Shown here: piece after piece, positions 1-52,011 of the stretch
Numbering within the stretch: the stretch's first letter is position 1
Layout: each line of letters starts with the position of its first letter
Source of the DNA: Treponema sp.
Lineage (GTDB): Bacteria > Spirochaetota > Spirochaetia > Treponematales > Treponemataceae
Direction of reading: 5' to 3'
Length of the DNA stretch: 52,011 bases
Assembly (NCBI GenBank): GCA_012520945.1
Contig: JAAYNH010000014.1
Coordinates: forward strand, 1-52,011
Notes under the pieces: generated by a model
What the model was told of the DNA's origin: nothing
Databases searched by the model: none
What the model saw: the letters and a program-made list of their open reading frames with translations, nothing else
Translations under genes and position numbers: made by a program

Positions 1-2265
1 ACTAACAGGAACAATATCAAATCCCATCGACAATATTCCATTTATTAATAAATCTAATTTTTCATAAAGATAATCGGAACGCGTGCCGGATGACAAACCT
101 ACTGAAACAGGTATAACGTCCCCGTCTTTTAAATTTTTTATTGAATATTCAATAATTTCACCGGACGAATTATATTTTGATAGACCTTTTGCACCATCTT
201 CTAATGTTATTGTATCTTTTATATCAAAGCTACGTTGAATTAAATAATATCCTGAGTTTTTACTTGCATTTTTAATTATCTCATTTACATAATAATCCGG
301 AGTGTGCCAGTAAAGAGCTAATTCACTGCCGGTAATTTCATAAAAATCATCTTCATTACGAGCAAGACCGCGTCGAATAAAAGTTTCATCTATTTTAAAA
401 TCAACCGTATCTAGTGTAAAAGGCGTATAAAACATAGAAGCACATTCATGTTTTTGTTCAACTATTTCTTGTACGGCATTTGGAAATCTTCTCAAAAATT
501 CACCATTAATAAAAAATGTTAATTTTAAATTATATTTTGCCAATGAATTTAAAATCGATGTTAAACCGTCTGAACTTTCTAAAGCATCAAAAACAATTGC
601 AACCCGCGGTTTATAATATTTGCTTTTAGAATTTCCAGCATTAAAAAGCGGAGCATTTGAACTTTGGGCCGTTAAATGTCTTGCAAATAAAGCATTTTCA
701 AAATCAACATTAAAACTAGGCCCAATAAAAACACGATATTTTTCATTTTGATTTTTCTGTTCTACAATTTTTTTTGTATCTAATGTCCAGTTTGATTTAT
801 CAATCTTATATGAAAAAGTACCAAATGAATTTTTAGCTAAAATTTCACTTTGTAAAATATCCCAACTATAATTAACAGCTTGAGAAAGGAATAAATGATT
901 AATTTGATTTTTTTGCATATCCCAGTGTGCAACGGTTTCTTTACCACCAATAAACATTTCTGAAGATGTAATCCACTCATAAGAAACACAAGCAAAATTT
1001 GACAAAACAAATTTTTGTGTCCATGTTGACAAATCATAAATATGTAAAGAATCTTCTGACATAAATGAAATTAATTTTTTATTCGGTGAAAGTTTAGGAT
1101 TTTTCACATGAACATTTAGGCTCAAATTTTCAAAATAAGCACTTTGTGTTTTTTCATTTTTTATCAGTTTGTAAACATAACTTTCTGTTTTTCCACCATG
1201 TAATTGTTCAATCCAAATAATAGGAATTTGTACATATGTTTCCGGTAGAAAAACCCAAAAAACATTAAATGAAAGTGCTGTTCCCGGAATATTAATAAAT
1301 GGATAAGAAAACAATGTTTTAACCCACGAAAAATCCATACCGTCAAGTTCCATATACCAGAGAGTACGATTATCTTGAACCATAATAAGTGATAATCCAT
1401 TTTCACTTGTCCAAAATTTGTCGCTTTTATAATTAAATGCATATGGAAGACGACCAATTATTTTTCCTGTGCCTACTAAGTCTGAATACAATGCTCTTGT
1501 ATAAAGTTCGTTTGCTTTTATGGCATAAACAATTTCTTTTGAAATATAAATTAATAAATTATGAGATGCCCAACACAAAGAAGAAATTTTACCTTCACCT
1601 ATTTGTCTATAATTTTCCGGAATTTGTTTAATAGAAAAAGAGTTTTTTAAATTTAAAAAATATAACATTCCTTTTTTTTCATATGTTAAAACAGTTGAAT
1701 CCGGGGACCATAAAACCGGAACTTCTTCAAAAGAAAACTCAACTTCATCTGCTAAAATATATTGTGAACCGCTTTTACTTTCTTTTAGAATCAGTTTTCC
1801 AAAAGAAGCACTTGTTTGTTTTATAAAGCAAATCCATTTCCCATCAGGGCTTACAGAAACAGCATCAAGTTTTTTATTTAAAAGCGGAATAAAAGATTCG
1901 GAATTTTCAACAATTTCTTGTGGTAAAGATGTCCATCTTAGACTTTTATTTTTCACATCATAATGTGCCGTACAGTAACGATTACGAATTTGCAAAACCG
2001 ACGCATTTTCTAAGACTTCTAATGATTGAGGAAAACAAGTGATTAATTTAGGATTTGAATTAATCATTGCAGAAGTTGACTGTTGCATTTTTTTTTCAAG
2101 TTCATACAAAAATAAACTGTTATAACTTTCTTCAGTAACTGCTTTGTGAGAAACACCAAACAATAATTGATTTTTACTATTTAAATCAAGTCCTGAAAAA
2201 CTTGCTTGGGTAAAAATAAATGAAAATGAAAAAATTAACAAAAAAAATGCTACAGTTTTTTTCAT
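1..2265 (-). CDS. Secreted beta-propeller protein with C-terminal NodB-like (polysaccharide deacetylase) domain, partial at left edge
   Basis: An uninterrupted minus-strand frame of 755 codons runs from an ATG at 2265 to base 1 without a stop, so the C-terminus is missing. The N-terminus is a signal peptide (MKKTVAFFLLIFSFSFIF, then TQA). Residues of about 30-500 contain repeated propeller-type blade motifs such as SPDGKWI, SPDSTVL and SPNKKLIS, as in TolB/PD40 repeats. From about residue 550 a NodB-like fold follows (RVAIVFDALESSDG, then LTFFINGEFLRRFP). The usual metal/catalytic signatures are degenerate: TFDDG reads VFDALE, and the HxxxH motif reads ECASMFYTP. It is therefore probably a non-catalytic glycan-binding relative. 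The ATG overlaps the upstream zinc-ribbon stop as ATGA, which implies translational coupling. The domain call is from motifs only. Confidence 0.75.
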   Translation of the reverse strand, partial: MKKTVAFFLLIFSFSFIFTQASFSGLDLNSKNQLLFGVSHKAVTEESYNSLFLYELEKKMQQSTSAMINSNPKLITCFPQSLEVLENASVLQIRNRYCTAHYDVKNKSLRWTSLPQEIVENSESFIPLLNKKLDAVSVSPDGKWICFIKQTSASFGKLILKESKSGSQYILADEVEFSFEEVPVLWSPDSTVLTYEKKGMLYFLNLKNSFSIKQIPENYRQIGEGKISSLCWASHNLLIYISKEIVYAIKANELYTRALYSDLVGTGKIIGRLPYAFNYKSDKFWTSENGLSLIMVQDNRTLWYMELDGMDFSWVKTLFSYPFINIPGTALSFNVFWVFLPETYVQIPIIWIEQLHGGKTESYVYKLIKNEKTQSAYFENLSLNVHVKNPKLSPNKKLISFMSEDSLHIYDLSTWTQKFVLSNFACVSYEWITSSEMFIGGKETVAHWDMQKNQINHLFLSQAVNYSWDILQSEILAKNSFGTFSYKIDKSNWTLDTKKIVEQKNQNEKYRVFIGPSFNVDFENALFARHLTAQSSNAPLFNAGNSKSKYYKPRVAIVFDALESSDGLTSILNSLAKYNLKLTFFINGEFLRRFPNAVQEIVEQKHECASMFYTPFTLDTVDFKIDETFIRRGLARNEDDFYEITGSELALYWHTPDYYVNEIIKNASKNSGYYLIQRSFDIKDTITLEDGAKGLSKYNSSGEIIEYSIKNLKDGDVIPVSVGLSSGTRSDYLYEKLDLLINGILSMGFDIVPVS

Positions 2266-2510
2266 TGAGCCATTTCCGCCTGTAAAATCATATAGGATAA
2301 ATCTTTTTCCAATTCGTTTAAAGTATTTTCAATTTTATTAATACGTAAAAGTCTGTTTTTATTTTGAATATCTTCGAGTTTTTCAAAAACCGGTTCCAAG
2401 AAAAATGAATTCTTTTGTTTTGTTTCTTTTTCTTTACCACACCACGGACAATACATAAATTCTTTTTCAATTGTTCTGCCACAACATCCACAAACACAAA
2501 CTTGTTTCAT
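2262..2510 (-). CDS. Small zinc-ribbon protein with C-terminal coiled coil
   Basis: An 82-residue protein whose first 30 residues carry two Cys pairs (CVCGCCG and CPWCG), typical of a zinc ribbon. The rest is charged and heptad-like (VFEKLEDIQNKNRLL, then IENTLNELEKDL), suggesting a coiled coil. I chose the ATG at 2510 because GAGAGG lies at a good distance from it; a GTG two codons upstream would sit directly against that ribosome site. It lies between a LysM/M23 peptidase and a propeller/NodB-like protein and overlaps the latter by ATGA. No signal peptide or membrane segment is visible, so it is probably cytoplasmic. Function unknown. Confidence 0.75.
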   Translation of the reverse strand: MKQVCVCGCCGRTIEKEFMYCPWCGKEKETKQKNSFFLEPVFEKLEDIQNKNRLLRINKIENTLNELEKDLSYMILQAEMAQ

Positions 2511-2528
2511 TTTCACCTCTCAAGAAAA

Positions 2529-3620
2529 TCATTTTAAAAGTGGAGCAGGATTCACATGTTTTCCATTTTTATAAATTGAAAGATGCAAATGAGAACCTGT
2601 AGAATATCCTGTCGAACCCATCAAACCTAATTGTGCACCTTGTTCAATAAATTGTCCAGCACGTACTGTATATTTTGACAAATGTGCATATAAACTTTGA
2701 TAACCATTTCCATGACTTATAATAACATAATTACCAAAAACATTGTTATATCCTGTTGTTGCAACTTTACCTGCCATTGCTGCATAAATTTTTGTACCAA
2801 GTGGTGCTGCCATATCTATGCCTGTATGGAATTTTCTTTGTCCCGTAAAAGGATCTGCCCTATAACCATACACTGAAGTTAGTTTCCATGTGCCTTTAAT
2901 AGGCATTTTGAAAGTTTCGCCCATTGCATCTCGTAAAGAATCACTATCTAATCTAGCTCCCGGTATAAAAAGTTTTTCACCTTTTTTTATAACCGTACTT
3001 TCCAAGTCATTTACATCTAAAAGATTTTCTACAGTCAATAAATATTTTTTTGCAATTTCTGCTAAACTTTCACCGCTTTTTACTTTGTGATATATACCGT
3101 CCATAGAAGGAATATTTAATGTCGTTCCGGCACCTAACAATCGAACATTTTGAATTTCATTTACAGCGATAATTGTTGATATATTTGCCAAACCGAACCT
3201 TCTAGCTATATTTGTTACATTATCACCTTTACGTACTTTATATTTTGAATAAGTTACCGGTTGCATAATGCTTGGCAGTGTTGCACCTAAATCATCACTT
3301 AATACATCACATAACTCGCCTGTATTTCCGTCATTCATAACAAATTTTTGCATTGAATTGGAAAGTAAATATCTTTCAACTTCATCATAATGATGCACAG
3401 ACACCATTTTTATATATTTTAAATTTGTTTCTTGAATAAAAGGAATCATCAATAAAATTCCGTATAAACATAAAATTCCAAAGAAAAAAATTCTATGAGA
3501 ATTAATAAAATTATAAGCATAAATGGCAAACGTTTTAAATTCATTTGCTACTTCTTTACCAACAGTTTTTTTTGAATTATATCTAGATGTTTCAAAATAA
3601 TTGATAATTTCCATATTCAT
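2529..3620 (-). CDS. Membrane-anchored LysM/M23 family peptidoglycan endopeptidase
   Basis: M23 (lysostaphin/LytM-type) zinc peptidases cut peptide crosslinks of peptidoglycan. Numbered from a TTG at 3641, there is a cytoplasmic N-terminus, one membrane segment (about 51-69), two LysM peptidoglycan-binding repeats (about 133-178 and 184-228, with YKVRKGDNV and YHKVKSGESL) and a C-terminal M23 domain (about 269-366). The zinc/catalytic residues are intact: H272 and D276 in HTGID, H320 in YAH and H353 in HLHL. This fits an active periplasmic hydrolase or division/elongation remodeller. The start is uncertain: TTG at 3641, ATG at 3620 and ATG at 3614 are all possible and none has a clear ribosome site. 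It heads the minus-strand operon with the zinc-ribbon and propeller genes and is divergent from a signal peptidase gene. Confidence 0.88.
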   Translation of the reverse strand: MNMEIINYFETSRYNSKKTVGKEVANEFKTFAIYAYNFINSHRIFFFGILCLYGILLMIPFIQETNLKYIKMVSVHHYDEVERYLLSNSMQKFVMNDGNTGELCDVLSDDLGATLPSIMQPVTYSKYKVRKGDNVTNIARRFGLANISTIIAVNEIQNVRLLGAGTTLNIPSMDGIYHKVKSGESLAEIAKKYLLTVENLLDVNDLESTVIKKGEKLFIPGARLDSDSLRDAMGETFKMPIKGTWKLTSVYGYRADPFTGQRKFHTGIDMAAPLGTKIYAAMAGKVATTGYNNVFGNYVIISHGNGYQSLYAHLSKYTVRAGQFIEQGAQLGLMGSTGYSTGSHLHLSIYKNGKHVNPAPLLK

Positions 3621-3640
3621 AGTATCGACATATTTCTTCA

Positions 3641-4153
3641 ATGATATTAGAATATAAAAATATGAAACGCAACTTTTTTTTGATTTTTATCATTTTTTTT
3701 TCTCTGGCAATTATGATAAAACTTTTTGTATTTGATATAATTAAGGTTTCAGGGCACTCAATGGAACCAACTATAACAAATGGAAGTTACGTTTTCATTA
3801 ACAAACTATCATATGGAATCCCCAAACCTTTTGGCTATGAATTAATTTTTCAATGGAAAGAACCCAAAAAAAATGATATAATTATTTATATCTATAATAA
3901 CAATATGGTAATAAAAAGATGCGTTGCAGAACCGTTAACACCGTTTGAAGTTTCAAAAAAAACAGGAAGCATATTTGTCAACAAAATAGAAATTCCTTTA
4001 ACCAGTGAACAATATGATAAATTTAAGTTTTTAGTTGAAGTTCCAAAAAACAGAATTATGGCTGTAGGTGATAATTACGAACATTCCATTGACTCTAGAA
4101 ATTACGGTTTTATTAGCACAAAAAATATTTTAGGAAAAGTAATATGCAAATAA
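3641..4153 (+). CDS. lepB: Signal peptidase I (S26 family)
   Basis: Removes signal peptides from Sec-exported proteins at the outer face of the inner membrane. It has one N-terminal membrane segment (about 11-31), then the catalytic serine box SGHSMEPT (S40) and the lysine box IKRCVAEP (K92 as general base). The late family box GDN ... SIDSRNYG is near residues 143-155. At 170 residues it is short but within the family range. An in-frame ATG at 3662 is an alternative start; neither has an obvious ribosome site. The gene overlaps the following penicillin-binding protein by 10 nt, so the two are almost certainly co-translated. Its start abuts or overlaps the divergent M23 peptidase start, leaving almost no intergenic promoter space. 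Confidence 0.9.
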   Translation: MILEYKNMKRNFFLIFIIFFSLAIMIKLFVFDIIKVSGHSMEPTITNGSYVFINKLSYGIPKPFGYELIFQWKEPKKNDIIIYIYNNNMVIKRCVAEPLTPFEVSKKTGSIFVNKIEIPLTSEQYDKFKFLVEVPKNRIMAVGDNYEHSIDSRNYGFISTKNILGKVICK

Positions 4154-6012
4154 GTGAATATTTTTCAAAAAAACGCTTGATTTTTCTTTTTGCATTTTTG
4201 ATAATTTTTGCCCTTTATATAATTTTTTCATATGGAAAATTAGCTTTTATTCCATCTGCAAAAACACGTCCTCTTACCTATTTACCCGAACGTGGTTCCA
4301 TATTAGATCGTAACGGCAAAGTTCTGGCTTTTCAAACTAATTTTTATCATGTAGGTGTTTCTCCTTCAGGAATAAAAGATGCAGAAATGACTGCTAAACT
4401 TATTGCACCTACTTTACAAATTACTGCAGAATCAATTATTAATATGATAAAAAACGCTCCTGGTGACTTTACATATATTAAAAAAAAGATTGAACAATTT
4501 GAATATGATGAATTACAACAAATTATCAAAACAAATCATCTAACTGGAATTCGTTTTGATAAAATTCCCGGACGCATTTATCCGGAAAATGATTTAGCTT
4601 CTCAAGTTATTGGTTTTATGGGAAATGATGGCAAAGGTCTATCCGGAATTGAGTTGACCCAAGATTCATTGCTTTTTCCAAAAGAATCTTTGACTGAACC
4701 TTCCGTACGCGGGAAAGATATCTATTTAACAATTGATGCAAACTTACAATATAAATTAGAAAAAATTGCAAAAGAGACATTACATAATACAAAAGCAGAA
4801 AGCTTCATGTTATTAGCCTCAAATGCAAAAACAGGTGAAATTCTTTCATACATTAGTTTACCAAGTGCAAACTTAAACACATATCCAACCGCCACGGAAA
4901 TGGAAAAAACAGATCGTCCAACAGGTATGGCATTTGAACCAGGTTCGGTTTTTAAAATCTTTTCTGTAGCAACTTTTTTAACTTCCAAAGCCATTGACAT
5001 AAATGACAAATTTTATTGTGATGGAAAATTTGAAAAAAAAAGCGGAAGTGAAAAAATTAAAATATCATGTCTTGGTCATCACGGAAATATTACAGCAAAA
5101 GAAGCTTTACAATATTCATGTAACGATGCCATAGCTCAGATGAGTGAACTTATTCCTGCAGAAATGTTTTTACATTATATTAATGCAATGGGCTTCGGGC
5201 AAAAAACGGGCATTGAATTACCTGGAGAAACAACAGGTTCTGTAAAAAACACAAATCATAAATATTGGTCTGCTCGCTCAAAACCAACCATGTCAATAGG
5301 ACAAGAAATAAGTGTTTCAGCGGTACAAATGATTCAGGCAACTTCTGCAATAGCAAATAAAGGTTTTCCGATAAAGCCTTCCATTATCAGTCAAATTGTA
5401 AATAGTGATGGTACTTTAGAATATGAACATAAACCAATTGTCTTGGAACAAGTCTTTACGGAAAATGCCGCAAATTATTTAATTGACTGCATGGAAAGCA
5501 CCGCAAAATCCGGAACAGGAAGAAAAGCGTTAATTGGAGACGTATCCATCGGTGTAAAAACAGGAACGGCACAAATGATTGATAATAAAACCGGACAATA
5601 CAGTGAAACAAACTTTTTGTCAAACTGTGTTGCAATTTTTCCTACAGAGGATCCAAAAATAATTTTATATATTGTTATTGCTAAAGCACAAGGTGAAACG
5701 TATGCCGGTCGTATTGTTGCACCCGTGATTGCAGATGCTGCTGATATAATTATCGATCATCTTGGTTTAGCAAGAGCAAATGCAGCATCATTAGCCCATA
5801 CAGGAAAAATTTCAATTACACAAACTTCTATTCCAACAATTAAAAATACTGTTCCAAATTTTTACGGTTTATCAAAAAGACAACTAACACCACTTTTAGA
5901 AAGAACGGATTTTTCACTAAAAATAATTGGAGACGGATGGGTTGTAAATCAAAAACCTGTAGCCGGAACTACCATTACGGAGAATATGACTATTGAACTC
6001 TATCTTGAATAA
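4144..6012 (+). CDS. Class B penicillin-binding protein (FtsI/PBP2-type transpeptidase) with one PASTA domain
   Basis: A peptidoglycan D,D-transpeptidase that forms crosslinks during septal or elongation growth. It has a short cytoplasmic start, a membrane anchor (about 11-30) and a dimerisation/pedestal domain with the LPERGSILDRNG box (about 47-58). The transpeptidase domain has all three active-site motifs: SVFK (S268-K271), SCN (325-327) and KTG (472-474). A single PASTA repeat occupies about 566-622 (VPNFYGLSKRQL, then WVVNQKPVAGT). The length of 622 is normal for the family. PASTA-bearing class B PBPs are usually the divisome type (FtsI/PBP2x), but the gene is not in a dcw cluster here, so I leave the symbol empty. 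Overlaps with genes on both sides indicate a tight operon with signal peptidase and the Maf-like protein. Confidence 0.92.
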   Translation: MQISEYFSKKRLIFLFAFLIIFALYIIFSYGKLAFIPSAKTRPLTYLPERGSILDRNGKVLAFQTNFYHVGVSPSGIKDAEMTAKLIAPTLQITAESIINMIKNAPGDFTYIKKKIEQFEYDELQQIIKTNHLTGIRFDKIPGRIYPENDLASQVIGFMGNDGKGLSGIELTQDSLLFPKESLTEPSVRGKDIYLTIDANLQYKLEKIAKETLHNTKAESFMLLASNAKTGEILSYISLPSANLNTYPTATEMEKTDRPTGMAFEPGSVFKIFSVATFLTSKAIDINDKFYCDGKFEKKSGSEKIKISCLGHHGNITAKEALQYSCNDAIAQMSELIPAEMFLHYINAMGFGQKTGIELPGETTGSVKNTNHKYWSARSKPTMSIGQEISVSAVQMIQATSAIANKGFPIKPSIISQIVNSDGTLEYEHKPIVLEQVFTENAANYLIDCMESTAKSGTGRKALIGDVSIGVKTGTAQMIDNKTGQYSETNFLSNCVAIFPTEDPKIILYIVIAKAQGETYAGRIVAPVIADAADIIIDHLGLARANAASLAHTGKISITQTSIPTIKNTVPNFYGLSKRQLTPLLERTDFSLKIIGDGWVVNQKPVAGTTITENMTIELYLE

Positions 6013-7786
6013 AAATTTGGAAAATTTTAAAATTCGTTTTCCTAAACTTTTTGAACAGTTAAATGTTCACCAAAATTTCTATTTTATACCAAAAGAAATT
6101 GAAATAAAAATTTCAAAAAGCGGTTTACCGACAATTCTAGAAAACGGAATTTTACACCACTCAATTTATGCTCCGGAAAAAGAAGCACAAAAACTTATCA
6201 GCACTGAAGAAGTTGAAAAAAAAGATACTGTAGTTTTTTATGGTTTTGGTCTAGGATATAGCGTAATTGCTTTTGCAAAAAAATTTCCGCAAAAAACCAT
6301 TGTACTCGTTGAGCCGGATATTTCTAGATTTTTTCTTGCACTTTCACAAATAGACTGGTCGGATGTTTTTTTGCACAAAAAAATTATTTGCTTAATTAAT
6401 GCATCCGTTCAAACAGTAATTGCAATTGAAGAACAAATTGGCATAAATAATTGTGCTTTTTTTTCACAAACTGCACATACACAACATGCTACAAATTATT
6501 TTTCCGAACTAACGGAATTAACTAAACGCAATTTGCAAAAAAAAGAAATTAATGAAAAGACTTTGGAAAAGTTTTCAAAACTTTGGCTAAAAAATACTTG
6601 GAAAAACCGAATGCAAATTGCACAAAAACCTGGTATTGTTGACCTTAAAAGCACTTGTCCAAATATGCGTGCAATTGTTTTAGCAGCAGGTCCGACACTA
6701 GACACCGTTTTACCACATTTAAAAGAATTAAAAAAACGTGCCATTATAATTTGTGTAGATACAGCACTCAAATCTTGTTTGCATTACGGTGTTGAACCGG
6801 ATTTTATTTTACTTTTTGATCCGCAATATTGGAATGCAAGACATATTTTAGGATTAAAATCACCTTCCAGTATTTTAATTACTGAAGTTGCCGCATGGCC
6901 AAGTGTTTTTCGTTTTCAATGTAAAGAAATTAGATTATCTTCATCGCTTTATCCATTAGGTCAATATTTAGAAAAATTTTGTGAAATTAAAGGCTCGCTA
7001 AGTCCCGGTGGTTCCGTTGCAACGTCTGCTTGGGACTTTGCAAAACATCTCGGATGCTCATCAATTTTCATGGCTGGATTGGACTTAGGATTTCCAAATA
7101 AAAAAACTCATTCCAACGGTTGCCAATTTGAACAAACAGCGTTGACCATTTCTAACAAAATTAACACGATTGAAAATTTTAAAACTTCCGCTCTTTTAGA
7201 TGCTTATCCATATATAGCAAAAAATTATGACGATGATGATCTTTTAACGGATAAACGCCTTTCTCTTTATGCTTGGTGGTTTGAAAGTAAATGTATGACA
7301 TTTAAGGATTTACAAGTTTTTACATTAACTTCTCAAAGTTTAAAAATTCCCGGAATTATAAAATTTGACTTAAAAGAATTTTTTAATTTTCCCGAACAAA
7401 AACTTTACATCAAAAAATCTTTAATTAATGAAAATGAACTTAAAAATAAACTTGAACAAGGAATTTCAAACTTACAAACATCGCTTAATGACTTGTATAA
7501 AAAAACACAAATGGCTATTAATCTTTGTTCAAATGCACTAAAAAATATTATTAATGAAGATGAAGCATTTTTCAAACTCCAACAATTTGATAAAAGTTTT
7601 TTATCTTCAAATATAAAAGAAGTTGTTTCATTAGTTTTTCCAACAGAAAGTCAATTAGAACGTGAATTTGAAAAACATAATTTTTCCGGAGTACAAAGTA
7701 AACAAAATTTTCAAAAATCAAAAATCATTTATACATTGCTAAAAGAATCGATTGAAAATTTTTTTTATTATTTTTCAAAATGCTAA
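5993..7786 (+). CDS. DUF115 / motility accessory factor (Maf)-like protein
   Basis: A 597-residue protein with the DUF115 (MptE-like, PF01973-type) core at about 220-390: MRAIVLAAGPTLDTVLPHL, then CVDTALKSCLHYGVEPDFI, and SPGGSVATSAWDFAKHLG with MAGLDLGF. Members of this family include the Maf proteins that glycosylate flagellin with nonulosonic acids in epsilon-proteobacteria and Aeromonas. The C-terminal 150 residues are helical and charged. The start is a TTG at 5993 inside the 3' end of the PBP gene, with GGAG 10 nt upstream; no in-frame ATG occurs near the expected N-terminus. Spirochaete flagellar filaments are glycosylated, so a role in flagellin or surface glycan modification is plausible, but the acceptor cannot be told from sequence. 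Confidence 0.85.
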   Translation: MNSILNKNLENFKIRFPKLFEQLNVHQNFYFIPKEIEIKISKSGLPTILENGILHHSIYAPEKEAQKLISTEEVEKKDTVVFYGFGLGYSVIAFAKKFPQKTIVLVEPDISRFFLALSQIDWSDVFLHKKIICLINASVQTVIAIEEQIGINNCAFFSQTAHTQHATNYFSELTELTKRNLQKKEINEKTLEKFSKLWLKNTWKNRMQIAQKPGIVDLKSTCPNMRAIVLAAGPTLDTVLPHLKELKKRAIIICVDTALKSCLHYGVEPDFILLFDPQYWNARHILGLKSPSSILITEVAAWPSVFRFQCKEIRLSSSLYPLGQYLEKFCEIKGSLSPGGSVATSAWDFAKHLGCSSIFMAGLDLGFPNKKTHSNGCQFEQTALTISNKINTIENFKTSALLDAYPYIAKNYDDDDLLTDKRLSLYAWWFESKCMTFKDLQVFTLTSQSLKIPGIIKFDLKEFFNFPEQKLYIKKSLINENELKNKLEQGISNLQTSLNDLYKKTQMAINLCSNALKNIINEDEAFFKLQQFDKSFLSSNIKEVVSLVFPTESQLEREFEKHNFSGVQSKQNFQKSKIIYTLLKESIENFFYYFSKC

Positions 7787-7811
7787 AGTCTAAACTGTCT
7801 GTGTCGATAAT

Positions 7812-7917
7812 TTAAATGTAAGTTGTATTACATTTAACGACGGTCATTTTGACATCCAGACGTCGTTTTAGCAAGTTAAAAGCTGAAAAACATGTGTGAG
7901 TTTTTCAGCTTTTTTTT
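7812..7917 (+). ncRNA. Structured 3' region or small RNA ending in a terminator (candidate)
   Basis: Downstream of the Maf-like gene three consecutive stem-loops can be drawn. The first is a perfect 10-bp stem (7812-7821 with 7828-7837, 6-nt loop). The second is composite: ACGACG 7837-7842 pairs with CGTCGT 7861-7866, enclosing GTCA 7843-7846 paired with TGAC 7850-7853. The third is the terminator hairpin at 7878-7912. This is more structure than a simple terminator needs. It could be a processed 3'-UTR RNA or an independent transcript. I see no clear own promoter and no match to 6S, 4.5S, tmRNA or RNase P signatures. Confidence 0.35.
7878..7917 (+). terminator. Rho-independent terminator of the lepB-PBP-Maf operon
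   Basis: The stem AAAGCTGAAAAAC (7879-7891) pairs with GTTTTTCAGCTTT (7900-7912) around an 8-nt loop, and a T run continues to 7917. Confidence 0.85.
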
Positions 7918-7995
7918 ACAGATTTATTTTTTATATTATACTCTATTAAAAAAAAGCATGATATGATATAATTATCTTAAAGGAACGGTACCAAT

Positions 7996-9195
7996 ATGAA
8001 TTCTTTCAACGTAAAGGAACTTGTTGAAAATACATATTTTACTCATGATTTAATAATAGACAAAACTTTTTTGCTTTTAACAAATTCACTTCCTGTAACT
8101 GCTGAATTAAAAAATGCATTGATTGCATGGAACTTTGAAGAGGTTTTTTCAGAAGGTGAAATTGTAAATGAAGCAGTTGATGAAGAATGCGTCTTAAATG
8201 CACCTACTGCGGATTCAATCAATGATGTTTTGAACCCCCCAAGAGAAATTGGTTTAAACGAAGTTGCAGGTAGTGAGTCCAACCGTCTTGAAGCTGTCCA
8301 AACAGTATATAATGAATATGTAAATTACATAACGAATCTTTATACTCGCTATGCTACTCATAAAGAATTAAATCTTGAAAAAATTTCTGCAACAATTAAA
8401 GAATTTTGTATTTTTGTAAAAGAAAATCGTCGTTATGTTTTACGTGTCCAACCCCAATTTGATGAAAATGATAAAAGAAATTTTATTGTGAGTCATGCAA
8501 TGCGTTCAACAGTTCTTGCAGTAACAATCGGTTTACAACTTCGTTTACCATTAACTAAACTTGTTGAGCTTGGTGTATCTTGTCTTTTGCATGAAATCGG
8601 TATGTTAAAGCTACCACCTAGCCTTTATCTTTCTGACAGAACGCTCACCCCTTCCGAAAAAAATACAATGCTAACTCATCCGGTAATTTCATACAATATT
8701 TTAAAAAGTTATGATTTTCCGTTAAGCATTTGTTTGGGAGCATTAGAACATCATGAAAAAGAAAATGGTTTAGGATACCCACGAAGGCTAAAAAAAGACC
8801 AAATTTCCATGTATGCAAAAATTATTTCCGTTGCTTGCTCATTTGAAGCAATTACAGCTCCAAGAAAATATAAGGAAGCACAATCAATGCACGTTGCAAT
8901 GGTTGAAATGTTAAAAAATACAGGAAACCAATATGATGAAACTGTAATTAAAGCACTTCTGTACAGTTTGTCCCTTTTTCCAATTGGCACATTCGTATAT
9001 TTGACAAATGGAAAAATTGCACAAGTAACGGACGTTAATCCGGAGAATCCTAAAAATCCAATTGTTCAGTTACTTGGCGAAAAAGATGCTTCCGGCGAGC
9101 CAAAAACATTACAAACTTCAGATACTGATGTAAGAATTCTTCGCGTTCTTGAAAAAAAAGAAGCTGTAGACATTTTAAGGCATATAAAAAAATAA
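7996..9195 (+). CDS. HD-GYP domain protein, probable cyclic-di-GMP phosphodiesterase
   Basis: A 399-residue cytoplasmic protein. Residues 1-155 form an N-terminal region of unknown fold with an acidic linker; residues of about 160-345 form an HD-GYP domain. Visible motifs are SHAMRSTVLA, LLHEIGMLKLP (199-200 read HE rather than HD), THP (228-229), HHEKENGLGYP (252-262, the GYP signature) and a C-terminal GTFVYLTNGKIAQV segment usual in this family. HD-GYP enzymes hydrolyse c-di-GMP, which controls motility and virulence traits in spirochaetes. The Asp-to-Glu change keeps an acidic metal ligand, so activity is likely but not assured. AAAGGAA precedes the ATG, and TATAAT (7967-7972) lies upstream. 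It is monocistronic and convergent with the next gene, with one base between the stops. Confidence 0.85.
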   Translation: MNSFNVKELVENTYFTHDLIIDKTFLLLTNSLPVTAELKNALIAWNFEEVFSEGEIVNEAVDEECVLNAPTADSINDVLNPPREIGLNEVAGSESNRLEAVQTVYNEYVNYITNLYTRYATHKELNLEKISATIKEFCIFVKENRRYVLRVQPQFDENDKRNFIVSHAMRSTVLAVTIGLQLRLPLTKLVELGVSCLLHEIGMLKLPPSLYLSDRTLTPSEKNTMLTHPVISYNILKSYDFPLSICLGALEHHEKENGLGYPRRLKKDQISMYAKIISVACSFEAITAPRKYKEAQSMHVAMVEMLKNTGNQYDETVIKALLYSLSLFPIGTFVYLTNGKIAQVTDVNPENPKNPIVQLLGEKDASGEPKTLQTSDTDVRILRVLEKKEAVDILRHIKK

Positions 9196-9196
9196 A

Positions 9197-9952
9197 TTAA
9201 AGCATTTTCAGTTTTTGCAAATCTGCCTCAAACTGAGCATCAATTTGAGGTGGTGTTTCGGAAAAATATAAAATTTGTTTTATTGTATCCACTTTTTTAG
9301 AATTCCATACCGGAATAATATCTTCAAACTGAGAATAAAAACCACAAATTACAGGAATATTTGTAGATAATTTTTCATTAAGCACATTTGTTGCAACAAA
9401 AGTACATTCATTTTCTTCGCATAATTTTATTAATTCGGATATTTTATTTATATCACTATTTATATCAAAAGGATATAAAAGTACATCATAGTTTTTATAT
9501 AAAACAGCGGTTTTTGCCAAATCAAAATTATCTGTTTTAAAACCAATAGCTTTTATTTTTTCTTTTCGTTGCATTTGTAACAATACATCAAACAAAGCAT
9601 CGCTTGAACCTTTTGAAGGAACAAAAGATAATTTTTCCAATGCAACTAAATCTAAATAATCAGAATTAATCAATTCTAACTTTTGTTCAATTTTTGATTC
9701 TAAAACAACCGGATTTTTTTCACATAAGGAAATGCCATAATGCACATCTCTACGTTTTTCATGGAAACAATATGATAATGTTTTTAATCCCAGTTCATTT
9801 TCTTCATCACATATGAAAAAATTTGTTCCACCCTCATAAAAAACATCTGACAAGTCAGCCAAAACTTTTAAATCTTCCTGTATAAAACAAGAAACATCGA
9901 ACGCTGTGCGACTAACTATGCAATTTGCATTTCCTAAAGTTATAAATTCCAA
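9197..9952 (-). CDS. Aldo-keto-reductase-like protein lacking the catalytic residues
   Basis: A 251-residue protein whose N-terminus (MEFITLGNANCIVSRTAFDV) follows the aldo-keto reductase opening (LG..g..VSrl..G). Further barrel signatures are GGTNFFICDEENELG and INSDYLDLVALEK. In active members these read G-x-NFFDTA...YG and DY-x-DL..lH. Here the catalytic Asp, Tyr and His positions are Ile, non-Tyr and Glu, so the enzyme is probably not a canonical reductase. It is also shorter than the usual 280-330 residues. The TTG start at 9952 is supported by this N-terminal match. It lies 6 nt after glyS and is probably the last gene of the gltX-glyS transcript. Function unknown. Confidence 0.7.
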   Translation of the reverse strand: MEFITLGNANCIVSRTAFDVSCFIQEDLKVLADLSDVFYEGGTNFFICDEENELGLKTLSYCFHEKRRDVHYGISLCEKNPVVLESKIEQKLELINSDYLDLVALEKLSFVPSKGSSDALFDVLLQMQRKEKIKAIGFKTDNFDLAKTAVLYKNYDVLLYPFDINSDINKISELIKLCEENECTFVATNVLNEKLSTNIPVICGFYSQFEDIIPVWNSKKVDTIKQILYFSETPPQIDAQFEADLQKLKML

Positions 9953-9958
9953 AGTGAA

Positions 9959-11305
9959 TTAAACCCTTTTATAGTTTTTAATAGATTCGCGAATCTTTTG
10001 AGCAATTTCCGAACGATGAATTCGAATTTGTTGCATAGAATCACGAAAACGTAATGTTACTGTATTATCTTCCTTAGAATCATAATCAACTGTTATGCAA
10101 AAAGGAGTTCCAACTTCATCTTGACGACGATAGCGTTTTCCAATTGCACCTGCTTGGTCATAATCTGTAACAAAATCTTCTTTTAATTCATTTTGAATTT
10201 CTTTTGCAAGTTCAGCTAAACCATCTTTTTTCATCAACGGAAGAATAGCAACTGTAATAGGAGCAATTTTAGGATGAAAATGTAATACAGTTCTATAATC
10301 TTCCGGTTCACCTTCTTTTGCTAAATTTTGCTCTTCATATGCATCACATAAAAACATCAAAACATTGCGAGTCAAGCCGGCAGAAGTTTCAATAATATAA
10401 GGAATATATTTCTCATTTCCGTTATCCTGATCAATATAATGCATATCTTTTCCGGAAAATTCAGTGTGTTGACTAAGGTCAAAATCCGTTCTGTTGTGAA
10501 TACCTTCTAATTCACTAAAGCCCATTGGAAATTCATATTCAATATCATATGCATCTTTTGCATAATGAGCTAATTTTTCATGATGATACCAACGCATTTT
10601 TTCCATACGTACACCATACTTTTTGTAAAATTCCCAACGTTGTTCTTTCCAATATTCAAAAAATTTATCATCATCGCCGGGTTTAACAAAAAACTGCATT
10701 TCTAATTGTTCAAATTCGCATGTACGGAAAATAAAATTTTTTGTAACAATTTCGTTACGAAATGCTTTACCAACCTGTGCAATTCCAAACGGTATTTTCA
10801 TGCGATTTGATTGAATGATATTTTTATAATTCACATAAATACCTTGTGCGGTTTCAGGACGCAAATATACAATGCTTGTACTATCTTCAGCAGCTCCAAT
10901 ATGTGTTTTGAACATCAAATTAAAAGCTCGCGGTTCTGTGAGTTCACCTCCACACTCCGGACATTTTTTTATGGCTAATGCATTTTGATCCATATTGTCT
11001 GCTCGAAAGCGCATTTTACAATTTTTACAGTCAACTAATGGATCGGAAAAATTTGCTACGTGCCCGGAAGCTTCCCAAACACGCGGATGCATTAAAATTG
11101 CAGCGTCAAGACCAACAATATTATCATGAAGTTGTGTCATTTCTTTCCACCAAAGATTTTGAATATTTTTCTTTAATTCAATACCTAATGGACCATAATC
11201 CCATGCTCCTGCTTGTCCACCGTAAATTTCAGAAGATTGAAAAACAAAACCTCTTCTTTTACACAAACTAACTATTTTTTCCATTGTAATATCATGTTCT
11301 GCCAT
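9959..11305 (-). CDS. glyS: Glycyl-tRNA synthetase, alpha2 (eukaryote-like) type
   Basis: Charges tRNA-Gly. The 448-residue protein matches the single-chain class II type found in spirochaetes rather than the two-subunit GlyQ/GlyS form. It opens with KIVSLCKRRGFVFQSSEIYGG and has a four-Cys zinc element (CKNC, then CPECGG, about 94-120). Class II motif 2 is FRNEI followed by FRTCEFEQLEMQFF, and motif 3 is GLTRNVLMFLCDAY. The C-terminal anticodon-binding domain begins near residue 350 (KIAPITVAILPL). AAGGAGA precedes the ATG. It is 28 nt downstream of gltX and followed 6 nt later by the aldo-keto-reductase-like gene. Confidence 0.96.
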   Translation of the reverse strand: MAEHDITMEKIVSLCKRRGFVFQSSEIYGGQAGAWDYGPLGIELKKNIQNLWWKEMTQLHDNIVGLDAAILMHPRVWEASGHVANFSDPLVDCKNCKMRFRADNMDQNALAIKKCPECGGELTEPRAFNLMFKTHIGAAEDSTSIVYLRPETAQGIYVNYKNIIQSNRMKIPFGIAQVGKAFRNEIVTKNFIFRTCEFEQLEMQFFVKPGDDDKFFEYWKEQRWEFYKKYGVRMEKMRWYHHEKLAHYAKDAYDIEYEFPMGFSELEGIHNRTDFDLSQHTEFSGKDMHYIDQDNGNEKYIPYIIETSAGLTRNVLMFLCDAYEEQNLAKEGEPEDYRTVLHFHPKIAPITVAILPLMKKDGLAELAKEIQNELKEDFVTDYDQAGAIGKRYRRQDEVGTPFCITVDYDSKEDNTVTLRFRDSMQQIRIHRSEIAQKIRESIKNYKRV

Positions 11306-11333
11306 AATTGCATATCTCCTTTATTATTAATTC

Positions 11334-12944
11334 CTACATTGTTGCTAAAGTTTTTTCCACACGCTCAATTGATTTATCAACACCTAAAATCAAAATTGAC
11401 CCCATCAAAGGAGGTGAAACTTTTGAGCCGGTAACTGCCATACGAATTGGCATCATAAACTCACTGAGCTTAACTCCTAATTCTTCAGCCATTTTTTTTG
11501 CTAATTCTTCTTGTGATTCATGATCAAGGCTCGGTAATGCTTTAATGAATTCCTTTGACTTTTCTAAAACTTCTTTAGTCTTTTTTACATCCATTTTTTT
11601 AGGTACAATTTGATCAACAGGGGGAACGGGAGGTTCGGTAAATAAAAAACGAACCATTTCTGCAGCATCTGTTAAAAAATGTAGTCTTTCTTTAATTAAT
11701 GGCATTAATTCCATTAACTTGGTTTTAATTTCATCACTTGTAAGAGCTCCAACTCTTTTTGCCGGAGCAATACCAAAATCATTCGAGGCAAGAATATCGT
11801 CGCTTGCTAAAACCAATTCGCCATTATCATCTATTGTTATACCTGAAACACTAGGACCAACTTTTGGAGCAGGTGCAACATCTGTATTTACGGGCAATAA
11901 TGCATCTCCCGTGCCGGTAATAAACGGAAGAACAGAATTGAAAAGTTTTTCATCACTCATCATTCGCATATATTGACCGTTAAACCATTCAAGTTTTTTA
12001 TAATCGAAAATAGCACCGGCTTTATTTAGATGCTCCAATTTAAATAACTTTTCCAAGTCACTTAATGGAAATATATCTCTACCTTCCTCATAAGAACAAC
12101 CAAGCATAGCAACGTAATTTACTAATGCTTCAGGAATATAACCACGTGCACGAAATTCATTTACACTTGTAGCTCCATGTCGTTTTGACAATTTTTGTCC
12201 GTCAGAACCATTTACCATAGGCAAGTGGCAAAACTGAGGCGGTTGCCAACCAAAAGCTTTATACATTTGTACATGAAGAGGCGTCGATGGTATCCATTCT
12301 TGTGCACGCATTACGTGAGAAATTTTCATAAAATGATCATCAATAACATTTGCAAGATGATATGTTGGAAAGCCGTCACTTTTTAACAAAACAGGATCAG
12401 GAGAAATATCTTCATTTTTCCATTCAATATCACCTAAAAGTGCATCGTTAAATCGTGTTACACCTTCCATCGGAATTTTTAAACGAATTACATATGGTTT
12501 TCCGGCATCCAAATTAGCTTTTATTTCTTCTTGAGTTAAATGACGGCAATTTCTGTCATAACCCGGAGGCATTTTATTTTTTGTTTGAAGAGTGCGGATT
12601 CTGTCCAAACGTTCTGCATCACAAAAACAATAATATCCTTCACCTTTTTCAACTAATTTTATAGCATATTCTTTATAAAGCTCAAATCTTTCGGACTGAA
12701 CGTAAGGTCCATATTCACCGCCTTTTGAGCCACCCTCGTCCCACTGAATATTCAACCAATCACATGTATCATATAAATTTTGCACAAATTCTTCACCATA
12801 ACGTGTGCGGTCAGTATCTTCCAAACGAAGAATAAATTTTCCCCCGTTTGCACGAGCAAAAAGATAATTAAAAAGTGCTGTGCGTACACCGCCAATATGT
12901 TGCATTCCCGTTGGCGATGGAGCATAACGAACACGAATTTCCAT
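11334..12944 (-). CDS. gltX: Glutamyl-tRNA synthetase
   Basis: Charges tRNA-Glu and, where no GlnRS exists, often tRNA-Gln, which GatCAB then amidates; gatCAB is present in this window. The class I signatures are PSPTGMQHIGG (HIGH-type, about 9-19) and QKLSKRHG (KMSKS-type). The 536-residue protein is longer than the usual 470-490 because of an Ala/Pro/Asp-rich, low-complexity stretch at about 345-395 (VNTDVAPAPKVGPSV and neighbours), inserted where the anticodon-binding domain begins. The C-terminal helical domain (KERLHFLTDAAEMVRFLF, then a GVKLSEFMMPIRMAVTG box) is intact. It is the first gene of gltX-glyS-AKR-like; GGGG precedes the ATG by about 8 nt. Confidence 0.96.
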   Translation of the reverse strand: MEIRVRYAPSPTGMQHIGGVRTALFNYLFARANGGKFILRLEDTDRTRYGEEFVQNLYDTCDWLNIQWDEGGSKGGEYGPYVQSERFELYKEYAIKLVEKGEGYYCFCDAERLDRIRTLQTKNKMPPGYDRNCRHLTQEEIKANLDAGKPYVIRLKIPMEGVTRFNDALLGDIEWKNEDISPDPVLLKSDGFPTYHLANVIDDHFMKISHVMRAQEWIPSTPLHVQMYKAFGWQPPQFCHLPMVNGSDGQKLSKRHGATSVNEFRARGYIPEALVNYVAMLGCSYEEGRDIFPLSDLEKLFKLEHLNKAGAIFDYKKLEWFNGQYMRMMSDEKLFNSVLPFITGTGDALLPVNTDVAPAPKVGPSVSGITIDDNGELVLASDDILASNDFGIAPAKRVGALTSDEIKTKLMELMPLIKERLHFLTDAAEMVRFLFTEPPVPPVDQIVPKKMDVKKTKEVLEKSKEFIKALPSLDHESQEELAKKMAEELGVKLSEFMMPIRMAVTGSKVSPPLMGSILILGVDKSIERVEKTLATM

Positions 12945-13055
12945 AAAATTTAAACCCCAAAAATTTAGTAAAAAAATATACCTAAATTATAGCGATTATA
13001 AAAGTTTTTTTCAATATATAATAATTTCTAGATTTTTAAAATATATTTTAATTTT

Positions 13056-13084
13056 TTGTAACCTTTTTCCGATTTAGTTATTTT
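13056..13084 (+). promoter_or_regulatory. Predicted promoter of the orphan small RNA
   Basis: TTGTAA (13056-13061) and TATTTT (13079-13084) are separated by exactly 17 nt, giving a start site near 13090. This points away from gltX and into the terminator at 13161-13201. The -10 match is weak. Confidence 0.45.
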
Positions 13085-13089
13085 ATTTA

Positions 13090-13201
13090 TGATGACTGAA
13101 ACTACTAAAGCAACAAAAGCATAATAATTGTTTCTACATCATCCTCCTCATCTCCTTTTTACCACTGTCTGAAAAACTCTCGCAGACAGTGGTTTTTTTT
13201 T
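13090..13201 (+). ncRNA. Candidate small RNA with C-rich anti-Shine-Dalgarno-like segment
   Basis: A strong plus-strand terminator (perfect 11-bp stem 13161-13171 with 13183-13193, then nine T) has no plus-strand gene upstream of it: gltX is antisense and the nearest plus-strand gene ends at 9195. A transcript of about 110 nt from the promoter at 13056-13084 would explain it. The RNA would carry an unpaired pyrimidine stretch at 13134-13160 containing CATCCTCCTCATCTCC, which can pair with GGAGG-type ribosome sites. The 5' end encodes an 11-residue frame (MMTETTKATKA, 13089-13124) without a ribosome site, which may be coincidental. Confidence 0.5.
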
Positions 13202-13205
13202 AATT

Positions 13206-13820
13206 TTATGTTAATGAATAAATTCCTTTACCTGTTCGTAAAAGTTTACATGGATTTTTAGGGTCATTACCTAAAAATTTTCTTAATTCATGAATATATG
13301 AGTATAATGTTTTTGTGTGTTTTTCATTACTTACACCCCAAATTAATTTTGCACAATTTTCCAAAGAAACATTTTTTCCTTTATTTTCTAACAAATAATT
13401 ATATAACATTTTTGTTGTGGGAGTCATAATATCTTTTTCAACATAAAAAGGAGCTCTTTGAATTGCTTCAGAAAAACATTCGAAAAAATACGGATGATAA
13501 AAACCGTCAATTTCTTCCGGTAACGAATTTAGAAACTTTTCCATTCCAATAATACTCGTTTCAAATTCATTATTTAAATCTAAAAACAACCAGGGAATAG
13601 TATAACAATATTGAACAATAATTTTTTCATAAAAATTAAAACCATGCGTTGGAAATGTTTCCGATGTCTTGATAAACAAATCAATTTCTTCTAAAAAGCG
13701 AATTTCATTCATTAAATCACTTAAATTTGTAGAATGAACAATTGTTAAATCTTTTATTCTTGGATCTTCTTTTAAGATTTTTGCAATTGCTTCTTTTTCT
13801 GTGTACAATAAAACTGTCAT
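13206..13820 (-). CDS. OmpR/PhoB-type winged-helix regulator with an atypical N-terminal domain
   Basis: A 204-residue protein. The C-terminal half (about 115-204) is a Trans_reg_C winged helix: MTPTTKMLYNYLLENKGK, then YSYIHELRKFLG and LLRTGKGIYSL, matching the helix-turn-helix and hairpin wing of OmpR-family regulators. The N-terminal half begins MTVLLYTEKEAIAKIL like a receiver domain but lacks the acidic pair and phospho-acceptor Asp, so it is probably phosphorylation-independent. The start is the ATG at 13820, where AGGAG lies 10 nt upstream; longer upstream starts lack a ribosome site. It is transcribed alone, separated from the che operon by a bidirectional terminator. TATAAT (13856-13851) lies upstream. 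Targets are unknown. Confidence 0.75.
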   Translation of the reverse strand: MTVLLYTEKEAIAKILKEDPRIKDLTIVHSTNLSDLMNEIRFLEEIDLFIKTSETFPTHGFNFYEKIIVQYCYTIPWLFLDLNNEFETSIIGMEKFLNSLPEEIDGFYHPYFFECFSEAIQRAPFYVEKDIMTPTTKMLYNYLLENKGKNVSLENCAKLIWGVSNEKHTKTLYSYIHELRKFLGNDPKNPCKLLRTGKGIYSLT

Positions 13821-13968
13821 AAACTTTAATCTCCTAATAAAATATAACATATTATATTTATTGGCAGTTTTATTTTAAACTTTACAAAATAATGCTTTTT
13901 TTTGCATAAAAATTATAAAACATTGCTTAAAAACAGTACTTTGGAGATTTTGGATAAAAATAAACAAT

Positions 13969-14007
13969 AAAAAAAAGGACTTAACTTTAAGTTAAATCTT
14001 TTTTTTT
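13969..14007 (-). terminator. Bidirectional rho-independent terminator after the che operon
   Basis: The stem GATTTAAC/GTTAAGTC (13998-13991 with 13985-13978, one G-U pair) has a 5-nt loop. It is flanked by A8 and T9 runs, so it can act on both strands. It follows the cheY stop at 14011. Confidence 0.7.
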
Positions 14008-14010
14008 ACT

Positions 14011-14445
14011 TTATTTTATTGCAGAAGCAATTCGTTCTAAAACCTTTTTTCTATCCAAAGGCTTTACAATATAGTTTTTTGCACCAAGAAGTAATGATTT
14101 TTTTACCAATTCTTCTTTTCCCAAAGCACTAATCATCACTACACGTGCATTTTTATCAAAGTCCATTATTTGTTCCAATGCAGTTATACCATCCATACGT
14201 GGCATTGTTATATCCATTGTTACAATATCCACATTTGGATACAAATCTTTGTATTTATCAACTCCTTCTTTACCGTCTGCAGCTGTAGCAACTATTTCAT
14301 ATCCTTCACTTGTGAGAATTTGACCAATTTGTTTTGCAACGAAGATTGAATCGTCAATAACTAAAACTTTGATTTTTGATCCATCATCTTTTAATCCCTC
14401 AGGCGGACGTTCGTTAATTGTTGGAAAGTCTTGTTTAGTTTTCAT
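14011..14445 (-). CDS. cheY: CheY response regulator
   Basis: Carries the chemotaxis signal from CheA to the flagellar switch. It is a 144-residue single receiver domain with a 25-residue N-terminal extension. Conserved residues are the acidic pair D31-D32 (VIDDS), phospho-acceptor D78 (VTMDITMP), S106 (ISALG) and K128 (IVKPLD). It is the last gene of cheA-cheW/R-cheX-cheY, 18 nt after cheX. An AGGGAGG-type ribosome site precedes the ATG. Confidence 0.95.
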   Translation of the reverse strand: MKTKQDFPTINERPPEGLKDDGSKIKVLVIDDSIFVAKQIGQILTSEGYEIVATAADGKEGVDKYKDLYPNVDIVTMDITMPRMDGITALEQIMDFDKNARVVMISALGKEELVKKSLLLGAKNYIVKPLDRKKVLERIASAIK

Positions 14446-14463
14446 TATATTCCCTCCCTAAAA

Positions 14464-14928
14464 TCATACTTTTTCACGAATTGCTACGTTTACTTCAACT
14501 TTTCCTTGTTCGGTAATCATTGGAACAATAAGGGCTTCAACATCATGATCGGAAATTTCCATTTTTTCCCCGGTAAACAAGGCTGGAGGAGTCAAATCAA
14601 ACTTAAAACCAAGCTCATGTAATTTTGTTACGGCTTGTGCTGTTATTAAGTTCGCAAGTTCAGTAATAGTCGCTTTTGCCAGTGCGTCAAGCTCTTTCAA
14701 TTCTTCACCATTCATTTGTGAAGCAATATTAAGTGCTGTTTCCATGGACATATCAAAAAGAACACGACCTTCAACATCACCTGCTAAACCAACCAATGCC
14801 GCAACACCCATTACAGGCATAGATGTTGACTTTAAATAAAGTTCACCACGGCGAACTTCTCCCCCAAGAACTTCAGCCAAAATATTATAGGCTGTTTCAA
14901 CAAAAGGGTTGATGTACTCAACTCTCAT
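14464..14928 (-). CDS. cheX: CheX, CheY-P phosphatase
   Basis: Dephosphorylates CheY-P to end the chemotaxis signal; spirochaetes use CheX instead of CheZ. The 154-residue protein shows the CheC/CheX signature with the catalytic Glu and Asn in ITELANLITAQA and a downstream Pro in FDLTPP. The N-terminus is MRVEYINPFVETAYNIL, as in other spirochaete CheX proteins. AAGGAGA precedes the ATG. It sits between the CheW-CheR-like gene and cheY, which it acts on. Confidence 0.95.
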   Translation of the reverse strand: MRVEYINPFVETAYNILAEVLGGEVRRGELYLKSTSMPVMGVAALVGLAGDVEGRVLFDMSMETALNIASQMNGEELKELDALAKATITELANLITAQAVTKLHELGFKFDLTPPALFTGEKMEISDHDVEALIVPMITEQGKVEVNVAIREKV

Positions 14929-14958
14929 ATATATCTCCTTTCCTATAGCATACTCTTT

Positions 14959-16317
14959 TTACTGTTTTGAGTAAACAGTAACAGAATCAACCATTTTTTC
15001 AGACCAACGCATACTACTAGTCAGCAATTCATTATCACCAAGAATCAAAACACCGTTTCCTTTTAATTTTTCATCAAATTCATTAAGAATAGTTTCCTGT
15101 GATTTTTCATCAAAAAATGAAATAACATCACGACAAAAAATTAAATCAACATCCGGCATGGAATTTGTGTGCAAACAATCATGATATTCAAAAAGAATAC
15201 TATCTTTAATTTCAGGTGAAAAAGTATATTCTCCTGAAACGGTTTTTGTCAAATATTCTTTATACCATGAATTTACATATTCAGGAGGAACTGTCAACAG
15301 AGGTGCATTTGAAACACAAAGCAAATCAATATCATGTGCATAAATACGAATTCGTGCATCAGGATATCGTTTTTTCATAAGACAAGCTAAAGAATAAGCT
15401 TCATATCCTTTTCCACAACCCGGATTCCAAACATTAATTTGTTTTGCTGAAGTTTCAGGCAATGCTTTATAAATAGTTTTTGCATATTTTTCTTGCCAAA
15501 ACTTTTCTGAACAAACAGAATAAAAAGAATCCAAAAATGCATCTGCATCTTTCTCATCAACAAACTGTACATTATCAGAACCGCGTTCTTTTTTCCAACT
15601 CAAGAAACGCGACTGCACCCATTGTTCATTAATGGACGTTACTGTAAATTTTTTAAGTTGTTTTAAACTATCTAAAACAAAAGTATAATCAATGTCAGTG
15701 TCGTCATCTTTTGGAGCAACTTTTTTTGCCCCCGTTTTTGTTTTATGCTCAGTTAAATCAATACCAACCGTTTTACTTGCACCTCGTATATTTTCAGTTG
15801 TTTGTTCCTGATGAATTTTTGAACCAAAAATTCTATCTACATCAAGCAAGATATAAAGGCGATTATTACTCTCAACAACACCATAAATATATTTTATGTT
15901 AATATCACCGAATAACGGATGTGGTGGCTGAATAGTAGAAGAATGAATTGCAACAACTTTTTCAATTATGTCAACAACAATGCCGAATGTTTGATCTTCC
16001 ACCGTAACAATAATAAGATTTTCCAAATCATCGCTTTTTTGCTCCGGAACTTCTATATTAAAAAACAAACGTAAATCAATTATAGGAATAATATCCCCAC
16101 GCAAATTATATACTCCCAAAACGAACGGACTTGTATTTGGAACGTATGTAAAACGATTTGCTTTAGCAATTTCCTTCACTTTCATAATATCAATTGCATA
16201 ATCTTTACCTGCAAGCGAAAAAGTTACCATCTTGAAGTCAGCAACGACAATATGTTCTTTTTTTTCTTCAGCAAGAGCTTCATTGATTGAAACATTCTTT
16301 TCAGTTACCTTTTCCAT
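14959..16317 (-). CDS. cheW: CheW fused to a CheR-like domain (chemosensory array scaffold)
   Basis: A 452-residue protein, about three times the length of an ordinary CheW. Residues of about 25-165 are a CheW adaptor domain (FSLAGKDYAIDIMKVKEIAKA, split here as FSLAGKDYAID and MKVKEI, then GVYNLRGDIIPIIDLR). A linker rich in Lys/Asp follows. Residues of about 210-452 resemble the CheR methyltransferase: WNPGCGKGYEAYSLA (SAM-binding loop), AHDIDLLCVSNA and DLIFCRDVISFFDE. Deviations from active CheR (RD for RN in the last box, altered glycine loop) suggest it may not methylate receptors. A CheW-CheR-like protein has been described structurally in Treponema denticola arrays, where it acts as an extra scaffold. 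It lies between cheA (9 nt) and cheX. Confidence 0.9.
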   Translation of the reverse strand: MEKVTEKNVSINEALAEEKKEHIVVADFKMVTFSLAGKDYAIDIMKVKEIAKANRFTYVPNTSPFVLGVYNLRGDIIPIIDLRLFFNIEVPEQKSDDLENLIIVTVEDQTFGIVVDIIEKVVAIHSSTIQPPHPLFGDINIKYIYGVVESNNRLYILLDVDRIFGSKIHQEQTTENIRGASKTVGIDLTEHKTKTGAKKVAPKDDDTDIDYTFVLDSLKQLKKFTVTSINEQWVQSRFLSWKKERGSDNVQFVDEKDADAFLDSFYSVCSEKFWQEKYAKTIYKALPETSAKQINVWNPGCGKGYEAYSLACLMKKRYPDARIRIYAHDIDLLCVSNAPLLTVPPEYVNSWYKEYLTKTVSGEYTFSPEIKDSILFEYHDCLHTNSMPDVDLIFCRDVISFFDEKSQETILNEFDEKLKGNGVLILGDNELLTSSMRWSEKMVDSVTVYSKQ

Positions 16318-16326
16318 GCCTACCCC

Positions 16327-18714
16327 TTAAAATGCTGAATTGCGTTCTTCACGCGCATTTAATTCTTGACGAATACCTAATTCCAATAATTGACTTACAT
16401 CGATAATAAGTGAAACCGAACCGTCTCCTAAAATTGACGCACCTGCTATTCCCGGCGAGTTCGTAAATTGATCGCGCAAAGGTTTAATAACAACATCTTC
16501 TTCACCAATAAGTGCATCAACCATAATACCGATTTTTTTGTCAGTGGTGCCCACAATTACAATAAAACTATATTCTGAATCAATTGTATCTTTAATACCA
16601 AAAAGTCTACTTAAACGCAAAACGGAAATAACTTCATTACGAACATTCAACACTTCATAATTGTCAATTGTGCTTATCTCTTCGGCTTTAACACGATGAC
16701 TTTCAATAACGGAAGCAATAGGTATGGAATAAACTTCTTTTCCCACACGCACAAGCAACCCCTGAATAATTGCAAGGGTTAAAGGCAAACGAATACTAAA
16801 CTTTGTTCCTTCATTGCGAGCCGATGTAACAACAACATTTCCATTAAGTTTTTCAATTTGTGTCTTTACAACATCCAGACCGACACCGCGACCTGAAACA
16901 TTTGTAACTTTTTTTGCAGTTGAAAAACCGGGTTCAAAAATTAATTGATATGCATCTTGATCACTAATAACTTTACTTGGATGAATTAATCCCCTGTCAA
17001 TTGCTTTTTGACGCACGGTATTAACATCTATGCCCTTTCCATCATCAATTATGTCAATAACAATAATATTTCCTTCATTACTTGCTTTTAAGGACAAAGT
17101 TCCTTCTTCGCTTTTTCCGTTTGCCAATCGAACACTTGGTATTTCAATTCCATGATCTATTGAATTGCGAACACAATGCATAATCGGATCAAGCAAATCT
17201 TCAATTACGGATTTATCTAATTCTGTATCTTCACCTTCAATTACAAGATTAATTTTTTTATCCAAATCTTTTGACAAATCACGAATGACACGCGGAAAAC
17301 GCGAAAAAATCTGACTAATCGGAACCATTCGAATTTTCATAACACCTTCTTGTAATTCACCGGCAATGCGACCCAAGTTCTGTGTTGATGAACGAAATTT
17401 AGTTGCAACATTCTTAAATGAAGTGTCAAAATTATCAAAAATACCGTAAATATCTGCGTATTCTTCATTAATCTTTGCTTTTATATCTTTCAAAGAAGTA
17501 CCGCTTTGCAACTCACCTAAAATATCAGGCATTTGCTCCAACAAATTACGTACTTTTTCTTTATATGCCGTCTCAGAATTTTGTAACTGAATTTGCAATT
17601 CGGCAAAGTGCAATGCAATTTGATTAAAGGCCGCTTTTGTAATTACGGTTTCACTAACTAGATTAAGCAAATAATCAATGCGTTTTGAATCAACACGAAG
17701 AACGCTGCCTGTTGTTGCTTGACCCGAAGGAGGTGCAACTTTTTTTTGTTTTTCCTGAGCAATTTTAGTATCTTCATTAATCTTATGTAAATCAGTTTCA
17801 CTTTCGACTGTATCTTCAGCATATAAAACTTCCTTCGGTTTGGAAACAACTTCAGGTTCAACATCTTTTGCATTTGACTGCTGTGTTGTAGCAATAGCAA
17901 CATTTGTTTCAACACTGTGTGCATCAACACGCAACACAACATCGTCTATTAAAGCAACATTTTCTATTTCTTCAGCATTCGATTTTGAAGCAACATAATA
18001 TATAACCTGAGGTTGAAATTCATCTTCATAAAGAACATCAAAATCCGGCACGGTTTTAAGTACAGTACCGACTCTCTTCAAAGCGGCAAATACTTGGATT
18101 CCACCCACGGAATTCATAGGATTTTCTTCATCAAAATCTACTATGACTGTCCATAATTTTTCACCTACAGCACAAGATTCTTTTAACTCTAACATTTCAT
18201 ACTCAGAAATTTCAGGAAACTTTGCGGAACTTTGGGCAACGGATTTTTCTTTTTTTGCAACATTTTTTGTTAATGTAACAGGAGCATTTTTTGCTTTTAC
18301 GCTTTTTTTATCTTGTTTTGCAGGAATAAAAGATTTAAGTTTATCCTTTAACGGTTCCACATCATCAGTGTAAACGGAACCGGCCATTCTTTCTTCAAGC
18401 ATTAATTTTATAATATCAATTGCAGAAAGCAAAACATCTACAACAGGTTCTGTAACAGATACATTACCCGAACGCAATTCATCCAAAAGATCTTCAAGAA
18501 CATGAGTAAATCCGGAAAGCTCTAACATTTCAACGGTAGCAGATCCACCTTTTAAGGTGTGTGCGGCACGAAAAATTTCATCAATAGCTTCGTGATTTGT
18601 CGGATCATTTTCAATTACGAGAATATTACTTTCAAGCTGTTCAACTTGTTGTTCGGCCTCACTGAAAAAATCTTTTAACAACTCTTCATTGTTTATATCA
18701 AGATAGTCGCTCAT
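16327..18714 (-). CDS. cheA: CheA chemotaxis histidine kinase
   Basis: Autophosphorylates in response to receptors and passes phosphate to CheY. The 795-residue protein contains an HPt domain with the phospho-acceptor H52 in FRAAHTLKGG. A middle region of about 150-330 probably holds the CheY-binding domain plus a charged linker. The dimerisation domain starts near 345 (VDSKRIDYLLNLVSE). The HATPase has N box HCVRNSIDHGIE, G1 DDGKGID, F box FEPGFSTA and G2 GRGVGLDVV, and a CheW-like regulatory domain follows (IPIASVIESHRVKAEEI). All kinase boxes are intact. It is the first gene of the che operon, divergent from an outer-membrane protein gene. There is no Shine-Dalgarno near the ATG, and the predicted promoter leaves almost no 5' leader. 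Confidence 0.96.
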   Translation of the reverse strand: MSDYLDINNEELLKDFFSEAEQQVEQLESNILVIENDPTNHEAIDEIFRAAHTLKGGSATVEMLELSGFTHVLEDLLDELRSGNVSVTEPVVDVLLSAIDIIKLMLEERMAGSVYTDDVEPLKDKLKSFIPAKQDKKSVKAKNAPVTLTKNVAKKEKSVAQSSAKFPEISEYEMLELKESCAVGEKLWTVIVDFDEENPMNSVGGIQVFAALKRVGTVLKTVPDFDVLYEDEFQPQVIYYVASKSNAEEIENVALIDDVVLRVDAHSVETNVAIATTQQSNAKDVEPEVVSKPKEVLYAEDTVESETDLHKINEDTKIAQEKQKKVAPPSGQATTGSVLRVDSKRIDYLLNLVSETVITKAAFNQIALHFAELQIQLQNSETAYKEKVRNLLEQMPDILGELQSGTSLKDIKAKINEEYADIYGIFDNFDTSFKNVATKFRSSTQNLGRIAGELQEGVMKIRMVPISQIFSRFPRVIRDLSKDLDKKINLVIEGEDTELDKSVIEDLLDPIMHCVRNSIDHGIEIPSVRLANGKSEEGTLSLKASNEGNIIVIDIIDDGKGIDVNTVRQKAIDRGLIHPSKVISDQDAYQLIFEPGFSTAKKVTNVSGRGVGLDVVKTQIEKLNGNVVVTSARNEGTKFSIRLPLTLAIIQGLLVRVGKEVYSIPIASVIESHRVKAEEISTIDNYEVLNVRNEVISVLRLSRLFGIKDTIDSEYSFIVIVGTTDKKIGIMVDALIGEEDVVIKPLRDQFTNSPGIAGASILGDGSVSLIIDVSQLLELGIRQELNAREERNSAF

Positions 18715-18722
18715 ACTTTAAT

Positions 18723-18750
18723 ATTTTATACGGAAAAAAAGATAAGTCAA
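18723..18750 (-). promoter_or_regulatory. Predicted promoter of the che operon
   Basis: On the minus strand TTGACT (18750-18745) and TAAAAT (18728-18723) are 16 nt apart. The -10 ends 8 nt before the cheA ATG, so the transcript would start within 0-3 nt of the start codon. Confidence 0.45.
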
Positions 18751-18845
18751 GGCAAAAAAACGATAATTTGCATTTTTTCAAAAAAATTTAAAATAATCGT
18801 TCCTTTATAAAATGTTTTTACAATTAACAATTAATGCATTTGCAT

Positions 18846-18874
18846 TTGAGTTTTTTAAATAAATGTGTTATTCT
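18846..18874 (+). promoter_or_regulatory. Sigma70-like promoter of the outer-membrane protein pair
   Basis: TTGAGT (18846-18851) and TATTCT (18869-18874) are separated by exactly 17 nt, about 60 nt upstream of the GTG start of the first gene. Confidence 0.55.
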
Positions 18875-18877
18875 AGT

Positions 18878-18905
18878 TATAGGAATTTAACATATTTGCC
18901 GATAA
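18878..18905 (+). promoter_or_regulatory. Sigma28 (FliA)-like promoter element
   Basis: GCCGATAA at 18898-18905 is an 8/8 match to the FliA -10 consensus. The -35 position holds TATA (18878-18881, 16-nt spacing) rather than TAAA, so the upstream half is weak. It is correctly placed to start a transcript about 25 nt before the OMP gene. Confidence 0.4.
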
Positions 18906-18936
18906 TTTACACAAGGAATTTCAGGAGAAAATTTTA

Positions 18937-20241
18937 GTGAAACAGATCATAGACAAAAAAAATAAAATTTTTCTTTTCATTTTAATATTCATAATTTATA
19001 CTCCACTTTTTTCTGTACCTTTTTTTAATGGTAGCGTCGGCGGAAGTTTAAATTTTTTTTCTGACAAAACTGATTTTAAACCGATAACCACAATGAATGC
19101 TTTTTTAGCAGGACAAGTTGATTTTTCAGATTCATTGGTTTTTCGTGTAGGTTTCAATTTTGACACAGAAAATATTTTTGGTGACAATTTTCTTAAACAA
19201 GCACCTGCCCTTTTTAATTTAGATGAAGTTTCATTTAATTATCATGGAAATATGGGTGCACTTTCCCATTATGTAACTGCATTTTTAGGTTCGCCGGAAC
19301 CAATCGGATCGCCTTTATTTTTTCAACGTTATTTTGGAGTACCTGATTTTTCATCTAAATTCCTTTTCACACAAAAAGGCTCTTTTTCAAATGAAATCTA
19401 TCCTATTTCAGGCATCGGTGCAAATTATATGTTAAAGGCAAAAAATCTTTCAGGCGGAATATATTTTTATTATAATAAAATTAGTGTAGATGAAAATGCT
19501 TTACAGCGACTTCCCAAACCAAACCTTGGTACTCCTATAGACGGCTCGGAAAGTGATCCGGGCATTCAACCATCGTCTGCAGATGCCGTTGCTGCAAACA
19601 CAAGTTTAAATTTTGACTTACGATTTACAGCAAGTGGTACATCTTCCCATATTGATATTGGTGCAGGTTTTTCATTTCCTTTTGATAATGCAGATTCTTC
19701 CGGTGAAGATGTAATTTTAATTATTCGAAAAGCAAATTTTCATTGTGGCTTAAATGCCTTTATTGGTTCAACATTTATGACAAATTTAACATTCCAAGCA
19801 GGTATAACACATTTAGAAATTAATCCTGACGAAGATGAACAAGTTCTTGCCTTAGACGATATTTATTGTTTTATTGAACCGCGTTTTGTCACAAAAAATT
19901 TAAGCTTTGCTTTTGCAATGTTTAATATTCCATCTGAAGTTTCTAAACAACTCTATTATATTGAAAATCCTTTGGGTATAAATGTTTCAATTTATTCGAA
20001 TAACTTTGCAATTAATAATAAAAAAGCCGAAATTGGCGGTCATATCACAATTTCATTACCAGAAACAAAACTTGATCTTGATTTTTCAGAAATTGAATTA
20101 CAAATTTCTCCTTTTTTTACTCTTGAATTAGGTGATGGCCAATTCGATGCCGCCTTAAAAATGAATATATTAAATTTTACCTCATTTAAAAATGCTTTAA
20201 TGAATATAGGTTTCTCTGTCGGTTATCAGGTGAAAATATGA
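18937..20241 (+). CDS. Probable outer-membrane beta-barrel protein
   Basis: A 434-residue exported protein. It has a basic N-terminus (MKQIIDKKNK), a hydrophobic core (IFLFILIFIIY) and a likely signal peptidase I site near FSVP. The mature part alternates hydrophobic and polar residues in short strands rich in Gly, Asn, Ser and aromatics (GSVGGSLNFFSD, then SLVFRVGFNFDTEN) and ends in a strand-like GFSVGYQVKI, all typical of beta-barrels. I do not recognise a named family. The start is a GTG at 18937, with AGGAG 9 nt upstream. It overlaps the next gene by ATGA, so the two are a translationally coupled pair and may form one outer-membrane system. Confidence 0.75.
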   Translation: MKQIIDKKNKIFLFILIFIIYTPLFSVPFFNGSVGGSLNFFSDKTDFKPITTMNAFLAGQVDFSDSLVFRVGFNFDTENIFGDNFLKQAPALFNLDEVSFNYHGNMGALSHYVTAFLGSPEPIGSPLFFQRYFGVPDFSSKFLFTQKGSFSNEIYPISGIGANYMLKAKNLSGGIYFYYNKISVDENALQRLPKPNLGTPIDGSESDPGIQPSSADAVAANTSLNFDLRFTASGTSSHIDIGAGFSFPFDNADSSGEDVILIIRKANFHCGLNAFIGSTFMTNLTFQAGITHLEINPDEDEQVLALDDIYCFIEPRFVTKNLSFAFAMFNIPSEVSKQLYYIENPLGINVSIYSNNFAINNKKAEIGGHITISLPETKLDLDFSEIELQISPFFTLELGDGQFDAALKMNILNFTSFKNALMNIGFSVGYQVKI

Positions 20242-21011
20242 AATTAAAATATTGCATCAGTGTTTTTTTTCTAATTTTTCTCTCTTTATGTGCATTTTCT
20301 CTTGAATTTCAGTTACAAGGCCATTATGATAATTATGAAAATAATAATCCGGAAAGAAATTATAATATAGGCCTATCTTTTCAATTTAAGGAACAAATAA
20401 AAAACAATGTTTTTGTAGATGCAAATTTAATATACAAAAATCAAAACAAATATCTTGCATATTGTGCAGGTCAATTCAAAATAAAACAATTTATTTTTTT
20501 GTCGGGTATAGCATTAGATATAAAAAATACTTTTTTTTCACCTGGTCTTTTACTCAAATTCGATTACAAAATAGTAAAATGGCTCAGTTTATCAACAGAA
20601 CTACTTACAACCTTTTCAACAATAGATGTTTCAAAAGGTAGCGTTTTTGACGGTGTTGCGGGATTTATATTTCATTTAAAAAATGCCAATGTGAAACTTG
20701 CCTATGACTTCAGACGAGAAATGATAAATACATATTACATATCATATCACAAGGGCATTTTTGATTTAATTACATATGAAAGCGGTTTCCCTCTTAGAAT
20801 CGGATTAAATGCACATTTTTATAGCATAATTGACAGTAGAAATCCAACTTCTAAAAATCTAATTTTAGAAGCAGGAGGGAAACTAGAGCTTGTAACACCA
20901 CGCCACGGAAGTTATTTTATTACCGGCAATGCAAAAATTTTAGAACTTGCAAATTTACAAGGACCTATAACATTTGGAATTGGTGCCGGTACAAGATTTA
21001 ATATAAATTAA
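20238..21011 (+). CDS. Probable outer-membrane protein, partner of the preceding gene
   Basis: A 257-residue protein with a clear signal peptide (MKLKYCISVFFLIFLSLCAFS, mature start near LEFQLQGHYDN). The mature sequence consists of alternating strands with many Tyr, Phe, Asn and Gly residues (YNIGLSFQFKEQI, FVDANLIYKNQN, FIFLSGIALDI) and ends FGIGAGTRFNIN, again beta-barrel-like. The ATG overlaps the upstream stop, so it is coupled to the 434-residue protein. The 3' end overlaps the convergent dapL gene by 14 nt, and no terminator is visible between them. Family not recognised. Confidence 0.7.
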   Translation: MKLKYCISVFFLIFLSLCAFSLEFQLQGHYDNYENNNPERNYNIGLSFQFKEQIKNNVFVDANLIYKNQNKYLAYCAGQFKIKQFIFLSGIALDIKNTFFSPGLLLKFDYKIVKWLSLSTELLTTFSTIDVSKGSVFDGVAGFIFHLKNANVKLAYDFRREMINTYYISYHKGIFDLITYESGFPLRIGLNAHFYSIIDSRNPTSKNLILEAGGKLELVTPRHGSYFITGNAKILELANLQGPITFGIGAGTRFNIN

Positions 21012-22233
21012 GTTTTTCTACCAACCGTTTTGCAGCTTCTTCCACATTTTCTCTGTGTCCAAATGAACTAAAACGAATAAAACTTTTTCCGGCAGGACCA
21101 AAACCGGCACCTGGAGTTGTAACAACATGGCATTGATCAAGAATTTTATCAAACACTTCCCAACTTTTTAATCCCGGAAAACGTACCCAAAGATACGGTG
21201 CATTACCAGTAAAATAAACTTCAACACCTGCTTTTTTAAACTTATCATTTTTTAATGCATTTGCAATAATACGTGCGTTTTCCAAATAATAGTCAACCAG
21301 GCCTTTCATTTCTCTCAAACCATCATCATCTAAAGCCGCTAAACCACCTGCTTGAGCAATATTTGAAGCACCGTTAAACAAAGTTGTCATAACACGATTC
21401 CAATCTTTATTCACAGAAGTTCCATCTGCAAACTTTAATTCATTCGGTACAATTGACCAACCCAAACGCACACCCGTAAAACCTGCAGGTTTTGAAAAAG
21501 AATTTACCTCAATTGCAACTTCTCTACTTCCTGGAATTTCATAAATTGTTTTTGGTAATGATTCATCACGAATAAATGCACTATATGCAGCATCAAAAAT
21601 TATGATACAACCGTTCAACTTTGCAAAATCTACTAACTTTGTCAATTCCTCTTTTGTTGAAGTGGCTCCCGTGGGATTATTTGGAGAACAAAAATAAATT
21701 AAGGAATTTTTCTTAATTTTTGATAAATCCGGGAAAAAATTATTTTCAGGCAAGCACGGTAAATAAAAAACACTTTTATATCCGTTTCCCTGTACATTTG
21801 CACTTCCTGTTGCACCAATAACTACACTACCATCGACATAAACAGGATATGCCGGATCTTGAACTGCAATTTTTACTTTATTTCCAAAAAGTGTTTGAAT
21901 ACGTGCAATATCACATTTTGCACCATCAGAAATAAAAACTTCATCTGCTGTTGCATAACCTTTATAATAAACTTCGGCAATTTTTTCTCTCAAAGCTGTA
22001 TTACCCTGTTCATCTCCATAACCGGAATATCCTTCTACAGTACCCAAAGATAAAACATAATCGGACATTGCTTTAGAAATGTGTGTTGTTAGGGGCTCTG
22101 TTGTATTCCCAATACCTAAACTAATTATTTTAGCATTCGGATTTTTAGCCGAATATTCACGACGACGCTTAGCAATTTCCGGAAAAAGATATCCGGCTGT
22201 TAGTTTTTCAAAATTTTTATTTCTTTTAATCAT
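20998..22233 (-). CDS. dapL: LL-diaminopimelate aminotransferase
   Basis: Converts tetrahydrodipicolinate directly to LL-diaminopimelate with glutamate as amino donor, giving lysine and peptidoglycan precursors without the acylated dap intermediates. The 411-residue fold-type I PLP enzyme has the DapL N-terminus (NFEKLTAGYLFPEIAKRR), the SLGIGNTTEPL box, a GTVEGYSGYGDEQG substrate loop, CSPNNPTGA, and the Schiff-base lysine in SFSKPAGFTGVRLGW. GAGGAAG precedes the ATG. It is transcribed alone, convergent with the OMP gene. Confidence 0.95.
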   Translation of the reverse strand: MIKRNKNFEKLTAGYLFPEIAKRRREYSAKNPNAKIISLGIGNTTEPLTTHISKAMSDYVLSLGTVEGYSGYGDEQGNTALREKIAEVYYKGYATADEVFISDGAKCDIARIQTLFGNKVKIAVQDPAYPVYVDGSVVIGATGSANVQGNGYKSVFYLPCLPENNFFPDLSKIKKNSLIYFCSPNNPTGATSTKEELTKLVDFAKLNGCIIIFDAAYSAFIRDESLPKTIYEIPGSREVAIEVNSFSKPAGFTGVRLGWSIVPNELKFADGTSVNKDWNRVMTTLFNGASNIAQAGGLAALDDDGLREMKGLVDYYLENARIIANALKNDKFKKAGVEVYFTGNAPYLWVRFPGLKSWEVFDKILDQCHVVTTPGAGFGPAGKSFIRFSSFGHRENVEEAAKRLVEKLNLY

Positions 22234-22344
22234 AACTTCCTCTTAAAAAAATCATAGCAAATTTGGTGCTTTTATTCAATAACTAAAAATATCTCAAATT
22301 ATTCCATTTCTAAATAAAAGAAAAAACATAGAAATGATAATCGA

Positions 22345-22373
22345 TTGAAAAGAATGATAATTTTTGTTATAAT
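22345..22373 (+). promoter_or_regulatory. Promoter of leuS
   Basis: TTGAAA (22345-22350) and TATAAT (22368-22373) are 17 nt apart, followed by a leader of about 30 nt with GGAG at 22401-22404. No T-box-like structure fits in so short a leader. Confidence 0.75.
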
Positions 22374-22409
22374 AAGTGAGTTTTTATATTATTTTTTTTT
22401 GGAGTTATT

Positions 22410-24956
22410 ATGGCTAAGTATCCTTTTGCAAAAATTGAATTAAAATGGCAAACATTTTGGGATAAAAACAAAACATTTAAAGTTATTGAAGACACATCGT
22501 TTCCAAAAGAAAAACGTAAATATATTTTAGATATGTTTCCTTATCCTTCCGCAGCCGGCCTACACGTTGGTCACCCGGAAGGTTACACGGCAACTGACAT
22601 TTATTGTCGTTATTTACGCATGAACGGATTTAATGTTCTGCATCCAATGGGTTATGATGCCTTTGGTTTACCTGCAGAAAATTATGCTATTAAAACAGGA
22701 ACACATCCCGCCACAACAACAAATGCTAATATTGAACATTTTACTAAACAAATAAAATCTTTTGGTTTTTCTTATGATTGGGACAGATGTGTTTCTACAT
22801 GCGATGAAAATTATTATCGTTGGACTCAATGGATATTTCTACAACTATTCAAACGTGGCTTAGCATATGAGGCAGAAACACCCATTAATTGGTGCCCAAG
22901 TTGTTTAACAGGTTTAGCAAATGAAGAAGTAAAAGACGGACATTGTGAGCGTTGTGGTGAATCAGTAACACGCAAAACAATTCGTCAATGGATTTTAAAA
23001 ATTACTGAATATGCAGATCGCCTTGCTGAAGATTTGGATAGTTTGGATTGGCCTGAGAGTGTAAAACTTATGCAACGAAACTGGATTGGCAAAAGCGAAG
23101 GAGCTGAGGTTATATTTCATATTGCTAATAAGGAAGGAAAAGCAACGGAAGATTTTTTGACAGTTTACACCACTCGATGCGATACTTTATTCGGTGCAAC
23201 ATACATGGTTATCTCCCCTGAGCATAATCTTGTAAGTAAACTTACAACCGCTGAACAAAAAAATGCTGTTAACTCATATATTGAAGCGGCTAGCAAAAAA
23301 AGTGATTTGGAAAGAACTGATTTAGCTAAAGACAAGACAGGTGTTTTTTCCGGCAGTTATGCAATTAATCCCGTAAATGGTAAAAATATTCCAATTTGGA
23401 TTGCCGATTATGTATTAATTTCTTATGGAACAGGTGCTATCATGGCTGTTCCTGCACACGATGAACGTGACTGGGAATTTGCAAAAAAATTTGATTTGCC
23501 CATAGTTGAGGTTTTAAAAAGCAACATTGATATTCAACAACAAGCATGGACAGAAGACGGCATTCATATTAACTCAAATTTTTTAGATGGCTTAAATAAA
23601 GAAGATGCAATTGAAACTATGCTTAAATGGCTCGAACAAAACGATTACGGTAAAAAAGCAATCAACTATAAACTACGTGACTGGATTTTTAGTCGCCAAC
23701 GTTATTGGGGAGAACCAATTCCTCTAGTGCATTGTGAAAAATGCGGTTGCGTTCCTGTTCCTGAAAATGAATTACCACTAAAATTACCTAACGTAAAAAC
23801 ATATCAGCCTACAGGAACGGGAGAAAGCCCGCTTGCAGGAATAAAAGATTGGGTAAACTGCTCTTGTCCTACTTGTGGAGGAAATGCTAAACGTGAAACT
23901 AACACAATGCCACAATGGGCAGGTTCGTGTTGGTATTATTTACGATATCTCGATCCAAATAATGATAAAGTTTTTGCATCAAAAGAATCAATTGATTATT
24001 GGATGCCTGTGGACTTATATGTTGGCGGTGCTGAACACGCTGTATTACACTTATTATATTCAAGATTTTGGCACAAAGTATTATATGATTTAGGTTTAGT
24101 TAACACGAAAGAACCTTTTCAACGTTTAATTAATCAAGGCATGATAACTTCTTTTGCTTTTCAACGCAAAAACAAACAACTTGTTTCTACAGATACTGTA
24201 CGCGAAGTAAGTCCTGGTGTTTATGAAGAAATAGGCACCGGTGAAAAACTTGAACGTGTTGTAGCTAAAATGTCCAAGTCATTGAAAAATGTAATTAATC
24301 CTGACGATATGATTCGTGAATACGGAGCAGACTCAGTTCGAATATATGAAATGTTCATGGGGCCTCTTGAAGTTTCTAAACCATGGAATACACAAGGCTT
24401 AATTGGAATTAACAGATTTTTAGAAAAAGTTTGGTCTATTTCCGATAAACCTATAATTGATGTTGATATGAACGGAAAAATTTCTAATGAGCTAACGGAA
24501 ATTCGAAAAAGTCTTCATAAAACAATAAAAAAAGTTTCTGAAGACACTTCATCGTTAAATTTTAACACCGCAATTTCACAAATGATGATTTTTATAAATG
24601 ATGTTGCAAAACTCAAAGAAGTTCCTAAGTCTCTTTGGAGTGATTTTGTAAAATTGCTTTCTGTTTATGCTCCTCACATTGGAGAAGAATTGTGGGAAAA
24701 ACTGGGTAACAACAAAACCATTGCCTATGAAACATGGCCATCATATAATGAAGACTTTTGTAAAGACGACAGTGTAACAATTATTGTTCAAGTTAATGGA
24801 AAAATTAGAGATAAATTTGAAACTACCATAAATACAGACAAAAGTGAACTTGAAAAAACAGCATTAAAAACAGAAGGAGCAACGCGTTATCTAGAAGGCA
24901 AAGAACCGAAAAAAATTATTGTAGTCCCAAATAAATTAGTAAATATTGTCATATAA
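22410..24956 (+). CDS. leuS: Leucyl-tRNA synthetase
   Basis: Charges tRNA-Leu. The 848-residue class I synthetase has the HIGH motif as [12 protein letters not shown] (about 52-63), a Cys4 zinc element (CPSC, then CERCGE), the CP1 editing domain (about 220-420, with [16 protein letters not shown] and [12 protein letters not shown]), a second Cys cluster (CEKCGC, then CPTCGG), and KMSKS as [12 protein letters not shown]-terminal anticodon and tRNA-binding domain is complete. The length is normal. It is monocistronic, with its own promoter and terminator. Confidence 0.97.
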
Positions 24957-24964
24957 TAAATGTA

Positions 24965-25000
24965 AGAAAAGCCGTTGTTTTTTTAGCAATGGCTTTTCTT
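24965..25000 (+). terminator. Bidirectional terminator between leuS and the vanY-like gene
   Basis: AGAAAAGCCGTTG pairs with CAATGGCTTTTCT around a T-rich loop (one G-U pair) and is followed by TTTA. The A/T-rich flanks let it serve the convergent minus-strand operon as well. Confidence 0.75.
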
Positions 25001-25007
25001 TTAATTC

Positions 25008-25799
25008 TCAATAACTTCTCCATGCATATATAAATTCAAGCATATATTGTTGCACATCGTTAAACCATTTTTGCTGAAACTCTACGGCTTTTTTTCCAAT
25101 ATATCTATAATGCCAAGACTCCCAACGATAACCTGTTACACTTTCATAACCTTGAGGAAATGACAAAGAAAAGCCGTAGTTTGGTGCATTAGCAGCAAGC
25201 CACTTACCGGTGGCCGTTTCAGCAAAATCATCTGTGATAGAACCGAAATCTACAGCTGAACCCAATTGATGCTGACTTGTTCCCGGTTTTGCACTTTCTC
25301 TGTCAGCGGCAACTTGTCCCAATTGACGCACATTCCTTTCATATACTTTCTTCTGATATTCATATGAACGATAACATGAACTAACCAAAATTTTTTTCCC
25401 CTGTTTTTGTGCGTCAATAGCCATTGTTTTTAATGCCTCTTCAACAGGTTTTCTTAAAGACATATCATTTCTGTTTAATAAATAATATGGATTCTTTTGT
25501 AAAGGAACTAAATCTAAGGGTACATAATTTGGAGACAGAAAATGCTTTTTATCTGCCAATATAAGAAGATTTTCAGTATCATTTGATAATACATTAAACA
25601 AATCGTGCAAAAATTCATTTTTATTTTGTAAAATATTTTTTGATATAGTCGCACATTCATTAAGAGAATCTGTAAAAACATCAGAATAATTTTTTAAAAT
25701 ACTTTTAAGTTTTATTTCTTCCGTGCTTTCACACGAACATAATGCCATACACACAATCATAATTAATAAAAGAGAAAAAATATTTTTGTTATTAAACAT
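25008..25799 (-). CDS. D-alanyl-D-alanine carboxypeptidase, VanY/M15B family, probable lipoprotein
   Basis: Trims the terminal D-Ala of peptidoglycan stem peptides in the periplasm. The 263-residue protein has an N-terminal hydrophobic signal ending in a relaxed spirochaetal lipobox (ALCSC). The M15B zinc site is intact: H and D in SQHQLGSAVDFGS and H in RWESWHYRYIG. It also has the SSCYRSYEYQKKVYE substrate segment. It begins 2 nt after the STAS gene, so it is the last gene of the phosphatase/STAS transcript; GGAAG within the STAS 3' end may be its ribosome site. The placement suggests wall trimming under the same signalling control. Confidence 0.88.
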   Translation of the reverse strand: MFNNKNIFSLLLIMIVCMALCSCESTEEIKLKSILKNYSDVFTDSLNECATISKNILQNKNEFLHDLFNVLSNDTENLLILADKKHFLSPNYVPLDLVPLQKNPYYLLNRNDMSLRKPVEEALKTMAIDAQKQGKKILVSSCYRSYEYQKKVYERNVRQLGQVAADRESAKPGTSQHQLGSAVDFGSITDDFAETATGKWLAANAPNYGFSLSFPQGYESVTGYRWESWHYRYIGKKAVEFQQKWFNDVQQYMLEFIYAWRSY

Positions 25800-25800
25800 A

Positions 25801-26127
25801 TTACAAAACTTCCGTAACAGATTGAATTACATTAAAAGTATCCAAAAAACCGGTTGATTCAATGGCACGTCTTGCATCTAAAGAAGGACGCATTAAATAA
25901 AGTTTATTCCCAATTTCTTCGCCATCATTGTGTGCAGCCATAATAACACTTAATCCTGAAGAATCAATTTTTTGTACTTCAGACAAATCTAAAACAAGGT
26001 TAGATTTGTTAATCATATCATAAACTTTTCCTTGCATTTCCGTAAACGTATTTGATGTAATTACGCCATTTACTTCAAGCAATACATAGTTTGCACCTCT
26101 TTTTTCTTGTAAAGCAATATAATCCAC
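25801..26127 (-). CDS. STAS-domain anti-sigma-factor antagonist (RsbV/SpoIIAA type)
   Basis: In partner-switching systems an unphosphorylated STAS protein binds an anti-sigma kinase and frees its target; SpoIIE-type phosphatases reactivate it. The 108-residue protein is a stand-alone STAS domain with the phosphorylatable Ser in KIDSSGLSVIMAAHN and the strand LVLDLSEV before it. It lies 12 nt after one SpoIIE-type phosphatase and 2 nt before the VanY-like gene. GGGAGG precedes the ATG. No RsbW-like kinase gene is present in the window, so its partner is elsewhere. Confidence 0.9.
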   Translation of the reverse strand: MDYIALQEKRGANYVLLEVNGVITSNTFTEMQGKVYDMINKSNLVLDLSEVQKIDSSGLSVIMAAHNDGEEIGNKLYLMRPSLDARRAIESTGFLDTFNVIQSVTEVL

Positions 26128-26139
26128 AAAAACCTCCCG

Positions 26140-28284
26140 TTATTTTGAACGACATTTGATTGCTACAATTGTAACATCATCTTCTTGTTCCTTAGATGTA
26201 AAATCTAATAAATCGTTATATAAAAAATTTGTCATCTTTTCTGCCGGATAATTTAAGTTTTCCAAAATAGTTGTTTGAACTCGTGCTTTACCGAAAGGCT
26301 CTCCACGCATAGAAACTGAATCTATTAAACCATCTGAACAAGCAAGTAACATATCTCCGGGATTTAATTTAATTTTTTTAACACGAATTAGTTTTTCAAT
26401 GGATTTTACAAAACCTAAAACGCGACCTTCACCTTGAATTTCAATTACATTATTATATTGTTGATTATACATAAAAAATGCAGGAATTCCACAGTTAATA
26501 TAATAAACCGTATTATCCGTAAAATCCATCAAAGCAAACATTCCGGCAAAAAATGTTCCTTTAGGTAAATTAAATCGTATAAACTCATTTACCTTTTGAA
26601 CCAAAACCTTGAAATCACGAGTTTCAGCCAAAAAAGTACGTACAATAGATTTAATAATTACCATGGACATACTTGCGTTAATACCCTTACCACTTAAATC
26701 ACCAAAAACCATAATATATCGTTCATCTGATAAACGAATAAAATCAACAAATTCACCACCAAGATTACGAGCAGATTTTGAAATATAACCAATATCAATT
26801 TTAGGATTTTCTATTTGGTCAATATTTTCTTGAATAGAACGAATAATTTGACCGGAAAATTTAAGTTCACGGTTTACAGTGCCGACAACACTTTCTTTTA
26901 CAATATTTTTTAAATAATATCCACAAACAAAGAAATATGAATAAAAGTTTTGGAAAACAGTATAGTCATAATCGGTAAAAGCATTTCCAAGTTTTTTAGG
27001 ACCAAGTAAAATAACACCAAAAACTTTGCGACCTTCTTTTAAGACAATCATAGCTTCAGCAAAATTATCATCTAAAACTTTTGCCAATTCTTTTTTTATT
27101 GGAGCTAAAGCATGATGTGTATTTAAATGGTTTTTAAAAATAACCGGATGATTATTATTCAAAATAACATCGAACAAGTTCGGATCCGAATGAATTTTTG
27201 TATTTCTATTTATAGTTGAATATACAGTTGTTAATTCATTTTCATCAAATTCAATTAAAACTTCAACGGAAGAAATATCCAAATGACTTTGTAAAATTTT
27301 TGCAAGTTTTTCACTAATTTGAACAGGAGTCCCATCATAATCAAGTTTTGCCAAATCTTTCTCAAATTCAATTGCATAATCACTTTGATGAAACTTAATT
27401 TTATTTGTTAAAAAACGAATTACATAATAAGATACAAACATTACAACAAAAACAGAGAGTGCAAATAAAACTATAAACATAGAAAAATTTTCTTTGCGCA
27501 AAGGAAAGATATACATTAAAACAATCCCCATAACAATTGCAGGTATCACATATGTATAAAAATTACGTAAAGCAATTGAAAATAAGGATTTAAAATCATA
27601 AAGCAAAGAAATTTTTAATGCTCCATAAATCTGTATAATAAAAACAGTAAATATATAAGGAATAATTGTATTAAACATTGGAGAAATATATTCAGTTGCT
27701 ACATCTGTAAGTTTATAAAGTAAAATTACACTTAAATATGAAAGAGTTATAGCAAAAATTTGTTGAGTATGAATTTTATTTTTTAGGGCATCTGCACGCA
27801 TAAACAAAGTAAGTAAACTAAATGCAGGCAAAATCCAAATAAAAATAAGCTTAAAAATGTATAACCATGTAAAGTCGTCTATACCTATTTCATTACTTTC
27901 AATATATAGTCCCACATCATTTGCTAAGCCAACAGTTTCAAATTGTGTAAGTAAAATATATGCTGAAAATAACACAAGTACAACACCAACAAAAATATGA
28001 TAAAATTTTAATTTTCGATTCGGATACAAAAAACAAAATAAAGCAAACCGAATTGAAAATAACGAAACAAAGAACATCGTTATAATGCCGAAAAAATGAG
28101 TCAATGTATCATTTACAAATAAACCCAATATAATTGTTAATGCATATAAAAAACTAACTACAGTAGCCATAGCAATCATTGAAATGTATTGTTTACTATG
28201 ACTTTCTTTCATTCTGCTATCAACATAAATAAATAATAAAAATAAAGCTATCCCGTTTATTATGTTCAATATACTAAAAGCCAT
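26140..28284 (-). CDS. Membrane PP2C/SpoIIE-type phosphatase with 7-8 transmembrane segments and GAF-like linker
   Basis: Probable sensor phosphatase that dephosphorylates a STAS protein. In the 714-residue protein, residues 1-295 hold seven or eight hydrophobic segments resembling 7TM sensor modules. About 300-460 look GAF-like (LDISSVEVLIEFDENEL, then MIVLKEGRKVFGVILLG). About 480-714 are a SpoIIE/PPM phosphatase domain with the metal-binding Asp motifs VFGDLSGKG, ACSDGLID and EDDVTIVAI. All catalytic acidic residues are present. It lies 3 nt after another SpoIIE gene and 12 nt before the STAS gene, so substrate and enzymes are co-expressed. Confidence 0.9.
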   Translation of the reverse strand: MAFSILNIINGIALFLLFIYVDSRMKESHSKQYISMIAMATVVSFLYALTIILGLFVNDTLTHFFGIITMFFVSLFSIRFALFCFLYPNRKLKFYHIFVGVVLVLFSAYILLTQFETVGLANDVGLYIESNEIGIDDFTWLYIFKLIFIWILPAFSLLTLFMRADALKNKIHTQQIFAITLSYLSVILLYKLTDVATEYISPMFNTIIPYIFTVFIIQIYGALKISLLYDFKSLFSIALRNFYTYVIPAIVMGIVLMYIFPLRKENFSMFIVLFALSVFVVMFVSYYVIRFLTNKIKFHQSDYAIEFEKDLAKLDYDGTPVQISEKLAKILQSHLDISSVEVLIEFDENELTTVYSTINRNTKIHSDPNLFDVILNNNHPVIFKNHLNTHHALAPIKKELAKVLDDNFAEAMIVLKEGRKVFGVILLGPKKLGNAFTDYDYTVFQNFYSYFFVCGYYLKNIVKESVVGTVNRELKFSGQIIRSIQENIDQIENPKIDIGYISKSARNLGGEFVDFIRLSDERYIMVFGDLSGKGINASMSMVIIKSIVRTFLAETRDFKVLVQKVNEFIRFNLPKGTFFAGMFALMDFTDNTVYYINCGIPAFFMYNQQYNNVIEIQGEGRVLGFVKSIEKLIRVKKIKLNPGDMLLACSDGLIDSVSMRGEPFGKARVQTTILENLNYPAEKMTNFLYNDLLDFTSKEQEDDVTIVAIKCRSK

Positions 28285-28287
28285 AAA

Positions 28288-29685
28288 TTACCTCTCAACT
28301 TTTGCTACAAGCATTGTAACGTCGTCGGTAAGACGCTTGTTGCCATTATATTCAAAAACCAAATTTGCAATGTCATTAACAAAATGTTGTGCGGATTTTG
28401 ATGCACTATTTTGAATTGTTTCCAAGTATAAATCCGTATTTCCAAGTTCAACACCATTATCATCCATCGTTTCCGAAACACCGTCAGAAGCCATTAAAAT
28501 CAAATCACCACGGAAAAGCTTTTGTTCTGCAACTTCAAAGTCATCCAAATCAATAATCCCAATGAGACTACAATTTGAAGATAACGGTTTGATTTTGTAA
28601 CCGGCAGGAGTTTGGGTAACAATAATAGGATCAGACATGGATGCATTTATATAGCGTATGGTCATTTTTTGTGTGTCAACAATTCCAATAAACAAAACAG
28701 TATATTTGTCTTGCAAATGCATACCTTTAATGGCACGGTCAATTGCACGAACAATGCCAGCTAAATCTTCTTTATTTTGCATAATTTTTACCGTATTCAT
28801 TACCAAACCCATAACCAAAGCGGCGGCTAATCCTTTTCCGGATACGTCACCGAGCATCAAAAGAGTTTTATGTTCATCTATCGGTAAAACTGCATAATAG
28901 TCACCCGAAACATTAACTAGCGGACGAAAATACGCCGCCAAATCCAACTTCGAAACTACAGGCATTTCTTTAGGTAAAAAAGAACGTTGTGTTTCAGCCA
29001 AAAGTGACCATTCTTTAGAAAGTTCTTCAATTTCACTCAAAGAAGCAATAATTTTTGTTCTTTCTTCAAAACGAGCATATTCATCAATAAGTTTTTGATA
29101 AATAATCGGATCAAATAAACGTGCATATCGACAAAATACATAAAGATGTTTTTTATTATTTGCCAAAAAAAACCCACGGGCATCTTTCATATTTGAAACA
29201 ATTCCCATTTCTCTATCAATAAAATAAATTCCATTCGGCCAATGTTTTGAATAATTCATTTCAAGTTTTTCTATATTTGCTTCAGAACAGGCCATACGAC
29301 TTGGACTATTATAGATTACATAATCATTGGTACGGTCTACATAAAGAACAGAACAATCACCCTCATATTCAACAACATCTTGAATTACTTCAATAAAGTC
29401 ATCTACTGTATAGCTGAATCGAAGTTTATCAATGAAGTGAGTTAACATTCCTGTTTCTCTTGTATTCAAAATACGTTTTTCTAACATAGAAACAGAAAAA
29501 AAAACAACACGTTGTAACAAGTAAAAAAGTGCAAAAAAAACTACTGCTCCAAAAATTAACGGCACAAAAGGGCTATCAGATTTAATTTTTTCTGTAGGCA
29601 GGAAAACTAAAACGAGTATAAAAAAAACAATACCTGTTATTATGTTAGCACTAAGCGTAACCAAACGTCGTTGAGCCTTAAACAT
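28288..29685 (-). CDS. Membrane-anchored PP2C/SpoIIE-type phosphatase (RsbU-like)
   Basis: A 465-residue protein. Two N-terminal membrane segments (about 12-30 and 38-58) are followed by a GAF-like or unclassified region (about 80-210), a short coiled stretch, and a SpoIIE phosphatase domain (about 230-465). The metal motifs are VSGDYYAVLP, MLGDVSGKGLAAAL, MASDGVSE and TDDVTMLVA. It is the first gene of phosphatase-phosphatase-STAS-VanY. Having two phosphatases with different sensor regions suggests two inputs converging on one STAS switch. Exact signals are unknown. Confidence 0.9.
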   Translation of the reverse strand: MFKAQRRLVTLSANIITGIVFFILVLVFLPTEKIKSDSPFVPLIFGAVVFFALFYLLQRVVFFSVSMLEKRILNTRETGMLTHFIDKLRFSYTVDDFIEVIQDVVEYEGDCSVLYVDRTNDYVIYNSPSRMACSEANIEKLEMNYSKHWPNGIYFIDREMGIVSNMKDARGFFLANNKKHLYVFCRYARLFDPIIYQKLIDEYARFEERTKIIASLSEIEELSKEWSLLAETQRSFLPKEMPVVSKLDLAAYFRPLVNVSGDYYAVLPIDEHKTLLMLGDVSGKGLAAALVMGLVMNTVKIMQNKEDLAGIVRAIDRAIKGMHLQDKYTVLFIGIVDTQKMTIRYINASMSDPIIVTQTPAGYKIKPLSSNCSLIGIIDLDDFEVAEQKLFRGDLILMASDGVSETMDDNGVELGNTDLYLETIQNSASKSAQHFVNDIANLVFEYNGNKRLTDDVTMLVAKVER

Positions 29686-29773
29686 GGAAACCCCTAAAAT
29701 ATTTTTTTAAAAGCAAAAAATGCTTCTCTATATTATACCACATTATCGGCAAAAAAAGTGAAAAAAAATACTA

Positions 29774-30898
29774 TTAATTGCTTAATTCGGAAAGAGGTAC
29801 CATCTTTGGACTGTCGTTTTCGCCTTGAATCTTAGAAACTTCTTCAAAAAGAGCTTTGGCTTTAAGTGACAGGCGTTCAGGGATTTTAATTATTATTTTT
29901 ATATATAAATCCCCTTTTCGCGACGAATTAGTAAAAGGAACTCCTTCTTCTTTTACGCGCAAAAGTTTTCCGTATTGAGTACCTGCCGGAACTTTAATTT
30001 TTATTTTTCTGCCATCCAAAAGAGTAATTTGAATATCCGCTCCTAAGGTTGCTTGTGTAACGGAAATTGGAATTGCACAATATAAATCATTACCGTTACG
30101 TTCAAAAAATTTATGTGGTGTAACATGCAAAAAGACAATCAAATCACCTGACGGCCCTCCATTTGTGCCGGCATCTCCCTGCCCTGGAATTGTGATGCGT
30201 TTTCCGTCATGCACTCCGGCAGGAATTGTAATTTTCATTGTGCGTTTTTTTGATTCGACTCCGGAACCGGAACACGAACGACATGGATTTTCGATTATGC
30301 TACCAGTACCGTTACAAGTAGGGCAACTTTGTGCAACACTGAAAAAGCCGGCACTTCTACGAACTTGACCGGCTCCTTGACACGTATTGCAAGTTTTGCG
30401 TTTTGCACCATCTGTTCCACCGGTACCACCACATGTTTCACACTTTTCATTATGTTGAAAAGTTATTTCAGCCTTTGTGCCATAAACTGCATCTGCAAAC
30501 GGAATTTCCAAATCATAACGCAAACTTGCACCTTGGTTTGCCGAATTAGCCGAACGTGAACGATTCGAACCAAAACCGCCACCAAAAAAATTTCCAAAGA
30601 CACTACCAAAATCTCCAAAAATATCTTCAAAATCGCGGAAAACGTTAGAATAATCAGTAGTACCGCCCATACCTTCAAGGCCGGCAAACCCATATTGATC
30701 ATAAAGTTGTCTTTTATTATCATCAGACAAAACTTCATATGCCTCGGTAGCTTCCTTAAATTTTTCTTCAGCTTCTTTATCGCCAGGGTTTTTATCAGGA
30801 TGATATTTAATTGCAAGTTTACGATAACCTTTTTTTATGTCATCTTTTGTTGCACCTTTTTGCACACCCAGTACTTCGTAATAATCTCTTTTAGTCAT
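29774..30898 (-). CDS. dnaJ: Chaperone DnaJ
   Basis: Hsp40 co-chaperone that delivers substrates to DnaK and stimulates its ATPase. The 374-residue protein has all type I domains: J domain with HPD ([10 protein letters not shown]), Gly/Phe-rich region (about 75-120), four CxxCxGxG zinc repeats ([32 protein letters not shown]) and the C-terminal substrate-binding domain. It follows dnaK after a 175-nt gap containing a terminator-like hairpin and its own predicted promoter, so it can be expressed separately. GAGA precedes the ATG. Confidence 0.97.
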
Positions 30899-30918
30899 TC
30901 TCGTTTATAACCTTAATT

Positions 30919-30946
30919 AATATAAAATAAATATATCAAATTTCAA
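30919..30946 (-). promoter_or_regulatory. Predicted promoter of dnaJ
   Basis: On the minus strand TTGAAA (30946-30941) and TATATT (30924-30919) are separated by 16 nt, about 20 nt upstream of the dnaJ ATG. Confidence 0.45.
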
Positions 30947-31018
30947 ATAAATAGTAAATAATAGTAAAAAAACGTAAAAATTCTTAATATAATTTAACTT
31001 CTATAAAAGTAAACAAAA

Positions 31019-31055
31019 GAAAAGAGGAACTACATATGTAATTCCTCTCTTTTCA
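31019..31055 (-). terminator. Terminator-like hairpin after dnaK
   Basis: GAGGAA pairs with TTCCTC around a palindromic core TACATATGTA, flanked by A- and T-rich arms. Read on the minus strand it ends in CTTTTCTTTT, an imperfect T tract, so it may be only a partial terminator before dnaJ. Confidence 0.55.
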
Positions 31056-31073
31056 AATAACAATAAAAACTAC

Positions 31074-33011
31074 TTATTTTTTATCATCATCATCAACAAA
31101 TTCATAGTCAACATCGTCCGCTTTACCGCTTGTAGGACCGCTATTACCGGCGTTTGCATTTTCACCTGTATCAGCACTTCCCATATCAGGTCCTGCTTGT
31201 CCGGTAGCAGCTTGTTGTTTATAAACTTCTTCAGCTATTTTATAAGATGCTTGTTTCAATGCTTCAGTTTTTGCTTTAATTTCTTCAACATTATCATTTT
31301 GTAAAGCTTGTTTTAATTCTGCAGATGCTTTTTCAATCGAATCTTTGTCAGCAGGACTAACTTTATCGCCCAAATCTTTCAAAGATTTTTCCGTTGCATA
31401 AAGCAAACTGTCACCTTCATTACGAACCTCAACCGCTTCTCTTTGCTTTTTATCGGCTTCAGCATTTGCTTCTGCTTCTTTTACCATGCGATCAATATCA
31501 TTATCACTTAAGCCGCTTGATGACTCAATACGAACACTTTGTTCTTTTCCGGTTCCCAAATCCTTTGCAGAAACATGAACAATACCATTTGCGTCAATGT
31601 CAAAAGTAACTTCAATTTGCGGAACGCCACGAGGAGCTGCAGGAATGCCGATTAAGTCAAAACGTCCCAATGTACGGTTATGTGATGCCATTTCGCGTTC
31701 CCCTTGAAGAACGTGAATAGATACTGCCGTTTGTCCATCTTCTGCTGTTGAGAAAATTTGACTCTTACGTGTAGGAATGGTTGTATTACGTGGAATAAGT
31801 TTTGTGAAAACTCCACCCATCGTTTCAATTCCTAAAGAAAGAGGTGTAACATCAAGCAAAAGGACGTCTTTAACATCGCCACCTAAAATACCGCCTTGTA
31901 TAGCGGCACCTACTGCAACTGCTTCATCAGGATTTACACCTTTTGAGCCTTCTTTGCCAAACACTTCTTTAATAACTTGCATAACTTTAGGCATACGTGT
32001 TGAACCGCCAACCAAAAGAACTTCATCAATTTGATCTGCTGAAACACCGGCATCTTTCAATGCTTTATAGCAAGGTTCTTTTGAACGTTCAAGTAAATCT
32101 TCCGTCATTTGTTCAAATTTTGCACGACTTAAAGATTTTTGTAAGTGTTTAGGCCCTGTAGCATCAGCAGTAATAAACGGAAGATTAATTTCCGTATTAA
32201 TAACGTTTGAAAGCTCAATCTTTGCTTTTTCTGCAGCTTCACGAAGACGTTGCAATGCCATACGATCCTGTGACAAATCAATGCCCGTATCGGATTTAAA
32301 TTCATCCACAAGCCAGTTTATAATTTTACGATCAAAATCATCTCCACCAAGATGTGTATCACCGTTTGTTGATTTTACTTCAAAAACACCGTCTCCAAGC
32401 TCAAGAATTGAAATATCAAACGTTCCACCACCAAGGTCATAAACAGCTATAAGTTTTTCTTTTTTCTGATCCTTGTTAAAACCGTAAGCCAATGATGCAG
32501 CTGTTGGTTCATTAATAATTCTTTTTACATCCAAACCGGCAATCTTACCTGCATCTTTTGTTGCTTGACGTTGTGCATCATTAAAATATGCAGGAACAGT
32601 AATTACAGCTTCAGTAACTTCTTCACCAAGATAATCTTCTGCTGTTTTTTTCATTTTTTGCAAAATAAATGCAGAAATTTCTTGAGGTGAATATGGTTTA
32701 CCATTAATATCAATACGAACATCATTTCCATTATCAATTACATGATATGGCATTAACTTTGCTTCACCGGAAAGTTCGCTATAACGATGACCTATAAAAC
32801 GCTTAATTGAATAAACTGTGTTCTCCGGATTTGTAATCATTTGGTTTTTTGCAGGTTGCCCGACAATACGTTCTCCTTTTGCAGTAAATCCGACAATAGA
32901 TGGAGTTGTTCTTCCTCCTTCAGAGTTTTGAATAACTACGGCCTCTCCACCTTCCATAACCGAAACACATGAGTTTGTTGTTCCTAAATCAATACCAATA
33001 ATTTTTCCCAT
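31074..33011 (-). CDS. dnaK: Chaperone DnaK (Hsp70)
   Basis: The central ATP-driven chaperone. The 645-residue protein has the N-terminal nucleotide-binding signature [17 protein letters not shown], the [21 protein letters not shown] and [16 protein letters not shown] phosphate loops, the hydrophobic linker [15 protein letters not shown], the substrate-binding domain, a helical lid and the EF-rich tail ending [18 protein letters not shown] precedes the ATG. It follows grpE by 115 nt. Confidence 0.98.
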
Positions 33012-33126
33012 TTTATATTCTCCTTACTAGGTAACATACTAATGCCTCAAAAAGCATAGTATTTATAATATCCTTAAAAAAATTTATTTATATGTATCCA
33101 TCTTTATTTTAAAAACGATACAAATT

Positions 33127-33741
33127 CTAATTTTCAACGCTTCCGTCCGGCATATGAACCATTACTTTTGCAGGACGAATTACTCTCTCTTTTAACATAT
33201 ACCCTTTTAAATATACTTCAGCACACACCGGCTCGGCAACCGGCATTTGTAAACTCCCTATCGCTTCATGTTTGTCATGATCAAAAGGATCTCCAACTAC
33301 ACCATAACATGTTAAATTATATTTTGCCTCCAACATACTTGAAAGTTGTTTATTTATCATTTGCACACCGTCAACAAAACCAATAACTTCAGCATTTTCA
33401 ACTGCAGGCTTTGCAACCAAAGCTCTGTCAAAGTCATCCAAAATTGAAATCAAGTCCGTTAATAGATTTGTATTCGCATAATCAAACGCTTCCTGTTTCT
33501 CACGAATCATTCTTTTTCGATAATTGTCAAAATCAGCAACTTTACGCAAATATGAATCTTTTAATTCGGTATTTTCTTTTTGAAGTTCGCTAAACCTTTC
33601 TTCCAAAGTTTTCTCTTCTTCTAAATTATCTTCTTTTTGTTCTAAAATAACCTCATCGTTTTGCACTTCAGTTGCTTCTGTTTGTTCTGTTGTAAAATTT
33701 TCGTCCTGATTTAACTCTTCATTTTTTTCTTTTTCACTCAT
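33127..33741 (-). CDS. grpE: Nucleotide exchange factor GrpE
   Basis: Exchanges ADP for ATP on DnaK. The 204-residue protein has an acidic, low-complexity N-terminus (Glu/Gln/Asn-rich, about 1-45), the long dimerisation helix (ELQKENTELKDSYLRKVADFDN), and the beta domain with HDKHEAIG and the final GYMLKERVIRPAKVMV box. No hrcA precedes it and no CIRCE palindrome is visible upstream. A TATAAT (33788-33783) lies 42 nt before the ATG without a good -35, so heat control, if any, uses another mechanism. It is divergent from a lipoprotein gene. Confidence 0.95.
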   Translation of the reverse strand: MSEKEKNEELNQDENFTTEQTEATEVQNDEVILEQKEDNLEEEKTLEERFSELQKENTELKDSYLRKVADFDNYRKRMIREKQEAFDYANTNLLTDLISILDDFDRALVAKPAVENAEVIGFVDGVQMINKQLSSMLEAKYNLTCYGVVGDPFDHDKHEAIGSLQMPVAEPVCAEVYLKGYMLKERVIRPAKVMVHMPDGSVEN

Positions 33742-33913
33742 GAATAAAAAACCTCAACTTCTTATTTATATATTTATTCTATATTATAAAGATACAAAAA
33801 AACGATAAAGGGGTCAAGAAAATTTAAAAAAAGTCTTAAAAAAAATGTTATAAAAGTTTCTATTCTTAAAAAGTTGAAAAAAATATCGATAAAAAAAAAG
33901 TTGATTTTTTTAG

Positions 33914-33943
33914 TTGACAATTTTATAAAATGATAGTTATAAT
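33914..33943 (+). promoter_or_regulatory. Near-consensus sigma70 promoter of the lipoprotein gene
   Basis: Exact TTGACA (33914-33919) and exact TATAAT (33938-33943) are separated by 18 nt within AT-rich upstream DNA. This is the best-matching promoter in the window and implies high constitutive expression. Confidence 0.85.
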
Positions 33944-33991
33944 ATAAATGTATTTTCTGTGTATGCAGAAAAAATTTCAGGAGGTTTTTAT

Positions 33992-34543
33992 ATGAAAAAA
34001 ACTTTATTAGTTGTTTGTATTGCTTTGTTGGCAGTACTTTTTGTTGCTTGTGGTTCAGAACCGGCACCTGCTCCTGCTCCAGCACCGGCTCCTGCAGCAC
34101 CTGTAAAAGCAGAAACTACACCTGTAAAAACAGTAGCTTTCAGTGGTAAAGAACTTAAAATCGAACTTGAAGATATGTCTTTAACAAACTGTGAAATTTT
34201 TGCAGATCCTACAGCATCAGGCGGAAAAGCAGTAAAAATACTCGCTGATGACTCAACAGCAATAATTAATGTTACACTTCCAAAAGGTGAATACACAGGT
34301 CTAGTAAATGAAAATGCTCCGGACGGTGCACACGATGCTTTCTACGTATTCCTTGATGACAAAGCATATCGCTGTTACCCAAGTGATCCTCCAATTGGTG
34401 GTTGGGAATTGACAGAACGCACACCTATGGCAATTACAGTTGAAGCTGACAAAACTTTCCAATTGAAAGTTACTCCTCACTCACCTGCACGCAAAGGTGA
34501 AACAGGTATGGCTCTTGACTATATCATCATTACAAAAGACTAA
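33992..34543 (+). CDS. Abundant-type lipoprotein with Pro-Ala linker and carbohydrate-binding-like domain
   Basis: A 183-residue lipoprotein. The signal peptide MKKTLLVVCIALLAVLFVAC ends in the lipobox FVAC. It is followed by a Pro-Ala linker (EPAPAPAP repeat, about 24-36), then a beta-rich domain of about 130 residues that ends MALDYIIITKD. The last strand and the overall pattern recall CBM6/CBM35-type glycan-binding sandwiches, but this is a loose resemblance. The start is the ATG at 33992, with a perfect AGGAGG 7 nt upstream. The consensus promoter, ideal ribosome site and strong terminator indicate a highly expressed surface or periplasmic lipoprotein. Confidence 0.85.
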   Translation: MKKTLLVVCIALLAVLFVACGSEPAPAPAPAPAPAAPVKAETTPVKTVAFSGKELKIELEDMSLTNCEIFADPTASGGKAVKILADDSTAIINVTLPKGEYTGLVNENAPDGAHDAFYVFLDDKAYRCYPSDPPIGGWELTERTPMAITVEADKTFQLKVTPHSPARKGETGMALDYIIITKD

Positions 34544-34561
34544 TTTTAGTTAATTTAGAGT

Positions 34562-34609
34562 ACTAAAAAAAAGCCGACCTCTCGTATAGATGTCGGTTTT
34601 TTTTAGTAT
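34562..34609 (+). terminator. Strong bidirectional terminator between the lipoprotein gene and the convergent gene
   Basis: ACTAAAAAAAAGCCGAC pairs with GTCGGTTTTTTTTAGT (one G-U pair) around a 13-nt loop. The A and T runs allow termination on both strands. Confidence 0.85.
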
Positions 34610-34613
34610 TTTA

Positions 34614-35564
34614 CTAAACAATTTCCCAAGACGGCTCTAAATCTCCGGGAAAAACTCGCACTGTTGTATATTCCATGCAAGCATTTTCATAAAAATCCGC
34701 AATGTCATAAATCTGTGCAGAAAGTACATCTTCAGGATGGTAAGAAAGTTCTACAATTGTTTCAATTAGTTCATGGGCAGCTCTAGAAAACGCACCTTGA
34801 ATTTTAACAAAATCGGAAATGACAGGAAAATAATGAACAATATTTTTTTCTTCATACTTAAGTTTTAAAAAAAGTAATTGCATTTTTTCTATATCAATAT
34901 GATTTGCCGTCTGAGGAGAAAACATACTTGATTCATCACAATTATTACAAAGTTGCCATTCTGCAAAATCACTAAAAAAATGTGCCGGTCTAATTTTTAA
35001 TGAATGACAAGCAGACAAAAACCACGGTACAGCTCTGCCACTCGTATAAAAAGTTGCCACCGAAAAGCATATTGTCTTGATTTTTTTAATATCAACTGAA
35101 GATAGTGTTGCAGTGGGAATAATACTATCAGTATAGAATTCCAGGTGATTTGGATATAAATTAATTGAAAAATCAAGCAAATTTTTAAAGACTTTGAATG
35201 ATGGTATTTTTTCAGGAAAAATAAAACCATAAACAATGCCAAAATCATTTAAAAGTCCAATTTTTTTGTTCAAATTTTTACGTACAAAAGCATCTGTGGT
35301 GACATTCTCCGGTAAATCAATTGTTATAGATGAATAAATTTCACACAAAGCCTTAACTACAGATGTGTCAATGTTGTCAATTTGCACAAAAAAACTAAAA
35401 TGCACATTTGGGCAAAGTGAACGTACTTTTCCTAAAAAACGCAAAAAAACCGCTCTATCCGAAGTAATCGCCTTATCATTTACCGTTACTTCCGTTATAC
35501 CTTTTTTTTCAAGATTTTCAAGAGAATTTTCTAACTGTTTGCCTGAAAAACTATACTCTTTCAT
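34614..35564 (-). CDS. Unrecognised 316-residue cytoplasmic protein
   Basis: I do not recognise a family. There is no signal peptide or membrane segment. The sequence alternates strands and helices (TEVTVNDKAITS, VHFSFFVQID, SSITIDLPEN, GIVYGFIFPEK, HLEFYTDSIIP), a pattern like a partial TIM barrel such as radical-SAM proteins, but no CxxxCxxC cluster is present. A CNNCDES motif occurs near residue 210. No Shine-Dalgarno precedes the ATG. It is flanked by the lipoprotein terminator and asnA (45 nt upstream), so it may be co-transcribed with asnA. Confidence 0.65.
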   Translation of the reverse strand: MKEYSFSGKQLENSLENLEKKGITEVTVNDKAITSDRAVFLRFLGKVRSLCPNVHFSFFVQIDNIDTSVVKALCEIYSSITIDLPENVTTDAFVRKNLNKKIGLLNDFGIVYGFIFPEKIPSFKVFKNLLDFSINLYPNHLEFYTDSIIPTATLSSVDIKKIKTICFSVATFYTSGRAVPWFLSACHSLKIRPAHFFSDFAEWQLCNNCDESSMFSPQTANHIDIEKMQLLFLKLKYEEKNIVHYFPVISDFVKIQGAFSRAAHELIETIVELSYHPEDVLSAQIYDIADFYENACMEYTTVRVFPGDLEPSWEIV

Positions 35565-35609
35565 AAATTTAATTTTGAGTATATATTTTTTAAATACTTC
35601 ATTGGTTAA

Positions 35610-36647
35610 CTATAGAAGAGGAATGCCAGCATTTTTACACGTTTCAATCATATCATCCGGCCAAATACTAACCTGAGTTTCACCTATATGAGCTTTTCGC
35701 AAAAAATACATACAAAGACGAGACTGACCAATGCCTCCACCGCAAGAAAGTGGTAGTTCACCCATCAAGAGTTTTTTATGAAAAAACAATTCTGCCCTTT
35801 CCATACAGTTTCGCTCTTCCAACTGACGTCGTAAACTTTCAGGAGAAACACGCACACCCATGCTAGAAAGTTCCAAAGCATTTCCTAAAACCCCGTTCCA
35901 AACAATCAAATCGCCATTCAAACCGCGATATCCGCCAGGAGTTTCAGTAATCCAATCATCATAATCCGGAGCACGACCATCGTGAACTTTGCCATCCTTC
36001 ATTTTTCCGCCAATTCCAATGATAAATACTGCACCATATTTTTCGGCAACCATGTTTTCACGTTCTTTCCCTGACAAACCGGGATACTCTTGTGCCAAAT
36101 CTTCAGCATATACAAATGTAATATGTTCAGGTAAATTAGGTATTAATGCGGGATATCTATCATATAAGAAAAATTCGGTACGTTTCATACATCGATATAT
36201 TTTTTTTACAACATTTTTTAAAAATTCTACATTACGATCTTCTTCATCGATAACAAATTCCCAATCCCATTGATCAACATAAATTGAATGAATATTATCT
36301 AATTCTTCATCGGCACGAATTGCATTCATATCAGTATAAATACCAAAACCGCTTTTTAATTGCAAATCCGCTAATTTGAGACGCTTCCATTTTGCCAAAG
36401 AATGAACAATTTCAACTTGAGTTTCATTCATATCCTTTATGGGGAAAATTACAGGTCTTTCAACTCCATTTAAATCATCATTTAAACCAATTCCATGTTT
36501 TACAAAAAGAGGTGCTGTTACTCGAGTCAAATTCAATTCTGTAGATAAGGCAAGTTGAAAAAAATCTTTTATAGCAATAATCGCATATTCTGTTTCCTTT
36601 ACGGATAAAACACTTTTATATCCGGCAGGAAGTATTAAATGTGACAT
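35610..36647 (-). CDS. asnA: Aspartate-ammonia ligase (asparagine synthetase A)
   Basis: Makes asparagine from aspartate, ammonia and ATP; a class II synthetase-like fold. The 345-residue protein shows AsnA signatures: LPAGYKSVLSVKETEYAI, ERPVIFPIKD, VEIVHSLAKWKR, DMNAIRADEELDNIHSIYVDQWDWE, split here as DMNAIRADEELDN and SIYVDQWDWE, and CGGGIGQSRLCMYFL near the C-terminus. The start is the ATG at 36647, with GGAG 6 nt upstream; an in-frame ATG eight codons earlier lacks a ribosome site. It is divergent from the nuclease gene. Confidence 0.95.
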   Translation of the reverse strand: MSHLILPAGYKSVLSVKETEYAIIAIKDFFQLALSTELNLTRVTAPLFVKHGIGLNDDLNGVERPVIFPIKDMNETQVEIVHSLAKWKRLKLADLQLKSGFGIYTDMNAIRADEELDNIHSIYVDQWDWEFVIDEEDRNVEFLKNVVKKIYRCMKRTEFFLYDRYPALIPNLPEHITFVYAEDLAQEYPGLSGKERENMVAEKYGAVFIIGIGGKMKDGKVHDGRAPDYDDWITETPGGYRGLNGDLIVWNGVLGNALELSSMGVRVSPESLRRQLEERNCMERAELFFHKKLLMGELPLSCGGGIGQSRLCMYFLRKAHIGETQVSIWPDDMIETCKNAGIPLL

Positions 36648-36753
36648 AGTTTTCTCCAAATAAAAATACATATAAATAAATTTTAAAATTTTTCAACATA
36701 ATTTTACAATATATTTTGATAATATCATTTTTAATATGTTTACGCAATAATCG

Positions 36754-36782
36754 TTCAATTTTTTATGTATATATGTTATAAT
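36754..36782 (+). promoter_or_regulatory. Predicted promoter of the nuclease gene giving a leaderless mRNA
   Basis: TTCAAT (36754-36759) and TATAAT (36777-36782) are 17 nt apart. The -10 ends 6 nt before the ATG at 36789, so transcription should begin at or next to the start codon. Confidence 0.6.
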
Positions 36783-36788
36783 TATGTA

Positions 36789-37643
36789 ATGAAATTAAAG
36801 CTATTTTTTATTCTTTTTTTTATTACAATTTTAGGAATAATTTTTTCTCAAAATAAAACTACAGAAAATGATGTTTTTGATAACCTTTTTATTGATAATC
36901 ATTTTAAAGTTGATGAAAAATTTTATATACCTATTTGTGAATGCAATATTAACGGAGAAAATGCAGAACGCAAATTAAACGACCATGAAATTGAACATTA
37001 TACGGGTTTTTCTCTCTGTTATCGTGAAAAATATGAACAGGCAGAATGGGTTGCATATAAATTGACCCGTGATGATTTAGTAAAAAAAGTTAATCGTTCT
37101 AGAAAATTCATACAAGATTATAATATTTCAACCGATTCTGCCACAACTGATGACTATCGGGATTCCGGTTATGATCGTGGCCATTTAGTACCGGCAGGAG
37201 ACATGGTACGAAGTTTTGTTACTATGAAGGATTCTTTTCGCATGAGTAATGTTTCGCCACAGCATCCAAAACTTAATCAAGGTCTTTGGGTAAAAGCAGA
37301 AGAACATGTGCGAAACTGGGCTCATTGGTATGGGACAGTCTACGTTATTACAGGTCCTATCTTGGAAAAAGAACCGGATGAATATGAAAGAATCGGTTAT
37401 AATAAAGTTGTTGTTCCTGAATACTTTTATAAAATAATGTTGGCCCCAAAATTAAAAAACGGTAAACAAATAGGTTGGAATAGCTTTGCAATAATCATGG
37501 AAAATCGAAATCTAGGCGGTAAATTAAAAGATTATGAAGTTTCAATTGATGAAATTGAAATGCGAACGGGATTGGATTTTTTTAGTTTACTTGATGATAA
37601 AACAGAAAATGAAATAGAAAGCTATATTTCTCAAAAAAAATAA
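36789..37643 (+). CDS. Secreted DNA/RNA non-specific endonuclease (NUC/EndA family)
   Basis: A sugar-non-specific nuclease acting in the periplasm or outside the cell, probably for nucleotide scavenging. The 284-residue protein has a signal peptide (MKLKLFFILFFITILGIIFS), the beta-beta-alpha-metal active site DRGHLVPAGDM with the catalytic His, and the metal-binding Asn in RMSNVSPQHPKLNQGLW. Family strands WVAYKLTRDDL and YVITGPILE are present. I chose the ATG at 36789 because it starts the signal peptide; an ATG at 36765 lies upstream of the predicted -10 element. There is no Shine-Dalgarno. It has its own terminator. Confidence 0.92.
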   Translation: MKLKLFFILFFITILGIIFSQNKTTENDVFDNLFIDNHFKVDEKFYIPICECNINGENAERKLNDHEIEHYTGFSLCYREKYEQAEWVAYKLTRDDLVKKVNRSRKFIQDYNISTDSATTDDYRDSGYDRGHLVPAGDMVRSFVTMKDSFRMSNVSPQHPKLNQGLWVKAEEHVRNWAHWYGTVYVITGPILEKEPDEYERIGYNKVVVPEYFYKIMLAPKLKNGKQIGWNSFAIIMENRNLGGKLKDYEVSIDEIEMRTGLDFFSLLDDKTENEIESYISQKK

Positions 37644-37654
37644 TCTGAACATTT

Positions 37655-37678
37655 TGAAACACTGTTTCATTTTTTTTT
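37655..37678 (+). terminator. Terminator of the nuclease gene
   Basis: The stem TGAAAC (37655-37660)/GTTTCA (37664-37669) has a 3-nt loop and is followed by nine T. Confidence 0.75.
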
Positions 37679-37687
37679 AGTTTATGT

Positions 37688-37780
37688 TATAGTTTAAATG
37701 TGATATTTTCACACTAAATGTTTATATTTGCAAAATAACACCACAAATGCGTATGTGGTAAAAATGACAAGGAGAATCTT
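37688..37780 (+). promoter_or_regulatory. Promoter and hairpin-bearing leader of the eda fusion gene
   Basis: A -10 element TATAGT (37688-37693) lies 17 nt from a poor -35 (TTTCAT) inside the preceding terminator. The leader of about 80 nt holds a small dyad GTGA/TCAC (37700-37712) and a 6-bp stem ACCACA/TGTGGT (37740-37745 with 37754-37759), just before AAGGAG (37769-37774). The hairpin could affect translation; no known riboswitch class is recognisable. Confidence 0.4.
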
Positions 37781-38749
37781 ATGACAGATTTGGAAATTCA
37801 AATGCGTAACATTGGAGTAATTCCGGTTGTTAAAATCGATGACGCTGCAAAAGCTGTTCCTTTGGCAAAAGCACTCATTGCCGGTGGAATTAACTGTGCA
37901 GAAGTTACATTTAGAACAGAAGCAGCGGCAGACGCTATTGCAGCAATAGCAAAAGCCTGTCCCGATATGTTAGTTGGTGCCGGCACTGTTATTAATGTTG
38001 AACTTGCAAAAAAAGCTATTGCAGCAGGTTCAAAATTTATCGTTTCTCCAGGCTTTAATCCTGAAGTAGTAGACTATTGTATTTCACAAAATGTAACAAT
38101 TATACCGGGTATTTCAAGTCCGTCACAAATAGAAGCCGCATTAGAAAAAGGCTTAACAACTCTCAAATTTTTTCCTGCAGAACAAGCCGGTGGCGTTCCT
38201 ATGTTAAATGCACTTGGAGGACCTTTCCCTCAAGTTACATTTATGCCAACCGGAGGAATTAATGCAAATAACGTTGGCGAATATGCAAAACTCAAAAACG
38301 TATTAGCATGTGGCGGAAGCTGGATGGTTAAAGCTGACATGATTGATGCAGAAAACTGGGACGGTATCACTCAATTATGTAAAGAAGCTATGAAAGCAAT
38401 TCATGGTTTCACATTTGCACACATGGGTATTAACAGTGAAAACGAAGAAAAAGCCATGGATGCTGCTAAGCTTTTTGAACTTTTCGGTTTTAATATGAAA
38501 GTTGGAAATAGCTCAATTTTTAGTAATACAGAAATTGAAATTATGAAAAAACCATATCGTGGAACAAACGGTCACATAGGAATTAAAACATATAACGTTG
38601 ACCGAGCACTTGCTTACCTAAAACAATTTGGTTTTAATCCGGTAATGGAAACTGCAGCATATATTGGTACTCCTGAAAAATCAGGTCTTAAAGTTGTATA
38701 CTTAGACAAGGAAATTGGTGGCTTTGCTATTCATCTTGTAAAAGCATAA
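37781..38749 (+). CDS. eda: KDPG/KHG aldolase (Eda) fused to a C-terminal VOC-like domain
   Basis: Cleaves 2-keto-3-deoxy-6-phosphogluconate (or 4-hydroxy-2-oxoglutarate) to pyruvate and an aldehyde. Residues 1-205 are a complete class I Eda barrel with E41 and R45 (CAEVTFRTE), GAGTVIN, the Schiff-base K129 (TLKFFPAEQAGG) and a C-terminal phosphate loop (MPTGGINANN). Residues of about 208-322 are an added domain with two beta-alpha-beta-beta-beta-like halves (FAHMGINSENEEKAM, then NGHIGIKTYNVDRALAYL), resembling glyoxalase/VOC modules. Its role is unknown; it may be structural or modify the product. AAGGAG precedes the ATG by 6 nt. Confidence 0.9.
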   Translation: MTDLEIQMRNIGVIPVVKIDDAAKAVPLAKALIAGGINCAEVTFRTEAAADAIAAIAKACPDMLVGAGTVINVELAKKAIAAGSKFIVSPGFNPEVVDYCISQNVTIIPGISSPSQIEAALEKGLTTLKFFPAEQAGGVPMLNALGGPFPQVTFMPTGGINANNVGEYAKLKNVLACGGSWMVKADMIDAENWDGITQLCKEAMKAIHGFTFAHMGINSENEEKAMDAAKLFELFGFNMKVGNSSIFSNTEIEIMKKPYRGTNGHIGIKTYNVDRALAYLKQFGFNPVMETAAYIGTPEKSGLKVVYLDKEIGGFAIHLVKA

Positions 38750-38753
38750 TTAT

Positions 38754-38792
38754 AAAAAAAAGGGTTCATCGTAATGATGTTCCCTTTTTTTT
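38754..38792 (+). terminator. Bidirectional terminator between eda and the ftsH-like gene
   Basis: AAAAAAAAGGG pairs with CCCTTTTTTTT around an inner CATC/GATG stem. It serves both converging transcripts. Confidence 0.75.
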
Positions 38793-38804
38793 AGATTAAT
38801 TTGT

Positions 38805-39947
38805 TTATAATTCTTTTAATGCTTTTTCAATATGACTTAACTCAATAACATTTTGATTTTCTTGGCTAGCATACATTGCAGCTCTGTTTAAAACACTTTC
38901 AATATGAGCACATGAAAATCCGCTAAACTTATCTGCTAATTTTTCAACATTAATATTTTCATGTAAAGATTTATTTGTGCCATATTTTATTATCAATTCA
39001 ATGCGAGCGTTTTTATCAGGATACGGTACAGTATATTTTACATCAAATCTTCCCGGCCTTATCAATGCTTCATCAAGTGCTGTACGACTATTTGTTGCGG
39101 CTAAAATCAAAACACCGTCATTAACCGTAAAACCGTCCAACTCATTTAATAAAGCAGTTACAATACGAGTATTCTCCGTTTCGATGGCAGAACCTGAGTA
39201 ATTTCGTTTTGTGCCGATTCCGTCAAACTCATCAATAAAAACTATGCATGGAGCATTTTTGCGTGCTTTTCTAAAAAGCATTTTTACTTTAGCCGGCCCA
39301 ATTGACATAAACATACTTTGAAAATCAGTTGCTTTTGCAGCAATAAAATTAACTGCGGATTCACCTGCTAAAGCACGTGCGAACAATGTTTTTCCATTAC
39401 CGGGTGCACCTTCAAGTAAAATACCCTTTGGCATTCTAATACCTTGCTTTTTAAAATTATTCGAATTTTTCATCATTTGTGCTATTTGTATCATCGATTT
39501 TTTTAAATCTTCCATACCAACAATATCATCAAACTTTACATTAGTTTTACGAATAATTTTAAAAGTACTAGGACTAATAAATCTTTTAAAGGCAAAAATT
39601 ATTGCAAAAATAAAAATACCATAAAAAATTATATCAAAAATTAAAGTAAAAATTTCAGAAGATTTTTGTTCGATTTTTACAAAACTGCCGGAAAGCAAAA
39701 GCTTTTCAACAATATCAGGAGTTTTAGGATTTTGCACAAAAAACTTTTCTTCACTGCCATCTAAAAAAAACACAATTTTTTCATCATTAACAAAAGCATT
39801 TATAATTTTTTTTTCACCTAAATATTGAATAAAATCAGCATATGACATTTCTGTAGGTTTGGGTACAAAAAAATTATATGCAAAAAAACTTAGTGCAATC
39901 AAAATTACGAAAATAAATATTTTTTGAACTAAATTGAATTTTTTCAT
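38805..39947 (-). CDS. FtsH-like membrane AAA+ ATPase lacking the M41 protease domain
   Basis: A 380-residue protein with the FtsH layout up to the ATPase, then a stop. It has membrane segment 1 (about 9-27), a small periplasmic FtsH-ext-like domain (about 30-97, SYADFIQYLGEKK), membrane segment 2 (about 100-121) and an AAA+ module with Walker A GAPGNGKT (180-187), Walker B IVFIDE (235-240) and the arginine-finger box ALIRPGRFD. The pore loop SMFMSIG keeps its Phe. The sequence ends in the AAA lid, with no HEXXH zinc protease domain (FtsH is normally about 600-650 residues). No remnant of M41 is visible downstream before the terminator. It is 2 nt after fliG1. Likely an unfoldase or remodeller rather than a protease. 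Confidence 0.88.
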   Translation of the reverse strand: MKKFNLVQKIFIFVILIALSFFAYNFFVPKPTEMSYADFIQYLGEKKIINAFVNDEKIVFFLDGSEEKFFVQNPKTPDIVEKLLLSGSFVKIEQKSSEIFTLIFDIIFYGIFIFAIIFAFKRFISPSTFKIIRKTNVKFDDIVGMEDLKKSMIQIAQMMKNSNNFKKQGIRMPKGILLEGAPGNGKTLFARALAGESAVNFIAAKATDFQSMFMSIGPAKVKMLFRKARKNAPCIVFIDEFDGIGTKRNYSGSAIETENTRIVTALLNELDGFTVNDGVLILAATNSRTALDEALIRPGRFDVKYTVPYPDKNARIELIIKYGTNKSLHENINVEKLADKFSGFSCAHIESVLNRAAMYASQENQNVIELSHIEKALKEL

Positions 39948-39949
39948 TT

Positions 39950-41179
39950 TTATACATACACCTCATCATCACGATTTAAAATTATAAGCTCCCCTTTTTC
40001 CCAACTACGTCGTAAAGAGGACATAAATAAATTTGTTGCTTCATCAACGTCTTTTTTAAGCATAGGTTTACGCAATTTTTCTTCATCTAAAATAAGTTGT
40101 CCTCTACCACTTGAAACATTACTCAAAATTTTTCCACGAAAATCATCTGTTTTTCCTGCAATAATATATGCAATTTGTGTGTCCATCATAGTTTGTAATT
40201 TATTTTGTAACCACTTATCATCACAATTAATAAAATCTTCTGTTGTAAAAAGTCTATTTTTTATATCATATGCTAATTCAGGATCATTTTTACCTAAAGA
40301 AGATAAAATTGCATTTTCATTATCTGAAGACATTTTTTTCAAAATATTTGCTAAAGCATTACGACCATCAATAATATTTGCTTTTTGTGTATTTATGTTA
40401 TAAATTTTTTCATGCATAGCAGAATCTATACGACGTATAATATCAGGCGACATTTTTGTTAATTTTGCCAATCTCTGAATTACTTCGGTTTTTTCTTCTG
40501 CCGGTAATGAACCAATATAACTTGCAGCAACTTTTGGTTCCAAATGAGACAAAACAAGTGCACGAACGGGAGCAGATTCATCTATTAAAAGCTGTGCAAT
40601 TCTTTCTGCATCCAAATCTTTCAAATATTCAAATGGTTTACCTTCAGGAAATGCAACTGTTTTTTCAATCATTTGATTTGCACGTTCTGTACCGAATGCT
40701 TTTACTAAAATATCGCGTGCAGTGTCTACACCACCGGTATGACGTGACTGGTCCACAAGATTTTGAAATTCCGCTAAAATTACATTTGCTTCCTCTGTAT
40801 CAACAGAACGAATAGAAGCAATTTCAGGAATAATTTTTTCAGTTTGTTCAACTGTTAGATGAGGGATTATTTTTGCAGCTTCATCTATGCCTATTAAAAG
40901 TAAAAATTTTGCAACACGTCGATACACACTTTCACCACCAAAAGTTTTTTTCTCATCACTTTTGGTAACTTTAATCATGCCATATCTGTCCATATATTCA
41001 CTAATAGGTTTTGCAGGATTAACATCATTGTTTTTTTTTAGTTTATTTGAAACTTCATTTAAAACGTTTTTTTGAAAACTTTTGTTTTCTTCATTTTGTA
41101 TAATTTGTTTTTCTTCTTTTTTGTTTTCAGATTGTGTTGCTTTAAAATATGCTTTTAATCTGTGGTCATTTGTATTCAT
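39950..41179 (-). CDS. fliG1: FliG-family flagellar switch protein (FliG1-like paralogue)
   Basis: FliG couples stator torque to the rotor; spirochaetes carry two copies, and FliG2 is the canonical one. In this 409-residue protein, residues 1-85 are a charged, unstructured extension. From about 86 it shows FliG N and middle domains (VYRRVAKFLLLIGIDEAAKII, split here as VYRRVAKF and LLLIGIDEAAKII, then LSHLEPKVAASYIGSLP with EVIQRLAKL) and a C-terminal domain (KILSNVSSGRGQLILDEEKL, then VDEATNLFMSSLRRSWEKGEL). The long extension and a divergent charged C-terminal region point to FliG1. In Borrelia FliG1 is polar and affects motility. It lies 24 nt after a small membrane protein gene and 2 nt before the ftsH-like gene. 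Confidence 0.88.
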   Translation of the reverse strand: MNTNDHRLKAYFKATQSENKKEEKQIIQNEENKSFQKNVLNEVSNKLKKNNDVNPAKPISEYMDRYGMIKVTKSDEKKTFGGESVYRRVAKFLLLIGIDEAAKIIPHLTVEQTEKIIPEIASIRSVDTEEANVILAEFQNLVDQSRHTGGVDTARDILVKAFGTERANQMIEKTVAFPEGKPFEYLKDLDAERIAQLLIDESAPVRALVLSHLEPKVAASYIGSLPAEEKTEVIQRLAKLTKMSPDIIRRIDSAMHEKIYNINTQKANIIDGRNALANILKKMSSDNENAILSSLGKNDPELAYDIKNRLFTTEDFINCDDKWLQNKLQTMMDTQIAYIIAGKTDDFRGKILSNVSSGRGQLILDEEKLRKPMLKKDVDEATNLFMSSLRRSWEKGELIILNRDDEVYV

Positions 41180-41203
41180 TTTCTCCTCTTAAAAATATAA
41201 AAT

Positions 41204-41500
41204 CTATCGACGTGTTCTAAAAATCATAATTAAAAATGCAGCAATATAAAAAACCGGAGGTATAATTGTAAAAAATAATGTAGATAAAGGAATATTAAAT
41301 AATTCAATACTTTCTAGGTTAACAATACCAAAAGCCACCATCATTTCATAAACAATACTTGTGTAAGAAGTAACAGCTCCTGCAACTAAACACATCCAGG
41401 CTAGATCGCGTGTTTTTGACCATAAAGTTATGGCAAAAAAAGCAGTAAGTCCACCTAAAAAAAGTTTTATAACATACAAAATTAACTGAGAATTTTCCAT
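41204..41500 (-). CDS. Small membrane protein with three transmembrane segments
   Basis: A 98-residue protein with hydrophobic segments at about 6-24, 34-57 and 70-92 and a basic C-terminus (FRTRR), suggesting the C-terminus is cytoplasmic. Family not recognised. A very strong ribosome site (AAGGAGG) precedes the ATG at 41500. It sits between an unknown gene and fliG1 in a minus-strand gene run, so it may be tied to the flagellar motor or to the FtsH-like ATPase. Confidence 0.75.
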   Translation of the reverse strand: MENSQLILYVIKLFLGGLTAFFAITLWSKTRDLAWMCLVAGAVTSYTSIVYEMMVAFGIVNLESIELFNIPLSTLFFTIIPPVFYIAAFLIMIFRTRR

Positions 41501-41536
41501 TTTTGCCTCCTTCTTTTAATTATAGTATGAAAAAAA

Positions 41537-42292
41537 TTATTCAAATTTTAAATCTCCTAAATTTGCACCTATTGGAAGAATAGAAGGAACATCATAAAAA
41601 GGAGAAAGTAATGCACCATTTTTTAATGATTTTTTCCAAAAATCTACATATTCATTATTTTTGCATTTTGGTGTTAAATAACATCCATCTCTGTAAAAAT
41701 ATTTTAACACGACTTTATCAAATTTTGCAAAATCTTTTTCAGAAAGTAGTTGCATCCTTAAAATTAAATCATAAATTGAACGAGCATAACTTGCAGCTAA
41801 TGGCGACGGAATTGATGTAGCTCCAAATTCTGCATACGAATTTACAATTTTTGTACTATCAGTAAAAATAATAAAAACACTTTTCCCCCAAGGAAATGGC
41901 GGATAAAATTTAAAAGCTTCAAATGAACATAAATTATTATTGATATTTGACCACGGACGCCAAATAGGCAAGTTCAAAAATTTTTCAGGAAGAACATTTT
42001 CTTGAAAAATTGCAAAGGAAATAGATTTTGGGAAAAGTTTTTTTACAGATTTTTCCAATTGCAGTGCTTTGTCGGTTTTAAAATTACCCAACACACCACA
42101 ATCAAAAACATTTTTAAAAAGCATTTGACTTTTCCCGTGTCGCCATCCTAAAATTGCACGACCGTTTTCTTGAAACATATCCGTTAAACGAACGCCTTTT
42201 GCAGTATAAAGATAATAAAAACGTGCTCTTTTAACACTGCCATATAAAGAAAAAATTTCTTCTTTGTAATCAAAATTAAAAAAGTTTTTCAT
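41537..42292 (-). CDS. Unrecognised 251-residue protein
   Basis: I do not recognise this family. No signal peptide or membrane segment follows the ATG at 42292, which I prefer to a TTG ten codons upstream because a GGA-type site precedes it. The N-terminal stretch ARFYYLYTAKGVRLTDMF then GRAILGWRHG is distinctive and reminiscent of the entry segment of fold-type I PLP enzymes, but no PLP lysine box is visible. A Pro/aromatic-rich middle (LPIWRPWSNI, YPPFPWGKSVFI) follows. It lies 47 nt after gatB and 36 nt before the small membrane protein. Confidence 0.6.
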   Translation of the reverse strand: MKNFFNFDYKEEIFSLYGSVKRARFYYLYTAKGVRLTDMFQENGRAILGWRHGKSQMLFKNVFDCGVLGNFKTDKALQLEKSVKKLFPKSISFAIFQENVLPEKFLNLPIWRPWSNINNNLCSFEAFKFYPPFPWGKSVFIIFTDSTKIVNSYAEFGATSIPSPLAASYARSIYDLILRMQLLSEKDFAKFDKVVLKYFYRDGCYLTPKCKNNEYVDFWKKSLKNGALLSPFYDVPSILPIGANLGDLKFE

Positions 42293-42339
42293 TAACAAAA
42301 TTCCAAAAATACAAAAAGACAAATGAATTTTTGTCTACA

Positions 42340-43875
42340 TTATATACGTTCCAATTCAGCATTAAGTAACTCTGTAGCACTTTTAGGATTCGCTTTTCCA
42401 CCGGATTTTTTCATGACTTGCCCCATAAGCCAACCAAAAACGTTTGTTTTGCCATTTTTAAAATCTGCAACGGCTTGAGGATTCTCTTCTAAAACTTGTT
42501 TTACAAAATTTACAATCGTATCCGTATCAGAAACAACAACCATACCTTTTTTTGCAATAATTTCATCAGGAAATTTTGTACTTTCCATCATATCTGCAAA
42601 AACTTCTTTCGCTTGCTTTGAAGTAATTTTATTTTCTGCCATTGCATTTGAAAGTTGAGCAATATGTTTTGGTATTATATTTATTTTAGATATAGTAATT
42701 GCTTTTTCATTAAGCACTGCTAAAAGTTCAGCTAAAATTAAATTCGCTGTCTTTTTTACATCAATAGAAAGTTTTGCAGCTTCTTCAAACCACAGAGACA
42801 AATCTCTTGAAGACGTTAATGTTTGCACATCAAAATCAGACAAACCATATTCATTTTTGAAACGATTACGTTTTGCTTCCGGCAACTCTCCAACTTTTTT
42901 ACTTGCATTTGATATAAACTCATCTGTAACAATAAAAGGTATAATATCAGGTTCTGTTGTAAATCTATAATCAACAAAAGAATTTTTTGTACGCTGAATT
43001 ATAGTTTTACCATTTGCTTCATCCCAACCCATTGTATTTTTAAAACCGGAATCAAACTCTTTTCTATCATTAATAAATTCATCTAACTGACGTTTTACTT
43101 CATAACTACATGCATCTTTAATTGCACGAAAAGAGTTTAGATTTTTAATTTCAGAAATTGGAGTGTGATATATTTTACCATTCTCCCATATTGACAAGTT
43201 AATATTTGCATCACATCTCATATTTCCTTCTTCTAAATTTCCATTAGTAACTTGAACATAACGCAAAATCTCCTGTACGGTTTCCATAAAAAGTGCCGCT
43301 TCTTCAGGGCTATTCATGTCAGGTTTTGTAACAATTTCAATTAATGGTGTTCCGGAACGATTAAAATCAATATATGAATATTTTCCCTCCAAGTGTAAAC
43401 TTTTGCCAACATCTTCTTCCATATGAATCCGTTCTATTCGTACACGCTTATATTTTCCGTCAATATCATTATTGTTTCCGGCAAAATTTTCACCAACCCA
43501 GTCATTCCCACCTTTACGCAAATTTTCAGATAATCGAATATACGGTAAATCTACAAAGCCATCTGTGCAAAGGGGATTGTCCTGTTGCGTATTTTGATAT
43601 CCTTTAGTCAAATCGGGATAAAAATAATGTTTGCGATCAAATTTTGCATAATTTGAAATTTTACAATTTAATGCTTTTCCTGCAATAATTCCCATTTCAA
43701 TATAGCCCTTGTTTACACGTGGCATAGCTCCAGGGAGACCAAGACAAGCAGGACAAACGCGAGTGTTAGGCATTCCGCCGTAACGATTTTCACATGCACA
43801 AAATGCTTTTGTTTTAGTTGTAAGTTGACAGTGAATTTCACAACCAATTACAATTTTATATTTATCAATTGCCAT
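42340..43875 (-). CDS. gatB: Asp-tRNA(Asn)/Glu-tRNA(Gln) amidotransferase subunit B
   Basis: Binds the mischarged tRNA and activates it by phosphorylation before amidation. The 511-residue protein has the GatB N-terminus VIGCEIHCQLTTKTKAFC and the zinc Cys set CAC...CPACLG with LPGAMPRVNKG. It also has the kinase core (KHYFYPDLTKGYQNTQ, RIHMEEDVGKSLH, DFNRSGTPLIEIV, EGNMRCDANINLS) and the C-terminal YqeY-like tail domain (VFGWLMGQVMKKSGGKANP, split here as VFGWLMGQVM and KSGGKANP). AAGGA precedes the ATG. It is the third gene in gatC-gatA-gatB. Confidence 0.96.
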   Translation of the reverse strand: MAIDKYKIVIGCEIHCQLTTKTKAFCACENRYGGMPNTRVCPACLGLPGAMPRVNKGYIEMGIIAGKALNCKISNYAKFDRKHYFYPDLTKGYQNTQQDNPLCTDGFVDLPYIRLSENLRKGGNDWVGENFAGNNNDIDGKYKRVRIERIHMEEDVGKSLHLEGKYSYIDFNRSGTPLIEIVTKPDMNSPEEAALFMETVQEILRYVQVTNGNLEEGNMRCDANINLSIWENGKIYHTPISEIKNLNSFRAIKDACSYEVKRQLDEFINDRKEFDSGFKNTMGWDEANGKTIIQRTKNSFVDYRFTTEPDIIPFIVTDEFISNASKKVGELPEAKRNRFKNEYGLSDFDVQTLTSSRDLSLWFEEAAKLSIDVKKTANLILAELLAVLNEKAITISKINIIPKHIAQLSNAMAENKITSKQAKEVFADMMESTKFPDEIIAKKGMVVVSDTDTIVNFVKQVLEENPQAVADFKNGKTNVFGWLMGQVMKKSGGKANPKSATELLNAELERI

Positions 43876-43888
43876 TTATTTTTCCTTT

Positions 43889-45397
43889 TTATTTTACTTG
43901 ACAACCCTTATCATTTTCCCATGCTTTAGCAATACGTAAAAGTGTAATTTCAGAGAACATCTTTCCAATAAATTGCATACCTATAGGGAAATTTGTATCA
44001 TCATCATTAATATTGTAAAAACCTGCCGGTACATTAATAGCCGGAATACGAGCCATATTTACAAAAGTTGTAAACTTATTAAAAAGATTTTTTTTCTTTT
44101 GTTCACAATCTTTCGAAATAGGCAGAAGTGCATTTGTAGAAAGAGTTGGACAAAGAATTAAGTCATAATTTTCAAAAAGTTTTTCCATTTCCTTTTGAAT
44201 ATGAGCACGAACCTTCATGCTTTTTTTATAACAATCTCCTGAAAGCTGTTCGGATAAAATATAGTTTCCGATTATAATATCGCGTTTAACTTCCATGCCA
44301 AAACCTTCGCTACGTGTTTTAATATATAATTCGTCATATCCTTCATCAGAATCTTCACGTTTCCCAAAACGAATTCCGTCAAAACGTGAAAGACTACTTG
44401 CAGTTTCAGCAAAACAAATAATATTATAACTTGCCTCAGATGCATCTAAAAACGGCAAATCAATAACAGTAATTTTAGCACCTTTCGATTTAAACCATTT
44501 TTGTGCTTCTTCAAAAGCTTTTAAAACTTTTTTGTGAATATTATTATTTTCTAAAAATTGTTTTGGAACTGCAATATTCAAAGACGCAAACTCTTTGTCC
44601 GTTATGGAAACTAAATCACGCAAAACTTCACTATCAAGCAAATCACAAGATGTATCATCATAAAAATCTTTACCGGCCATTACAGATAGGGATAAAGCAA
44701 TATCGCTAGGAGTATGTCCATAAATGCCAACGTGGGCTAAGGAACTTCCATTACCAACAACACCAAAACGACTCAAAACTCCATATGAAGTTTTCAAGCC
44801 ATAAATTCCACAATCACCGGCAGATAACCTAACAGAACCGCATGAATCGGTACCTAAAGCAAAAATGGCTTGATTTGAAGCAACCACAGCAGCCGAACCG
44901 TCAGTAGTATATTTACGATTAACAGGATTACGAGTTATACCATAACATGAAGTTTCTGTAGAAGGAGCTATGCTAAACTCATCTTGATTACATCGTCCCA
45001 AAGGAATTGCACCTGAATCAATCAATCGCTGAATAACAGTGGCATTATATGGAGAAACATAACCAGTCATAATTTTTGAAGCACAAGTAAGTTTTTTGCC
45101 TTTAACTGAAATATTGTCTTTTACGGCAAATGGAATTCCCAAAAGAGGTTTTTCAGTAAAAAGTTTCTTTGTATTTTCGCCGTATTTTCCACCATCTACT
45201 TCTTTAACTTTTGCAATCTCATCATCTGCTTTTTGTGCCAGTTTCAATGCATCATCGTATATTTCCAAAAAAGCATTTAATGGCATTTTTGAATTTTTAT
45301 CATCATTAAAAGCATCTATGAAATTTTGAATTAATTTTACACTTGTACACTCTCCGCTCAAAAATTCATCATGTAATTGTTCAATATTCATATTCAT
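43889..45397 (-). CDS. gatA: Asp-tRNA(Asn)/Glu-tRNA(Gln) amidotransferase subunit A with an altered amidase triad
   Basis: Releases ammonia from glutamine for GatB. It is a 502-residue amidase-signature protein. The catalytic Lys is K93 (FAVKDNISVKG) and the nucleophilic Ser S188 (DSCGSVR). The invariant GGSSGG segment reads KYTTDG (162-167), which puts Thr164 where the cis-Ser normally lies, with the usual 24-residue spacing to S188, and the preceding loop is four residues shorter. The frame is clean there, so this is not a sequencing slip by appearance. The ATG at 45397 shares its A with the gatC stop (TGATG) and has GGAGG 7 nt upstream. The length is normal. Confidence 0.93.
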   Translation of the reverse strand: MNMNIEQLHDEFLSGECTSVKLIQNFIDAFNDDKNSKMPLNAFLEIYDDALKLAQKADDEIAKVKEVDGGKYGENTKKLFTEKPLLGIPFAVKDNISVKGKKLTCASKIMTGYVSPYNATVIQRLIDSGAIPLGRCNQDEFSIAPSTETSCYGITRNPVNRKYTTDGSAAVVASNQAIFALGTDSCGSVRLSAGDCGIYGLKTSYGVLSRFGVVGNGSSLAHVGIYGHTPSDIALSLSVMAGKDFYDDTSCDLLDSEVLRDLVSITDKEFASLNIAVPKQFLENNNIHKKVLKAFEEAQKWFKSKGAKITVIDLPFLDASEASYNIICFAETASSLSRFDGIRFGKREDSDEGYDELYIKTRSEGFGMEVKRDIIIGNYILSEQLSGDCYKKSMKVRAHIQKEMEKLFENYDLILCPTLSTNALLPISKDCEQKKKNLFNKFTTFVNMARIPAINVPAGFYNINDDDTNFPIGMQFIGKMFSEITLLRIAKAWENDKGCQVK

Positions 45398-45708
45398 CAC
45401 ACGCCCTCCCCGAGAACCTTAGGAACGCGAAAATAACCATCCATAAATTCCGGTGTTATTTTTTTTATATCCGGAATTTCTAGACTTTTTACAATTTCAT
45501 CTTCACGAAGGTTCATTACATCGGAACAGGAATAAGCGTCTTGCGGATTTGCTAAATCATCGAATTGACAAATAATATTATAATATACAGCTATTTCGTC
45601 AACTTGTTTTTTAAAGAAATCTAGATTTGTACTTTCCGAAGAAAGGCTAGAAAGATGTAACAGTGCATTAAATGTCTGTTCATCTATTTTTTTTGTATCT
45701 ATACTCAT
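45397..45708 (-). CDS. gatC: Asp-tRNA(Asn)/Glu-tRNA(Gln) amidotransferase subunit C
   Basis: A small subunit that stabilises the GatA-GatB complex. The 103-residue protein has the GatC layout: N-terminal helix pair (TFNALLHLSSLSSESTNLDFFKKQ), split here as TFNALLHLSSL and LDFFKKQ, and a C-terminal extended region (LREDEIVKSLEI, then MDGYFRVPKVLGEG). It is the first gene of the gatCAB run. There is no Shine-Dalgarno; the predicted promoter suggests the mRNA begins at the ATG. Confidence 0.92.
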   Translation of the reverse strand: MSIDTKKIDEQTFNALLHLSSLSSESTNLDFFKKQVDEIAVYYNIICQFDDLANPQDAYSCSDVMNLREDEIVKSLEIPDIKKITPEFMDGYFRVPKVLGEGV

Positions 45709-45714
45709 AAAATC

Positions 45715-45743
45715 ATTTTAATGAATTTAACAAAACTTTTCAA
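45715..45743 (-). promoter_or_regulatory. Predicted promoter of gatCAB, giving a leaderless gatC mRNA
   Basis: On the minus strand TTGAAA (45743-45738) and TAAAAT (45720-45715) are 17 nt apart. The -10 ends 6 nt before the gatC ATG, so the start site should coincide with the start codon. Confidence 0.6.
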
Positions 45744-45770
45744 TAAAAGTTAATCATTTTATAATAGAAA

Positions 45771-45817
45771 CAAAAAAAATGCACCAGCCTAATGCAAACA
45801 TACATCAAGCTGACGCA
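45771..45817 (-). terminator. Terminator of argG
   Basis: On the minus strand TGCGTCAGC pairs with GCTGGTGCA (two G-U pairs) around a 20-nt loop and is followed by eight T. It separates argG from gatCAB. Confidence 0.75.
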
Positions 45818-45835
45818 CTTTTATACTTAACAAAA

Positions 45836-47110
45836 TTATTTTGTTGGTCTTTTTTTTAGTTTTTCACTGTTTATCACAGCTTGACCTTCACCATTTGCTT
45901 GTTCCATCATTGCACGAACTTTCAAAGGCAAACCAAATAATGTAATAAAACCTTCTGCATCTTTATGATTATATAAATCACCTGTTGTAAAAGATGCGAT
46001 GTTTTCATTATACAAACTATATTTTGATTTTGAACCGGCTCCACGAATTGAACCGCGATATAATTTAAGACGAACCCAGCCGGTAACATTTTCTTCAGCT
46101 TTATCAACAAAAGCCATTAAACTTTCCATTAATTTTGTGAACCACTTTCCGTCATAAATCAATTCACTCATACGCAAAGAAACAAGTTGTTTATAATGAT
46201 AAGTGTCTCTGTCCAAACACAATTGATCTAGCATTTGGTGTGCCGCATACAAAATTGTTCCGCCCGGAGTTTCATAAACACCGCGAGATTTCATTCCAAC
46301 ACAACGATTTTCACAAATATCCACTAAACCAATGCCATTTCTGCCACCAATTTTATTTAACTCAAGCATCATTTCTACAGGAGTAAGTTTTTGACCATTC
46401 AATGATACAGGAATACCTTTTTCAAATTCTAACTCAACATATTCACCGTCACCGGCAATTGTTTCCGGCACTTTTGTTAATTGTAACATATGTTGCCAAT
46501 TAGGTTCATTTTCAGTTTGTTCTAATTCCAAACCTTCATGGGAAAGATGCCAAATATTTTCATCACGACTATAAGACTGATCTTTTTTCATTGGAACAGG
46601 AATATTTCTGTCTTCCAAATATTTAATTTCAGCTTCACGACTGTCCATGTTCCACTTAGTATCACGCCATGCAGCAATTACACGTAAATCAGGAGCAAAT
46701 GCCTTAATTGCTAATTCAAAGCGAATTTGATCATTACCTTTACCGGTAGCACCATGACAAATTGCCACTGCATTTTCTTGACGAGCATATTCAACCAAAA
46801 TTTTTCCAATTAAAGGACGTGCAGTCGAAGTTCCTAAAAGATATTTATCTTCATAAACACAATTTGCTTTTAATGCCGGATAAATATATTCTGTAATATA
46901 TTCTTCACGTGCATCAACAACATAGCAAGCACTTGCACCGGTTGTTAAAGCACGTTCTTTAATTTTTGCCCAATCATCACCTTGTCCCACATCAACACAA
47001 ACAGCAATAACGTCATAATCATAATTTTCTTTTAACCATGGAATGATAACTGTTGTATCTAATCCTCCCGAATAGGCAAGAACCACCTTGTCTTTTTTCG
47101 CATTCGCCAT
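45836..47110 (-). CDS. argG: Argininosuccinate synthase
   Basis: Joins citrulline and aspartate with ATP in arginine synthesis. The 424-residue protein begins with the ATP-binding P-loop [18 protein letters not shown] and has the family boxes [54 protein letters not shown] and [18 protein letters not shown]. The length is slightly above the usual 400 and the C-terminal dimerisation tail is complete. No argH or argF lies in the window, so the rest of the pathway, if present, is elsewhere. GAGG precedes the ATG; transcribed alone. Confidence 0.96.
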
Positions 47111-47221
47111 ATTAAACCTCTATATAATTATTTATAATATTTATTGTATTAATTTTAAAAATCTATTGTTCTTTTAAGATAATACTATTATAAAAAAATT
47201 AATTCAATGTAATCTCCCAAA

Positions 47222-49159
47222 TTAATTTAATTCTTCAAATATTCCAAGAACACGAAGTTTCTCACTTTGTTTAGATAAATTTTCAATTGCTAAATCAAGA
47301 ACACCTTGTTCTTTTTTTGTCTTTGAAATATTTACATCAACGTAAAACATGTAATGCCAAGGTTGCCCAGCAATAGGTCTGGATTCAAGGCGGCTCATAT
47401 TTAATTCTGCACTTTGTAAAATATGTAAACATTTATATAATGACCCGGGTTCATTTTTTGTTGAAAATGCTATTGTACAAATGAGATCTTCTTTATCAAA
47501 CTCAATCTGCTTAGCAAAATCTTTATGACTAATCAATATAAATCTTGTATAATTTCGCGGATTATCTTCAATTCCAGTTTTTATTACACAAAGATTATTA
47601 GGAGCCGCCGCTTTAGACGATGCTATGGCCGCATGAGTAGTTGAATCTTTTTTTGCAACATCAGAAGCTGCATTTGCCGTAGAAATACATTCTACCAAAT
47701 TCCATTGCGGATGTTGTGATAAAAACTCTGAACATTGTGCAAATCCTTGAGGATGTGAAAAAACAGTTTTTATAGAATCAACTGTTGTACCATCTTTTGC
47801 TAAAAGGGTATGTTCAATACGTAATTTTATAGAACCTACTATACTAATATCATCAAATCTTAATAAATTATCATAATTTTCATATACACTTCCGGCTAAA
47901 GAATTTTCAATGGGAATCATACCATAATCTGCTTTTCCTGAATGAACTGCCATAAAAACATCTCTAAATGAAGATAGACTTAAAGATTGTACTTTATTTT
48001 CAAAATAATGATTTATAGCCTGTTCGGCAAAAGCTCCTCTTGTACCCGAATATGCGCAAATAACTTTATCCGATGAAAACTTATCTATTTTTGATTCTTT
48101 TTTCGCACCATCATTATAAATACGTATTCTTGAAACTTCTCTGTCTACAACAGGAGCCAAAACATCAATATCGCGCATTAATTTTTCAAATTGCTCAGGA
48201 TATAATGACTGTGCTCCATCAGACATAGCTTTATCAGGATTACAATGAACTTCAACAATTATTCCATCACTACCGGCAGCAATACCGGCAAGTGCCATAG
48301 GAGCAACCTTATCGCGAATTCCAACAGCATGACTTGGGTCAACAATTATAGGTAAATGAGTTAATGAACGTAAAACAGGAATTGCGGATAAATCCAATGT
48401 GTTACGAGTAGCTTTTTCATATGTACGAATTCCACGTTCACACAAAATAACACTTTCTGTTCCACTAGAAAGCAAGTATTCGGCAGCCATAAGCCATTCT
48501 TCAATAGTAGCGGAAATACCTCTTTTTAAAATGACAGGTTTATTTAATGCACCAACACGTTTTAAAAGTTCAAAATTTTGCATATTTCGTGCACCGATTT
48601 GATAAACATCAACGCCACATTTTTCCATGCCTTCAATATGTTCAGTAGCAACACATTCAGTAACAATAGGTAAACCGTATGCATTGCCGGCTTCTTTTAG
48701 TATTTTTAGTCCTTCGACTCCCATTCCTTGAAATGCATAAGGACTGGTACGCGGTTTATAAGCACCTCCACGAAGCATAACAGCACCACTTTCAACCACA
48801 CGTTTAGCTATGCTCATCATTTGATCCAAGCTTTCTACTGCACATGGGCCGGCAATAGAAACTAAACGACTGCCCCCCACTCTAATAATCTGTCCTCGAT
48901 TATTAGGAATTTCTATTATTGTATTTTCTTTTTTAAATTCTCTTGATGCAAGTTTATACGGTTTAGAAATAGGAATAACTCTGTCAACACCAGGCAAAAT
49001 TTCCACTTCACGATAGTCAATAGTAAGTTTTCCTACTGCCGCAAAAACTGTCGATTCTTCACCAACAATTTCATTAACAATAAAATTATTATTTTTTAAA
49101 AAATTTCTCAACTCACTTTTATAAATATCAGAAATATCTTTTTTGAGAACTATAACCAT
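47222..49159 (-). CDS. Bifunctional DAHP synthase (type I-beta)/prephenate dehydratase with ACT domain
   Basis: Combines the first step of aromatic synthesis (DAHP from PEP and erythrose 4-phosphate) with the prephenate-to-phenylpyruvate step of Phe synthesis. The 645-residue protein comprises a ferredoxin-like regulatory segment (about 1-70), the I-beta DAHPS barrel (about 95-340; IAGPCAVES, LRGGAYKPRTSPYAFQG, QIGARNMQNFELL, DPSHAVGIRD), prephenate dehydratase (about 370-560; GTRGAFAEQA, PIENSLAGSVYENYD, NYTRF with the catalytic Thr) and a Phe-type ACT domain (about 570-645; LESRPIAGQPW). Both catalytic halves look intact. Phe feedback through ACT could act on both. It is 47 nt after thrA in the same direction. 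Confidence 0.92.
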   Translation of the reverse strand: MVIVLKKDISDIYKSELRNFLKNNNFIVNEIVGEESTVFAAVGKLTIDYREVEILPGVDRVIPISKPYKLASREFKKENTIIEIPNNRGQIIRVGGSRLVSIAGPCAVESLDQMMSIAKRVVESGAVMLRGGAYKPRTSPYAFQGMGVEGLKILKEAGNAYGLPIVTECVATEHIEGMEKCGVDVYQIGARNMQNFELLKRVGALNKPVILKRGISATIEEWLMAAEYLLSSGTESVILCERGIRTYEKATRNTLDLSAIPVLRSLTHLPIIVDPSHAVGIRDKVAPMALAGIAAGSDGIIVEVHCNPDKAMSDGAQSLYPEQFEKLMRDIDVLAPVVDREVSRIRIYNDGAKKESKIDKFSSDKVICAYSGTRGAFAEQAINHYFENKVQSLSLSSFRDVFMAVHSGKADYGMIPIENSLAGSVYENYDNLLRFDDISIVGSIKLRIEHTLLAKDGTTVDSIKTVFSHPQGFAQCSEFLSQHPQWNLVECISTANAASDVAKKDSTTHAAIASSKAAAPNNLCVIKTGIEDNPRNYTRFILISHKDFAKQIEFDKEDLICTIAFSTKNEPGSLYKCLHILQSAELNMSRLESRPIAGQPWHYMFYVDVNISKTKKEQGVLDLAIENLSKQSEKLRVLGIFEELN

Positions 49160-49206
49160 AAATATTTACCTCTAAAACTGAACGAAAATAATTTTAATAA
49201 AACAGC

Positions 49207-51690
49207 CTACCAAGAAACCGTGCGTAAAATATCTCCAAAAACACCGGCTGCAGTAACACCGGCTCCGGCACCATATCCGCGAATTGTCATTGGAATAGGC
49301 GAATAACGAGCAGTATGGAAAACAAAGGCATTTTCACCGCCGCGAATCGTATACAAAGGATTATTTGAATCTACTTCAATCATACCAACACTACATTTTC
49401 CGTTTTCAATTTTTGCAGCCATACGCAAAACTTTATCTTGTTGACGCAAAGTATCCATCTTTTCTGCAAAATATTTATCTAATAGAGGTAATTTTTTCAT
49501 AAATTCATCTACAGTACCCGAATCATCAAAATCATCAGGGAAAATACGATTAATTTTAATATCTTCCAATTCAACTTCCATACCGGATTCACGAGCAATA
49601 ATTAATGCTTTACGTGCAACATCCATTCCACCCAAATCATCACGAGGGTCAGGTTCAGTGAAACGTTTTTCGCGAGCTTCCATAACTGCACGGCTAAATG
49701 TTATACCTTCGTCCAAACGACCAAAAATATATGAAAGCGAACCTGACATAATTCCATAAAAACCGGTCAGTTTATCACCGGACTTGAACAAATTTTGCAA
49801 CGTATCAATAATCGGCAAACCAGCTCCGGCATTAGTTTCATACAAAAACCTTCTTCGCATCTTTGTGGCGGTTTTTCGAATTTCTTTATAAAAATCCATG
49901 CTCATTGAGTTAGCACGCTTATTAGGAGTTGTAATATGCATACCGGCGTTTAAAATATCAATATATCTATTTGGTAAATCATAAGAAGCAGTACAATCAA
50001 CAAAAATCGGATTCAAAGGTTTTGCTATTTCTACAAATTCAAAAATCTCATCCAAGTTCGTAACTTTTCCGTTTTTTTCAACATCTTCACGCCAATTTGA
50101 CAAATCAAGCCCTGTTTTACTCATAATCATACCGTCAATATTTGCAATTGCCATAACACGAATATCAATGCCTTTTTCAAATAAATCTTTTTGTTGATCA
50201 TGAATTTGGTCAAGCAAACAACCACCAATAGTACCGGCACCAAAAACAAACACCTCAATTGTTTGTTTAGTATTGAAGAAAAATCTGTGAGAAATACGAA
50301 CAGCAGTATCACCATCTGAACCATTAATAACAACAGAAATGGAACGCTCCGAACTTCCCTGAGCTATGGCTAAAATATTAATATCCTGACTAGCTAATGA
50401 ATTTAAGAAAGTACCGGCAACACCTCGCGTATTATGCATACCATCTCCAACAATCGAAACAATAGCACAGTTTTCAATCATATCGATAGGATTAATTAAT
50501 TCTTCACCAATTTCAAGTTTAAACTCATTATTTAATACATTACATACCAAATGTGCTGAAACTTGGGGAACACAAAAACTAATCGTATATTCAGAACTTG
50601 ATTGAGTAATTAAAAGCATAGAAATACCGGTAGAACTCACAGCTCTAAAAATACGAGCAGCAATACCTGTTTTACCTCGCATACCAGAGCCGGAAACACT
50701 AATCATTGCAGTATTTTTTAAACATGAAATACCACGAACAGGTCCGACTGTTGGGAAAGGGCCTTTAGCAATTCGTGTACCACGAGCATTTTTATTATGA
50801 CTATTTAAGCTCCAAACTTCAATATTGCGAGTTGCCAAAGGAGTTAAAGTTTTCGGATGTAAAACTTTAGAACCGAAAAACGAAAGCTCCATTGCCTCCT
50901 CATAACTCATATCATCAATTAATATTGCATCTTTAACTATACGCGGATCTGCAGTATAAACACCGTCAACATCCGTCCAAAACTCAACTCTTTTACTATT
51001 CAATCCCATGGCAACAATAGCAGCTGAAAAATCCGAACCATTTCTACCAAGCAAACCCATGGATAAAATTTCTTCATTAGAAGCCTGATTATTTTGCCAC
51101 GTACAAATAAAACCGGGAAACAAAAGTACATTAGCATCTTGCGCCAAAGAACCTTCAGCATATGGACGGAAAGCCTGAACAGTACGAACATAATCCACGT
51201 CTCCTTCTGCTTGATTGCCTGTTGTAAAAATAACCTTACGTGAATCAACCAATTCTACTATTAATCCAAGAGCAGTTAAAAGCCCCTCAACAATCGGAGT
51301 GGACATTAATTCTCCCAAACCCATAATATGACACTGAATTGAAACCGGACATTCCTTAAAAGTAGATACAGCATTTAAAAAGTTCTCATATGAGGTCAAA
51401 ACAGCATCAACCTTCGTCATGACTGAAATTTTATCAAAATTTTTTACCATTTTTTCTAAATCATTACAAATAGTAATATGGGTACTTCGAATATCTTCAA
51501 TATATTTTTCAGTATTTTCCTTAGCAATTGCCGTATCAATACTGTCCTGTAACATATTTGAAATTCCGGCAACGGCAGAAATAACAACACTGATGCGACC
51601 TTCTTTAGCCTTTTCAACCATAATCGAAGCGGAATCAAACATTCTTTGAGCACTTCCCATAGATGTTCCGCCAAATTTCAACGTAATCAT
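49207..51690 (-). CDS. thrA: Bifunctional aspartokinase I/homoserine dehydrogenase I
   Basis: Catalyses the first and third steps of the aspartate pathway to Thr and Met. In the 827-residue protein the aspartokinase domain covers about 1-300 (KFGGTSMGSAQRM at the N-terminus, LLGRNGSDFSAAIVA, SFFGSKVLHPKT). Tandem ACT regulatory domains cover about 315-455 (SVSGSGMRGKTGIAARIF, then SIVGDGMHNTRGVAGTF), and homoserine dehydrogenase about 465-827 (VFGAGTIGGCLLDQI nucleotide loop; YETNAGAGLPIIDTLQNL active site; DPRDDLGGMDVARKALI). The layout and length match E. coli ThrA, so Thr feedback is likely. AGGA precedes the ATG by 6 nt. No thrB or thrC is present nearby. Confidence 0.97.
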   Translation of the reverse strand: MITLKFGGTSMGSAQRMFDSASIMVEKAKEGRISVVISAVAGISNMLQDSIDTAIAKENTEKYIEDIRSTHITICNDLEKMVKNFDKISVMTKVDAVLTSYENFLNAVSTFKECPVSIQCHIMGLGELMSTPIVEGLLTALGLIVELVDSRKVIFTTGNQAEGDVDYVRTVQAFRPYAEGSLAQDANVLLFPGFICTWQNNQASNEEILSMGLLGRNGSDFSAAIVAMGLNSKRVEFWTDVDGVYTADPRIVKDAILIDDMSYEEAMELSFFGSKVLHPKTLTPLATRNIEVWSLNSHNKNARGTRIAKGPFPTVGPVRGISCLKNTAMISVSGSGMRGKTGIAARIFRAVSSTGISMLLITQSSSEYTISFCVPQVSAHLVCNVLNNEFKLEIGEELINPIDMIENCAIVSIVGDGMHNTRGVAGTFLNSLASQDINILAIAQGSSERSISVVINGSDGDTAVRISHRFFFNTKQTIEVFVFGAGTIGGCLLDQIHDQQKDLFEKGIDIRVMAIANIDGMIMSKTGLDLSNWREDVEKNGKVTNLDEIFEFVEIAKPLNPIFVDCTASYDLPNRYIDILNAGMHITTPNKRANSMSMDFYKEIRKTATKMRRRFLYETNAGAGLPIIDTLQNLFKSGDKLTGFYGIMSGSLSYIFGRLDEGITFSRAVMEAREKRFTEPDPRDDLGGMDVARKALIIARESGMEVELEDIKINRIFPDDFDDSGTVDEFMKKLPLLDKYFAEKMDTLRQQDKVLRMAAKIENGKCSVGMIEVDSNNPLYTIRGGENAFVFHTARYSPIPMTIRGYGAGAGVTAAGVFGDILRTVSW

Positions 51691-51721
51691 AACATTATCC
51701 TACAAAAAAAATATTTTCATA

Positions 51722-51750
51722 AGTATATCAATTTACGTCGCTTTATTCAA
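51722..51750 (-). promoter_or_regulatory. Promoter of thrA
   Basis: On the minus strand TTGAAT (51750-51745) and TATACT (51727-51722) are separated by 17 nt, giving a leader of about 25 nt. It is too short for a Thr attenuator. Confidence 0.65.
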
Positions 51751-51816
51751 TAAGATAAGGATATAAGAAAAGAACCTAAAAACAAGATTTTAACATTTTA
51801 ATATAATTTTTTATAA

Positions 51817-51959
51817 GGAGGGGACTTCGCCACATATGGCTCAGTACGGGCTTTTCGCACTTCGCTAACGCTCATCCTCCTCAACGCGTTTCACGCGTTT
51901 GCGGTGGATAGCTCATAAAATGAGCTAGTGCTACAATCCGCTCCCCTAACGTGCCATAT
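51817..51959. repeat. G+C-rich, hairpin-rich segment, possible dispersed repeat
   Basis: About 140 bp near 50% G+C inside AT-rich DNA, without a convincing gene. It holds a perfect 8-bp hairpin TAGCTCAT/ATGAGCTA with a 3-nt loop (51909-51927), a 7-bp hairpin AACGCGT/ACGCGTT with a 3-nt loop (51883-51899), and short direct repeats (CTTCGC at 51825 and 51860). Interleaved inverted pairs join its ends: AGGGGA (51819-51824) with TCCCCT (51942-51947), and ATATGGC (51834-51840) with GCCATAT (51953-51959). The order suggests a folded RNA, recombination site or non-autonomous element. Bases 51960-52011 return to AT-rich sequence with nothing recognisable. Confidence 0.5.
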
Positions 51960-52011
51960 CATTTATCCTGCATTAGACATATATTTATGCACGTTTTTAA
52001 AGTTTGCATAA

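Follow-up and report, generated by a model that had tools for sequence, protein, structure and literature searches.

A protease-less FtsH-type membrane AAA+ protein and its family in Treponema

A genuine protease-less membrane AAA+ protein of the FtsH type is encoded in the stretch of DNA analysed here (the window: 52,011 nucleotides of Treponema sp., contig JAAYNH010000014.1 of assembly GCA_012520945.1), and this identity was confirmed by its domains, motifs and modelled fold. Judged by tree and alignment, the protein belongs to a family of its own, apart from all spirochaete FtsHs tested. The family is supposed to be a stand-alone, membrane-anchored AAA+ unfoldase or dislocase of FtsH type, acting without proteolysis, and the probability of this reading is put at about 0.55.

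The gene and its product

The host contig (C86) is one of the 119 contigs of a 2.19-Mb assembly that is 95% complete. The features of the locus are as follows (positions in the window).

38805-39947, minus strand: protease-less FtsH-type AAA+ ATPase, whole gene (open reading frame list); 380 aa with FtsH_ext, AAA and AAA_lid_3 and no M41 (Pfam); orthologue in 137 of 274 genomes, one clade
39950-41179, minus strand: fliG1-type paralogue, 409 aa with FliG_N/M/C (Pfam); neighbour in the window genome only, outside the conserved unit
39867-39941, minus strand: transmembrane (TM) helix 1, residues 3-27; AlphaFold2 helix, hydrophobic in all orthologues
39663-39866, minus strand: periplasmic FtsH_ext domain, residues 28-95; Pfam FtsH_ext at 11-79, alpha/beta in the AlphaFold2 model; mean pairwise identity 35%
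39576-39662, minus strand: TM helix 2, residues 96-124; AlphaFold2 helix
39018-39533, minus strand: AAA core, residues 139-310; Walker A GAPGNGKT, pore-1 SMFMSIG, Walker B FIDEFD, signature RNYSGSAIETENTRIVTALLNELDGF, sensor 1 AATN and RPGRFD; from Pfam AAA, invariant columns and the comparison with 46 FtsHs
38808-39017, minus strand: AAA lid and C-terminus, residues 311-380; Pfam AAA_lid_3 at 331-375 and the C-termini of 46 members; the protein stops where FtsH runs on into M41
38750-38804, no strand: convergent intergenic stretch, 55 bp; terminator-like inverted repeat GGGttCATCgtaatGATGttCCC and a T run, read by eye

In the Pfam search the protein matches FtsH_ext (PF06480; 33.2 bits, above the cut-off of 25.5), AAA (PF00004; residues 176-309, 1.5e-34) and AAA_lid_3, while Peptidase_M41 (PF01434) is absent. 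The FtsH model TIGR01241 aligns over its positions 3-400 of 598 only, and gives 267 bits for the window protein and 255-273 bits for the orthologues, all below the equivalog cut-off of 600. The ATPase keeps the Walker A and B motifs, sensor 1, the arginine fingers of RPGRFD and the pore residue F213, and in 33 aligned orthologues these motifs are mostly invariant or more than 90% conserved. Invariant in all 33 are the Walker B Glu240, the DGF (271-273) of ELDGF, and Arg297 and Arg300 of RPGRFD; Phe213 is conserved in at least 90%, and one member, L041, lacks the pore Phe at that position. In the AlphaFold2 model (mean pLDDT 86), long helices at residues 3-27 and 96-124 flank a small alpha/beta domain and are followed by the AAA module, whose closest structural matches are FtsH ATPase domains (4ww0, Z 29.9; 1iy2, Z 29.7, rmsd 1.4 over 245 residues). 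The Ycf2-FtsHi motor subunit 8xku_E matches the model at Z 28.9, and plant and algal FtsHi and Ycf2 are the best Foldseek matches after the E. coli FtsH model. In addition, the AAA core matches the PAN structure 3h4m (Z 28.2) and the NCBIfam model NF003069 (214 bits).

A sequence-only reading of positions 38805-41179, which span both genes, had described the N-terminal part of an FtsH with two TM helices, an AAA+ module with intact Walker A/B and pore Phe, and no HEXXH; Pfam, AlphaFold2 and the motif alignment bear this out. It had also placed the gene 2 nt downstream of a fliG1-like gene, and in the open reading frame list the ATPase does start 2 nt after the fliG1-type stop codon. An M41 domain concealed downstream by a frameshift, which it had allowed for, was not found: the gene lies inside a 52-kb contig and only 55 bp separate its stop codon from a convergent KDPG-aldolase gene, so that no M41 part can follow, and short orthologues occur in 137 of 274 genomes. 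The KDPG/KHG aldolase itself (37781-38749, plus strand) is extended at its C-terminus by about 115 aa that have no Pfam family match, and its relatives near the ATPase gene in L077, L083 and L085 are 207 aa long and are without this extension. Further along, 36765-37643 (plus strand) encodes a DNA/RNA non-specific endonuclease whose N-terminus includes a hydrophobic segment; the enzyme is probably secreted or membrane-anchored.

The orthologous family and its relation to known AAA+ proteins

Search of 274 Treponemataceae genomes at E <= 1e-75 gave orthologues 47-65% identical to the ATPase in 137. Thus the suggestion that relatives might carry FtsH-type AAA proteins of about 380 residues held good, and the conserved linkage to fliG1 suggested along with it did not. 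Named carriers include Treponema bryantii NK4A124 and B25, and many others are metagenome-assembled genomes from rumen, horse faeces and other herbivore guts. The open frames are mostly 378-470 aa, sequence before the start codon included; a stop codon falls inside the match in only 2 of the 137, and the C-terminal end point is identical in all 46 members examined. HExxH is absent from all ten further orthologue frames inspected and present in every FtsH frame inspected alongside. Pairwise dN/dS is 0.06-0.26 for the pairs with measurable dS, and the family is under strong purifying selection. Mean pairwise identity is 82% in the AAA core, 35% in the periplasmic domain and 23% in TM helix 1; such a difference between core and periplasmic domain is what a constant motor with a variable outer face would give.

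A maximum-likelihood tree was built from 17 of the short proteins and 46 FtsHs from spirochaetes (a sample confined to that phylum). One branch with 100/100 support splits the two groups, and the branch that parts the short proteins from the two kinds of FtsH found alongside them is very long. Recent origin from either Treponema FtsH type was rejected on these grounds, the separate clade and the long branch. At 39 positions the family and the 46 FtsHs each have a fixed residue, but not the same one; these positions lie most densely at 254-270, which we take to lie near the inter-subunit region. The family signature is FIDEFDGIGTxRNYSGSAIETENTRIVTALLNELDGF, and the sequence motif used to denote the family is ETENTRIVTALLNELDGF. 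Pore loop 1 reads ESMFMAIGPxKVKLLF in the family versus VEMFVGVGASRVRDLF in FtsH (MFVGVG to MFMAIG); after Walker B, from FDGIGT to the end of the signature, FtsH has a different sequence, and in the 46-FtsH comparison its pore loop 2 is replaced by SGSAIETEN.

A diverged member of 383 aa (L235, 7168-8319; G587:C17) was found in a genome from another family of the same class, with SFMAVG and IDKENNRIITSLLNELDGF. It sits on a long end branch, so its exact placement in the tree is unsure; contamination of that assembly (2%) could conceivably be its source, and transfer, or old loss elsewhere, is also possible. A single scan of the GTDB species collection gave 193 relatives, the best 80 of which are all from spirochaetes. 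None of the genomes tested is without a complete FtsH; the window genome has FtsHs of 615 and 681 aa. The idea that the short protein replaces one FtsH copy was rejected for want of a consistent pattern: in genus g4 the carrier G003 and the non-carrier G034 have one full FtsH each, and other carriers have two.

With FtsH (TIGR01241, M41) the ATPase shares two TM helices, FtsH_ext, the AAA core and lid, the second region of homology (SRH) with its arginine fingers and the pore Phe, at 35-40% identity over the common part. It differs in that the entire M41 domain is gone, in the differently fixed pore loops 1 and 2 and the 39 positions, in its separate clade and in its score of 267 versus 600 bits. 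The ATPase is consequently FtsH-like by architecture and fold, and is not an FtsH protease by M41, equivalog cut-off and tree. PAN lacks TM helices; it has coiled-coil/OB N-domains and docks through a C-terminal motif. The PAN/Rpt proteasomal ATPases resemble the window protein in AAA fold and overall size (PAN models of NCBIfam have 362-405 positions), but the latter has TM helices and FtsH_ext. In plastids, the Ycf2-FtsHi complex is an import motor which does not require protease activity (PMC8943139, PMC9020784, PMC11266112), and FtsHi1, 2, 4 and 5 have a mutated HEXXH zinc site in an otherwise FtsH-like layout (PMC8197885, PMC9020784, PMC11266112). FtsHi/Ycf2 and the ATPase are alike as FtsH-derived membrane AAA+ proteins without a zinc protease site, in the ATPase by absence of M41 and with an activity that is predicted. 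However, the ATPase ends after the lid and misses the C-terminal M41 region altogether, so it is not one of FtsHi1, 2, 4 and 5, which are described with a mutated site and not a missing domain; moreover, FtsHi/Ycf2 form hetero-complexes, whereas the ATPase would more probably form a ring of its own, and they belong to a eukaryotic plastid setting and seem to have arisen independently. The FtsH-ternary conflict-system ATPase has two FtsH-type AAA domains and is encoded beside MoxR and vWA (PMC7159879). It too is an FtsH-type AAA+ protein outside the housekeeping protease, but the window family has one AAA domain, two TM helices and no conserved neighbours. Searches of the open-access literature turned up no description of a protease-less FtsH relative from spirochaetes, those discussed being from plant plastids.

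The fliG1 neighbour and the wider gene context

The sequence-only reading had dedicated the ATPase to the flagellar motor, and the wider gene context contradicts it. The window neighbour is a divergent paralogue of the FliG1 type, which scores 198 bits against TIGR00207 and misses the cut-off, while the canonical FliG of the same genome scores 494 bits and lies on contig C64. Neighbourhoods were taken up to 9 kb on each side of 45 orthologues (less at contig ends) and, with the window, the genes of these 46 loci were clustered. A fliG gene adjoins the ATPase in 1 of the 46, namely the window. When FliG was compared by BLAST with every open reading frame of the loci, matches came from the window locus only. 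Coordinates were also compared by eye in 80 genomes listed with both genes: ATPase and fliG1 are on different contigs in 77, and are separated by about 208 kb (G085), 1.6 Mb (G096) and 350 kb (G129) in the remaining three, so that no second linked case occurs among them. FliG1 is found in 252 of 274 genomes at E <= 1e-60, many without the ATPase, which is in 137; furthermore, G587 (97% complete), with its diverged ATPase homologue, has no FliG at all, although six carriers searched alongside have both FliG types.

The window order (gatB-)orf261-orf98-fliG1 is also found in G012, G061, G029 and G014, which belong to other genera and all lack the ATPase; because the order exists without it, the ATPase gene is probably a late arrival behind fliG1 in the window lineage. 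In the three of these loci that were read further, the genes after fliG1, annotated by eye, are ribulose-phosphate-epimerase-like (L121) or ribosomal L21-like (L117 and L120). In the window itself a Shine-Dalgarno-like GAGGTG stretch lies inside the fliG1 end upstream of the ATPase, and from this and the 2-nt gap the two genes may be co-transcribed there. On this comparison of genomes the adjacency is a one-off, with no sign of a flagellar job. Separately, orf98 (98 aa, membrane-like) and orf261 (261 aa), at 41204-42322 on the minus strand, have no Pfam or NCBIfam match; they keep their place upstream of fliG1 in the four genomes named above, are thus conserved fliG1 neighbours and may be FliG1-linked.

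No partner gene of any kind is conserved in the 46 loci. In 26 of them the upstream gene is on the opposite strand, which obliges the copies there to have a promoter to themselves; together with the lack of a conserved neighbour this fits a self-sufficient gene. Heat-shock, phage and plasmid connections were examined and rejected. There is no CIRCE match at <=5 mismatches upstream of the 46 copies that would point to heat-shock regulation, and phage carriage was not found in viral contigs. The 349 plasmid matches are all below 60% identity, the 20 listed being at 30-34% and mostly annotated as FtsH. Two that are labelled 'AAA family ATPase' or 'hypothetical protein' are not short: they are FtsH-like proteins of 591 aa (L266, 4944-6719) and 627 aa (L267, 5001-6884) on large plasmids of Alkaliphilus and Jeotgalibacillus. 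As for defence systems, the matches obtained, to models of IetA and TRIP13, were no more than generic AAA ones, the IetA (PADLOC) models matching the AAA core at 126 bits, as expected for a classical AAA domain. The anti-phage ATPase IetA has the subtilisin-like IetS encoded beside it as a partner, and in the 46 loci no neighbour is conserved.

Proposed mechanism, alternatives and meaning

The motifs of ATP hydrolysis, arginine fingers, DGF and pore are intact, the membrane part is of the FtsH type and the protease is lost; together these features suggest an ATP-driven pulling ring that does not cut. Six copies, each with two TM helices, would probably form the ring at the inner membrane, with the small periplasmic domain on the opposite side of the membrane. 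Against such a ring stands the part that M41 plays in holding FtsH hexamers together, since the family has no M41. ATP hydrolysis would move the pore loops with the conserved Phe213, and these would draw proteins in or near the membrane into the cytosolic pore. Since M41 is missing, the polypeptide would exit on the far side unfolded and uncut; it could then regain its fold, take another route or fall to a different protease. We infer hexamerisation, translocation, the kind of substrate and the direction of pulling from likeness to FtsH, and the job would be general remodelling of membrane proteins and not service to one machine. Since a complete FtsH occurs in every genome tested, the two presumably share the membrane; since pore loops 1 and 2 differ from those of FtsH, translocation may be altered.

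The notion of a broken or misassembled ftsH gene, with the ATPase as its first half, is refuted. The assembly is fragmented into 119 contigs, and a different FtsH of the same genome is split at the ends of contigs C59 and C108, but the window gene is internal to its contig with a convergent gene 55 bp downstream, and its short orthologues, Treponema bryantii isolates included, share one end point in 46 of 46 and are under purifying selection. The split FtsH of the window genome (G000; L003, L004) consists of an N-terminal part abnormally joined to an M41 fragment (C59:8969-9851) and an M41 tail (C108:1-229), and has probably arisen from misassembly at the conserved AAA region. A membrane AAA+ remodeller coupled to FliG1 for the assembly or turnover of the flagellar motor is very improbable. 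The 2-nt gap makes co-transcription likely in the window, but synteny contradicts this role, with adjacency in one locus of 46, no second case in 80 genomes, FliG1 common without the ATPase, a homologue in a genome without fliG and the gatB-orf261-orf98-fliG1 order existing on its own.

Alternatively, the ATPase might act in trans as the feeding partner of a distinct soluble peptidase, on the model of PAN with the proteasome or ClpX with ClpP. Its AAA core resembles PAN, but the 46 C-termini, compared by eye, have no common docking motif such as HbYX, nor do the 46 loci conserve a gene that could encode the peptidase or anything else; such feeding is improbable. Less improbable, and still unlikely, is that the ATPase is a non-proteolytic subunit of mixed hexamers with full-length FtsH, lowering or redirecting proteolysis. 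Complete FtsH is at hand in all genomes tested, the arginine fingers that act across subunits are retained, and plant FtsHi proteins do form hetero-complexes with FtsH12 and Ycf2 (PMC9020784). The great length of the branch between the family and the two kinds of FtsH in its carriers speaks against it, as do the 39 differently fixed positions, densest at 254-270: a change of the contact region argues for an own ring, and the wholesale change in the SRH/pore-2 stretch makes such a ring more likely than a mixed hexamer.

The preferred reading thus remains the stand-alone unfoldase. A further step, which is tentative and to which we give somewhat less than even odds, would make the family a new bacterial one of protease-free FtsH-type membrane hexamers that work in gut spirochaetes as dislocases of membrane proteins in their own right, a functional counterpart of the chloroplast FtsHi motor or of mitochondrial Msp1-type extractors. 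A misleading flagellar annotation, invited by the chance position beside fliG1, is removed. In the usual view, FtsH is a motor firmly joined to its protease; this family keeps the membrane-anchored motor only, beside an intact FtsH in the same cell. It offers a simple natural system for the role of an FtsH motor without cutting, hitherto studied mainly in chloroplasts, and the question is testable because Treponema bryantii, a named isolate, carries the gene. Many gut Treponema bacteria conserve what is predicted to be a protein-unfolding motor that resembles FtsH minus its cutting half.
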